Assembly (NCBI GenBank): GCA_022574775.1
Contig: JACZRI010000005.1
Coordinates: 1 to 52,471 of the forward strand
DNA from: Patescibacteria group bacterium
GTDB taxonomy: Bacteria; Patescibacteriota; Minisyncoccia; Minisyncoccales; RBG-13-36-15
Reading direction: 5' to 3'
Length of the DNA: 52,471 nucleotides
In this document: piece by piece, positions 1 to 52,471 of the stretch
Position numbering within the stretch: the first letter of the stretch is position 1
Layout of the letters: each line of letters begins with the position of its first letter
Position numbers and translations under genes: made by a program
Notes under the pieces: model-generated
What the model saw: the letters and a program-made list of their open reading frames with translations, nothing else
The model's database searches: none
What the model was told of the DNA's origin: nothing

Positions 1-309
1 GTGATTTCACGACGCGACGACAAAGGAGTGGTTGGAAACTACTTCAAGGAGGAGCAACAAAGAAATCAGCCATTTTTCAGCTTCCTTTAAGGGCGGGTGA
101 ATTCAGGCAAGCTTCTTTGTTGCTCGTCGCTTACGATGCGCTTCGGCATCGCATCACTCCTCGCGCCTCGAATCTTGCCTGAATTCGCTCCGCTCAACTG
201 ATTCTGGTTTGAATCCTACGCTCCTAAGATCAAGGAAAAAAATAGAGTAAAGAATTTTTACTCTTTTTTAATTGAATTTTTGACCTAGAAGTGATAATCT
301 AAGCATATA

Positions 310-891
310 ATGAGAAAAAAACTTCAGAATCAATATTTTATCCTAAGACACGGTCAAACAACCCAACAGATAAAAAGAGCCGAATTTACTTATAACTGGC
401 CAGATAAGCCGCCTGTGAGATTAACAAAAAAAGGAGAAGAGCAGATTAAAATCGCGGCAAAAAAGCTTAAAAAAGAAAGAATTAATCTTATTTATTCTTC
501 AGATATTTTTCGGACGAAGCAGAGCGCTGGAATCATAGCTAGAGAATTAGGGTTAAAAATTCATTTTGATAAAAGATTGAGAGATATAAATTTAGGAGTT
601 TATCATGGGGGGCCTAAAGAAGCACTATATAAAAGTTTCCCCGATCCGAGAAAAAGATTTTATCAAAGGCCGAAGAAAGGCGAGAGTTGGTCAGATTGCA
701 GGGGAAGGATGTTGAGTTTTCTCAGACAAGTAGATAAAAAATATAAAAATAAAAGAATTTTAATCATAAGCCATGGTGACTCATTATGGCTTTTAGAAGG
801 AGCGGTAAAAGGGCTAATTAACAAGGATATTTTGGATGAGAATTTTGTAAAAGGAAATTATATAAATGTTGGCGAGCTCCGAAAACTATAA
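310..891 (+). CDS. Histidine phosphatase (phosphoglycerate mutase-like) family protein
   Basis: ORF with N-terminal LRHGQT motif and later ISHGDSLW. Confidence 0.85.
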   Translation: MRKKLQNQYFILRHGQTTQQIKRAEFTYNWPDKPPVRLTKKGEEQIKIAAKKLKKERINLIYSSDIFRTKQSAGIIARELGLKIHFDKRLRDINLGVYHGGPKEALYKSFPDPRKRFYQRPKKGESWSDCRGRMLSFLRQVDKKYKNKRILIISHGDSLWLLEGAVKGLINKDILDENFVKGNYINVGELRKL

Positions 892-895
892 ATTT

Positions 896-3775
896 ATGGA
901 ATTGGATTTTCCAAAGATAGAGGAAAGAATATTAAAATTTTGGCGCAAAAATAAGATTTTTGACAAACTTCGCAAGAAAAACAAAGGGAAGATGCATTTT
1001 TCATTTTTAGACGGTCCCATAACCGCAAATAATCCAATGGGCGTTCATCATGCCTGGGGAAGGACATATAAAGATCTTTTCCAAAGGTACAAAGCTATGC
1101 GGGGTTTTGACCAGAGATTTCAGAATGGCTTTGATTGTCAGGGTCTTTGGGTAGAGGTGGAAGTTGAAAAAGAGCTCGGGTTCAAAACAAAGAAAGACAT
1201 CGAAAAATTCGGTATCGGAAAATTTGTCAAAGCTTGCAAAAAGAGAGCGCTGAAGTATTCAAAAATTCAGACAAGGCAATCAATCAGGCTTGGTCAGTGG
1301 ATGGACTGGAAAAATTCTTATTATACAATGTCTGACGAGAATAATTATGCAATCTGGCATTTTCTTAAAAAATGTTGGAAGAAAGGTTTGTTGTATAAAG
1401 GAAAAGATGTTGTTCCTTGGTGTCCCCGTTGCGGTACTGCTATTTCCCAGCACGAAATTTTAACAGAGGAATATAAAGAGATAGTGCACAAATCCATTTT
1501 TTTTAAATTACCAATCATTGAGCGGAAGAATACTTTTTTTCTTGTCTGGACTACTACTCCTTGGACCCTCCCAGCGAATGTTTCTTTGGCTGTCCACCCA
1601 GGATTTAGTTATGCAGAAGTGAAGAATAAGACAGGCGAAATTTTTATTTTACTCAAAGATAAATCTCATTTGGTACCCGGAGGAAAAATAATTAAGACTT
1701 TCAAAGGAAACAAATTGAAAAATCTAAAATATCAGGGATTATTTGATGAATTGCCTGCAGTTAAGAAAGCTCTTTTAAATAAAAGTCATTCGGTTATTTT
1801 CTGGAAAGAGGTTTCTAAAGAGGAAGGAACAGGGATTGTGCATATTGCACCTGGTTGTGGTCAAGAGGACTTTCAGTTAAGCAAGGAATTTAATTTATCA
1901 GTTATTGATCCTACTAATAATGAATCAATATATAATCACGGTTTTGGATTCTTGGCTGGGAAATCTGTAACTGGTATCTCCAATGTAATTTTTGAAAGTT
2001 TAAATGAAAAAAATTTAGTTTTTAAAATCGAAGATTATAAACATCGTTATCCTACATGCTGGCGATGTAAATCAGAATTGATTTTTCGGTTGGTTGATGA
2101 ATGGTATATTTCTATGGCACAGTTAAGAAAACCCTTAATAAATGTTGCAAAGGAAATAAAATGGATTCCTTCTTTTGGCTTAGAAAGAGAGATTGACTGG
2201 TTGAAAAATATGCAAGATTGGTTAATTTCTAAAAAAAGATATTGGGGTTTGGCATTGCCAATTTATGAATGCGAACACTGCGGCAATTTTGAAGTAATCG
2301 GATCAAAGGAGGAATTAAAAAAAAGAGCGGCTAAGGGGTGGAAAAAGTTTGAAGGTCATTCTCCGCATCGTCCCTGGGTAGATAAGATCAAAATAAAATG
2401 TTCAAAATGCAAGGAATTAACTTCTCGCATTACAGATGTCGGAACTCCCTGGTTAGATGCCGGAATTCTTCCTTTCTCGACCATGGGCTACTTTTCTGAC
2501 AAAGATTATTGGAAATCATGGTTTCCTGCAGATTTTATCTGCGAAGCCTTTTCTGGACAATTTAAAAACTGGTTTTATTCTCTCATTGTTATGAGTACTG
2601 TTTTAGAAAATACTTCTCCGACCAAAACAATTTTTGGGCATGCTTCCGTGCTAGATGAAAAAGGAGAGGAGATGCACAAAAGCAAAGGAAATGTTATTTG
2701 GTTTGATGAAGCGGTAAAAAGAATGGGAGCTGATTTAATGCGCTGGATGTATGCAACGCAAAATCCTATCTACAATTTAAAATTTGGCTATAGGACTGGC
2801 GAAGAAAAGAAGAGGAAATTATTAACTCTTTGGAACAACTTTGTTTTTTTTAGAACCTATATTAAGAATGATGAGTTTCCTAAAAAATGGCAGACCATAG
2901 AATCAAATAATATTTTAGATAAATGGATTACTTCTCGTTTGCATAATGTAATTGGTAAAGTTACCAAAAGTTTAGACAGATATAATGCTAAAGAAGCGAG
3001 CTTGGCTATTGAAAACTTCTTTATTAAAGACCTTTCTTTGTGGTATATCCGAAGATCTAGAAAGAGATTTCAGCAGCAAAACGGTAATCGAGATAAAAAT
3101 GAGGCAGCAGAAACACTTTATGTGATTCTTTTATATTTAGCAGTGCTAATTTCTCCTATACTTCCATTTTTATCTGAAGAGATTTATTTGCATTTAAGAA
3201 AAAAAGATATGCCAAAATCAATTCATTTATGGGATTGGCCCGAAAAAGATGAAGAAAAAGTTAATATGGAATTAGAGAAAAAAATGGCCGGTGTGCGAGA
3301 GATTGTTGCCATGGCTTTAGCTGAAAGACAGGAATATGGAATCAAGGTACGCCAGCCTCTTTTAAGGTTGAAATTAAAAAGTAAGATGTTGAGCAAAGAC
3401 AAAGAATTACTGGAGTTGATAAAAGATGAAGTAAATGTAAAGGAGATAGTTTTTGATTCTAAAACGAAGAAAGAAGTGAAATTGGATACGAAAATTACAC
3501 CAAGTTTAAAAGAGGAAGGAATGATTAGAGAAGTAATTCGCAATATTCAAGGAATGAGAAAGAGGGCTGGGTTGATGCCACGGAATAAGATTGCAGTTAG
3601 TCTATTAGCTCAACCCCGATTAAATAAAGTTTTAGAAAAGAAAAGAAATCTGATTTTAGAAAAAGTCAATGCAAAAGAGTTAAACTTTGGAAAGAAACTA
3701 AAAACAGTTTTTGATGCTGAAAAAGAGATCAAAGTCGATCAGCAAAAATTATTAATAAGAATAAAAAAACTCTAA
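896..3775 (+). CDS. ileS: Isoleucyl-tRNA synthetase
   Basis: Class I aaRS; DGPITANNPMGVHHAWGRTYKD (HIGH-like), KMSKS-like HKSKGN, WTTTPWTLPAN editing motif. ORF is called from 866; ATG at 896 (MELDFPKIEERILKFW) is the more likely start. Confidence 0.95.
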   Translation: MELDFPKIEERILKFWRKNKIFDKLRKKNKGKMHFSFLDGPITANNPMGVHHAWGRTYKDLFQRYKAMRGFDQRFQNGFDCQGLWVEVEVEKELGFKTKKDIEKFGIGKFVKACKKRALKYSKIQTRQSIRLGQWMDWKNSYYTMSDENNYAIWHFLKKCWKKGLLYKGKDVVPWCPRCGTAISQHEILTEEYKEIVHKSIFFKLPIIERKNTFFLVWTTTPWTLPANVSLAVHPGFSYAEVKNKTGEIFILLKDKSHLVPGGKIIKTFKGNKLKNLKYQGLFDELPAVKKALLNKSHSVIFWKEVSKEEGTGIVHIAPGCGQEDFQLSKEFNLSVIDPTNNESIYNHGFGFLAGKSVTGISNVIFESLNEKNLVFKIEDYKHRYPTCWRCKSELIFRLVDEWYISMAQLRKPLINVAKEIKWIPSFGLEREIDWLKNMQDWLISKKRYWGLALPIYECEHCGNFEVIGSKEELKKRAAKGWKKFEGHSPHRPWVDKIKIKCSKCKELTSRITDVGTPWLDAGILPFSTMGYFSDKDYWKSWFPADFICEAFSGQFKNWFYSLIVMSTVLENTSPTKTIFGHASVLDEKGEEMHKSKGNVIWFDEAVKRMGADLMRWMYATQNPIYNLKFGYRTGEEKKRKLLTLWNNFVFFRTYIKNDEFPKKWQTIESNNILDKWITSRLHNVIGKVTKSLDRYNAKEASLAIENFFIKDLSLWYIRRSRKRFQQQNGNRDKNEAAETLYVILLYLAVLISPILPFLSEEIYLHLRKKDMPKSIHLWDWPEKDEEKVNMELEKKMAGVREIVAMALAERQEYGIKVRQPLLRLKLKSKMLSKDKELLELIKDEVNVKEIVFDSKTKKEVKLDTKITPSLKEEGMIREVIRNIQGMRKRAGLMPRNKIAVSLLAQPRLNKVLEKKRNLILEKVNAKELNFGKKLKTVFDAEKEIKVDQQKLLIRIKKL

Positions 3776-3792
3776 AAGATAGCATAAAAAAT

Positions 3793-4170
3793 ATGATTAT
3801 TTTCGGAAAAAGGCCACAAGTTCCAAGCCCGAGTGTAAAAAAACCGAAACAACCAGCTTCTCCTTTGAGTTTTTTCGAGGAAAAAAGAATATGGCGTAAG
3901 AGTATGGCGAAGAGAAAGTTTCGGCAAGGTTCACGCTTAATTCCCGGTACAGGGGGTATGCGCTACAGTCATCACAAGATGGATAAAATACTAGACGAGA
4001 GATTTTCGTGGGATATACATAAAGGCTTTATTTCTAGAGATGGTGCAATAAGATCGCTCAAAAAGCTTCGAAGAGAAGAATTCAACGCCGCTACAGGCGA
4101 AAAAAGAAGAGAGCTTAAAAGAGAAAGATTAGTTTTAGAAGAGGGATTCGGGCTTAAAGGAAAGTACTAA
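3793..4170 (+). CDS. Hypothetical basic protein
   Basis: ORF between ileS and recO; no family recognised. Confidence 0.6.
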   Translation: MIIFGKRPQVPSPSVKKPKQPASPLSFFEEKRIWRKSMAKRKFRQGSRLIPGTGGMRYSHHKMDKILDERFSWDIHKGFISRDGAIRSLKKLRREEFNAATGEKRRELKRERLVLEEGFGLKGKY

Positions 4171-4190
4171 TCACTAAATACTAAATTATT

Positions 4191-4922
4191 ATGGCTATTC
4201 GCTACCGTACGCAAGGTTTTATTTTAAAAAAAACTGATCGTGGTGAATCAGATCGGATTTTCACGATTTATACCCGAGATTTTGGAAAACTGGAGATTTT
4301 GGCTAAAGCAATACGGAAGATTAAATCAAAATTAAGGAAAGGAACTGAGATTTTTTATCTATCAGAGATTGAATTTGTCCAGGGAAAAATATACAAAACT
4401 TTAATTGATGCTGTTCTTGTTGAAAATTTTCGAAAGATCGGTAAAGATTTAAGAAAAATGGCTCTGTCTTTTCGAATTTTAGAAATTTTGGATAATTTAA
4501 TTAGAAAAGAAGAGAAAGATGAAAAAACCTGGAATTTATTAATAAACACATTTAAAGAGCTAAATCGTCAGCCATCGATAGCAAGCAATCAACAGTTGCT
4601 TTTCTACTACTTTATTTGGAATTTTCTATCAGTTTTAGGATATAAGCCAGAGCTTAATATCTGTTCTTTGTGCAATAAGAAATTAGTTCCAAAGAATCTT
4701 TATTTTAATTTCAAAGAGGGAGGAGTTACTTGCGAGGGTTGTTTCAGGAAAGCTGGAGAAGGAGAAAGAATTTCTCCAGAAACAATAAAAGTTTTAAGAT
4801 TTATTTTGGAAAAAAAATGGAGGGTTGTTTCCCGCTTGAGAATAGAAGAAGAATCTTTTATATCCCTAAAAAGAATTTCTGATTATTGGATAAAATTCCT
4901 TCCTCAAGCCGCCATATTTTAA
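4191..4922 (+). CDS. recO: DNA repair protein RecO
   Basis: N-terminal YRTQGFILKKTDRGESDRIFTIYTRDFGKLEILAKAIRK; CSLC...CEGC zinc-binding pattern. Confidence 0.9.
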   Translation: MAIRYRTQGFILKKTDRGESDRIFTIYTRDFGKLEILAKAIRKIKSKLRKGTEIFYLSEIEFVQGKIYKTLIDAVLVENFRKIGKDLRKMALSFRILEILDNLIRKEEKDEKTWNLLINTFKELNRQPSIASNQQLLFYYFIWNFLSVLGYKPELNICSLCNKKLVPKNLYFNFKEGGVTCEGCFRKAGEGERISPETIKVLRFILEKKWRVVSRLRIEEESFISLKRISDYWIKFLPQAAIF

Positions 4923-4925
4923 AAA

Positions 4926-6587
4926 ATGAGCTTTAAAAAATTAACAATTTTTCTGATTCTTTTGAGTATTTTTTTGGCAGTGGCTGGATTTTGGTACTAC
5001 CAAAGGAATATTTTTTCCAGAGGGGTTTTAATGCTGGAAATTTTGGCCCCGAATGAGGTGGAGTTATTAGAAGAAATTGAATACATTGTGAAATATAAAA
5101 ATGTCGGGAATATCAGACTAGAAGAAGCAAGGCTTATTTTTGAATACCCAGAATATTCACTGGTGGAAAATGGAAAATTAAGGATTGAGGAAGAGTTGGG
5201 AGATATTTATCCAGAAGAAGAAAGGACCATTTCTTTTAAAGCAAGGCTACTAGGGGAAAAAGGAGAAACTAAAATCGCCAAAGCTTGGTTGAGTTACAGT
5301 CCTAAAAATATACAATCTCGTTATGATTCGGAAAACTCCCATACTACTACTATTACATTTGTTCCTCTTACTTTTGAGATAGATATTCCTTCAAAGATAG
5401 AGTCTGGAAAAGAATTCAGATTAAGATTGAATTATTTTTCAAATGTCAATTATCCGCTTTCTGGCTTGCGGGCAAAAATTAAGTACCCTCCAGGCTTTGA
5501 GTTTTTAGAAAGTACGCCATCGGCCATTGGAGGCAATGAATGGGAAATAGGTCTTTTGAATAAGACCGAGGGAGGAAGAATCGAGATTTTAGGAAAAATT
5601 ACTGGAGAGGTGAAAGAAGAGAAATTTTTCCGGGCTAATTTCGGAAGCTGGCAGGAAGGAGAATTCGTCTTACTTAAAGAGGCGGTTCAAGGGATAGAGA
5701 TAACCAGGCCTTTTTTGTACATCACCCAGCAGATTAATAACAATCCCAAATATGTGGTCAGCCCTGGTGATTTCCTTCATTACGAGATTTTCTTTAAAAA
5801 CTTGGGGGAGAGACCTCAATTAAATTTATTTTTAGTAGTAAGGTTAGAAGGTGATGCTTTCAATTTTCAGAGTTTAAAGACAGAACGGGGAAAGTTTGAG
5901 CCGGGCGATAATTCTCTTATTTGGGATTCCAGAGATGTTCCGCAACTTCAGTTTTTAGATTCTCAAGAAGAAGGGAAGGTTGAGTTTTGGATTGAATTAA
6001 AAGAACAATGGCCAATTTCTGGTCAAAGGGATAAAAATCCAGTAATCAAAAATAGAGTTTTTCTTAGTCAGGCAAGAAAAGAATTCATAACTAAGGTTAA
6101 TTCAAAATTGGAGATTTTGCAAAAAGGATATTTTAAGGACGAAATTTTCGGAAGCTCCGGCCCCCTCCCTCCTCAAGTTGACCAAACTACAGCCTACACC
6201 ATTTTATGGCAAGCGAAGAACTTTTATAATGATTTAAAAAACGTTAAGGTAAAAGCTACTTTGCCAAATTGGGTAAGGCTGACAGGAGAAATTTTTCCAA
6301 AAGACGCAAGGCTGACTTTTGATTCCCAAAGCAGGGAAATTATCTGGGAGATTGGAGACTTAGAAATGGGGACAGGTGTCTTAAACGAGCCTTTGACTAT
6401 TGCTTTTCAGATTGCCTTTACTCCTCCCTTGTCCCAAAGAGGCAGGACTCCTACGCTTGTCGGGCTTTCGGTAATAACTGGAGAAGATCTTTGGACCGGA
6501 AATATTATTGATGATCTGGCAAAATCAATAGATACAACTTTGCCAGATGATCCAACTGTTACTGGGCAAGAAGGAATAGTGCAATAA
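4926..6587 (+). CDS. Membrane-anchored extracellular protein with repeated beta-sandwich (DUF11/CARDB-like) domains
   Basis: N-terminal TM helix followed by repeated immunoglobulin-like stretches (e.g. YIVKYKNVGNIRLEEARLIFEYP). Confidence 0.55.
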   Translation: MSFKKLTIFLILLSIFLAVAGFWYYQRNIFSRGVLMLEILAPNEVELLEEIEYIVKYKNVGNIRLEEARLIFEYPEYSLVENGKLRIEEELGDIYPEEERTISFKARLLGEKGETKIAKAWLSYSPKNIQSRYDSENSHTTTITFVPLTFEIDIPSKIESGKEFRLRLNYFSNVNYPLSGLRAKIKYPPGFEFLESTPSAIGGNEWEIGLLNKTEGGRIEILGKITGEVKEEKFFRANFGSWQEGEFVLLKEAVQGIEITRPFLYITQQINNNPKYVVSPGDFLHYEIFFKNLGERPQLNLFLVVRLEGDAFNFQSLKTERGKFEPGDNSLIWDSRDVPQLQFLDSQEEGKVEFWIELKEQWPISGQRDKNPVIKNRVFLSQARKEFITKVNSKLEILQKGYFKDEIFGSSGPLPPQVDQTTAYTILWQAKNFYNDLKNVKVKATLPNWVRLTGEIFPKDARLTFDSQSREIIWEIGDLEMGTGVLNEPLTIAFQIAFTPPLSQRGRTPTLVGLSVITGEDLWTGNIIDDLAKSIDTTLPDDPTVTGQEGIVQ

Positions 6588-6804
6588 AAATTCTAAGCAC
6601 TAAATCCTAAACAAATTCCAATGACCAAAATTCCAAATTCCAAACATTTTATTTGACGCATTGGAAAATTTGAATTTAGATATTGTTTAGAAATTAGATA
6701 TTAGAAATTTTCAAACATTATGGATTTAATGTCAAAAATCGTTTCTCTAACCAAAAGACGCGCCGCCCGGTAGGGCGAGCCTCGCCTCTTTTAGAACCTG
6801 TACT

Positions 6805-8190
6805 ATGCAAAGAAATTATTTAAAAGGTCAACTTACTCTGATGGAAAAAATAATAAGCCTATGCAAGAGGCGGGGATTTATTTTTCCTTCTTCTGAAATT
6901 TACGGAGGAATTGAGGCTTTGTGGGATTATGGCCCTTTGGGTTCTCTTTTGAAAAATAATATTAAGAAAGAGTGGCTTAAAAGGTTCGTTCAGGAGAAAG
7001 AAGATGTTGTTTTGATTGATGGGACCGTTTTAATGAATCCAAAAATCTGGGAGGCTTCCGGTCACCTTAAAAGCTTTACCGATCCTTTAGTGGAGTGTAA
7101 AAATTGTCATTCGAGATTTCGAGCAGATCATATGGAAAACGGCAGTTTTGTTGGCGAGGACAAGGCAAAATCGAAAAACCAGTGCTCGCAATGCGGCGGG
7201 AAAAATTTTACTCCTCCCAAGAATTTTAATTTAATGTTTAAGACTTTTTTAGGGCCGGTTGAGGACAAAGCCAGCATAACTTATTTGCGGCCAGAGACTG
7301 CCCAATCAATGTTCACAGATTTTAAGCTTGTCCAGGAGTCACAGCGCTTGAAAATTCCTTTTGGAATTGCTCAAATCGGGCGCTGTTTTAGAAATGAAAT
7401 TACCACGGGCAATTTTATTTTTCGCTCTCGCGAATTTGATATTGCTGAAATTGAATATTTTGTTGAGCCTGGCAAAGATGAAAAATGGTTTGATACGTGG
7501 CTTAACGAATGGGAAAAATTCTTTTTAGATTTGGGTTTAAGAAAAGAAAATCTCCGTCGCTATGAACATCCGAAAAAATCACTCGCTCATTACTCAAAAC
7601 GAACAGTGGATATTGAATATAAATTCCCTTTTGGGTGGGGAGAGCTGGCAGGAGTGGCTAATCGTACAGATTATGATTTAAAAAACCACAGTGAGTTTTC
7701 CGGACAGGATTTAAGTTATTATGATGAGGAGAAAAAAAAGAAATATTATCCTTATGTAATAGAGCCGACAGTTGGGATAGAAAGAATACTTTTGGCTGTT
7801 TTATGTGATGCTTATACTGAAGTGAAGGGCGGAAGAACGAAAACCACGACAGCTGTTAAAGAGGTTGAAATTGTGCTCAAGCTTGATAGAAAATTAGCGC
7901 CAATAAAAGTTGCTGTTTTACCCTTAGTAAAAAATAAACCGGGATTGGTGAAAAAAGCCAAAAAGGTTCATCAATTATTAAAATCTCATTTTGATTGTCA
8001 ATATGACGAATTAGGCTCTATTGGCAGAAGGTACCGCAGGCAGGATGAAATCGGTACCATCTTTTGTCTTACAGTGGATTTTGATAGCTTAAAACAAGAT
8101 GATTTAACCGTCAGGGATCGCGATACAATGAAACAAAAGAGGGTGAAAATTAATGAGTTGGTTGAGCATTTGAAAAAGAAATTGGCGTAA
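6805..8190 (+). CDS. glyS: Glycyl-tRNA synthetase (class II, single-chain type)
   Basis: KRRGFIFPSSEIYGGIEALWDYGPLG; RPETAQSMFTDF; FRNEITTGNFIFRSREFDIAEIE. Start may be Met12 (6841). Confidence 0.93.
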   Translation: MQRNYLKGQLTLMEKIISLCKRRGFIFPSSEIYGGIEALWDYGPLGSLLKNNIKKEWLKRFVQEKEDVVLIDGTVLMNPKIWEASGHLKSFTDPLVECKNCHSRFRADHMENGSFVGEDKAKSKNQCSQCGGKNFTPPKNFNLMFKTFLGPVEDKASITYLRPETAQSMFTDFKLVQESQRLKIPFGIAQIGRCFRNEITTGNFIFRSREFDIAEIEYFVEPGKDEKWFDTWLNEWEKFFLDLGLRKENLRRYEHPKKSLAHYSKRTVDIEYKFPFGWGELAGVANRTDYDLKNHSEFSGQDLSYYDEEKKKKYYPYVIEPTVGIERILLAVLCDAYTEVKGGRTKTTTAVKEVEIVLKLDRKLAPIKVAVLPLVKNKPGLVKKAKKVHQLLKSHFDCQYDELGSIGRRYRRQDEIGTIFCLTVDFDSLKQDDLTVRDRDTMKQKRVKINELVEHLKKKLA

Positions 8191-8289
8191 AATATAATAT
8201 GAGAAAAAGCCGTACTTAATTAAATCAAAATGACTAAACCCTAATAGCCAAAAATCTTAGATAATTCGAATAGGTATTAGAGAAATCCA

Positions 8290-8322
8290 AAAAATGGCTC
8301 ACTGAAGCGAGCCATTTTTGTT
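8290..8322 (+). terminator. Rho-independent terminator downstream of glyS
   Basis: AAATGGCTC-actgaagc-GAGCCATTT followed by T-rich tract. Confidence 0.75.
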
Positions 8323-8465
8323 TATTTGAAAAGTTGGTATAATAACAGAATAACAATTTCAGTCCATTAAATGATCCGCATTTTTTCGCGTAGCTACCTG
8401 TCCCTCAACGGTTTGAGCCGTAAGGCGATGGCGGGTGGATCCGCGTCATTTCGCTTCTACGGAGA

Positions 8466-9731
8466 ATGTTCAAAAAAACACAACTTTCAAATGGTTTGAG
8501 AATTATCACTATTCCCCAAAGAGGGACTCGGGCGGTAACGGTTTTGGTTTTAGTTGCTACTGGTTCAAAATATGAGACAAAAGAAATCAGCGGCATTTCC
8601 CATTTTTTGGAACACGTATTTTTTAAAGGCACGAAAAAGCGTCCAAATACTTTAGCGATTGCAGAAACCTTAGATCGAGTAGGAGGAATGTATAACGCTT
8701 TTACCTCAAAAGAATTTACTGGATACTGGGCAAAAGTAGATGCGAAGCATTTTGATTTGGCTTTGGACTGGGTTTCAGACATCCTATTGAATTCAAAATT
8801 TGAGAAAAAAGAGTTAGAAAGAGAGAAGAAGGTGGTGATTGAAGAAATGAATATGTATTTGGACACCCCAATGAGTTATATCGGTGATTTATGGGAGAAA
8901 TTACTCTATGGAGATCAACCAGCTGGATGGATGACAATCGGCGAAAAAGCGACAATAGCAAAATTACAAAGAAAACAAGTTTTGGATTATTTGAAAAACC
9001 ATTATGTAACGAAGAATATTATTGTCTGCGTGGCAGGAAATTTAGAAGGGAAGTCCGCTGAGAGAAAAATTAAAAAATATTTTCGGGACATCAAAGTTGG
9101 AAAGCCAAAACCAAAATTAAAAGTCAGGGAGAAACAAAATCTACCCCAAAGCTTACTCCATTATAAAAAAACAGATCAAACCCATTTTTGTTTAGGAGTG
9201 AGAGCTTATAGTTTATTTCATCCCTTAAAGTACGCTCAAACTGTCTTAAGCACTATCTTGGGTGGAAATATGAGTTCTCGACTTTTTATTTCAGTTCGTG
9301 AAAGAGCGGGCCTTGCCTATTATATTCGCACCTCGGCAGAAAATGCCACAGATACCGGGTATCTTGTTACTCAAGCTGGGGTGGATAATCAAAATGTAGA
9401 AAAAGCTATTAATTTAATTCTAAAAGAGTATAAAAACCTAAAAAATAAAAACATCAAAGCGGCAGAGCTCCAAAAAGCGAAAGATTATCTCAAGGGAAAT
9501 TTGATTTTATCTCTGGAGTCTTCTGATGCAAAAGCTAATTTTTATGCTGGCCAAGAGCTATTAGAAGGGAAAATATTAATGCTTAAAGAAAAACTCAAAA
9601 AAATTGATGAGGTTACAGAAAAACAAATTAAGAATGTAGCGCGAGAGATTTTTCAACCGCAAAAACTCAATTTAACTCTCATTGGTCCATTTAAAAATAA
9701 ATCAAAGTTTCAAAAATTATTGAAAATATAA
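8466..9731 (+). CDS. M16 family (insulinase/processing peptidase) zinc protease
   Basis: HFLEH zinc motif (ISHFLEHVFFKGTKKR) and downstream E residues. Confidence 0.92.
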   Translation: MFKKTQLSNGLRIITIPQRGTRAVTVLVLVATGSKYETKEISGISHFLEHVFFKGTKKRPNTLAIAETLDRVGGMYNAFTSKEFTGYWAKVDAKHFDLALDWVSDILLNSKFEKKELEREKKVVIEEMNMYLDTPMSYIGDLWEKLLYGDQPAGWMTIGEKATIAKLQRKQVLDYLKNHYVTKNIIVCVAGNLEGKSAERKIKKYFRDIKVGKPKPKLKVREKQNLPQSLLHYKKTDQTHFCLGVRAYSLFHPLKYAQTVLSTILGGNMSSRLFISVRERAGLAYYIRTSAENATDTGYLVTQAGVDNQNVEKAINLILKEYKNLKNKNIKAAELQKAKDYLKGNLILSLESSDAKANFYAGQELLEGKILMLKEKLKKIDEVTEKQIKNVAREIFQPQKLNLTLIGPFKNKSKFQKLLKI

Positions 9732-9733
9732 CC

Positions 9734-10804
9734 ATGAATGACAACAGGGTTTTAGATATTTCTTGGACAAGTATTTTAAAGGTTGGGGTAGCAGCCGTTT
9801 CTTTTTATATACTATATTTAGTTAGGGATATTTTAATCTGGTTTATTTTTGCTCTCATTATTTCTATTTTATTCAGTCCTGTAATTGATTTTCTGCACAG
9901 AAGAAGAATTCCTCGGGTATTATCAGTTATTATCGTGTATGTCGGAACTTTTGCGGCAGTCAGTTTATTTATTTATTCAATTACGCCCATTTTTATTTAT
10001 GAAGTCCAAAAATTTTCTCAAATTTTTCCTGAATACTTTGAAAAAATCTCTCCTTCTCTAAAAGCCCTTGGAATTCAGGCATTTGTGGATATAGAAAGTT
10101 TCATTGGACTCGTCAATAAATCTTTAGAGGCAATAGCCGCTAACATTCTCTCTGCTGCTTTCGTAATTTTTGGCGGTATTTTTTCAACAATTTTTGTTTT
10201 GACTGTGGCGATTTTTATCTCTTTGGAAGAAAAAGCAGTAGAAAGAACATTATCTCTTCTTTTCCCGAAGAAATACAAGGCATACGCTTTTAATCTCTGG
10301 CAGAGGTCTCAAAAAAAGGTTACTGGTTGGTTTTTGACAAGGGTTTTAGCTTCGTTATTCGTTGGAGGAGCCTCCTATTTTGCCTTTTTGATTCTTGATG
10401 CCAAATATCCTTTTTCTATGGGATTGTTAGCGGGAGTGCTGAATTTCGTTCCCATTGTCGGACCTATCATTACTGGATTTTTAATTTTTATATTAGTTTC
10501 TTTAGAAAACACGTTGAGGGCAATTTTTGTTTTAACAGCCTTTATTTTGATTCAGCAAATTGAAAATAATATTCTCACCCCGATTTTAACGAAAAAATTT
10601 GTTAATATTCCTCCCGTTTTAGTTTTAGTCTCGCTTGTGGTCGGTGGAAAACTTTTAGGATTTCTTGGAGCGCTTTTGGCAATTCCCATAGCAGGCATCC
10701 TGTTTGAGTTTATAAGAGATTTTCTCAAAGAGAGAAAAGACTATAATTCATCCGAGGACGAGGTGTCTGGTTACTCGAGAACGCCTCGTTTCCCAACCTC
10801 ATAG
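9734..10804 (+). CDS. AI-2E family transporter (PerM-like)
   Basis: Polytopic membrane protein; FVPIVGPIITG and IQQIENNILTPILTKK motifs. Confidence 0.85.
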   Translation: MNDNRVLDISWTSILKVGVAAVSFYILYLVRDILIWFIFALIISILFSPVIDFLHRRRIPRVLSVIIVYVGTFAAVSLFIYSITPIFIYEVQKFSQIFPEYFEKISPSLKALGIQAFVDIESFIGLVNKSLEAIAANILSAAFVIFGGIFSTIFVLTVAIFISLEEKAVERTLSLLFPKKYKAYAFNLWQRSQKKVTGWFLTRVLASLFVGGASYFAFLILDAKYPFSMGLLAGVLNFVPIVGPIITGFLIFILVSLENTLRAIFVLTAFILIQQIENNILTPILTKKFVNIPPVLVLVSLVVGGKLLGFLGALLAIPIAGILFEFIRDFLKERKDYNSSEDEVSGYSRTPRFPTS

Positions 10805-10840
10805 GAGTGCAGAATTCTGGTTCGAATCCTGCGCTCTTAA
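10803..10840. repeat. T-arm-like hairpin repeat copy
   Basis: AGGAGTGCAG...CTGCGCTCTT stem; GGTTCGAATCCTGCGCTCTTAA is the exact reverse complement of 46021-46042. Confidence 0.7.
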
Positions 10841-10978
10841 TCTCATCCGCCTATCAGCGGACTGACACTGAAAAATCAACAGTACTCTGAAATCATTTTA
10901 GCATCTGAACGTCTAAACATTTTAGCAGATATAATCTTCTTAATTTTTGTTTAAATGTTAGAATATTAATACGTTTAT

Positions 10979-11710
10979 ATGGGTATTCTTTATATCACAG
11001 CTACCCCTATAGGTAATCTTAAAGATATCAGCCTCCGAGCTCTAGAAATATTAAAGGGGGTTGATTTAATTTTATGTGAGGATACGAGGATGACAAAGAG
11101 ATTATTAGAAAGATATAATATAAAAACGCCGACTCTAAGCTACCATCAGCATTCCAAACTAAATAAAGTAAAGTATATTATAAGTATTTTAAAAAAGGGC
11201 AAGAGTTTAGCTCTAGTTTCAGATTCAGGAACACCAGGGATATCTGACCCGGGAGAAAAATTAATCAGTGAGGCAACGAAACAATTGAGCGCTGTAAAAA
11301 TTATTCCAATTCCAGGACCCTCAGCCGTAGCCACAGCGGCTTCAATCTCTGGTTTTCCTATGGATAAATTTTTATTTTTGGGTTTTCCTCCAACTAAACG
11401 AAAAAGAAAGAAATTCTTTGAAGAAGTTTTGAGATCAAAATATCCTGTAATTTTTTACGAATCTCCCCATCGTATTATTAAAACTCTTAAAGAGCTTGAC
11501 TTAGAAGCCAAAATCTACTTATCTGCTAGTCGCCTTCTTCACTCCAGGCGATGGCAGGCGGGTAACCTAGTACCTAAAATAGTCGTTTGCAGAGAGTTAA
11601 CCAAGAAATTTGAAACAATTTATCGTGGAGAGATAGAAGCAGTGATAGAAAAAATTGAAAAAGATAAAATAAAAGGAGAATTTGTTGTGATTGTAGAAGG
11701 AAAAACGTAA
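10979..11710 (+). CDS. rsmI: 16S rRNA (cytidine-2'-O)-methyltransferase RsmI
   Basis: MGILYITATPIGNLKDISLRALEILKGVDLILCEDTRMTKRLL; VSDSGTPGISDPG. Confidence 0.95.
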   Translation: MGILYITATPIGNLKDISLRALEILKGVDLILCEDTRMTKRLLERYNIKTPTLSYHQHSKLNKVKYIISILKKGKSLALVSDSGTPGISDPGEKLISEATKQLSAVKIIPIPGPSAVATAASISGFPMDKFLFLGFPPTKRKRKKFFEEVLRSKYPVIFYESPHRIIKTLKELDLEAKIYLSASRLLHSRRWQAGNLVPKIVVCRELTKKFETIYRGEIEAVIEKIEKDKIKGEFVVIVEGKT

Positions 11711-11741
11711 GGTTTAATTAAAGCTACAATTGTGTTAAAAC

Positions 11742-11765
11742 AAAAGGGAGGCTTATGCCTCCTTG
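11742..11765 (-). terminator. Terminator of the minus-strand acyl carrier protein remnant
   Basis: Minus strand reads GGAGGC-ataa-GCCTCC-CTTTTG immediately after the ACP stop. Confidence 0.55.
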
Positions 11766-12006
11766 TTATAGTAGAGCTGCGATTTTGTCCATTGTATCCC
11801 CAACCGTACTGATTTTTTTTAAATCTGTTTCTGATATTGTTATCATTAGTTCGTTTTCTATAGTCATTAGCATGCCAACAATTTCAAATGAATCTAAACG
11901 CAAATCTTCAATAAGTCTTGTTTCTAATTCTATTTTTTCTTCTAAATCTTTCCGATTCAGAGCTAATTATCTCTTTGAGGATGGTGAGAATTTTTTAGGG
12001 TTCCAT
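11766..12006 (-). pseudogene. acpP: Acyl carrier protein remnant (premature stop plus frameshift)
   Basis: Minus strand: AAGGAGG SD, ATG GAA CCC TAA AAA ATT CTC ACC ATC CTC AAA GAG ATA ATT... (MEP*KILTILKEIISSESER), then in another frame KDLEEKIELETRLIEDLRLDSFEIVGMLMTIENELMITISETDLKKISTVGDTMDKIAALL*. Confidence 0.75.
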
Positions 12007-12057
12007 CACGCCTCCTTATTTTTGAGTACTTTTTGAACTTAGAAATTTTCATAACTT

Positions 12058-13572
12058 ATGTTAAGCAAAAATAAAAAGTTTTATATTACAACAAGTATAG
12101 TTTATACGAATGCTTCTCCCCATATAGGTTTTGCATTAGAATCTATCCAGGCTGATGTGATTGCTCGATATCAACAGATTTCAGGTAAAGAGGTTTTCTT
12201 TTTAACTGGGACGGATGAACATGGCGCAAAAGTAGCCAAAGCAGCAGAGGAAGAAAAGAAAGAATCAAAGGAATTTGCTGATAAAATTTCACGAAAGGTT
12301 AGAAGTTTTAAGAAAATTTTAAATCTTTCTAATGATGATTTCATTCGTACCACTGATCAAAAAAGGCACTGGCCAACGGTAAAAAAAGTTTGGTTAAAAT
12401 TAAAAGAGAATGGCGATATATACAAAAAGCAATACAAAGGGCTTTACTGCCCTGGCTGCGAAACCTTTATTACAAAAAAAGACCTGAAGGATAAAAAATG
12501 TATTATTCATAAAAAGAAACCTGAAATAATTGAAGAAGAGAATTATTTCTTTAGGCTGTCAAAATACTCGAAAAAAATCGAGAAAATTATTGCAGAAGAT
12601 AAAATTCACATAATCCCTAAGACCCGTAAAAAAGAAATTCTAAACTTTGTTCAACATGGGTTGGAAGATATCAGTTTTTCCCGTCCCAGAAAAGATTTAA
12701 AATGGGGGATTCCTGTACCTGATGATAAATCTCATACCATTTATGTATGGAGCGACGCGCTTGTAAACTATATCTCAGCTCTTAGTTATTCGAAAAATAG
12801 CAAAAAATTTCAAAAATTTTGGCCAGCTGACGTACATTGTATTGGTAAGGATATATTAAAATTTCATGGAGCAATTTGGCCGGGAATGCTTTTATCTCTT
12901 GGGTTGCCATTGCCAAAGACAATATTTGTCCATGGGTTTATTACTGTTGATGGCCAGAAAATGTCCAAATCTTTAGGTAATATTATCAATCCTTTTGAGC
13001 TAGTTAGAAAATACGGAACTGATTCGGTAAGGTATTTTCTTTTAAGGGAAATTCCTTCAACCGAGGACGGAGATTTCACATACCGGAAATTTGAGCAAAG
13101 ATATAATGCTGATTTAGCGAGTGGATTGGGGAATTTGGTAGCTCGGATTTTAACATTGGCCGAAAGATTAGCCATAAAACAATACCTGCCCGCCAGCGGA
13201 TTGAGTCGCAGGCGATGGCAGGCGGATAATCATAAAGCAATAGAACCAGAGATTGACAAAGTTTGGAGAGATTATAAAAAAGCCTTAGATGAATTTAAAT
13301 TTAACAAGGCATTGGCTGCAATTTGGAAATTAATTAGCTTTTGCGACAAATATATTGAGAAAGAAAAACTCTGGAAACAAACGAAAAATCAACAATCAAA
13401 AATTAATAATTTACTATTTGCTTTAGCTCACATCGCTCATTTACTAAAACCATTTTTACCGGAGACCTCGGAGAAAATATTAAAACAATTAGGAATAAAA
13501 TTAATTGAAAAGAAACCTTGGAAATTTAAAATTAAAAAAAGAAAATCCCTTTTCCCCAGATTTAACTCTTAA
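12058..13572 (+). CDS. metG: Methionyl-tRNA synthetase
   Basis: YTNASPHIGFALESIQADVIARY; TGTDEHG; DGQKMSKSLGNII. Confidence 0.95.
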   Translation: MLSKNKKFYITTSIVYTNASPHIGFALESIQADVIARYQQISGKEVFFLTGTDEHGAKVAKAAEEEKKESKEFADKISRKVRSFKKILNLSNDDFIRTTDQKRHWPTVKKVWLKLKENGDIYKKQYKGLYCPGCETFITKKDLKDKKCIIHKKKPEIIEEENYFFRLSKYSKKIEKIIAEDKIHIIPKTRKKEILNFVQHGLEDISFSRPRKDLKWGIPVPDDKSHTIYVWSDALVNYISALSYSKNSKKFQKFWPADVHCIGKDILKFHGAIWPGMLLSLGLPLPKTIFVHGFITVDGQKMSKSLGNIINPFELVRKYGTDSVRYFLLREIPSTEDGDFTYRKFEQRYNADLASGLGNLVARILTLAERLAIKQYLPASGLSRRRWQADNHKAIEPEIDKVWRDYKKALDEFKFNKALAAIWKLISFCDKYIEKEKLWKQTKNQQSKINNLLFALAHIAHLLKPFLPETSEKILKQLGIKLIEKKPWKFKIKKRKSLFPRFNS

Positions 13573-13595
13573 TTCCCCTCAAATTTTTTAAAAAT

Positions 13596-14447
13596 ATGTT
13601 AATTGATACTCATACCCACTTAAATTTTAATGCTTTCAAAGATGACACCAATGAAATTATAAAGAGAACTTTAGAAAATGATATATGGATGATAAATGTA
13701 GGGTCCCAATACACAACGAGTAAAAGAGCAGTTGAAATTGCTGAGAGATACGACAAAGGAGTCTTTGCGGCAATTGGCTTACATCCTATTCATTTGCAAG
13801 AGCGCAAGGTTGATGCTTCCGAAATTGATTCACAGGCAGTTTTTAAAACTCGCGCCGAAGAATTTGATTACGAAAGCTATAAAAAGTTAGCTCAAAATCC
13901 AAAAGTGGTCGCTATTGGAGAAATTGGTTTAGATTATTATTACAAGCCCAAGACAAAAAATAAATTAGAACAATTCAAACAAAAACAAAAAGAAACTTTT
14001 TTGAAACAATTCAATTTGGCGAAAGAGCTAAATCTGCCGGTCATTTTACACTGCAGAGTAGCCCACAACGATTTAATACACACACTAAATACTAAATACC
14101 AGCTACAAGATAGTGCGTTCAGTGGTGTTATTCATTGTTTTACCGGAAATTTAGAACAAACTCAAAAATTTTTAGAATTAGGATTTTACATTGGACTTAA
14201 CGGGCTGATTCTTAAAAATGTACCTGCTTTACCTGACCCGGTTGAAATTATTAACCAGATACCTTTAGAGCGAATTTTACTCGAGACAGATTCTCCTTAT
14301 CTTACTCCACCCCAAGCAAAAGAAGAAAGGAATCAGCCTGTTAACGTTCGGTATGTGGCAGAGCGAATTGCTCAAATAAAAAAAGTGAGTTATGAAAAAG
14401 TGGCTAGAATCACTACTCAAAACGCAAAAGAATTATTTAAAATTTAA
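13596..14447 (+). CDS. tatD: TatD family metal-dependent DNase
   Basis: DTHTHLNF; AIGEIGLDYYY; HCFTGN; LETDSPYLTP. Confidence 0.93.
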   Translation: MLIDTHTHLNFNAFKDDTNEIIKRTLENDIWMINVGSQYTTSKRAVEIAERYDKGVFAAIGLHPIHLQERKVDASEIDSQAVFKTRAEEFDYESYKKLAQNPKVVAIGEIGLDYYYKPKTKNKLEQFKQKQKETFLKQFNLAKELNLPVILHCRVAHNDLIHTLNTKYQLQDSAFSGVIHCFTGNLEQTQKFLELGFYIGLNGLILKNVPALPDPVEIINQIPLERILLETDSPYLTPPQAKEERNQPVNVRYVAERIAQIKKVSYEKVARITTQNAKELFKI

Positions 14448-14452
14448 AATTC

Positions 14453-15016
14453 TTATTGTTTGAAAATAGCTACTGTCGCAGTTATTTTCAGACGCTCTAG
14501 TTTTTTAAAATCTTTTTTCATAAGCTCTTTAATATAAGGAAATCTTAGGGCGGCAGCAGGATGAAAAGTGGAAAAATAAATTACTTTATCTTTTTTTAAA
14601 GTCTTTCCATGAACGTCAGAAATTTTTACTTTTCCAATTAAAGTCTTGTGTGCAACGCCACCCAGAAGAACAATTAATGTTGGTCTTATGGCCCCAATTT
14701 GTTTTAGGAGATGGATTTTTCCATGATCTATTTCTTTATCTGTCGGTGTTCTCATTCCAGGGTAGTATTTGACGGGAGAGGTGATAAAAACATCATTTCT
14801 ACCTAATTTTATTGAGTTTAGAAGTTGAGTGAGTAATTTTCCTGATCTTCCAATGAATGGTTTTCCTGTTTCTGCTTCTTTCTTTCCAGGCGCTTCTCCC
14901 ACAAAAAGAATTTTTGCTTTTGGATTTCCTTCTCCAGGCACAGCTCTGCCTGACGTTCTCTTTTTACACTCTTTGCAATTTCTAATTTCTCTAGCTATTT
15001 TTTCTAGTTTTGTCAT
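14453..15016 (-). CDS. Uracil-DNA glycosylase, type 4/5 family
   Basis: GRAVPGEGNPKAKILFVGEAPGKKEAETGKPFIGRSGKLL; FHPAAAL. Confidence 0.9.
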   Translation of the reverse strand: MTKLEKIAREIRNCKECKKRTSGRAVPGEGNPKAKILFVGEAPGKKEAETGKPFIGRSGKLLTQLLNSIKLGRNDVFITSPVKYYPGMRTPTDKEIDHGKIHLLKQIGAIRPTLIVLLGGVAHKTLIGKVKISDVHGKTLKKDKVIYFSTFHPAAALRFPYIKELMKKDFKKLERLKITATVAIFKQ

Positions 15017-15832
15017 TTAAATAAGATAACACTTTTTTGATTTTTTAATAAGTTTGTCTTTTAGGAGAGAAGAAAGGATTTCTTTTGGAGAGTAAGATTT
15101 TTTTATTCTTTTAACTTCTTTTTCAAGAAAAGATTCAAGAGTCTTGTGAAATACTTTTTCCTCAGAGAGGAGAAATCTCACAGCTTTTGTCCGAAAATAT
15201 CGAAAAGATCCTTCAAAAGGACTCTGCCGATAATAATGACTGCTTTTTGTATTTATTCTTTTGTTTTTGAGAGCGGTGGCTCCATAATCAAAAAGAGCGT
15301 AGTGCCAGGCCTTGGGATTTCTTTTCCATACAGCTTTTTGAGCAATTTTAAGGATTTCTTTATCTGAAACCTTTTTCTTTTTAGGAAAGAAAAAATGCAG
15401 ATACACTCTGCGAATATTCGTATCCAAGAAAGCATCTTTACTTTGAAAGGCAAAGCAAGCAACAGCTCTCGCAGTATAAGGGCCGATGCCAGGAAAAGTT
15501 TCAAGTAAACGAGAGTCCTTTGGAAATTTTCCTTTATATTCTTTCAGAATTTTCTTTGCAGTTTCCTTTAAAAAAAGAGCCCTCCTCCAGTATCCCAAAC
15601 CTTTCCATATTTTGAGAAGTTTTTTATTTGAAGCTTGAGACAGGGTTTTCAGAGTAGGAAACTCGCTGAGGAATTGCTTATATTTAGGAAGAACTCGAGA
15701 AATTTGGGTCTGCTGGAGCATTACTTCTGAAACAAGAATTTTATAAGGATCTGAAGTTTTTCTCCACAGTAATTCTCTTTTATGCTGCCGATACCATTTT
15801 AGGATTTTGCTTCGGAATTTAGGAATGGTCAT
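15017..15832 (-). CDS. mutY: A/G-specific adenine glycosylase, lacking the Fe-S cysteine cluster
   Basis: LLWRKTSDPYKILVSEVMLQQTQ; LLETFPGIGPYTARAVACFAF; LDTNIRR; no CX6CX2CX5C motif at the C-terminus. Confidence 0.85.
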   Translation of the reverse strand: MTIPKFRSKILKWYRQHKRELLWRKTSDPYKILVSEVMLQQTQISRVLPKYKQFLSEFPTLKTLSQASNKKLLKIWKGLGYWRRALFLKETAKKILKEYKGKFPKDSRLLETFPGIGPYTARAVACFAFQSKDAFLDTNIRRVYLHFFFPKKKKVSDKEILKIAQKAVWKRNPKAWHYALFDYGATALKNKRINTKSSHYYRQSPFEGSFRYFRTKAVRFLLSEEKVFHKTLESFLEKEVKRIKKSYSPKEILSSLLKDKLIKKSKKCYLI

Positions 15833-15895
15833 ATATTCTATTATACTTTTTTTTTAAATAGACAAAAGCAGTTTCCTAAGATAAAATTAAAAAGT

Positions 15896-18427
15896 ATGGC
15901 CTACAACTCCCCTCGTAAAGTAGCCTCTGCGGCGACCACGAGGCAACTAAAAAAATATAATCCACAAAGGATAGAAAGGAAATGGCAGAGAGTTTGGGAG
16001 AGAGGAGATTTTTACCGCGCCAAAGATTTATCTAAAAAGCCAAAAAGCTATATTTTGGTTGAATTTCCCTATCCATCGGGTGACGGGTTGCATGTTGGAC
16101 ATTGCCGAAGCTATGTTGCCTTAGATATTGTTGCAAGGAAAAGAAGGATGGAGGGATTGAATGTTTTATTTCCGATGGGCTGGGATGCTTTCGGACTTCC
16201 AACGGAGAACTATGCGATTAAGACAGGAATTCATCCAAGAATTGTCACCAAGAAAAACACTGCTTTTTTCAAACGCCAAGAAAAAAGCTTAGGGCTTTCT
16301 TTTGATTGGAGCAGGGAAATCAACACTACCGACCCTGCTTATTATAAATGGACTCAATGGATATTTATTCAGCTTTTTAAAAAGAATTTAGCTTATAAGG
16401 CAAGGATTCCAATTAATTGGTGTCCTGACTGTAAGATTGGTTTGGCTAATGAAGAGGTGATTGATGGCCGATGTGAAAGATGCGGCAAGAGGGTTACAAA
16501 AAAAGAAAAAGAACAGTGGATGCTAAAAATCACAAAGTACGCAGAAAGATTAATTAAAGATTTAGAAAAAGTTGATTATCCAGAGAGGGTGAAAGCTTTA
16601 CAGAAAGATTGGATAGGGAAATCAGAAGGAACAACCATCAAATTTCAAATTTCAAATTTCAAATTTCAAATTGATGTATTTACTACAAGAGCCGATACTT
16701 TATTTGGCGCGACTTTTTTAGTGCTTGCTCCAGAGCATCCTGCAATCGAAAGTCTGAAGTCAAAAATAAGGAACTATAAGTTTGTGGAAAGATATATTAA
16801 AGAAGCGAGAAAGAAGACAGAAAAAGAGAGAATAATCGAGATAAGAAATAAAATAGGAGTAGAGATAAAAGGGATAAAAGCAGTTAATCCGGTGAATAAT
16901 CGGGAAATTCAAATTTTTATTGCAGATTATGTCTTGCTGCACTATGGAACCGGAGCCATTATGGCAGTTCCAGCCCATGACCAGAGAGACTTGAATTTTG
17001 CCAAACAATATAATCTTTCCATCATAGACGTTATTAAACCAATAGAATCTAGGAGTTATCCTTCGACAAGCTCAGGATCCCGAGCAGCGTCGAGGGATAA
17101 GTTAAAGTCTGATCAGGCATATGAAGGGGAGGGAGTATTAATCAATTCTGGCAGATTTAATGGAATGAAATCAGATGATGCTAAAAAAAGGATTGTTGAG
17201 TGGCTGGCAAGAGATGGAAAGGCAAAAAGAGCGGTCAGTTACAAATTAAGAGACTGGATTTTTTCTCGCCAGCGGTATTGGGGCGAGCCGATTCCAATGA
17301 TAAAATGTCAAAAATGCGGCTGGTTGTCAGCACCGGAAAAGGATTTACCAATTGAATTACCGCGAGTTAAAGAATATAAACCAACTGAAAAGGGAGAATC
17401 TCCCTTAGTAAAAGTTAAAAGTTGGGTTAACACCAAATGCCCAAAGTGTAATAGCCCAGCAGAAAGAGAAACTGATGTTATGCCAAACTGGGCTGGTTCT
17501 AATTGGTATTATCTTAGATACTGCGATCCTCGAAACAAAAAAAGCATATTCAGTCAAAAATTGCTTAAATATTGGATGCCGGTTGATTGGTATAACGGAG
17601 GAATGGAGCATGCCACATTACATTTATTATATTCCCGTTTTATCTATAAATTTCTATGGGATATTAAAGCAGTGCCAAGGTCTCTCGGGGTTGAACCCTA
17701 TAAAAAGAGAACCTCTCATGGAGTGATTCTTGGCGAGGGGGGAATCAAGATGTCTAAATCCAAGGGTAATGTTATAAGTCCAGAACAAGTTATAAAAGAG
17801 TATGGCGCAGATACCTTGAGAATCTATGAGATGTTTATAGGGCCATTTGAGCAAACAATTGCCTGGGATGCAAAAGGGATAAAAGGAGCGAGGAGATTTT
17901 TAGAGAGGGTTTGGAGATTAGCCGGTCAATTTTTTGTTACTCAAAACTCTCAAAGTTCCCCCGATCTAAAAAAATTATTCCACAAAACAATAAAAAAAGT
18001 TTCAGAAGATATTGAGTCTTTGAAATTTAATACTGCCGTAAGCTCATTGATGGAATTCTCTAATGCTTGGCAGGCAGATAGAAGAGGAGGATTAGGAAAA
18101 AAAGATTTTAAAGATTTCTTAAAAGTTTTATCACCTTTTGCCCCTCATTTAACACAAGAACTTTGGGGAAAGATAGGTTTTAAGAGCAGTATTCATAATG
18201 AAAAATGGCCAAAATATGACCCAACATTAATCAAAGAAGAAATCGCGACCTTTATTGTTCAGGTGCAAGGCAGAGTCCGAGGGAAGATTGAAGCTGAAAT
18301 AGAAATTCCTGAAGAAAAACTTAAAAAACTAGCCCTATCACAAGAAAAAATCAAAAAATGGATTATAGGAAAAAAGATTAAAAAAACAATATTCATTCCG
18401 GGAAAACTTATTAACTTTGTGCTTTAA
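15896..18427 (+). CDS. leuS: Leucyl-tRNA synthetase
   Basis: FPYPSGDGLHVGHCRSYVALD; VFTTRADTLFGATFLVLAPEHP; KMSKSKGNVISP. Confidence 0.95.
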   Translation: MAYNSPRKVASAATTRQLKKYNPQRIERKWQRVWERGDFYRAKDLSKKPKSYILVEFPYPSGDGLHVGHCRSYVALDIVARKRRMEGLNVLFPMGWDAFGLPTENYAIKTGIHPRIVTKKNTAFFKRQEKSLGLSFDWSREINTTDPAYYKWTQWIFIQLFKKNLAYKARIPINWCPDCKIGLANEEVIDGRCERCGKRVTKKEKEQWMLKITKYAERLIKDLEKVDYPERVKALQKDWIGKSEGTTIKFQISNFKFQIDVFTTRADTLFGATFLVLAPEHPAIESLKSKIRNYKFVERYIKEARKKTEKERIIEIRNKIGVEIKGIKAVNPVNNREIQIFIADYVLLHYGTGAIMAVPAHDQRDLNFAKQYNLSIIDVIKPIESRSYPSTSSGSRAASRDKLKSDQAYEGEGVLINSGRFNGMKSDDAKKRIVEWLARDGKAKRAVSYKLRDWIFSRQRYWGEPIPMIKCQKCGWLSAPEKDLPIELPRVKEYKPTEKGESPLVKVKSWVNTKCPKCNSPAERETDVMPNWAGSNWYYLRYCDPRNKKSIFSQKLLKYWMPVDWYNGGMEHATLHLLYSRFIYKFLWDIKAVPRSLGVEPYKKRTSHGVILGEGGIKMSKSKGNVISPEQVIKEYGADTLRIYEMFIGPFEQTIAWDAKGIKGARRFLERVWRLAGQFFVTQNSQSSPDLKKLFHKTIKKVSEDIESLKFNTAVSSLMEFSNAWQADRRGGLGKKDFKDFLKVLSPFAPHLTQELWGKIGFKSSIHNEKWPKYDPTLIKEEIATFIVQVQGRVRGKIEAEIEIPEEKLKKLALSQEKIKKWIIGKKIKKTIFIPGKLINFVL
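16638..16672 (+). repeat. 5 x TCAAATT tandem heptamer inside leuS
   Basis: tcaaatt repeated five times exactly. Confidence 0.9.
17056..17100. repeat. Palindromic element inserted in frame in leuS
   Basis: TTATCCTTCGAC...GTCGAGGGATAA 12-bp stem (one G:T) with inner GCTC/GAGC; encodes about SYPSTSSGSRAASRDKL. Confidence 0.8.
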
Positions 18428-18460
18428 TCACAGATTAGATATTCAATATAAAAACAAAGA

Positions 18461-18490
18461 GGAGGTTCCATTTATGGAACCCCTTTTTGG
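18461..18490 (+). terminator. Rho-independent terminator downstream of leuS
   Basis: GGTTCCA-ttta-TGGAACC followed by CCTTTTT. Confidence 0.75.
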
Positions 18491-18555
18491 CTTCCATAGG
18501 AGCGTAAATCAGTTACGGGGTTGAAAAATTTCTTGAAAAAGCTATTCTCTAAAAT

Positions 18556-18775
18556 AGTTCTCATGGCCAAGAGGGAAGACCGTAGAACCAGGTAGGTGAT
18601 CTTAGCGGGCGCCTATACAGGGGAGGAGTTTCCCCTTGCTGCGGCAGGAAGAAAGCTCCTGGTGTAGCACATCCGTTTTTTCCCTCTGGCCTCCAATTTT
18701 AAGGGCGTTTGACATCATTCAGCTCTTTTTGCCCTCATTCGTTAAAGCTAAAGAGGGCTTTTCTTTTTTAAAAAA
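18556..18775 (+). ncRNA. Structured small RNA of unassigned family, upstream of glmS
   Basis: No ORF; closing helix GGCCAAGAGGGAA/TTCCCTCTGGCC (18565-18577 / 18680-18691), inner helix ACCAGG/CCTGGT (18587-18592 / 18658-18663), several internal hairpins, then terminator GCCCTC...GAGGGCTTTTCTTTTTT. Confidence 0.6.
18731..18771 (+). terminator. Rho-independent terminator of the 18.6-kb RNA
   Basis: GCCCTC (18731-18736) / GAGGGC (18753-18758) then T-rich tract. Confidence 0.7.
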
Positions 18776-18902
18776 ACGATGTAGAATAGGGAAGCATGAA
18801 TAGGATTTAATTTTTTAGCTTGTAGCTTATTAGGAAATGATAAGAATACGAAATACTAAAAAACTAAGAAACTAACAAGCTATTTACTAAAAAGCTAACT
18901 TT

Positions 18903-20729
18903 ATGTGCGGTATAGTTGGTTATATTGGGAAACAAAATGCAACCCCTTTTTTAATTGAGGGGCTTCGCCGTGAAAGTTATAGAGGTTATGACTCAAGCGG
19001 GATTTTAGTTTTGAATAAAAACCAGCCCCTTTGCATTAAAGCAATAGGGAAGTTAGAGAATTTAGAAAAAAAACTCGTAGGACAAAATCTTGAAGGAAAT
19101 TTAGGTTTAGGGCACGTGAGATGGGCAACGCACGGAGAGCCGAATGAAAAAAATGCCCATCCTCATTCAGATTGTAAAAAAAATATCTATTTAGTTCATA
19201 ATGGCATAATTGAGAATTATAAAATTCTCAAAGATAGGTTAAAAAAAGAAGGCCACCAATTTTCTTCAGAAACTGATACGGAAGTTTTAGCTCATTTGAT
19301 TGAAAAATTTTTTAAAGACAATCTGGAGAAAGCGGTAATTAAAGCCTTAAAATTTGTTAAAGGAACCTACGGGCTAGTAATAATTTCGAGAGATGATCCA
19401 GAAAAGATTGTTGTGGCTAAAAATTCTTCACCAATCTTGATCGGTCTGGGAGAGAAAGAATATATTGTTGCTTCAGACCCTGCGGCTATTATTGGAAGAA
19501 CAAGGAAAGTAATTTACCTTGATGATGGGGAGATTGCTGTTTTGACTCCTGAGAATTTTTTAATTACTGACCTTGCCCAAAATCAAAAAGAAAAAATAAT
19601 TGAGGAGATTAAGTGGGATTTAACTGAAGCTCAAAAGGGCGGCTACCCACATTTTATGCTAAAAGAGATAATGGAACAGCCAGAATCTATAGAAAACGCA
19701 TTGCGCGGTAGATTAATACAAAAAGATGGATTGGTGAAATTGGGAGGATTGGAGTTGGTAAAAGATAGACTGCGGGAAACCAAACGGATTATTTTCGGAG
19801 CTTGTGGGACTGCTTATTATGCTGCTCTAGTTGGAGAGTATATGAGTGAGGAGTACGCCGGTATTCCTGCTGAAACGGACTATGCTTCAGAGTTCCGTTA
19901 TAAAAAACCAATTTTTGATTCCTCTACTATTGTAGTAGTCATAAGTCAATCTGGAGAAACGGCAGATACCTTAGCAGTACTTCGTGAGGCTAAGAGAAAA
20001 AATATTCTTACTTTAGGAATTACCAATGTAATAGGAAGTATGGTTGCTCGCGAAGCAGATGCTGGAATATATAATCATGCCGGCACAGAGACGGCAGTAG
20101 CTTCAACAAAAGCTTTCACCTCCCAATTAGTTATTTTAACCCTTTTAACCTTATTTTTGGGCCGTCAACGTGATATGTCCGTGGTAACTGGTCGCCGGAT
20201 TGTTCAAGAATTAGCACTTATTCCAGAAAAAGTAAGAGAAGTCTTAAAGACAGATAGCCAGATTCAGAAAATTGCAAAGGAATATTCTCAGTATAGTAAT
20301 TTCGCTTACTTAGGCCGAAAATATAATTATCCAATTGCCCTTGAGGGCGCTATTAAACTAAAAGAAATATCCTATCTGCATGCGGAGGGATTCGCTGCAG
20401 GAGAGATGAAACACGGCCCTATTGCGATGATTGATCCAAAATTCCCCTCCGTATTTATAATTCCTTCTGATAGTGTTTATGAAAAGAACCTTAGTAATTT
20501 AGAGGAAATAAAAGCAAGAAAAGGACCAGTGATTGCCATAGCTACTCAAGGAAATAAAAAAATAAAGGATTTGGCTGATGATGTAATTTATATCCCAAAA
20601 ACATTGGAAATTTTAACCCCAATTTTAAGTGTTATTCCTTTACAGCTTTTTGCTTATCATATGGGGGTGCTTCGTGGTTGTGATGTTGACAAGCCTCGCA
20701 ACCTTGCGAAAAGCGTGACGGTAGAATAA
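18903..20729 (+). CDS. glmS: Glutamine--fructose-6-phosphate aminotransferase
   Basis: MCGIVGYIG N-terminus; GHVRWATHGEPNEKNAHPH; SQSGETADTLAVLREAK; C-terminal KPRNLAKSVTVE. Confidence 0.97.
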   Translation: MCGIVGYIGKQNATPFLIEGLRRESYRGYDSSGILVLNKNQPLCIKAIGKLENLEKKLVGQNLEGNLGLGHVRWATHGEPNEKNAHPHSDCKKNIYLVHNGIIENYKILKDRLKKEGHQFSSETDTEVLAHLIEKFFKDNLEKAVIKALKFVKGTYGLVIISRDDPEKIVVAKNSSPILIGLGEKEYIVASDPAAIIGRTRKVIYLDDGEIAVLTPENFLITDLAQNQKEKIIEEIKWDLTEAQKGGYPHFMLKEIMEQPESIENALRGRLIQKDGLVKLGGLELVKDRLRETKRIIFGACGTAYYAALVGEYMSEEYAGIPAETDYASEFRYKKPIFDSSTIVVVISQSGETADTLAVLREAKRKNILTLGITNVIGSMVAREADAGIYNHAGTETAVASTKAFTSQLVILTLLTLFLGRQRDMSVVTGRRIVQELALIPEKVREVLKTDSQIQKIAKEYSQYSNFAYLGRKYNYPIALEGAIKLKEISYLHAEGFAAGEMKHGPIAMIDPKFPSVFIIPSDSVYEKNLSNLEEIKARKGPVIAIATQGNKKIKDLADDVIYIPKTLEILTPILSVIPLQLFAYHMGVLRGCDVDKPRNLAKSVTVE

Positions 20730-20760
20730 AATAGATTATTTTAGATAATTAATTATAAAT

Positions 20761-21720
20761 ATGAAAAACAAAAAAATAGTGGTTATAGGAGGTGGAACAG
20801 GGGTATTCACCGTTCTTTCCGGTTTAAAAAAATACCCTGTTGATCTTTCGGCGATAGTGACGATGGCAGATAATGGAGGATCAACAAGGATTTTACGAGA
20901 AGAATTTGGGATATTGCCTCCAGGAGATATTAGGCGGGCTTTAGTTGCGCTTGCCCGGTCAGAGAAAATGTTAGCTTCTTTATTTAATTATCGTTTTAAA
21001 AAAGGAGGAGGTTTAGCCGGCCATAATTTTGGCAATCTTTTGATTACTGCCCTGGAAAGAATAAAAGGAGATTTTGAAAAAGCAATTGATGAGGCAGGAA
21101 AAATCTTAAATATTAAAGGAGAAGTAATTCCGGTAACTTTAAAAAATACCAATCTTTACGCGCTTTTGGAGAATGGGAAAATCATTGAAGGGGAAGCAAA
21201 CATTGATGTTCCAAAACACAATCCTTATTTAAAAATTAAAAAAGTTTATTTAAAACCCCAAGCAAAAGCTAACAAAAGAGCAAAATCAGCTATCTTGAAA
21301 GCAGATTTAATTGTGATTGGTCCCGGGGATTTATACACGAGCATTATCCCAAATCTTTTGGTCAGAGGAATTCCCCAGGCTCTCAGACAAAGCTCAGCCA
21401 AAAAAGTTTATGTTTGTAATTTAATGACTAAATTAGGCGAAACTCATGATTTTACTTACTTAGATTTTGTTAAGCAAATTGAACGGTACCTAGGCAGAAA
21501 GGTTTTAGACTATGTGATTTTTAATTCGAAGAGGCCTTTAACTTCAAGGATTGCTAAATATGAAAAAGAAGGCGCAATATTCGTCAAATACGATAAAAAG
21601 AATTTTCCGCACGGGAGATGTAAAGTAATTGAGGGAAATTTTTTGAGGGAAAAAGGATTCATTCGCCACGATTCTGCTAAATTAACAAAAACAATTCTCC
21701 AGATTGTAAATCAGTCCTAA
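20761..21720 (+). CDS. yvcK: YvcK/CofD-like gluconeogenesis factor family protein
   Basis: VVIGGGTGVFTVLSGLKKY; VTMADNGGSTRILREEFGILPPGDIRRALVAL; LIVIGPGDLYTSIIPNLLV. Confidence 0.93.
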   Translation: MKNKKIVVIGGGTGVFTVLSGLKKYPVDLSAIVTMADNGGSTRILREEFGILPPGDIRRALVALARSEKMLASLFNYRFKKGGGLAGHNFGNLLITALERIKGDFEKAIDEAGKILNIKGEVIPVTLKNTNLYALLENGKIIEGEANIDVPKHNPYLKIKKVYLKPQAKANKRAKSAILKADLIVIGPGDLYTSIIPNLLVRGIPQALRQSSAKKVYVCNLMTKLGETHDFTYLDFVKQIERYLGRKVLDYVIFNSKRPLTSRIAKYEKEGAIFVKYDKKNFPHGRCKVIEGNFLREKGFIRHDSAKLTKTILQIVNQS

Positions 21721-21725
21721 AAAAC

Positions 21726-21755
21726 TTGACAGATAATTTGCTTTTTTGCTACGGT
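21726..21755 (+). promoter_or_regulatory. Putative sigma70-type promoter
   Basis: TTGACA (21726-21731), 18-nt spacer, TACGGT (21750-21755). Confidence 0.4.
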
Positions 21756-21759
21756 GAAA

Positions 21760-21940
21760 TAAAGTTCCTTCAGGGATACGGATTAGTTCTGGGCTTCCTA
21801 CCGAGATGTCGTTCTACCGGTAAATCCAACTGGGCGGCAAATTCGGGGATTTATTCACTGTCCCCGCCTTAGTCCAGAACTGTTCCTCCCACAGGCCCCT
21901 TCCGTCCACCTTCTGACCAGACGGAGGGGCCTTTTTTTTA
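21760..21940 (+). ncRNA. Structured small RNA of unassigned family (6S-like architecture possible)
   Basis: No ORF; AGTTCTGG/CCAGAACT helix (21785-21792 / 21874-21881) enclosing TACCG/CGGTA and GGGGA/TCCCC hairpins, then strong terminator. Confidence 0.6.
21894..21940 (+). terminator. Strong rho-independent terminator
   Basis: GGCCCCTTCCGTC...GACGGAGGGGCC followed by TTTTTTTT. Confidence 0.85.
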
Positions 21941-22089
21941 TCTTCAATTAAATTTGTTGAAATGATATAATGAGAGAGGAGTTTATAAAGTTATCCTTCG
22001 ACAAGCTCAGGACACTTCAACTCTACAAGTTATTCAAAAGGATACTTGCACTGAGCGAGGATTGAGCGTAGCGAAGGACGAGTCGAAGT

Positions 22090-23031
22090 GTGAAAAAAGA
22101 AAATATCAAATATGTAATTGGAGTAGATGGCGGAGGTACAAAAACAATTGCTGCTTTGGCTGATTTAAGAGGAAGGATTTTGAGCCAGAGTAAAAGTGGT
22201 TCTTCTAACCCGAGAAATATTGGGATAAAAAGAGCAGTTTTAAATATAACTAAAGCTGTTAATCCGCTTTTTAAGAGAAAAGGGATAATTGTCTCAACGG
22301 TCATTACTTTGCCAGCTATTGAGGAAGAATACCAAGATAAGAAAAAAGATATTTTAAAGCTTTTACGCATTCAAAGAAAAATTTCTAAAATTTTTAAGGG
22401 AAAAATAAAAATAAACAGTGATCAGTTAGCTGCATTCAGAGCAGGAACAGACGAAAAAGACGGAATTATACTAATTGCTGGTACAGGTTGTGTTGCTCAC
22501 GGTTGGAGAGGCAGGAAAGAGGCGAAAGCGAGCGGCTGGGGTTGGTTGGCAGATAGAGGATCTGCTTTTTGGGTAGGCCAGAGGGTTTTCCAAGCGGTTT
22601 TAAAGGATTTAGATAAAAGGGGAGAGAAGACACTTCTTACCAGGTTAGTTTTCCAAGAACTTAAAACAAAAAATATAAACGATTTCCTGAAAAAAATTTA
22701 TTCAAGAAACCCAACTACAATTATTCCTCGCATTTCTATTGTCTGCGATAAGGCGATACAAAAAGGAGATAAGATTGCCAAAAAAATAATGATTGAGGCA
22801 GGAAAAGAGGTTGCTTTAGATGCAAAAACAATAATTTATGAGCTTAATTTTCAAAAAACAAAATTTACTCTAGTTCTGGCCGGCAGTATGTTTAAAACAA
22901 AAACCTTTTTAGAAACAGTTAAAAAAAATATTAGCAAATCAATACCGAAGGCAAAATTTATAAGACTAAAAAAGGGACCGGTTACTGGCGCAGTAAAATT
23001 AGCTTTGGAACAAGTAAATATTAACTTTTAA
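22090..23031 (+). CDS. BadF/BadG/N-acetylglucosamine kinase-family ATPase
   Basis: YVIGVDGGGTKTIAALADLRG; IILIAGTGCVAHGW; GTG start lies at the end of a palindromic element. Confidence 0.85.
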   Translation: MKKENIKYVIGVDGGGTKTIAALADLRGRILSQSKSGSSNPRNIGIKRAVLNITKAVNPLFKRKGIIVSTVITLPAIEEEYQDKKKDILKLLRIQRKISKIFKGKIKINSDQLAAFRAGTDEKDGIILIAGTGCVAHGWRGRKEAKASGWGWLADRGSAFWVGQRVFQAVLKDLDKRGEKTLLTRLVFQELKTKNINDFLKKIYSRNPTTIIPRISIVCDKAIQKGDKIAKKIMIEAGKEVALDAKTIIYELNFQKTKFTLVLAGSMFKTKTFLETVKKNISKSIPKAKFIRLKKGPVTGAVKLALEQVNINF

Positions 23032-23062
23032 TAGGATACTAAAGAGTGCTCAATTAATCTAT

Positions 23063-23092
23063 AAGGTCCATCAGTTTGGACCTTGTTTTTTA
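23063..23092 (+). terminator. Rho-independent terminator
   Basis: AAGGTCCA-tcagtt-TGGACCTT-GTTTTTT. Confidence 0.8.
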
Positions 23093-23124
23093 TCGAAATC
23101 TATCTTTTTGTGATATACTAAACG

Positions 23125-23718
23125 ATGAGAATCTTAAAGATGAACCAGAAAAACTTTAAAGATGCAACGGAAATAGTAATAGGGTTAATAAAAGAAGGAA
23201 AAGTAATTATTTTTCCAACTGATACTGTTTATATCCCAGTAGCCGATGCTACTAATAAAAAAGCTGTGCGGAAAGTTTTCCAGATCAAACAGCGTTCACA
23301 AAAAACTCCTTTTCCGATATTTGTTAAAGATATTAAGATGGCTAAGAAGTTTGCCAGAATAGATAAAACGCAAGAAAAGTTTTTAAAGACAGTCTGGCCG
23401 GGGAAAATAACAGTTGTTTTAAAACGACGGAAAACAAAAACAAAACTGTATGGAGTAGCTAAAGATACCATTGCTCTTCGGATTCCAGATTTTAAACCAG
23501 TTAATTTATTATCAGAGAAACTAAAGATTCCGCTCGTTGGCACCTCGGCTAATATTTCTGGCAAGCCCGCTTCAGGTAATCTTAAAAAAATTCTATCTCA
23601 ATTGAGGAATAAAGAATACCAGCCAGACCTAGTGATTGATGCTGGGAATTTACCAAAAAGTAAACCTTCAACCGTGTTGGATTTAACTACTTTACCACCA
23701 AAAATTCTCAGACCTTAA
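23125..23718 (+). CDS. tsaC: L-threonylcarbamoyladenylate synthase (Sua5/YciO/YrdC family)
   Basis: IFPTDTVYIPVADATNKKAVRKVFQIKQR; VGTSANISGKPA. Confidence 0.9.
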   Translation: MRILKMNQKNFKDATEIVIGLIKEGKVIIFPTDTVYIPVADATNKKAVRKVFQIKQRSQKTPFPIFVKDIKMAKKFARIDKTQEKFLKTVWPGKITVVLKRRKTKTKLYGVAKDTIALRIPDFKPVNLLSEKLKIPLVGTSANISGKPASGNLKKILSQLRNKEYQPDLVIDAGNLPKSKPSTVLDLTTLPPKILRP

Positions 23719-23722
23719 AATT

Positions 23723-24877
23723 ATGATTATTCTTGCTATTGAAACTTCTTGTGACGAAACAGCCATTGCTTTGGTTAAGTTCCAGAATTCGCGCTCTAAA
23801 ATTTTATCTAATATTATTTTCTCCCAGGTGGAAATCCATAAAAAATGGGGAGGAGTAGTGCCAAACTTGGCAAAAAGAGAACACCAGCGCAACCTTGTTC
23901 CGGTGCTGAAAAAAGCTTTATTGGAAGCAAGATTGCTAAAGTCAAAGATAAAAAATCAACAACCAAAAATACAAACCAAGAATAAAAAGTTAAAAGAAAT
24001 TCTTGAGAGAGAAAAAACCCTTTATCAAAAATTAAAGTTTTTTTTAGCCGACTATCAAAAGCCAAAAATCGAACTCGTTGCCGTAACAGTTGGGTTGGGA
24101 TTAGAACCCGCCTTATGGGTGGGGGTAAATTTTGCCAAAGCACTTTCTTATTTCTGGCGTTTCCCCATAATACCGGTGAACCATATTGAAGCGCATATTT
24201 TTGCTCATTTTATTAATAAAAAATTTCAAATCCAAGATAAAACTATCTTTCCTGCCCTTTCTCTATCGGTTTCTGGTGGCCATACTCAGCTTACGCTCAT
24301 TAAAGATTACGGAAAATATAAATTATTAGGAGAGACACGTGATGATACAGCAGGAGAATGCTTTGATAAGGTAGCTCGGATGTTAGGTTTAGGATATCCC
24401 GGAGGGCCCATAATTGAAAAATTAGCAACAAAAGGCAACCCCCGATTTTTTCATTTTCCAAGACCAATGATGTATACGAAAGATTACGATTTCAGTTTTT
24501 CAGGTCTCAAGACAGCTGTTTTATATTTTTTAAAGAAACAGAATAGAAATAGAATAAAAAAGCACAAAAATGATATTTGTGCCAGTTTTCAACAAGCAGT
24601 GATTGATGTTTTAATTGGCAAGACCATTAAGGCGGCAAAACAATTTAAAGTAAAGACAGTAACTCTTGGCGGGGGAGTGATGGCTAATAAAGAATTGAGA
24701 AAACAATTAAAAGAGAGTATTCGAAAAGAAATGCCAAATACGAAATATCAGGTACCAGATGTTGGATTATGTATTGACAATGCTGCAATGGTTGCCATGG
24801 CTGCCTATTTCCGCTCATTAAAAAAAGAAAGCAAAAACTGGAAAGAAATAACAACCAACGCTAATCTTAAGCTTTAA
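23723..24877 (+). CDS. tsaD: tRNA threonylcarbamoyladenosine biosynthesis protein TsaD
   Basis: ILAIETSCDETAIALV; HIEAHIFAHF; SLSVSGGHTQL; GGPIIEKLA. Confidence 0.95.
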   Translation: MIILAIETSCDETAIALVKFQNSRSKILSNIIFSQVEIHKKWGGVVPNLAKREHQRNLVPVLKKALLEARLLKSKIKNQQPKIQTKNKKLKEILEREKTLYQKLKFFLADYQKPKIELVAVTVGLGLEPALWVGVNFAKALSYFWRFPIIPVNHIEAHIFAHFINKKFQIQDKTIFPALSLSVSGGHTQLTLIKDYGKYKLLGETRDDTAGECFDKVARMLGLGYPGGPIIEKLATKGNPRFFHFPRPMMYTKDYDFSFSGLKTAVLYFLKKQNRNRIKKHKNDICASFQQAVIDVLIGKTIKAAKQFKVKTVTLGGGVMANKELRKQLKESIRKEMPNTKYQVPDVGLCIDNAAMVAMAAYFRSLKKESKNWKEITTNANLKL

Positions 24878-24879
24878 AT

Positions 24880-26082
24880 ATGCCAATCCACTATTCTCCA
24901 GTATATTTTTTACATTATCTCTTAAAAAGAGAAGCTACTCAGTTTTTTACAAGCATTGCCATTCGTTACTTAGCTCTTGGAATGATTTTGATATTTGAGC
25001 CGATTTATCTTTATCTCTATTTTGGAAAATCTCTCTCTTTCACCCTTTTATTTTTTGGAACAATTCATGGCTTGTATGGGATTTTAGCTGTTTATGGAGG
25101 AAAAATAATGGCAAAAATAGGATTAAAACATAACATGCTTTTTAGTAACTTTTTTTTCTTTGGATATTACATTTGCCTGCTTTTTCTTTACCAATCATTT
25201 GTATTAGTGCCTTTTGCTATAATTTTGAAAGCCTTTGGAATGACTCTTTTTTGGCCAGCCTTTCATACTGATTTCGCTCGCTTTTCGGAAAAAGATCATC
25301 GCGGAATGGAGGTTGGAAAAATGAATATAGCAATTTTAGCTCCAGTTATTATTAGTCCGATTATTGGAGGATGGGTTTTAACTGTTTTCAATTATCCAGT
25401 TTTATTTACTTTAGTTATGTTGGTTCTTTTAGCCTCGGCGATTCCCCTATTTCTTTCCAAAGAAATTCACGAAATTTATACTGATTCTTACGAAAAAGCC
25501 TGGAGCAGAATTTTCAAAAAAGAAGACAGAAATACTTCCTTGGCTTTTGCCTTCAATGGTATGGAAGTGGCGATAAATTTTTATTTGTGGCCTTTATTTA
25601 TGACTATTTTAGCTATTCAATATTCAGTAATGGGTTGGATTACTTCTCTTTCTTTGATGTTTTCAGCTATTTTTATTTTATATATGGGGAAAATTACCGA
25701 TACGGTCAATCGGTCCAGACTTTTAAATATTGGCTCTTTTTTAACGTCTGTTGCCTGGATAATAAAATTTTTTGTGGTAACTCCTTTCAGTGTTTTTCTT
25801 TCTCATACTCTTTATAGAATTTGTAGAAGTGCGGCTGGTATTCCTTTTCAGACTATTTTTTACGAAAAAGCAGCTCTAAAAGGAGCAGAAGCTGATGAAT
25901 TTATCATTTATCGCGAGATAATTTTAAACATCTCCAGATTCTTTTTATTCTTATTTCTGGCAGGTTTGTTCTTTTTCATTCCAAAAGTAAATTTAGCCTT
26001 TATTTTAGCAGCAATATTTTCCTTAGGTTTTATGCTGTTGGAAAACCCGCCTAAATTTAGATCAAGGTTAAAAATAAGATAA
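24880..26082 (+). CDS. MFS-type transporter
   Basis: About 12 hydrophobic segments; MFS-like arrangement. Confidence 0.75.
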   Translation: MPIHYSPVYFLHYLLKREATQFFTSIAIRYLALGMILIFEPIYLYLYFGKSLSFTLLFFGTIHGLYGILAVYGGKIMAKIGLKHNMLFSNFFFFGYYICLLFLYQSFVLVPFAIILKAFGMTLFWPAFHTDFARFSEKDHRGMEVGKMNIAILAPVIISPIIGGWVLTVFNYPVLFTLVMLVLLASAIPLFLSKEIHEIYTDSYEKAWSRIFKKEDRNTSLAFAFNGMEVAINFYLWPLFMTILAIQYSVMGWITSLSLMFSAIFILYMGKITDTVNRSRLLNIGSFLTSVAWIIKFFVVTPFSVFLSHTLYRICRSAAGIPFQTIFYEKAALKGAEADEFIIYREIILNISRFFLFLFLAGLFFFIPKVNLAFILAAIFSLGFMLLENPPKFRSRLKIR

Positions 26083-26086
26083 AAAT

Positions 26087-27322
26087 ATGGATGTAAATAT
26101 AATTAAGAAAATAGATCCCAAAATTACAAATCTTATTGAAAAAGAGAGAAAGCGCAATGAGGAGACTTTAAATTTGATAGCTTCTGAAAATTATCCTTCA
26201 AAAGCCGTTAGAGAAGCATTGAGTTCAATTTTTGTTGTGAAATATTCAGAGGGCAGGCCATATAAAAGATATTATGGAGGCACGGAAAATATCGATAAAT
26301 TAGAAACATTGGTTGAGGAAAGAACAAGAACACTTTTTCGTCTAAATAAGGATTGGGCTGTCAACGTGCAGCCCTATTCTGGTTCTCCTGCAAATTATGC
26401 AGTATTAAGAGGTCTTTTAAGGCCAGGCGATAAAATTATGAGCTTGGCTTTGCCTCATGGCGGGCATTTAAGCCAGGGAGCCAAAGTTTCTCTTTCCGGC
26501 AAGGACTTTAAAGTCGTCAATTATCTTTTAAATAAAAAAGGATTTTTGGAATACGATGCAATTGAAGAATTAGCCAAAAAAGAAAAGCCGAAATTGATTA
26601 TTGCGGGTTATAGCGCTTACCCAAGAAAAGTAAATTTTAAGAGATTTGCCCAAATCTCTAATAAAGTAGGAGCATATTGTATGGCTGATATCGCGCATAT
26701 CGCAGGTTTAATTATAGGCGGTGTTCATCCCAGTCCTTTTCCTTGGGTAGATGTGGTAACAATGACTACTCATAAAACTTTGAGAGGGCCGAGGGGAGCT
26801 ATAATTATTTGCAAAGAGAAGTTAAAGAAAAAAATTTTTTCAAAAGTTTTCCCGGGAATTCAAGGAGGACCTCATAATCATACAATTTGCGCTCTCGGGG
26901 TAGCTTTAAAGGAAGATCAAAGCATTAAATTTAAAAAATACACGGCTCAGGTTGTAAAAAATGCGAGGGCTTTGGCAGAAGCATTAATAAAATATGATTT
27001 TAATTTAATTTCAGGAGGGACAGACAATCATTTAGTTTTAATTGATATAACGAATAAAGGAGTTTCCGGGAAAGAGGCGCAGGAATTTTTAGAAAAAGCC
27101 GGAATAATAGTAAACAAAAATGCTATTCCCTATGATGAAAGATCTCCTTTTGATCCTTCAGGCATTAGAATAGGCACTCCAGCTTTAACCACGAGAGGAA
27201 TGAAAGAAAAAGAAATGAGGAAAATTGCTTTTTGGATGAATCAAGTAATTTCTAACCCAAAATCCTCTTTAAGGATTGAAAGGGAAGTTAAAAAACTTTG
27301 TAAGAAATTTCCCTTGCCATGA
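26087..27322 (+). CDS. glyA: Serine hydroxymethyltransferase
   Basis: NLIASENYPSKAVREA; RYYGGTENID; TTHKTLRGPRGA. Confidence 0.96.
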   Translation: MDVNIIKKIDPKITNLIEKERKRNEETLNLIASENYPSKAVREALSSIFVVKYSEGRPYKRYYGGTENIDKLETLVEERTRTLFRLNKDWAVNVQPYSGSPANYAVLRGLLRPGDKIMSLALPHGGHLSQGAKVSLSGKDFKVVNYLLNKKGFLEYDAIEELAKKEKPKLIIAGYSAYPRKVNFKRFAQISNKVGAYCMADIAHIAGLIIGGVHPSPFPWVDVVTMTTHKTLRGPRGAIIICKEKLKKKIFSKVFPGIQGGPHNHTICALGVALKEDQSIKFKKYTAQVVKNARALAEALIKYDFNLISGGTDNHLVLIDITNKGVSGKEAQEFLEKAGIIVNKNAIPYDERSPFDPSGIRIGTPALTTRGMKEKEMRKIAFWMNQVISNPKSSLRIEREVKKLCKKFPLP

Positions 27323-28140
27323 GAATACTCAATGGCAGAAAATTAGCAGAGAAAATTCTTGAAAGAGTAAGAAAAGAGATCAAAAAATCTCATTTAAAAT
27401 TGAGATTGACAATTATTCAAGTAGGGGAAAATCCGGTTTCAGGAGTTTTTATTAAACAAAAGAAAAAGGCCTGTGAAAAAACCGGAATTGATTTCAGATT
27501 ATATAAATTTGAACAAAAAATTGCTCAAAAAAAACTTAAAACAGAGGTTGAGAAGATTATTAAAAATCCAAAAAATTCTGGAGTAATAATCCAGCTGCCA
27601 TTGCCAAAAAACAGAGATACTGACGAGATTTTAAATTTGATTCCTTTAAAAAAAGATATTGATGTTTTGGCAATTGAGAGTTTGGGGAAATTTTATCAGG
27701 GAACATCGCTAATTTTACCTCCTGTCGTAGGGGCTGTTTCTCATCTTTTGAAAGATTATAAAATAAAAATAAGAGGAAAAGGCGTGGTCTTAATTGGAGC
27801 TGGAAGATTAGTCGGCCAACCTTTAGCTTCGTGGATTTTAAGAGAAAAAGGGACTTTAGTAGTAGTTAATGAGTTCACTAGAGACATTCCCTCTTTTACC
27901 AAAAAAGCTGATATTTTAATTTCCGGAGTAGGAAAGCCGAATTTAATTCAAGGGAAAATGGTACAAAAAGGGGTAATAGTTATTGATTGCGGATCTGTCT
28001 ATCATCAAGGAAAGTTTGCTGGAGATGTTGATTTTCAAAGTGTTTCCAAAAAAGCAGGTTATATTACTCCGGTTCCAGGAGGAATAGGTCCTTTGACCGT
28101 AGCCTGTTTAATTGAAAATTTAATCAGACTAAATTCCTAA
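27319..28140 (+). CDS. folD: Bifunctional methylenetetrahydrofolate dehydrogenase/cyclohydrolase
   Basis: GVIIQLPLPKNRD; GKGVVLIGAGRLVGQPLASWI; TPVPGGIGPLTVACLIEN; ATG overlaps the glyA stop. Confidence 0.94.
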   Translation: MRILNGRKLAEKILERVRKEIKKSHLKLRLTIIQVGENPVSGVFIKQKKKACEKTGIDFRLYKFEQKIAQKKLKTEVEKIIKNPKNSGVIIQLPLPKNRDTDEILNLIPLKKDIDVLAIESLGKFYQGTSLILPPVVGAVSHLLKDYKIKIRGKGVVLIGAGRLVGQPLASWILREKGTLVVVNEFTRDIPSFTKKADILISGVGKPNLIQGKMVQKGVIVIDCGSVYHQGKFAGDVDFQSVSKKAGYITPVPGGIGPLTVACLIENLIRLNS

Positions 28141-28149
28141 TCCAAGGAT

Positions 28150-28674
28150 ATGGATCTATTTATTTTTCAACAAATTAATCAATTTGTTTTCAAATGGCTT
28201 TGGCTGGATACTTTTGCTATTTTTTTCGCAAAATATTTTGGATATATTTTAGTCATTTTACTAGTTTTATTTTTATTTAAAAATTTTAAAAAATACTGGC
28301 AGATGGTGGTTTCGGCTCTTTTAGCTGCTATTTTAGCCAGATTGGTAATTGTAGAAATTATCCGTTATTTCTTGCCAAGAGCTCGGCCGTTTGTTGAGAA
28401 TTCAATCAATGTATTAATCAACCATTCGCAAGAATCCGCTTTTCCTTCAGGACACGCTTCTTTCTTTTTTGCTATTGCCACAATTGTCTATTTTTACAAC
28501 AAAAAAGCCGGCATTTTCTTTTTTTTAGCCAGTTTTTTAATTGGTTTAGCCAGAGTCTTTTCTGGAATTCATTGGCCATCAGATATTTTGATTGGGGCTT
28601 TGGTTGGAATTCTTTCTGCCCATCTTTTGATAAGGATTTTAAAAAAATTTGCTTTTTTAAATAACTTTTTATAA
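28150..28674 (+). CDS. PAP2 family phosphatase
   Basis: LPRARPF...FPSGHASFFFAIA...ARVFSGIHWPSDILIG. Confidence 0.9.
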   Translation: MDLFIFQQINQFVFKWLWLDTFAIFFAKYFGYILVILLVLFLFKNFKKYWQMVVSALLAAILARLVIVEIIRYFLPRARPFVENSINVLINHSQESAFPSGHASFFFAIATIVYFYNKKAGIFFFLASFLIGLARVFSGIHWPSDILIGALVGILSAHLLIRILKKFAFLNNFL

Positions 28675-28685
28675 AATAAGATAAC

Positions 28686-29516
28686 ATGTTTGATTTTGAT
28701 TTCCAAACAATTTTGCAATCTATTCTTCAATGGTTTCTGAACCCTGGCCTGAGAATTTTCGCAATTATTATCGGCGGCATTATTGTATATAAAATTTTTA
28801 AAAAATTCAGCCTGCATTTAATAGGAGTTATAACCAAAAAAACTTACGCTGATCAAGATGAAGAGGCTTTAGAGAAAAGAACTAAAACTCTGGCTCAAAT
28901 TTTTTTGATGGCCGGAAAAATAATGATTATGTCGATAGTTGCTCTAATGATTCTTCCAGAATTCGGAATCAATATTGGAGCGCTTTTAGCTGGATTAGGA
29001 GTTTTAGGATTGGCGATCGGCTTTGGTTCTCAAAGTTTGGTCAAAGATATAGTTTCCGGCCTCTTTATTTTAATAGAAGACCAATATCGAGTGGGAGACT
29101 GGGTTAATATTGACGGCACCGAGGGAAAAGTGGAAGATATTAATCTCAGGCGAACCATTCTTCGGGGGTTGAACGGCGTTCAATATTTTATTATCCACAG
29201 TACTATCAAGAAAGTTTCTAATTTGAGTAAAGGATTTTCCCGAGTAGATATGAATATTGCTTTGGGTTATGAAGTTAATCTTGATCGGGCAATAGAAATT
29301 ATAAATAAAACCGGCAAGGCATTAGCCCAAGATACTCAATTTCGCGCCATTATTACCAAACCTCCGGAAGTTTTAGGAATAGAAAATATTGAAGGGGATA
29401 AGGTATCGTTAAGAATTCTAGGTGATACAAAACCTGGAAAACATTGGGAAGTTGCCAGAGAACTGAGAAAAAGAATCAAAGAAACATTAACTAAAGAAGA
29501 AATAACAATGAAGTAA
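28686..29516 (+). CDS. MscS-family mechanosensitive ion channel
   Basis: GLGVLGLAIGFGSQSLVKDIVSGLFILIEDQYRVGDWVNIDGTEGKVEDINLRRTILRGLNG. Confidence 0.93.
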   Translation: MFDFDFQTILQSILQWFLNPGLRIFAIIIGGIIVYKIFKKFSLHLIGVITKKTYADQDEEALEKRTKTLAQIFLMAGKIMIMSIVALMILPEFGINIGALLAGLGVLGLAIGFGSQSLVKDIVSGLFILIEDQYRVGDWVNIDGTEGKVEDINLRRTILRGLNGVQYFIIHSTIKKVSNLSKGFSRVDMNIALGYEVNLDRAIEIINKTGKALAQDTQFRAIITKPPEVLGIENIEGDKVSLRILGDTKPGKHWEVARELRKRIKETLTKEEITMK

Positions 29517-29543
29517 AAATAATATCGGAGTAATTTTAACAAG

Positions 29544-29567
29544 AAAGCCCTTTTCGGGCTTTTTTAT
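29544..29567 (+). terminator. Rho-independent terminator downstream of mscS-like gene
   Basis: AAAGCCC-ttttc-GGGCTTTTTTT. Confidence 0.8.
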
Positions 29568-29571
29568 TTAG

Positions 29572-29655
29572 TGCCGCGGGAGGGACTCGAACCCACACGA
29601 CCTCTCGGTCATACGATTTTGAGTCGTACGCGTAAACCAATTCCGCCACCGCGGC
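29572..29655 (-). tRNA. tRNA-Leu (anticodon CAA), CCA not encoded
   Basis: Minus strand GCCGCGGTGGCGGAATTGGTTTACGCGTACGACTCAAAATCGTATGACCGAGAGGTCGTGTGGGTTCGAGTCCCTCCCGCGGCA; GCCGCGG/CCGCGGC acceptor, anticodon loop CTCAAAA, long variable arm. Confidence 0.95.
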
Positions 29656-29680
29656 TCATTCTAACTTATCAAATTTTCAC

Positions 29681-31792
29681 TCATTTTTCAACTTTAAAAC
29701 CGCACTCTTTATTAGAACATTTAATCTGCTTTCTCGGAGTTTCAACTAAAAGTGAGTTACATTGAGAGCATTTTTCTCCGGTAGGTCTATTCCATAAAGC
29801 AAAATCGCATTTTGGGTACGTGTTGCAGGCATAAAAAATTTTTTTCTTTCTGGTTCTTTTTTCAATAATCTCGCCATTTTCGCATTTTGGACATTTAATT
29901 CCCAAGGTTATTTTTTCAAGAGCTTCTGTGTATCTGCATTCTGGAAATTTGGAACAGGCATAAAACCTTCCAAATCTTCCTAATTTAATTATCAGAGGAG
30001 AACCGCATTCAGGACAAATTTTTTCTGTTTTTTCTTCTGCGATTTCTTTTTTTGAAACCTCTTCGTATTTTTTCTGGAGGTTTTCTTCAAAAGGGCCGTA
30101 AAATTCTTTTAAAACCTTTACCCATTGCTCCTTTCCCTGGGCTATTTTATCTAAATTATCTTCCATTCCTGCTGTAAATTTAATATCAACAATTTTTGGA
30201 AAATGATTTACCAAAAGATCGTTAACCACGGTTCCTATTTCGGTAGGTCGGAATTTTTTCTGGTCGTCTTTCTCAATATAATTTCTTTCTTGAATTACTG
30301 ATAGGGTTGGGGCGTATGTTGAGGGCCTGCCAATTCCATTCTCTTCCAGAGTTTTAATAAGAGTAGCTTCAGTGTATCTTGGAGGTGGCTGGGTGAAATG
30401 TTGAGAATTAACGAGCTTTATAAGTTCTAAGGTTTCTTTTTCCTTTAATTGCGGTAGTTTTTTCTCTTCAAATTTAATTGGGTAGATTTTTAAAAAACCA
30501 TCAAATTTTAAAATAGATCCATTTGCCTGAAAGATATAATTTTTATCTCCTGCTTTTTGTTTTTTACCTTTAGTTTCAATCTCAACTTTTGTTGAGTCAA
30601 AACTGGCTTGCGCCATTTGGCAGGCAGTAAACCTTCGCCAGATAATGTCATAGAGTTTCAATTGGTTTTGGTCTAATTTTTCCTTGCCCTTCATAGCTTT
30701 CTTGTCCGCAGAAGCTTTAGCGGAGGCGGAAGCGAAGGAGGATGGAACTCGATTCGGATACGCAGGCCTGATAGCCTCATGAGCTTCTTGTACTCTGCCT
30801 TTTGCTTTGTATTTTCTCAAAAAACCTGCCCAGTATTTTTTACCATAATTTTGAGTAATAAATTTTTTCGCAGCAAAAAGAGAAAAATCGGAAAGATTAA
30901 AAGAATCGGTCCTGTGGTACGTTGTCAGTCCCTTTTCATAGAGCTGCTGGGCAATTCTCATCGTAAATTTAACTGGAAACCTAAACCTTTTCCAAGCTTC
31001 CTGCTGCAATGTACTGGTAATGAAAGGAGGCAGGGGATTTCTATTTACTTCTTTTTTTTCAATATTTACTATTTTATATTCAGCGTTTTCTAAGTCTTTT
31101 ACGATTTTCTCTGCTTCTTTTTTTGTTTTGATTCCCAGTTTCGGAATTACTTTTCCATCCTTCTTGGCCAATAGCGCCTCAAACTTATCATCCTTTAGTT
31201 TTTGTAGTAAGGCTGCGATAGTCCAGTATTCTTGTGGAACAAAATTTTCAATTTCTCTTTCTCTTTCTACAACCAACCTTACTGTTACAGATTGCACTCT
31301 TCCTGCAGATAGTCCTCTTGCTACTTTTTTCCAAAGAAAAGGAGATAGTTTATAGCCTACAATCCGATCTAAAATTCTTCTTGCCTGCTGGGCATTGACT
31401 AGTTTCATATCAATTTTTCTTGGATTTTTTAACGCTTCTTCGATTGCCTGTTTCGTAATTTCATGGAACACAATCCTTGAGGCGTCTTTTAGTCCTAAAG
31501 CTTTCATTAAATGCCAGGCAATGGCTTCTCCTTCTCTGTCTTCATCAGTTGCCAGAATGGTTGATTCTGTATTCTGCACTGATTTTTTTAAAGATGTAAT
31601 TGTTTTTCTCGCTTTCGTGGGGATAACGTACTTTGGCTCAAAATCCTTTTCAATATCAACGCCAAATTCACCTTTTGGCAGATCTCGAATATGGCCGTAG
31701 GAAGACAAAACTAGGAATTTTTTTCCTAAAAATTGCTGAAGTGTATTTGCTTTAGTTGGGCTTTCTACTATTACTAAGTCCATAAATTTCAA
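29681..31792 (-). CDS. topA: DNA topoisomerase I
   Basis: LVIVESPTKANTLQQFLG; TDEDREGEAIAWHL; YHRTDSFNLS; three C-terminal zinc-finger motifs (CPECGSPL..., CPKCENGE..., CSQCNSLL...). Confidence 0.96.
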   Translation of the reverse strand: MKFMDLVIVESPTKANTLQQFLGKKFLVLSSYGHIRDLPKGEFGVDIEKDFEPKYVIPTKARKTITSLKKSVQNTESTILATDEDREGEAIAWHLMKALGLKDASRIVFHEITKQAIEEALKNPRKIDMKLVNAQQARRILDRIVGYKLSPFLWKKVARGLSAGRVQSVTVRLVVEREREIENFVPQEYWTIAALLQKLKDDKFEALLAKKDGKVIPKLGIKTKKEAEKIVKDLENAEYKIVNIEKKEVNRNPLPPFITSTLQQEAWKRFRFPVKFTMRIAQQLYEKGLTTYHRTDSFNLSDFSLFAAKKFITQNYGKKYWAGFLRKYKAKGRVQEAHEAIRPAYPNRVPSSFASASAKASADKKAMKGKEKLDQNQLKLYDIIWRRFTACQMAQASFDSTKVEIETKGKKQKAGDKNYIFQANGSILKFDGFLKIYPIKFEEKKLPQLKEKETLELIKLVNSQHFTQPPPRYTEATLIKTLEENGIGRPSTYAPTLSVIQERNYIEKDDQKKFRPTEIGTVVNDLLVNHFPKIVDIKFTAGMEDNLDKIAQGKEQWVKVLKEFYGPFEENLQKKYEEVSKKEIAEEKTEKICPECGSPLIIKLGRFGRFYACSKFPECRYTEALEKITLGIKCPKCENGEIIEKRTRKKKIFYACNTYPKCDFALWNRPTGEKCSQCNSLLVETPRKQIKCSNKECGFKVEK

Positions 31793-31799
31793 TACTTTA

Positions 31800-32663
31800 C
31801 TATTTTTTAAGAGAGTAAATTCCTCCCCCTAAATTTCTTATTTTTCCTTTGATTTCTAAAATAGCTAAGAAGGAATTTACGGTAGCAGGAGCCAGCCCTG
31901 TTTTTTTGATAATTTTATCAATGTTTAAAGCTTCCTCCATCAACATTATTAATATCAATTCTTCTTCTTTTGTATCTCCTTTCAGTTCCTTTTTTTTCCC
32001 CATTCTTGGGAGATTTAATTCTTTCAAAATGTCTTCCGCGCTTACTACTAATTTTACCCCTTTTTTGATTAAAATATGAGGGCCCCGAGAATTTGGAGAA
32101 TAAATGGAACCTGGGACAGTAAAGACTCTCCTTTTTTGTTTGAAAGCATCATTGGCCGTAATTAAAGCTCCTGACTTTTCTTTAGCTTCAACTACAAGAA
32201 CTCCGAGGGATAGTCCAGAAATTATTCTGTTTCTCCGAGGAAAATTTTGTTTCAATCCTGGAGTTCCTGGAGGATATTCTGAAATTAAACATCCCCCTGA
32301 TTCAATAATTTGTTTGGCTAATTTTACGTTTGATTGAGGATAGATGCTTTTTTCGTCAATACCAGTTCCTAAAACCGCGATAGTCCTTCCGCCATTTTCA
32401 ATAGTTGCCTGATGCGAGAAAGTATCAATGCCAGGCGCTAATCCCGACACAATAGTTAAACCAGCTTCAGCCAAATCTCCTGCAATTTCAAAAGCTACTT
32501 GTTTTCCATAGGGCGAGAATCTCCTTGTCCCAACCACCCCAAAACAGATATCATCAGGATTAAGTTCACCCTTAATATAGAGTGTTTTTGGAGGATCATA
32601 AATTTTTTTTAATAGTTTAGGATATTCTTTATCTTTTATATTCAGAGTTCTTATATCTTCCAT
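31800..32663 (-). CDS. dprA: DNA-processing protein DprA/Smf
   Basis: GVVGTRRFSPYGKQVAFEIAGDLAEAGLTIVSGLAPGIDTFSHQATIENGGRTIAVLGTGID. Confidence 0.94.
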   Translation of the reverse strand: MEDIRTLNIKDKEYPKLLKKIYDPPKTLYIKGELNPDDICFGVVGTRRFSPYGKQVAFEIAGDLAEAGLTIVSGLAPGIDTFSHQATIENGGRTIAVLGTGIDEKSIYPQSNVKLAKQIIESGGCLISEYPPGTPGLKQNFPRRNRIISGLSLGVLVVEAKEKSGALITANDAFKQKRRVFTVPGSIYSPNSRGPHILIKKGVKLVVSAEDILKELNLPRMGKKKELKGDTKEEELILIMLMEEALNIDKIIKKTGLAPATVNSFLAILEIKGKIRNLGGGIYSLKK

Positions 32664-32708
32664 TAAAGAGAGTGTAGCACTAAATTTAAAATTTATAAAT
32701 TTTGCAAC

Positions 32709-34694
32709 TTATAACTTGCTCTTTTTTATTTTTTCAATAGCATCAGATAGCATCTGGCAATATAAATTCAACCCCACAGCATTCATACTTCCAGACTGTT
32801 CCTTTCCTAAAATATTTCCTGCGCCTCTCATTTCCAAATCTTTTAATGCAATTTTGTAGCCAGACCCTAACTCTGTTGCTTTTTTTAAGGTTTGTAATCT
32901 TTCTTTCGCCAAGTCAGACATATGTTCACTGTGAAAGAAGTAAGCAAATCCCTGTAGATGAGACCTGCCAATTCTCCCTCTTATTTGATAAGCTTGCGCT
33001 AAGCCCAGTTTGGTTGCTTCGGCTACAATGAGAGTATTTACATTCGGTAAATCCAAGCCGTTTTCAATGATGGTGGTAGCAACTAAGATATCAGTTTTTC
33101 TATTTTGAAAATCAGTCATTACTTTTACTAATTTTTTTTCTTTTAACCTGCCATGGGCAATATCAATTATTGTCTTGGGAAACAAATTTTCCAAGAAATT
33201 TTTTACTTTTTCAATTGTTTTTACTTGATTATGCAAATAATATACTTGTCCTCCTCTTGAAATTTCTTTTTCTACAGCATTTTGAATAGTTTTCCTTGAC
33301 CAGGGCAAGACAAAAGTTTTTATTGGCAATCTTCCTACCGGAGGTGTTTGAATCAAACTGATTGTTTTAATGGAAGAAATAGATAGATATAATGTTCGTG
33401 GGATAGGGGTTGCGGAAAGAGACAAGATATCCAGTTGAGTTCTTATTTTTTTTAATTTTTCTTTTTGTTTTACCCCAAATCTTTGCTCATCATCAATAAT
33501 TAACAACCCTAACCCTTCAGCTTTTTCAAATAGGTGCGGGGCAACATCTTTAGATAAAATTCGATGAGTGCCAATTAAGATATCAGTTTTTCCTGATTTT
33601 AAATCTTCAATGATTTTTTTTTGCTCTAATTTTGTTTGAAACCTTGATAATAACTGAATTTTTATTGGGAATTTTTCTAATCTTGTTTTGAAACTTTGGA
33701 AATGCTGATTTGCTAAAATGGTTGTCGGGCAAATAATAGCTGCTTGCCTGCCGGACTTTACTGCTTTTACTGCCGCTCTTAAGGCAACCTCTGTTTTTCC
33801 AAATCCGACATCGCCGCATACCAGTCTATCCATAGGAAATTCTTTTTCCAAATCTCTTTTTATATCTTCAATAGTTTTAGCTTGATCTGGTGTTTCCAGA
33901 TATTGAAACGAGCTCGCCAATTGAAAATCAATTTCATCGTCTGGCAGATATGGAGGACGTTTTTCGATTTCTCTTTTGGCATAAATATTTAAAAGTTCTC
34001 CGGCAAATTTTATAGCATCTTCTTTTATTTTCTTTTTCGTCTTTTGCCAGGCAAGGCTTCCCAAACGTGAGACTCTTGGAGTTACAAAACCAACATAGCG
34101 GGACAGTTTTCTTTCCAAGCCTACCGGAACATATAGTTTATCTCCCTGGGCATACTCCAACTGATAGTATTGTTTACCGTTAATTATTAATTGTTGATTG
34201 TGAATTCCTATGCCGTGATCTAAATGAACTATATAATCTCCCGGTTTTAGCCCTTTCAAATCTGAAAATAACTTTTGAGATTTTAATTTCTTTTTTAAAA
34301 TTTTTTTTATTGATACTTCGTTCTCAATTTGAATTGATAGTTTTTCAATATGTTCAATTTTATTTCCAAAGAATTCAAAACGAATGGCATGATTAGAATT
34401 TATAGGGAAAACATCAATAATTCCTCCTCTCTGGGAAAACTCTCCTGGTTCTGAAACTTGGAAAACCTTTTCGTAGCCCATTTCATCTAATTTTCTCAAA
34501 AACTGAGAAAAATGATACGATTGATTTTTTTCTACAAATATAGTATTGTCTTGAAAAAAAGTTTGCGTTTTCCTAGCTTCTAAAATTTTCTCTAAATTTT
34601 TTTCAAACCAAAAATTTTCCCTTTCCAAGAAGTAAGGGGTTATACCGGCAATAAAGGCTCTCCTGATAGTATCTGTACTTGACAATTCAATCAC
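32709..34694 (-). CDS. mfd: Short transcription-repair coupling factor (Mfd-like; RID plus translocase domains)
   Basis: PGEFSQRGGIIDVFP; GDYIVHLDHGIG; CGDVGFGKTEVALRAAVKA; DDEQRFGVKQKEKL; QIRGRIGRSHLQGFAY; 661 aa only, GTG start. Confidence 0.9.
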   Translation of the reverse strand: MIELSSTDTIRRAFIAGITPYFLERENFWFEKNLEKILEARKTQTFFQDNTIFVEKNQSYHFSQFLRKLDEMGYEKVFQVSEPGEFSQRGGIIDVFPINSNHAIRFEFFGNKIEHIEKLSIQIENEVSIKKILKKKLKSQKLFSDLKGLKPGDYIVHLDHGIGIHNQQLIINGKQYYQLEYAQGDKLYVPVGLERKLSRYVGFVTPRVSRLGSLAWQKTKKKIKEDAIKFAGELLNIYAKREIEKRPPYLPDDEIDFQLASSFQYLETPDQAKTIEDIKRDLEKEFPMDRLVCGDVGFGKTEVALRAAVKAVKSGRQAAIICPTTILANQHFQSFKTRLEKFPIKIQLLSRFQTKLEQKKIIEDLKSGKTDILIGTHRILSKDVAPHLFEKAEGLGLLIIDDEQRFGVKQKEKLKKIRTQLDILSLSATPIPRTLYLSISSIKTISLIQTPPVGRLPIKTFVLPWSRKTIQNAVEKEISRGGQVYYLHNQVKTIEKVKNFLENLFPKTIIDIAHGRLKEKKLVKVMTDFQNRKTDILVATTIIENGLDLPNVNTLIVAEATKLGLAQAYQIRGRIGRSHLQGFAYFFHSEHMSDLAKERLQTLKKATELGSGYKIALKDLEMRGAGNILGKEQSGSMNAVGLNLYCQMLSDAIEKIKKSKL

Positions 34695-34707
34695 TATAAA
34701 TTATAAT
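34679..34707 (+). promoter_or_regulatory. Consensus sigma70-type promoter
   Basis: TTGACA (34679-34684), 17-nt spacer, TATAAT (34702-34707). Confidence 0.75.
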
Positions 34708-34743
34708 ATAATATTTAAGAGAAGGAGTCAAAAAAGAGATATT

Positions 34744-34892
34744 CTCCGGCCTGTCTGGGAGAAGCTTCCCGCCACAGTTTCTTTGAAATTGCGGATGTGG
34801 TAAAATAGGCAATCCCTCCTTCGCCTAAAGCACTTACTTAGGATTCGCTGGAAAATTTCAGTTTGATCCTAGGACTCTCAGACAGACCGGAG
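34744..34892 (+). ncRNA. Large structured RNA/leader with tRNA-Leu-like internal segment, unassigned family
   Basis: 18-nt arms 34744-34761 and 34875-34892 pair with 16 WC pairs, one G:T and one mismatch; internal hairpins CCACA/TGTGG, TAGGC/GCCTA, CTTAGGAT/ATCCTAGG. Confidence 0.6.
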
Positions 34893-34927
34893 GGTTAGCT
34901 CTTTATATTCTCAATAGGAGGTGGATA

Positions 34928-35514
34928 GTGAAGCAGAGTTCGTTGATTGTCATTCTGATTTCTATAATCGTTCTAGTAGTTTTAGCATTTCGTGATTTTG
35001 GCAACGAGCAGTCAATAGAGAACAGATATTTTTCTGCTAATTCAGTTCAAGAACAAGAACAGGTTATTAAGCCGCAACCGACTTTGATAGGTACGAGGTG
35101 TCCTACGGCCTCCATGTCGGACTTTGGCCTGGCACTGTTCAACGCTATCAACAATGAGCGGATACAGGCAGGGATATCAGTTTTAGGTGCTTACGGATGC
35201 GCGGTCTATGTTGCCCAACTCCGCTCCGACGACCTGGCCAGTCTCAACTATTTCGCCCACACCAGCCCGAACGGCGACACCGCGTTCTTGCTGCTGGACG
35301 CCAATCGCGTACCGCACGGCTGGGCAGGAGAGAACCTGGCCCGCAATAACTACCATGACGATCAGACGGTGGCAGTCGCTATCAGTGATTTGATGGTGAG
35401 CGAGGGTCACCGAGCGAATATCCTGAAAGCAGCTTTACTCACTTGGACGTCGCAGTGGCTATCGACGGGACAGGTATGAAATACTACACCATGATTTTCA
35501 TTGGTCCGCCCTAG
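34928..35514 (+). pseudogene. CAP/SCP-domain (YkwD-like) membrane-anchored protein with apparent frameshift
   Basis: N-terminal TM; AINNERIQAG, YFAHTSPNGDTAF, GWAGENLA, SEGHRANILKAA; frame 0 ends at 35479, but the -1 frame from 35434 continues FTHLDVAVAIDGTGMKYYTMIFIGPP* to 35514. Confidence 0.75.
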
Positions 35515-35544
35515 CTCATTGAAAAGGAAGAAAAAGGAGGAGAG

Positions 35545-35922
35545 ATGCAGATCTTTGAGCTGAAAAGAAGCTTGGCAAATATTTTGGAAATACCAGAAGA
35601 TCCAGTAAGGTGGGTAGGGATATCATTATTGAATCAAGAAAAGTTCCTTGGACAAAGGTCTTCCCCTAAAATGCTGGCAATGTTAGTAAGGGCTTTTTCT
35701 TTAGAATTTGTATGGGAAGAATTTGAGGAAGTATTGAAAAAAGCGGGCAAAGATTTAAATACTGAGCTTTCGCATGAGGAAATAGAAATATTAGTTGATT
35801 TAACTAAGCAGTTCTTTGATGAAGTAGAAATAGCCAGGTATGGACGAATGTCGAGTGTAGAAATTAGGAAAGATAAAGATGTGTTCCTCGAGGCGGTTTC
35901 GGTTGTTAAAAGTTCTTTATAA
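35545..35922 (+). CDS. Hypothetical protein
   Basis: ORF with SD (aggaggagag) and downstream terminator; no family recognised. Confidence 0.6.
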   Translation: MQIFELKRSLANILEIPEDPVRWVGISLLNQEKFLGQRSSPKMLAMLVRAFSLEFVWEEFEEVLKKAGKDLNTELSHEEIEILVDLTKQFFDEVEIARYGRMSSVEIRKDKDVFLEAVSVVKSSL

Positions 35923-35923
35923 G

Positions 35924-35954
35924 AAGGCTGGTTCTTTGAGCCAGCTTTTTTGTT
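35924..35954 (+). terminator. Rho-independent terminator
   Basis: GCTGG-ttctttgag-CCAGC-TTTTTT. Confidence 0.65.
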
Positions 35955-36614
35955 TCACTGATTATATTTTTGCCGAGCTTTTTCTATTCCTTCTTTAATT
36001 ATCATTTCAATTACGAGAAAACTTTTTTTAATAATTTCTTTTATTTTTCCCTCCTCTTTTTTGTTAAATTTTTCGAGAACAAATTTATCTACACCTTTTG
36101 GTTTAAAATCTTGAGGGCAAATTCCAATTCTTACTCTGATAAAATTTTTCGTTCCCAATTCCTTGATTATTGATTCAACTCCTTTGTGACCGGCTGATCC
36201 TCTGTCAATTGAGATTCGAACCGTTCCCAAGGGTAAATCGATGTCGTCGTGTACTACAATTAAGCTTGTATTTTGCCGCCTTTGGCGTCGCCCCTGGCGA
36301 ATCTCGCCAACGGCGGGAGTCTCGCCTCTGGCGGGTATCTTGCCGCCCTTGGCGAGCCTCGCCTCTGGCGGGTATCTTGTAGTCAGGGATTTTACTGCTT
36401 TGCCAGAATTATTCATAAAGGTTTCTGGGAGGGCAAGGATTATTTGTTTTTTATCAAGCACTCCTTTTGAAATAAGGGCATTGAGCCTTTTTTCGATTCT
36501 GAAATCTAAAAAGCGAGATGCCAGTTGCCAACTGTTTATTACCAGCCTGCCAATGTTATGACGAGTATTTTGAAATTTTTTTCCTGGGTTACCTAAGCCT
36601 ACGATTAAAAACAT
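35955..36614 (-). CDS. pth: Peptidyl-tRNA hydrolase (with palindrome-encoded insertion)
   Basis: LIVGLGNPGKKFQNTRHNIG; LPETFMNNSGKAV; VVHDDIDLPLG; SAGHKGVESI. Confidence 0.94.
   Translation of the reverse strand: MFLIVGLGNPGKKFQNTRHNIGRLVINSWQLASRFLDFRIEKRLNALISKGVLDKKQIILALPETFMNNSGKAVKSLTTRYPPEARLAKGGKIPARGETPAVGEIRQGRRQRRQNTSLIVVHDDIDLPLGTVRISIDRGSAGHKGVESIIKELGTKNFIRVRIGICPQDFKPKGVDKFVLEKFNKKEEGKIKEIIKKSFLVIEMIIKEGIEKARQKYNQ
36284..36318. repeat. 35-nt palindromic family copy inside pth
   Basis: GGCGTCGCCCCTGGCGAATCTCGCCAACGGCGGGA; 30/35 matches to the copy downstream of hisS. Confidence 0.85.
36321..36379. repeat. Direct 22-nt repeats inside pth insertion
   Basis: CTCGCCTCTGGCGGGTATCTTG at 36321-36342 and 36358-36379, identical. 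Confidence 0.9.
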
Positions 36615-36696
36615 TAATTTATTATATCATTTTTACCTTATCTTGAGCATGCCGAAGTGTTGATAAATAAAAAAAACCTGCTATAATGAAAAAGTT

Positions 36697-37452
36697 ATGC
36701 GGAATATTCTATCTTTTTTTGAAAGAAAAAAAGCAGAAAAGGGTCGGGGAAAATGGATGTTTGCCCGTGTAGAAAAACAGGCTTCCGCCACCCGCTTCGC
36801 CTCGTTTTCGCCGAGGCGAGAAGACGGAAACGTTAGAAACCGAGAGATGTCTAATGAGCGAAGCGAAGCGAATGAAGTGAGCGCCAGAACTCCGTTCTGG
36901 AAAAGCTGCGCGACTTTTATATGGGAAATTTCAAAAATTATTATTATTGCCTTAGTAATTGTTTTACCAATCCGATATTTTTTGTTTCAACCATTTATTG
37001 TGAGAGGGGCTTCTATGGAACCTAATTTTCATAATGGAGACTATCTTATTATTGATGAATTTTCCTATCGATTTTCAAATCCAGAAAGAGGAGAGGTCAT
37101 AGTTTTCAAAAATCCGAAAAATCTTTCCCAGAAATTTATCAAAAGAATTATTGGTCTTCCCGGAGAAACAATCCAGATAAATGAGGGCAAAGTAATTATT
37201 TTTCAGGATGATGAAGCACAGGTTTTAGATGAATCTTCCTACATATCTGAATTTACTGAAACTCCAGGGGGTCTTACGGTTTCTTTGGCTGAAAATGAAT
37301 ATTTTGTTCTGGGAGACAACAGATTTGCGTCTTTTGACTCTCGGAGATGGGGAGAACTGCCTAGGGAAAATATTATAGGGATGGTGTTTTTTCGGGCTTG
37401 GCCTTTTTCTGCTTTAGCTAAGGTTGAAACACCTATTTATCTAAATCCATAA
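36697..37452 (+). CDS. lepB: Signal peptidase I
   Basis: RGASMEPNFHNGDYLIIDEFSYR; FIKRIIGLPGETI; YFVLGDNRFASFDSRRWG. Confidence 0.94.
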   Translation: MRNILSFFERKKAEKGRGKWMFARVEKQASATRFASFSPRREDGNVRNREMSNERSEANEVSARTPFWKSCATFIWEISKIIIIALVIVLPIRYFLFQPFIVRGASMEPNFHNGDYLIIDEFSYRFSNPERGEVIVFKNPKNLSQKFIKRIIGLPGETIQINEGKVIIFQDDEAQVLDESSYISEFTETPGGLTVSLAENEYFVLGDNRFASFDSRRWGELPRENIIGMVFFRAWPFSALAKVETPIYLNP

Positions 37453-37457
37453 TTTAT

Positions 37458-38870
37458 ATGGAAGAATATAGAGGAAGAAGAAAAAAAGGTTATCAGACGC
37501 CTACTGGAATGCATGACGTCTTGCCTCAGGATCAAAGGTATTTCCAAAAAATTTATAATATCTGCGAGAATATCGTCAGTTTTTACGGTTTTCAAAAAAT
37601 AGAAACTCCCATTGTGGAAACAGCTGAGCTTTTTTCAAAAGGAATAGGTCTGGCGACTGATATCGTGGAAAAGCAGATGTATGTTTTTAGAACGAAGGGA
37701 GGGGATTGGTTGGCTTTAAGGCCAGAGGGGACAGCTTCTGTTGTGAGAGCTTTTATTGAGCATGGTATGCAAAGCCTTCCCAAGCCTGTAAAACTTTGGT
37801 ATTTCGGCCCATTTTTCCGTTATGAACATCCCCAAGCAGGAAGGTTTAGACAATTTCACCAATTCGGTTTTGAAGCTTTTGGAGAAAAAAGCCCGGTAAT
37901 GGATGCACAGATTGTTCAAGTTTTTTATAATATCTTAAAAGAGCTCCGTTTCGACAAATTGGTTGTTGAGGTGAATAATATTGGAGACTCTCAATGCAGG
38001 CCTTATTATAAGAAACTTTTAGTCAGCTATTTGAAATACCGGTTAGGTGGCTTTTGTGCAGTCTGTAGGCAGAGGGCAAAGGAAAATCCATTGAGAATTT
38101 TCGACTGTAAAGAAGAAAAATGTCAAAGGATAAAAGCGCAGGCTCCCCAGATAATTGACCATTTGTGTGAAGAATGCCATAATCATTTTAGAGAATTTTT
38201 AGAATTTTTAGATGAATTAGAACTTCCCTATAATTTGAACCCTTATTTGGTTAGAGGATTGGATTACTATACGAAAACTGTTTTTGAAATTTTTTCCACA
38301 TCCACTGAAAACTTTAATTCTTCGCAACAAGATTCAGAATATCCTCCGAAACTTTATACGAAGGAGGATGGTGGATCCGCTGAAACTCCGCTAAAATTGA
38401 GCGAGGAAGGAGAAAAAGGATATACTTCAAAAGATGCCCTCGTTGGCGGCGGGAGATACGACAACCTTTGCAAAATTTTAGGAGGAGAGCCAACTCCAGC
38501 TTGTGGTGGAGCTGCAGGTATAGAAAGGATAGTTAAGGCTATGAAACAGAGAACCCCGAAGTTGCCACAACCGCAGTTGCCAAAAGTATTTATGGCTCAA
38601 CTGGGAAATTTGGCAAAACGGAAAAGCCTTAAGCTTTTTGAAGAATTTAGGAAAAACCGAATTTCAGTAGCTGATTCTTTTGGCAGAGATGATTTGAAAG
38701 CCCAGCTGAAAGCATCGGACAGAATTGGGGTTCAGCTCACTCTTATTTTAGGACAGAAGGAAGTTCTGGAAGGAACTATTATTATTAAGGATATGAAAAC
38801 TGGCAGACAAGAAACAGTGAAATTAGAGAAGATAATAAAAGAGGTGAAAAAGAGACTCAAGAAAGCCTGA
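37458..38870 (+). CDS. hisS: Histidyl-tRNA synthetase
   Basis: TPTGMHDVLPQDQRYF; LRPEGTASVVRAFIEHG; RYEHPQAGRFRQFHQFGFEAFG; VGGGRYDNL. Confidence 0.96.
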   Translation: MEEYRGRRKKGYQTPTGMHDVLPQDQRYFQKIYNICENIVSFYGFQKIETPIVETAELFSKGIGLATDIVEKQMYVFRTKGGDWLALRPEGTASVVRAFIEHGMQSLPKPVKLWYFGPFFRYEHPQAGRFRQFHQFGFEAFGEKSPVMDAQIVQVFYNILKELRFDKLVVEVNNIGDSQCRPYYKKLLVSYLKYRLGGFCAVCRQRAKENPLRIFDCKEEKCQRIKAQAPQIIDHLCEECHNHFREFLEFLDELELPYNLNPYLVRGLDYYTKTVFEIFSTSTENFNSSQQDSEYPPKLYTKEDGGSAETPLKLSEEGEKGYTSKDALVGGGRYDNLCKILGGEPTPACGGAAGIERIVKAMKQRTPKLPQPQLPKVFMAQLGNLAKRKSLKLFEEFRKNRISVADSFGRDDLKAQLKASDRIGVQLTLILGQKEVLEGTIIIKDMKTGRQETVKLEKIIKEVKKRLKKA

Positions 38871-38901
38871 AATATGAAGTCTGCCGTTTTTTGCGAGTCT
38901 C

Positions 38902-38936
38902 TCCCGCCCAAGGCGAGGTTCGCCAGAGGCGACGCC
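38902..38936. repeat. 35-nt palindromic family copy downstream of hisS (reverse orientation)
   Basis: Reverse complement GGCGTCGCCTCTGGCGAACCTCGCCTTGGGCGGGA; 33/35 matches to the nifS copy. Confidence 0.9.
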
Positions 38937-38985
38937 TCTGGCGGGAATACCTGAAGACCTTTTCTTTTCGTTTCTTCGTACTTCA

Positions 38986-39336
38986 ATGCAGTGTCTTTTT
39001 TGCAAGATCATCAATAAAGAAATACCTTCAGATATTGTTTATGAAGATGAAAAGGTTATTAGCTTCAAAGATATTCATCCTAAGGCCCCGATTCATTTTT
39101 TGATTTTACCTAAAAAGCATATTCCTTCAGTTAATCACTTGGAAGAAACAGATAAAGAATTAGTAGGAAATTTATTTTTAGTCGCAAAAAATATAGCCAG
39201 AGATAAAAATTTAAATGGATATAAGTTAATTGTAAATGTTGGGAGAGAAGGAGGTCAGTTGATTGATCATTTGCATTTGCATTTACTGGCTGGATGGAAA
39301 TCACCAGAAGAAAGAGAAATACCTAAGATGCCGTAA
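38986..39336 (+). CDS. HIT family hydrolase
   Basis: MQCLFCKIINKEIPSDIVYEDEKVISFKDIHPKAPIHFLILPKKHI; HLHLHLLAGW. Confidence 0.95.
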   Translation: MQCLFCKIINKEIPSDIVYEDEKVISFKDIHPKAPIHFLILPKKHIPSVNHLEETDKELVGNLFLVAKNIARDKNLNGYKLIVNVGREGGQLIDHLHLHLLAGWKSPEEREIPKMP

Positions 39337-39420
39337 ATAGCTCCTAGGTGCTAGTTTCTAGGTTTTTAGTTAATTGTATTTTACCTAGATACTGGACGCT
39401 GAAAGCTAAACATCTAAAAA

Positions 39421-39666
39421 ATGGTTTTAAAAGTCAGACGTCAACCAAGAGAAACATCGCAAAGTTTAGTTCACCGTTTTTCAAAGAAAGTCAGAAGAAG
39501 CGGAATTTTGCTTCGGGCGAGGAAAATCCGATTCCGAATGAAACCGCCAAGCCGCCAAACCAAAAAAAAATCAGCTTTGCGAAGAGAAGAATCGAGAAAG
39601 AAATATGAAAAACTGGAGAAATTAGGTAAAATGGGAGAGCAGAGTCCGTTTTTTAAAAAAAGATGA
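39421..39666 (+). CDS. rpsU: bS21-like small ribosomal subunit protein
   Basis: Short basic protein VLKVRRQPRETSQSLVHRFSKKVRRSGILLRARKIRF... matches the bS21 pattern. Confidence 0.7.
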   Translation: MVLKVRRQPRETSQSLVHRFSKKVRRSGILLRARKIRFRMKPPSRQTKKKSALRREESRKKYEKLEKLGKMGEQSPFFKKR

Positions 39667-40037
39667 TTGAATCTGCAAAGAAACTGTTAATTGTAGAGGA
39701 TGAGAAGATGTTATCAGAGATGTATCAAGATACATTTTCTCAGGCAGGATATGAAGTCTTTGCGGCTTTTACCGTTGATGAAGGAATAAAAATTGCAAGA
39801 AATAAAAAACCTGACTTAATCTTGCTTGATATTTTACTGCCAAAAGAAAGTGGAATTGCCTTTTTACAAAAATTAAAAAAAGATCTTCATATTTCTACCA
39901 TTCCAGTGGTGGCTTTCTCCAATTACGATGACCCAAAAACAAGAAAGGAAGCTATTAACCTTGGGATCAAGGCATATTTGCTAAAAACTGATTTTACCCC
40001 AAAAGATATTGTAGAAAAAGTAAAAGAATACTTTTGA
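39663..40037 (+). CDS. Response regulator receiver (CheY-like) protein
   Basis: LLIVEDEKMLSEMYQDTF; PDLILLDILLPKESG; VVAFSNYDD; LLKTDFTP; overlaps the preceding stop (ATGA). Confidence 0.93.
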   Translation: MIESAKKLLIVEDEKMLSEMYQDTFSQAGYEVFAAFTVDEGIKIARNKKPDLILLDILLPKESGIAFLQKLKKDLHISTIPVVAFSNYDDPKTRKEAINLGIKAYLLKTDFTPKDIVEKVKEYF

Positions 40038-41254
40038 TGGGAACAATTGATTGGCAATTGAAAGTTCTAATGGAGGGAGTAGCCGAAATCTTACCGGCTG
40101 ATTCTTTAAAAGAGAAATTAGCCATTTCCAGAAAAGAACAAAGACCTTTAAGAGTAAAGCTGGGGGCCGATCCGACGGCCCCTGATTTGCATTTAGGGCA
40201 TGCAGTTGCTTTAAGGAAGCTCCGCCAATTCCAGAAATTAGGCCATAAAATCATAATTATCATCGGGGATTTTACTGCCCAAATTGGAGATCCATCTGGG
40301 AGGTTAAAGACAAGGCCTCATTTAACGAAAAAAGAAGTTATCTCGAATGCCAAAACTTATGTTAACCAACTTTCAAAGATACTTGATTCTGTTAAAACAG
40401 AAATAGTGTTCAATGGCAGTTGGTTGGAAAAGCTTACTTTAAGAGAAGTGATAAAATTGGCAGCTGTTTCGAGCGTCAGTAGGATGTTGGAAAGAGAGGA
40501 TTTCAAAAAAAGATACAAGAAAGGCATTGAAATTTCAATCCATGAGTTCTTGTATCCTTTATTGCAGAGTTACGATTCAGTAAAGATTAAAGCAGATGTT
40601 GAAATAGGAGGAATGGACCAAAAATTTAATCTGCTGGTAGGCAGAGATATTCAAGCAGCCTTTGACCAGTCCTCTCAATGCTGTCTTTTACTTCCTTTAC
40701 TGGAGGGAACTGATGGCAAGGAGAAGATGTCAAAGAGCTTGGGGAATTACGTTGGCTTAACCGATAAACCATCAGATATGTTTGGGAAGATAATGTCTCT
40801 TCCTGATAATTTAATGATAAAATATTTTAAGCTTTGCACTAATTTTGATGAAAAAACGATAAGAGAATTTGAAAAAAGTTTAGAGAAAAAAGAATTACAC
40901 CCAAAAGATCTTAAGACAAAATTAGCTTTTGAGATTGTGAGGATATATCATGGAAGAAAAAAAGCTGCAGAGGCTGCTGAATATTTCAAAACCGTTTTTC
41001 AAAAAAAGAAGCTTCCTCAAAAGATGCCAGAATACGCTATAAAGCAAAAGAAAGTAATTTTTTTGGCTCAATTGCTGATAAAATTTGGCTTGGCAAAAAG
41101 TAAAAGCGATGGGAAAAGATTAATTGAGCAGGGGGGAGTGAAAATGAATCAAAGAAAAGTAAAAGATATTAATCAAAAAATAGACCCCAAAAAACAAAAA
41201 GAGATAATTTTACAGGTTGGCCCCCGAAGGTTTGTGAAAGTTAAGTTCAAATAA
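40034..41254 (+). CDS. tyrS: Tyrosyl-tRNA synthetase
   Basis: KLGADPTAPDLHLGHAVALRKLRQFQ; DGKEKMSKSLGNYVGL; C-terminal S4 domain. Confidence 0.95.
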   Translation: MMGTIDWQLKVLMEGVAEILPADSLKEKLAISRKEQRPLRVKLGADPTAPDLHLGHAVALRKLRQFQKLGHKIIIIIGDFTAQIGDPSGRLKTRPHLTKKEVISNAKTYVNQLSKILDSVKTEIVFNGSWLEKLTLREVIKLAAVSSVSRMLEREDFKKRYKKGIEISIHEFLYPLLQSYDSVKIKADVEIGGMDQKFNLLVGRDIQAAFDQSSQCCLLLPLLEGTDGKEKMSKSLGNYVGLTDKPSDMFGKIMSLPDNLMIKYFKLCTNFDEKTIREFEKSLEKKELHPKDLKTKLAFEIVRIYHGRKKAAEAAEYFKTVFQKKKLPQKMPEYAIKQKKVIFLAQLLIKFGLAKSKSDGKRLIEQGGVKMNQRKVKDINQKIDPKKQKEIILQVGPRRFVKVKFK

Positions 41255-41258
41255 ACTT

Positions 41259-41786
41259 ATGGCTTTGAAAGAAAAAATTACAGCTGATTTAAAAGACGCC
41301 TTAAAAGGAAAGAAAGAGCTTGAAGTTTCGGTTTTAAGAATGCTTTTGGCTGCTATTTTGAATAAAGAAAAAGAAAAACGGGCAAAATTAGCTAAAGAGG
41401 AAGAAGGACTGAAAGAAGAAGAATTAGCGAAAAAGAGCCAGCTTACCGATGAGGAAATGCTTGAGGTTGTTTCCTCGGAAGCAAAAAAAAGAAAAGAAGC
41501 TATTGAGGGGTTTTCCGCTCTAGGCGGACCCGCCTCGGACGGGGAGAAAGATAAAATAGAGAGGTTTATCAATAAAGAGAAGCAGGAATTAGAAATTCTT
41601 AAAGAGTATCTGCCAGAACAATTATCACAAGAAAAAATTAAAAAATTGGCTCAAGGAGCTATTGAAAAAGTCGGGGCTACCTCGTTAAAAGATATAGGAA
41701 AAGTAATGGCAGATCTTATGCCGAAAGTTCAAGGAAAAGCAGATGGAAATACGGTTTCTAAAATAGTCAAAGAATTTTTAAGTTGA
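41259..41786 (+). CDS. GatB/YqeY domain protein
   Basis: LKEKITADLKDALKGKKELEVSVLRMLLAAILNKE; EYLPEQLSQEKI; GKVMADLMPKVQGKADGNTVSKIVKEFL. Confidence 0.93.
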   Translation: MALKEKITADLKDALKGKKELEVSVLRMLLAAILNKEKEKRAKLAKEEEGLKEEELAKKSQLTDEEMLEVVSSEAKKRKEAIEGFSALGGPASDGEKDKIERFINKEKQELEILKEYLPEQLSQEKIKKLAQGAIEKVGATSLKDIGKVMADLMPKVQGKADGNTVSKIVKEFLS

Positions 41787-41870
41787 CAAATAACAATAAA
41801 AGGTTCATAAAAAAACCACTTTTATTTTTTTAAATTATATGATAGTATTTAAAGAGATTTCATCCTTGTT

Positions 41871-42341
41871 GTGATTGGAATTAATAATCTTACTACTACT
41901 TCTGTTAATGAAGAGTTTTTACAAAAGATTGTCAGAAAAGTTTTAAAAGGCGAGGGGGTAAAAGGCGAGATGGAGCTGTCCATTGCCCTTGTAGAATCTG
42001 CAAGAATAAGAGAGTTAAATAAAAGATATTTAGGAAAAGATAAAGTGACTGATGTGCTCGCTTTTGGCGAGAAGTATGAAGTAGGAAGTACGGAGAAGGA
42101 AAAGGGAATTAAGTCTCCCGGCCCATTTATTGAGTTAGGCGAAGTAATTATTTGCCCTCAACAAGTAAAAAAAAACGCGAAGAAATTCGGTTCTACTTTT
42201 GAAAAAGAACTAGCCAAAATTTTAATTCACGGAATCTTGCATCTTTTAAGCTATAACCATGAAAAATCAAGAGCCGAGGCAAAAAAAATGGAAAAAAAGG
42301 AACAAAATTATCTCTCAAGAGTCCTAGATTCTAAATTCTAA
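41871..42341 (+). CDS. ybeY: Endoribonuclease YbeY
   Basis: LNKRYLGKDKVTDVLAF; HGILHLLSYNHE; GTG start. Confidence 0.92.
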   Translation: MIGINNLTTTSVNEEFLQKIVRKVLKGEGVKGEMELSIALVESARIRELNKRYLGKDKVTDVLAFGEKYEVGSTEKEKGIKSPGPFIELGEVIICPQQVKKNAKKFGSTFEKELAKILIHGILHLLSYNHEKSRAEAKKMEKKEQNYLSRVLDSKF

Positions 42342-42345
42342 ATCC

Positions 42346-43554
42346 ATGCGAAGAAATACTCTAATTACTGGTGTTGATATTGGAACAGGTGGTATAAAGA
42401 TTCTTGCAGTAACGATAGGTGAAAAAGAATCAGATCCTGAAGTCTTAGGAATTACTCAAGCGCCTGTTTTGGGTGTTAGAAAAGGTACGGTGATTAATGT
42501 AGAGGAGGTCTCAAATAGTCTGCGATCTGCGCTGGAAGAATTTCAGGATGTAGTCGGTCAAAAAATCGATTCTGCAGTAATTAATCTTTCTGGAAGCCAT
42601 ATTTTCGTCACTCCTTCCAAAGGAGTGGTGGTTGTTTCTCGCGCTGATAAGGAAATTTCTCAAGAAGACATTGAAAGAGTTATGCAGGCTGCCCAGACTT
42701 TCTCGCTTCCGTCCAATAAGGAGATTTTAGAAGTTCTTCCAAAGGAATTCATTATTGACGGTGAAAAAGGGATAAAAGAGCCTCTTGGTCTTCAAGGGGT
42801 AAGGCTTGAGGTAGAAATTCTTGCTCTGGGCGGTTTTTCTCCTTATATTAAGAATTTAACCAAAGCAGTTTTAAATTCTGGCATTCAAATTTCTGATATT
42901 GCTATTTCTCCTTTGGCTTCTTCCAGGTCAATTTTAACTCCTAGGCAAAAAGAATTGGGAGTGGCGCTCTTGGATATCGGAGCTGGAACTTCAGGGCTAG
43001 CAGTTTTTGAAGAAGGGGATTTAATTCATACAACAATTTTCCCGGTGGGATCTGCGCATATTACCAATGATATCGCAGTCGGTTTAAAGACAGATATTGA
43101 TACTGCAGAAAGAATAAAAATAGAATTTGGTTCTTGCCTTTGGAAAGCATCAAAGAAAAAAGAGAAAATTAAGAAGATCGGCAAAAAAGAACCCTTAATG
43201 TTTTCTCAAAAGATGCTTGGGAATATCATTGAAGCCAGAATGTCCGAAATTTTTGACTTAACTAATAAAGAACTCAAAAAGATTTCTCGTCAAGGGAAGT
43301 TGCCTTCGGGCGTTGTGTTAACTGGTGGTGGAGTAAAATTACCAAGAATAGTAGAGTTTGCGAAAAAGGAATTAAAACTGCCATGTCAAATAGAATACCC
43401 TAGCGGGATCATTGGATTAGAGAAAGATCCTGCCCTATCTTTAGTATCTGGATTAGTTTTAAGAGGAATTGATTTGGAGGAGGACAGCCTTCCTTCTTTT
43501 CAAGGAGGATTTTTCTCTAAGTTTAAAAAAGTATTCAGAATTTTTATACCATAA
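42346..43554 (+). CDS. ftsA: Cell division protein FtsA
   Basis: TGVDIGTGGIKILAVTIGE; LDIGAGTSGLAVFEEGDLIHTTIFPVGSAHITNDIAVGL; VLTGGGVKLP; C-terminal amphipathic FFSKFKKVFRIFIP. Confidence 0.95.
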   Translation: MRRNTLITGVDIGTGGIKILAVTIGEKESDPEVLGITQAPVLGVRKGTVINVEEVSNSLRSALEEFQDVVGQKIDSAVINLSGSHIFVTPSKGVVVVSRADKEISQEDIERVMQAAQTFSLPSNKEILEVLPKEFIIDGEKGIKEPLGLQGVRLEVEILALGGFSPYIKNLTKAVLNSGIQISDIAISPLASSRSILTPRQKELGVALLDIGAGTSGLAVFEEGDLIHTTIFPVGSAHITNDIAVGLKTDIDTAERIKIEFGSCLWKASKKKEKIKKIGKKEPLMFSQKMLGNIIEARMSEIFDLTNKELKKISRQGKLPSGVVLTGGGVKLPRIVEFAKKELKLPCQIEYPSGIIGLEKDPALSLVSGLVLRGIDLEEDSLPSFQGGFFSKFKKVFRIFIP

Positions 43555-43562
43555 ACATTTCT

Positions 43563-44501
43563 ATGAATTCTAAAATTAAAGTAGTTGGAGTGGGAGGGTC
43601 TGGCTCTAATGCCATCTCGAGAATGATGAGATCTAAGATTCAGGGGGTTGATTTGATTTCCATTAATGCTGATTTGCAGGATTTAAATAAGGCTCAAGCC
43701 CATATTAAAATTGAGATTGGTAAAAAATTGACTGGAGGATTAGGGGCTGGAATGAATCCTAATGTTGGGAGATTGGCAGCAGAAGAAAATAGGGCAGACA
43801 TTGAAGAGGTTTTAAAAGATTCAGATTTAGTTTTTATTGCCTGTGGTTTGGGTGGTGGTTGTGGGACTGGAGCTGCCCCGGTGGTGGCAGAGATTGCAAA
43901 GAAGGGAGGCGCTTTGACTATTGCGGTAGTTACTAAACCCTTTTCTTTTGAAGGTAGTCCAAGAAAAAAAATTGCTGAAACTGGGTTAGAGGCTTTGAAA
44001 AACAAAGTTGATAGCCTGATGGTTATTCCGAACGACAAATTATTGAAGATTGCTAATGAAAAAATCTCGGTTTCTGCCGCTTTTTCGCTTTGTGATGAAA
44101 TTTTAAAGCAGGCTGTACAAGGCATTTCTGACTTAATTTCGCTTCCTGGTATTGTAAATGTTGATTTTGCTGATTTGAAGACCGTTATGGGAAATTCGGG
44201 GGCTGCTATCTTTGGAGTGGGAATAGGAAAAGGGGAAAATAGGGTTGAAGAAGCTGTTCATCTTGCCCTTCGCTCTCCGCTTCTTGAGGACATCCCTCTC
44301 ATGAAAGGAGGAAGGGCAGTTTTGATTAACGTGAGCGGGGGAAAAGATTTGGCTCTTTCTGAAATTCAAGATGCAGTGGAAATGATTAAGGCTGATTTGA
44401 ATCCTCGGGCAAAGTTGATTTTTGGAGCAGTTGAAGATAAGAAATTAAAAGAAGGAGAGATTAAAATTGCTATTTTTATCACTGGTTTTGAAAAAGGTTA
44501 G
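43563..44501 (+). CDS. ftsZ: Cell division protein FtsZ (truncated after the C-terminal GTPase subdomain)
   Basis: KVVGVGGSGSNAISRMM; GLGGGCGTGAAPVVAEIAKK; FADLKTVMGNSGAAIFGVG; ends at FITGFEKG. Confidence 0.95.
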   Translation: MNSKIKVVGVGGSGSNAISRMMRSKIQGVDLISINADLQDLNKAQAHIKIEIGKKLTGGLGAGMNPNVGRLAAEENRADIEEVLKDSDLVFIACGLGGGCGTGAAPVVAEIAKKGGALTIAVVTKPFSFEGSPRKKIAETGLEALKNKVDSLMVIPNDKLLKIANEKISVSAAFSLCDEILKQAVQGISDLISLPGIVNVDFADLKTVMGNSGAAIFGVGIGKGENRVEEAVHLALRSPLLEDIPLMKGGRAVLINVSGGKDLALSEIQDAVEMIKADLNPRAKLIFGAVEDKKLKEGEIKIAIFITGFEKG

Positions 44502-44510
44502 AGTTTAATC

Positions 44511-46010
44511 ATGACTCCTTCTAAGGTTTTTTTGTATTTCTGTCTCTCTTTTGTTGGAGGGATTTTTTTAAGCTCAATTATTACACTTTCCCAGATTCTT
44601 ATACTGGGATTTTTAATTTCAGGAATTTTTTGTATTTCTGTTTTCTGGAGGTACAAAAAGATAGCGGTTTTTGGTTTTTGTTTGCTTTTTCTCGTTGGCG
44701 GCATCTTCCGACATCAATTAGCCGAGTCAAATGTTCTGAATTCTGAATTAAGATATCACAACGATAAAGAAGAAATTATTACTTTGGTTGGAATTGTGGC
44801 AAAAGAGCCTGATGTGAGAGAGAAAAGCATAAAATTGACCGTCAATACCGAAAATATTAGTCAGACAAATCAGTACGAGAACGGTTTCCGCGCTATTACT
44901 GGAAGGGTTTTGGTCACTACTTGGAGATACCCTGGATATCAATACGGAGATAAATTAAAAATTACTGGAAAATTGGAAACTCCTCCAAAGTTCGAGGATT
45001 TTAACTATAAAGATTATCTTAAAAAAGAGGGGATTTATTCAGTAATAGGTTTTCCAGAGATTGAGTTAATTGGTAAAAATCAAGGAAATTTAGTTTATGC
45101 CGGGATTTTGTCTTTTAAAAATAAATTGAGAGGGCAGATTTATAGTTATCTTAATCCTCCCCAAAGCTCAATTTTAGGAGCGATGCTTTTGGGCGATAAA
45201 AGAAAAATTTCAGAGGAATGGAAACAAAAATTAAACGTTGCAGGTGTAAGGCATATTACCGCTATATCCGGCCTCCACGTGACTATCTTAACTGTTATTC
45301 TCATGACTCTGTTAATTGGTCTTGGTTTTTGGCGTCAGCAGGCTTTTTATTTTACTATAATTTTCATCACGATTTTCATTATTATGACGGGTTTTCAACC
45401 CTCTGCCGTTCGCGCCGGAATAATGGGAGGACTTTTTCTTTTAGCTCAACACTTGGGAAGGCAGAATGTTTCTTATCGGGCTATTGTTTTTGCAGGAGCT
45501 GTAATGCTGCTGCAAAACCCTTTTCTCTTAACTTTAGATGTTGGCTTTCAACTTTCTTTTTTAGCGATGATGGGGATAATTTATTTTTTGCCAGTATTTA
45601 GAAATTTGCTAAAATTTATTCCCGTAGATAATATAAAAACCATTTTGGCAATGACATTTTCAGCCTATCTCTTTACCTTGCCAATTTTAATTTATAATTT
45701 CGGTTATATTTCTGTCGTTTCCCCAATTACCAATGTTTTAATCATTCCTTCTCTGTACTGGATTATGATTTTCGGATTTTTATTTGTTATTTTAGGAACC
45801 ATTTCACCTGTTTTGGGATGGATTCTTTCCTTTCCAGTCTGGATTTTATTAACTTATATTGTAAAAATTGTAGATTTGCTATCTGATCTTCCTTTAGCTT
45901 CCTTGGCATTCACCAATATTCACTGGATCTGGATTCTTATTTCTTATTTAGTTTTAGGCTCTTTCGCGTTCTATTTAGATAAAAAGAGCCGGTTTCCCTC
46001 AGCTTTTTAA
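44511..46010 (+). CDS. comEC: ComEC/Rec2 competence membrane protein (membrane domain only)
   Basis: Multi-TM; LGAMLLGDKRKISEEWKQKLNVAGVRHITAISGLHVTILT; QPSAVRAGIMGGLFLLAQHLGRQN. Confidence 0.92.
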   Translation: MTPSKVFLYFCLSFVGGIFLSSIITLSQILILGFLISGIFCISVFWRYKKIAVFGFCLLFLVGGIFRHQLAESNVLNSELRYHNDKEEIITLVGIVAKEPDVREKSIKLTVNTENISQTNQYENGFRAITGRVLVTTWRYPGYQYGDKLKITGKLETPPKFEDFNYKDYLKKEGIYSVIGFPEIELIGKNQGNLVYAGILSFKNKLRGQIYSYLNPPQSSILGAMLLGDKRKISEEWKQKLNVAGVRHITAISGLHVTILTVILMTLLIGLGFWRQQAFYFTIIFITIFIIMTGFQPSAVRAGIMGGLFLLAQHLGRQNVSYRAIVFAGAVMLLQNPFLLTLDVGFQLSFLAMMGIIYFLPVFRNLLKFIPVDNIKTILAMTFSAYLFTLPILIYNFGYISVVSPITNVLIIPSLYWIMIFGFLFVILGTISPVLGWILSFPVWILLTYIVKIVDLLSDLPLASLAFTNIHWIWILISYLVLGSFAFYLDKKSRFPSAF

Positions 46011-46020
46011 AGAATTTCTG

Positions 46021-46050
46021 TTAAGAGCGCAGGATTCGAACCCTGCGCTC
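46021..46050. repeat. T-arm-like hairpin repeat copy
   Basis: GAGCGCAGG-ATTCGAAC-CCTGCGCTC perfect 9-bp hairpin; 46021-46042 is the exact reverse complement of 10819-10840. Confidence 0.8.
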
Positions 46051-46071
46051 CTTCTGTGTTATACTAATAAA

Positions 46072-47232
46072 ATGAGAGAATCTTTGAAATTTCCAAATGG
46101 ATTTTTATGGGGAACATCCACTTCTGCCTACCAAATTGAGGGTGGAATTGAAAATAATGATTGGTTAAAAGTATATCCAGCAGGATTAGCTTGTGACCAT
46201 TATAATCGGTATGAGGAAGATTTTGATCTCATGAAAAAACTCAATCAAAATGCCTACCGTTTTTCTATTGAATGGTCAAGGATTGAGCCAGAAGAAGGAA
46301 AGTTTAATAAAAAAGAAATTGAGCGCTATTTTAAGATTTCGCAAAGTTTGAAATCACGGGGGATAGAAATAATGGTAACTCTGCATCATTTTACTCTCCC
46401 AGTTTGGCTTGCAAAAATTGGCGGGTTTTCAAATATAAAGTCTATTTTTTATTTTTCTCGTTTTGCTAAAAAGATTTTTTTAGAGTATCAAAATTCAGTT
46501 GATTTTTGGATAACGTTTAACGAGCCTTTAATTTATGCTTCCAAAGGTTATTTAGAAGGAGCTTGGCCGCCCCAAAAAAAGAATCTAATTTTATTTTTAA
46601 AAGTTTTGAAAAATCAAATTGCCAGCCATAAAAAAATTTATCAAGATTTTCATAATACAAAAAGTAATGCAAAAGTAGGAATTGCTAAAAATAATATTTA
46701 TTTTGAGCCGGCAAACAGAAAATCTCCTTTAGATAAATTTTCTGTTTTTTTAGCTCGCTATTTTTGGAACGAATATTTTTTAAATAGAATAGGGAATCGC
46801 TTGGATTTTATCGGTCTTAATTATTATTTTCACAATAAAATCAAATTTCCTTTTCTCAAAAGAAATGAAAACAAAGTGGTGAGCGACGTTGGGTGGGAGG
46901 TTTACCCTGAAGGTATTTATTATGTTTTAAAGGGGCTGAGAAGATATAACCTACCTATATATATTACAGAGAATGGTTTAGCGGATGAGAAAGATAAACT
47001 AAGAACAAATTTTATAAAAGATCACCTTTTTTGGATTCATAAGGCAATTCAGGAAGGAGTTGATGCAAGAGGCTATTTTCACTGGTCTTTAATGGATAAT
47101 TTTGAATGGGAAAAGGGTTTTGACCCGAAATTCGGTTTGGTAGAGATTGATTATAAAACTTTAGAAAGAAAACCCCGCCAGAGCGCATTTTATTACGCGC
47201 AGGTGTGCAAGAATAATTCTTTCATAAAATAA
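46072..47232 (+). CDS. Glycoside hydrolase family 1 (beta-glucosidase-like)
   Basis: FLWGTSTSAYQIEGG; FSIEWSRIEPEEG; TFNEPLIYASKGYLEGAWPP; YITENGLAD; HWSLMDNFEWEKGFDPKFGLVEID. Confidence 0.95.
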   Translation: MRESLKFPNGFLWGTSTSAYQIEGGIENNDWLKVYPAGLACDHYNRYEEDFDLMKKLNQNAYRFSIEWSRIEPEEGKFNKKEIERYFKISQSLKSRGIEIMVTLHHFTLPVWLAKIGGFSNIKSIFYFSRFAKKIFLEYQNSVDFWITFNEPLIYASKGYLEGAWPPQKKNLILFLKVLKNQIASHKKIYQDFHNTKSNAKVGIAKNNIYFEPANRKSPLDKFSVFLARYFWNEYFLNRIGNRLDFIGLNYYFHNKIKFPFLKRNENKVVSDVGWEVYPEGIYYVLKGLRRYNLPIYITENGLADEKDKLRTNFIKDHLFWIHKAIQEGVDARGYFHWSLMDNFEWEKGFDPKFGLVEIDYKTLERKPRQSAFYYAQVCKNNSFIK

Positions 47233-48239
47233 TGCGAAAAATTTTGAAAATTTTTTCGAGGGTTTTAATACTGATATTCCTTATCATTTTAATCTTTCTC
47301 GCCTATCTTTTTATTGGAACTCCTCCGCAAGAAAAGGAACAGGCTTTTGGAGTTAATTTTTCCCAAAAACATGCTAAAGATTTAGGCCTTGATTGGAAAG
47401 AAACCTATTTGGCATTACTTGATGATTTGGGGGCAAAAAAATTAAAGGTAGCTGCGCACTGGGATTTACTTGAGCCCGAAGAAGAAAATTTCTACTTTGA
47501 GGACTTGGACTGGCAGATAAGGGAAGCTGAAAAAAGAGGAGCTAAAATTTTACTGGCCATTGGTATGAAAACTCCTCGTTGGCCAGAATGTCATCTTCCA
47601 GAGTGGGCAAAAAAATTAGAAAAGGAAAAACAGCAGGAAAAAATTTTAAAAATGCTGGAAAAAGTAGTTTTGAGGTACAAGGATTCTTCAGCCATTGAAT
47701 ACTGGCAGGTGGAAAACGAGCCCTTTTTCCGTTTCGGAGATTGCCTCTGGGTGGATAAAAGGTTTTTACAAAAGGAGATAGATTTGGTAAAATCTTTAGA
47801 TTCTTTGAAAAGGCCAATAATCATTACAGATACTGGCGAACTCTCTACCTGGATCACAGCAGCTAAAATGGGAGATAGGGCAGGCACTACTATGTATCGA
47901 AAGGTATGGGTTCGGCAAATCGGCCTTTATCTTTCCTATCCCTATCCACCGGCTTTTTACTGGAGAAGAGCCCGGATTATAAAGATGTTATTTGACAAGG
48001 AAGTAATGGTGGTTGAGCTTCAGGCAGAACCTTGGGGGCCAAAATTACTGTATGATTCTCCCTTGGAAGAACAGGAAAAGACTATGAATTTGGAGCAGTT
48101 TAAAAAGAATATTGAGTTTGCCAAAAAAACAGGCCTCAAAGAATTCTACTTATGGGGAGGGGAGTGGATTTATTGGATGAAGAAGGTTCAAAATAAGCCT
48201 GAAATATGGAATGAGGCCAAGAAGTTATTCGATTCTTAG
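47232..48239 (+). CDS. Membrane-anchored clan-A-like TIM-barrel glycoside hydrolase (putative)
   Basis: N-terminal TM; YWQVENEPFF (NEP-type acid/base) and VMVVELQAEPWGP (nucleophile-like Glu); start overlaps GH1 stop (TAATG). Confidence 0.6.
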   Translation: MRKILKIFSRVLILIFLIILIFLAYLFIGTPPQEKEQAFGVNFSQKHAKDLGLDWKETYLALLDDLGAKKLKVAAHWDLLEPEEENFYFEDLDWQIREAEKRGAKILLAIGMKTPRWPECHLPEWAKKLEKEKQQEKILKMLEKVVLRYKDSSAIEYWQVENEPFFRFGDCLWVDKRFLQKEIDLVKSLDSLKRPIIITDTGELSTWITAAKMGDRAGTTMYRKVWVRQIGLYLSYPYPPAFYWRRARIIKMLFDKEVMVVELQAEPWGPKLLYDSPLEEQEKTMNLEQFKKNIEFAKKTGLKEFYLWGGEWIYWMKKVQNKPEIWNEAKKLFDS

Positions 48240-48322
48240 AAGTTTTACTCACTTAAACATCTGAACATTTTAACATTTAGATATATTTGGATGTTTATAT
48301 GTTTATATGCTTAAATGCTAAT

Positions 48323-49204
48323 ATGCTGTCAATAATTATTCCAACTCTTAACGAAGAAAAGTATCTTCCTTTATTACTGAACTCTATTAAGGAGCAGAAT
48401 TTTAAGGATTACGAGATTATCTTGTCCGATGCGGGTTCTGAAGATAGAACGATAGAGATTGCAAAAAGTTACGGGTGTAGAGTTGTAAAAGGAGGTTTGC
48501 CTGCAAAAGGAAGAAATCAAGGGGCTCGAGTAGCTAACGGAGATTTGCTTTTGTTCTTAGATTCTGACACATTGCTTCCAGAAGGTTTCTTAAATAGGGC
48601 GTTGCAGGAGTTTACCGAAAGGGGTTTGGATGTAGCAGGATGCGGACTTGAACCAATCCAAGAAGAGTGGATGCCAAAGTTTCTTTTTCCAAAATTTGGC
48701 TATGATCTTTTCTATAATTGGCCGGCCAGGTTTTTAGAGGGTGTATTTCCTTATGCAGCCAGCCTTTTCTTGGTTAAAAGAGAAATAAATGAACGATTGG
48801 GAGGGTTTGATGAAACTATAAAAATTTCCGAAGATCATAGTTATGTGCGAAGAGCATCCAAAATTGGCAAGTTTGGTATTTTAAAGTTTTCAAAACTCCC
48901 ACTTTTTTTAAGAAGATTTCAAAAAGAAGGCATTATGAAAACTGGTTTAAAATATATTTTCTGCAATCTTTTTAATATTTCCCTGGGTGACGTGAGAACT
49001 AATATTTTTAACTACAATTTTGGGCAGTACAAACAGATAGTTTCCACAGGGGAGAAAAATTCTAAAAAACCAAACTTTTTACTGCAGTTTTTATGGATTA
49101 TTACAGGTTATGCTATTGTTGTTTTTGGTTTGATTACTTGGTTGCTAATTTTTCTGATTTTTTCTCCGAAACTTATTGCTGTACGGTTTAAGAAAAATAA
49201 CTAA
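48323..49204 (+). CDS. Glycosyltransferase family 2
   Basis: MLSIIIPTLNEEKYLPLLLNSIKEQNFKDYEIILSDAGSEDRTIEIA; FLDSDTLLPEGF. ORF called from 48287; 48323 fits the family start better. Confidence 0.9.
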   Translation: MLSIIIPTLNEEKYLPLLLNSIKEQNFKDYEIILSDAGSEDRTIEIAKSYGCRVVKGGLPAKGRNQGARVANGDLLLFLDSDTLLPEGFLNRALQEFTERGLDVAGCGLEPIQEEWMPKFLFPKFGYDLFYNWPARFLEGVFPYAASLFLVKREINERLGGFDETIKISEDHSYVRRASKIGKFGILKFSKLPLFLRRFQKEGIMKTGLKYIFCNLFNISLGDVRTNIFNYNFGQYKQIVSTGEKNSKKPNFLLQFLWIITGYAIVVFGLITWLLIFLIFSPKLIAVRFKKNN

Positions 49205-49221
49205 ATACAATCCTAAAAAAC

Positions 49222-50454
49222 ATGGAAAAACAAATTTATTTAGATTATGCGGCAACCACTTCTATTGATCCCAAGGTTTTGGAGAAAATGATGCCTTATC
49301 TAAAGGCTGACTATGGCAATCCTTCTTCCATTTATACTTTGGGGCAAAAATCTTTAGCTGCAATTGATGAGGCTAGAGAAAGCATATCTCGATTTTTAGG
49401 ATGCCAGTTTTCTGAAGTTGTTTTCACGGGATCTGCCACTGAAGCCAATAATTTAGCCGTTTTTGGAGTAATCCGCCTTTGCCAAGGCTTTGGCGGACAA
49501 GTAAAAAATAGAAACCAAAAATTACATATTATTACTTCAAAAATAGATCATCATTCTGTTTTGGAGCCTTTCCAGGTTTTAAAAAAGAAAGGAGTTGAGA
49601 TAACATATCTTCCAGTAGACAGGGCGGGATTAATTAGTATATCTGATTTAGAAAAAGCTCTTTTGCCAGAAACGGTCATGGTTTCCATAATGTATGCCAA
49701 CAATGAAATCGGCACTATTCAACCCATCGCTGAAATCGGCAAAATACTAAAAGCTAAAAGCTCAAACCTGAAAGCTAAAATATATTTCCATACTGATGCT
49801 GTCCAGGCTGCAAATTATTTGGATTGTAACGTCAATCGTCTTGGAGTTGATCTCTTGACTTTAAGCGCCCACAAGACTTATGGGCCAAAAGGAGTAGGGG
49901 CTCTTTTTGTGAAGGAAGGAGTAGAAATTACGCCCTTAATTTTCGGCGGGGGTCACGAATTTGGATTTAGGTCGGGAACTGAGAATGTGGCAGGTATTGC
50001 AGGTTTTGGGAAAGCGATTGAAAAAGTGGGAAACCTGAAGCCTGCTGCTTCTGGCGTTGCCTCTGGCGAGCCTCGCCTTGGGCGGGAAGTAGAAAGAATA
50101 AAAAAATTACGAGACAGATTAATTAGTGAGATTTTGAAAAATATTTCTGGCTCAAAGCTTAATGGTTCTTTGGAGCATCGGCTTCCAAATAATACAAACT
50201 TTTCCTTTAAAGGAATAGAGGGTGAGAGTTTGGTTATTGCTTTAGATCAAGAAAGAATAGCAGTTTCCACAGGATCTGCTTGTTCCGCGAAAACTTTAAA
50301 GCCATCTCATGTTCTTTTAGCCTTAGGATTGTCTGAAAAGGAGGCTTTGTCTTCTCTGCGATTGACGCTTGGCAGGTACACTACAACAAAGGAAATTGAG
50401 ACTACTTTAAAAGTTTTGCCAAAAATTGTTGAAAGATTGAGAAAAATATCTTAA
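49222..50454 (+). CDS. Cysteine desulfurase (NifS/IscS family)
   Basis: IYLDYAATTSIDPKVLEKM; ANNEIGTIQPIAEIG; HTDAVQAA; LSAHKTYGPKGVGALFV; STGSACSAKTLKPSHVL. Confidence 0.95.
   Translation: MEKQIYLDYAATTSIDPKVLEKMMPYLKADYGNPSSIYTLGQKSLAAIDEARESISRFLGCQFSEVVFTGSATEANNLAVFGVIRLCQGFGGQVKNRNQKLHIITSKIDHHSVLEPFQVLKKKGVEITYLPVDRAGLISISDLEKALLPETVMVSIMYANNEIGTIQPIAEIGKILKAKSSNLKAKIYFHTDAVQAANYLDCNVNRLGVDLLTLSAHKTYGPKGVGALFVKEGVEITPLIFGGGHEFGFRSGTENVAGIAGFGKAIEKVGNLKPAASGVASGEPRLGREVERIKKLRDRLISEILKNISGSKLNGSLEHRLPNNTNFSFKGIEGESLVIALDQERIAVSTGSACSAKTLKPSHVLLALGLSEKEALSSLRLTLGRYTTTKEIETTLKVLPKIVERLRKIS
50053..50087. repeat. 35-nt palindromic family copy inside nifS-like gene
   Basis: GGCGTTGCCTCTGGCGAGCCTCGCCTTGGGCGGGA; 33/35 matches to the reverse complement of 38902-38936. 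Confidence 0.9.
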
Positions 50455-50479
50455 AATAAGAAGGCCCCGCGAAGCGCGA

Positions 50480-50584
50480 GGCGTTTTGACAGAGAGCTCT
50501 CGTTGCTCATCTTAAAGGTACATAAAATGTTCATCCCCTGACTTGAGTCAATAGCTCTCACCTCTATTCTTCATCTAAAACGCC
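50480..50584 (+). promoter_or_regulatory. Structured 5' region upstream of htrA-like gene
   Basis: GGCGTTTT (50480-50487)/AAAACGCC (50577-50584) and GAGAGCT (50492-50498)/AGCTCTC (50553-50559) nested pairs. Confidence 0.45.
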
Positions 50585-50598
50585 ATTTTAAATAAATT

Positions 50599-51858
50599 AT
50601 GTCAATTTATCAGTTACCAAAATTTGAACTTTCTAAGTTGAAACCTCCGAAAATTAAAATTTCCTTACGGAGAAATAAAATTTTAACTATTATTGGTCTA
50701 ATTTTCATTTCCTCTTTCTTCGGATTTTTGGCAGGCGTCTTATCAATCAACCTTTTTTATTCAGATATTATAGACATTGCTCAAGAATCTCCATCTCAAA
50801 TTGTTGAAAAAGAGCCTGACGTATTATCTGGATATCCTCCGCAGACCATTCAAGAGCAAGCCGTAATCTCAGTAGTAAAAAGGGTTTCACCTGCCGTGGT
50901 GAGCATCATTATTACCAAAGATCTTCCTATCATTGAAGAATTTTTCATTTCTCCCTTTGAAGAGTTTAAGATTCCAAGAGGAACTCAAAAAAGAGAAATA
51001 GGCGGAGGAACTGGTTTTATTGTATCTGAAGATGGACTAATTCTAACAAACAGGCATGTGGTTTCAATTGAAGGAGCAGATTATACTATTTTAACGAATG
51101 ACGGAAGAAGACTCCCAGCTACCGTTTTAGCCAGAGATCCCGGTCAGGATTTAGCTGTAATGAAAATTGAAAGTGAAGAGATTTTTTCACAAGTTTCACT
51201 TGGCAATTCTGACAATTTAGAAATTGGACAGACTGTTATTGCTATTGGAAATTCTTTGGGGGAGTTTCGGAATACAGTTTCTGTTGGAGTAATTTCGGGC
51301 TTGGGACGAACGGTGACAGCTTCAGGCGGGGGAATAGTGGAAACTCTTACTGATATCATTCAAACTGACGCTGCTATTAATAGGGGAAATTCAGGAGGAC
51401 CTCTCTTGAATTTAAGAGGAGAAGTGATTGGGGTGAATACTGCCGTAGTTCTGGGAGCAGAAAACATTGGTTTTGCAATTCCTATTAATAAGGCCAAGAA
51501 AGATATTGAGCAGGTAAAAACCCTTGGAAAGATTGTGTATCCCTTTTTAGGAGTTCGCTATGTAATAATCACAGATGAAATTCAGAGAGAAAGTAGCTTA
51601 TCTGTAAATTATGGAGCTTGGGTTATTAAAGGATCAAGGCCAGGTGAGACAGCAATTTTTCCTGGATCCGTAGCTGAAGAAATAGGTTTGAAAGAAGGGG
51701 ATATCATTCTGGAATTTAATGGCGAGAAAATTACAACGGAGAATACTTTGGCAAAAATTATTATGAAATATAATCCAGGAGATGAGATTTCTCTGAAAAT
51801 TTTAAGAAACAGCAAAGAGATAATATTTCAAGTCACTTTGGGAGAGAAAAGTGGATAG
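50599..51858 (+). CDS. HtrA/DegP-like trypsin-type serine protease with PDZ domain
   Basis: TM anchor; GGGTGFIVSEDGLILTNRHVV; DPGQDLAVMKIE; QTDAAINRGNSGGPLLN; PDZ LKEGDIILEFNGEKI. Confidence 0.95.
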   Translation: MSIYQLPKFELSKLKPPKIKISLRRNKILTIIGLIFISSFFGFLAGVLSINLFYSDIIDIAQESPSQIVEKEPDVLSGYPPQTIQEQAVISVVKRVSPAVVSIIITKDLPIIEEFFISPFEEFKIPRGTQKREIGGGTGFIVSEDGLILTNRHVVSIEGADYTILTNDGRRLPATVLARDPGQDLAVMKIESEEIFSQVSLGNSDNLEIGQTVIAIGNSLGEFRNTVSVGVISGLGRTVTASGGGIVETLTDIIQTDAAINRGNSGGPLLNLRGEVIGVNTAVVLGAENIGFAIPINKAKKDIEQVKTLGKIVYPFLGVRYVIITDEIQRESSLSVNYGAWVIKGSRPGETAIFPGSVAEEIGLKEGDIILEFNGEKITTENTLAKIIMKYNPGDEISLKILRNSKEIIFQVTLGEKSG

Positions 51859-51948
51859 GGTTGTCTTGAACTTTTGTTTTATGGAGGCTTTTGATAAAAT
51901 AAAGATAAACATCGACTTACCTAGAATTTAATTAATGAAAATTGAATA

Positions 51949-52083
51949 ATGCCAAAAGAGAATTTAATAAATTTTATTAAAGAGAGGTTGACCAAGGGTT
52001 TCAATAAAAAGGAAATTAAAGAAGCTCTTTTAGATACAGGATTCAGTCAAGAGGAAATAGAAGAAGCTATGAAAGGGATTTGA
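51949..52083 (+). CDS. Small protein with short helical repeat
   Basis: ATG ORF, 44 aa: MPKENLINFIKERLTKGFNKKEIKEALLDTGFSQEEIEEAMKGI; not in the supplied ORF track because of its length. Confidence 0.6.
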   Translation: MPKENLINFIKERLTKGFNKKEIKEALLDTGFSQEEIEEAMKGI

Positions 52084-52283
52084 CAATTAACTCTGAGAAT
52101 AAAAGTCCTTTGCAGTTATTTACTCAACGACAAGGTTTGATTGATAATTCTCAAGCTGCTGCTATTAACAAACAACAATCAGAATTACAAAAAACGATTG
52201 CTAATGGTGGGAGAAGTGAATTAGACGCAAAGTTTGCAGAAGCATTGTTTCCCAAGCAAGTTGTTACTGGAGGTGTACAATGA
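52080..52283 (+). CDS. Small hypothetical protein
   Basis: TTG start overlaps preceding TGA; MTINSENKSPLQLFTQRQGLIDNSQAAAINKQQSELQKTIANGGRSELDAKFAEALFPKQVVTGGVQ. Confidence 0.5.
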   Translation: MTINSENKSPLQLFTQRQGLIDNSQAAAINKQQSELQKTIANGGRSELDAKFAEALFPKQVVTGGVQ

Positions 52284-52471
52284 AATCGATTGCTGAATTA
52301 ATACAAAAACAAAATGCAAGAAGTCAGGCTTTGCTTGTTGCTGGTGTTACAGATCAATCTACAACTCAAATTACAGAAACTATTCCTCAGGCATGGATGA
52401 GTGAAGTTATAAAGTATGGCGAAGCTCTAAGAATTTTAGACCAGTTTGCTATTGTCAATAAAGAGTTAGTT
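52280..52471 (+). CDS. N-terminal part of an unidentified protein (possibly HK97-fold capsid-like), truncated by window end
   Basis: ATG after SD ggaggtgta; MKSIAELIQKQNARSQALLVAGVTDQSTTQITETIPQAWMSEVIKYGEALRILDQFAIVNKELV, open to window end. Confidence 0.5.
   Translation, partial: MKSIAELIQKQNARSQALLVAGVTDQSTTQITETIPQAWMSEVIKYGEALRILDQFAIVNKELV

Follow-up and report, generated by a model that had tools for sequence, protein, structure and literature searches.

A conserved structured RNA with an anti-Shine-Dalgarno loop between mfd and pth in Patescibacteria

The locus between mfd and pth

The window analysed here is a 52,471-nucleotide stretch of a Patescibacteria genome that the GTDB lineage of the source DNA places in the order Minisyncoccales, class Minisyncoccia. 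At about 34740..34897 on its forward strand lies a structured non-coding RNA, flanked upstream by the divergent gene mfd (32709..34694, reverse strand) and downstream by the convergent gene pth (35955..36614, reverse strand), the latter identified by sequence and neighbourhood. The RNA matches our covariance model at 83 bits (E 4e-18), and its stems show covariation. A sigma-70 type promoter, TTGACA-N17-TATAAT, is found at 34679..34707 on the forward strand, with its -35 element overlapping the start of mfd on the opposite strand, and transcription probably begins near 34714. A first-pass annotation had described this promoter as perfect, and it does score 12/12 against TTGACA/TATAAT. The promoter is also conserved in homologues, where 27 of 72 have the full 12/12 and 59 of the 72 reach at least 10, against shuffled upstream regions in which a score of 12 never occurs and a score of 11 occurs in 0.7%.

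The RNA is built from a long closing stem, P1 (5' strand 34740..34761, 3' strand 34875..34896), an optional hairpin with a CUUUG loop that only part of the homologues possess (approximately 34768..34801), the hairpin P2 with its conserved loop, UAGGC-AAUCCCUCCUUC-GCCUA (34806..34827), and the hairpin P3 (34837..34873), all on the forward strand. The 18-nucleotide ends that had been proposed to pair (34744-34761 and 34875-34892) do so, with one C.A mismatch and one G.U pair. The P2 loop, AUCCCUCCU at 34812..34820, had been overlooked. It contains CCUCCU, the anti-Shine-Dalgarno (aSD) core of 16S rRNA.

Two genes on the forward strand separate the RNA from pth. The first (34928..35479) is CAP-like, just below the Pfam cut-off, and is preceded by the Shine-Dalgarno (SD) sequence AGGAGG at 34916..34921. 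The second (35545..35922) encodes a 125-aa protein with no assigned function and follows the SD AAGGAGG at 35534..35540. As had been noted before, nothing resembling a terminator lies between the RNA and the coding sequence at 34928. A homologue of the 125-aa gene is the first gene behind the RNA in two related genera. The CAP-like gene has a GC content of 0.51 in a genome of 0.37, and was therefore probably inserted. It separates the RNA from the 125-aa gene, the RNA's direct follower in the related genera, in the manner of an insertion. The C-terminal end of its product deviates from the CAP pattern, and the gene may be frameshifted.

Conservation, relatives and genomic position

The first-pass annotation proposed a strongly promoted, structured RNA of unrecognised family, and suggested a search against Rfam and a test for covariation in homologues. 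Both have come out in its favour. At the gathering thresholds of Rfam 15 the RNA locus has no match, the sole match in the window being a tRNA. Neither the locus nor its homologues match the model of the bacterial small SRP RNA (RF00169), and the 6S RNA, tmRNA and RNase P models have no match at the locus, in keeping with the earlier impression that the RNA belongs to none of these families. The RNA between mfd and pth is new and previously unlisted.

A single-sequence fold of the window RNA has a z-score of -3.5, with 1 of 200 shuffles folding as well. In an alignment of 51 sequences, pairing holds in 92.8% of the cells and all 41 of 41 pairs show compensatory changes on both sides; the covariation score is 0.85, against 0.29 for shuffled alignments and at most 0.19 for slid partners. 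Fitting this alignment to the model biases it towards the structure, but the controls and independent single-sequence folds agree with it. Nearly the sole conserved primary sequence among 74 homologues is the P2 loop, whose nine positions each have 69 to 74 identical residues, while adjacent positions vary. Because the loop is near-invariant and every one of the 41 stem pairs changes, the RNA likely presents the loop for base pairing. In 28 of the 74 homologues the flanks of P2 resemble a loop-E pairing (GAA/AGUA) by a loose pattern, which we regard as a lead only.

Relatives of the RNA occur in many families across the phylum Patescibacteria. A DNA search found them in two other genera of the window's own family and in one other family of its order, and a weak match in that search proved to be a further relative within the own family. 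A covariance model built from five sequences (R1) had matches in 28 of the 196 genomes searched in the order, of which 25 were accepted; the weak matches L059, L060 and L062 are without the loop and were discarded. With models rebuilt from 24 and then 51 sequences, the RNA is found in 33/241 genomes in the order, 25/286 in the class and 25/380 in the phylum, and with laxer filters 14 of 39 genomes gave clear matches. All of these counts are lower bounds, since scoring reached just part of the candidates in each genome and at least one diverged copy escaped the model; this copy, in Parcubacteria bacterium GBS-2 (L122), was spotted by eye between pth and mfd. The RNA is truly absent from a Staskawiczbacteria genome (L123) and from L124, in both of which pth directly adjoins mfd. 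The named relatives are all Patescibacteria, Parcubacteria or Paceibacterota assemblies, and twenty loci from other bacteria and archaea had no match to the covariance model. Antisense matches to the model are an effect of the near-palindromic P1. With this RNA, a bacterial radiation that is among the largest and the least understood gains a conserved gene at a fixed chromosomal position.

Some copies depart from the common form. In L122, a short diverged form, the loop reads CUCACCUCC, as in 16S rRNA, and a run of T's directly follows P1, which makes P1 itself look like a terminator. L146 is a short diverged form with the loop UUUCCCUCCUUU and T's after P1. L062 (genome G165), next to mfd, appears to be a collapsed copy that has kept the promoter and both P1 strands and lost P2 and P3. 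We also considered a phage-borne element and rejected it: 18 matches to a hairpin pattern in IMG/VR were short, non-significant against the model (E >= 0.12) and without the surrounding RNA, and a second hairpin pattern had no matches in IMG/VR.

The position of the RNA is conserved. When the window's genes are compared with the 74 loci by tblastn, pth is downstream and convergent at 72, mfd, dprA or topA lies upstream and divergent at most of them, and every one of the 74 has at least one of these flanks. What follows the RNA directly varies. By simple criteria, an intrinsic terminator follows in 22 of the 74 loci, an SD-led ORF in 28 and neither in 24. The SD-led genes are typically 5-50 nt distant, and the downstream genes are unrelated to one another, ranging from the CAP-like gene of the window to GGDEF, CDP-alcohol phosphatidyltransferase, zinc ribbon and small protein genes, and in genome G002 a terminator and no gene lies between the RNA and pth. 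Covariation, phylum-wide synteny, conserved promoters and the terminators directly behind many homologues together show that the RNA is an independent non-coding RNA gene. In three genomes from different families (L056, L057 and L066), the gene directly after the RNA encodes a GGDEF domain, which Pfam confirmed in two of them and which was recognised by eye in the third.

Shine-Dalgarno use and the ribosomal anti-Shine-Dalgarno

In the window's order, the loop of the RNA has outlasted the ribosomal sequence that it resembles. The sole 16S rRNA gene detected in the window's own genome (C5:16030-17535) ends in ...GTCGATGGAACATTACTTTTTTT and not in ...GGATCACCTCCTTT, and CCTCCT is missing from all 27 of the 16S tails sampled in the order (13 from genomes with the RNA and 14 from genomes in which none was detected), two of which, G059 and G110, retain a partial ACCTC. 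The RNA loop is unchanged in the order despite this loss. Outside the order, all ten sampled genomes with the RNA have a canonical 16S tail, and among seven further genomes of the class without detected RNA the main 16S carries the aSD only in G249; a second 16S with an aSD in G349 lies on a 4-kb contig and may be foreign. This contrast (10/10 against 1/7, Fisher 6e-4) is drawn between related genomes, and its RNA-negative side denotes non-detection and may hide undetected copies. As the RNA occurs both with and without a 16S aSD, we reject a strict coupling of the two. The loop and its neighbouring SDs persisted after the ribosomal aSD was lost, which shows the loop to have a role for which no 16S aSD is required in that cell. 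The phylum offers a natural experiment on the purpose of SD/aSD pairing, with lineages that have the ribosomal aSD and the RNA, the RNA only, and apparently neither. The 16S aSD is also lost in several other genomes of the class, and many tails keep GGATCA without CCTCC (L158-L197, L292-L297).

SD use in the order is close to background, and SDs are enriched behind the RNA. In the window, just 4 of 46 genes have a motif even weakly like an SD, compared with 14% of random stretches; both of the clear, properly placed full SDs belong to the genes behind the RNA. Among the genes on stretches of up to 20 kb sampled in 20 other RNA-bearing genomes of the order, 9.0% carry an SD-like motif, and a control position gives 6.8%. 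Across the order, an SD precedes 17 of the 22 ORFs that come first behind the RNA, whereas of 324 other genes 29 have one (Fisher 1e-12). This count leaves out loci with a terminator or without an ORF, and its odds are approximate, as the genes used for comparison are longer ORFs whose starts were chosen differently. In two families, SDs are retained behind the RNA in vertically inherited genes of low GC.

SD-led starts also persist elsewhere. The window's own genome has 47 occurrences of AAGGAGG-N4-9-ATG against 13 in reversed controls, and of the 41 such sites in 521 kb of it, 24 resemble true starts. Summed over 13 genomes of the order with the RNA, the pattern occurs 365 times against 126 in the control, and over five without detected RNA 75 times against 41, a contrast that gives a Fisher p of 0.04 and Mann-Whitney values of 0.015 on the excess and 0.07 on the ratio. 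The SD-led genes of the own genome have a higher GC content (0.43 against 0.37, p = 5e-6), some of which may therefore have been acquired recently and carry relic SDs. Several of the likely starts in the own-genome stretches L268-L291 belong to metabolic-looking genes unusual for the group, which by eye are PurF-, PyrF-, ThyX- and IspH-like.

Possible functions and known counterparts

We favour, at a probability of roughly one half, a reading from sequence and context in which the RNA is an independently promoted, housekeeping-type riboregulator that pairs with SDs in trans and, where it is co-transcribed with a gene, in cis. The scaffold of P1, P3 and sometimes the extra hairpin would present the loop, which could pair with AAGGAGG ribosome-binding sites, and we infer that such pairing takes place in the cell. 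RNA copies ending at their own terminator would act in trans, and those that precede an SD-led gene could in addition bind its SD in cis. Where relatives have a normal 16S, the RNA would be expected to compete with the ribosomal aSD, while in the window's order it would probably control whether the SD-led genes that remain are translated, especially the one co-transcribed with it. By analogy with aSD-loop sRNAs, repression would be the default expectation, with activation as the alternative. In favour of SD pairing are the near-invariant loop on stems that all change, the SD enrichment of first genes behind the RNA in an order without the 16S aSD, the larger excess of SD-type starts in genomes of the order with the RNA, and, outside the order, the 16S aSD in all ten genomes with the RNA against one of seven without detected RNA. 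For the window's order we set aside titration of a generally used SD system, since neither a full 16S aSD nor general SD use is found there. Several observations count against SD pairing. The downstream SDs are nearer to the canonical AAGGAGGTGA than to the full complement AAGGAGGGAT, and most of them leave the conserved extra (third) C of the loop unmatched. Two genomes with the RNA and an intact 16S aSD, G372 and G587, have no excess of SD-type starts. The higher GC content of the SD-led genes in the own genome, and the undetected copies that RNA-negative genomes may hold, also weigh on this side.

A leader or riboswitch-like element that acts in cis only, controlling the following gene by pairing with its SD, would fit the window, where no terminator intervenes before the coding sequence, and the 28 loci with an SD-led gene directly behind the RNA, which also bear out the earlier suggestion that the RNA may be a cis-acting leader as well. 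Such an element should always precede one kind of gene, and the RNA does not: unrelated genes, terminators behind 22 copies and the gene-free locus of G002 largely refute a cis leader as its sole role and leave this reading improbable. We can give very little credence to the idea that one of the known housekeeping RNAs, namely SRP, 6S, tmRNA or RNase P, has here diverged strongly. SRP RNA (RF00169) is undetected in 30 of 30 genomes of the order, the own genome included, and is detected in control genomes; it is absent from these 30 or strongly diverged there, so a gap exists. However, no Rfam family was matched at E <= 10 in the stretch 34600-35000 of the window or at E <= 1 in 20 homologous loci, and the stems of the RNA lack any invariant position, unlike SRP helix 8 or the 6S bubble.

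The likeness of the loop to the ribosome raises two further readings. It is conceivable, if unlikely, that the RNA is a decoy or cofactor for a protein that meets the 3' end of 16S rRNA (e.g. bS1, bS21, Era or the nuclease that processes the 16S end), with the loop mimicking the tail. The loop and its flank, AUCCCUCCUU, closely resemble the 16S tail AUCACCUCCUU, and a diverged copy carries UCACCUCC in its loop. Yet the 16S tail of the order mostly reads GGAUCA without CCUCC, while the RNA has CCUCC without GAUCA, so the two have come apart, and a protein decoy would also leave the SDs behind the RNA unexplained. Rather unlikely as well is a split aSD, in which a separate abundant RNA would join the 30S subunit, lend it an aSD and activate SD-led mRNAs on ribosomes lacking CCUCC. 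This would account for the unchanged loop in an order that has lost its 16S aSD throughout, and for SD-led starts that persist, most clearly behind the RNA. However, an RNA with the same loop coexists with an intact 16S aSD, so aSD replacement cannot be its original role, and no ribosome-binding element has been identified in it. If true, an aSD supplied in trans, or in cis within the RNA's own operon, would mean that SD recognition is carried by a non-ribosomal RNA.

Returning to the SD-pairing riboregulator that we prefer, the closest counterparts are the alpha-r14/NfeR1 or 'cuckoo' sRNAs of alphaproteobacteria, which combine hypervariable stems with unpaired aSDs in their loops and are predicted to pair with the translation initiation regions of many mRNAs (PMC7143759). 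The Patescibacteria RNA shares the unpaired aSD loop and the variable stems, and of the known systems would work most like these sRNAs. It is nevertheless not a member of the alpha-r14/NfeR1 group, by architecture and by locus: cuckoo sRNAs consist of three separate hairpins with an aSD in each, often in many copies, whereas the RNA described here has one aSD hairpin within the long end-to-end stem P1, occurs mostly in one copy at a fixed locus in another phylum, and is also found beside ribosomes without an aSD. A further comparison is offered by AbcR RNAs, which are Hfq binders. AbcR and MmgR sRNAs likewise carry an aSD motif in an unpaired region (PMC7143759) and differ from our RNA in architecture, phylum and locus.

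Neither aSD loss nor an RNA of this kind turned up for Patescibacteria in a literature search that covered few subscription journals. Flavobacteria, haemotropic Mycoplasma and Carsonella have been described as bacteria without a 16S aSD, and in them this is accompanied by loss of SDs (PMC3522020, PMC6107228). The window's order resembles these bacteria in that most of its genes lack SDs, and differs from them in that a separate RNA retains the aSD and SDs persist behind it.
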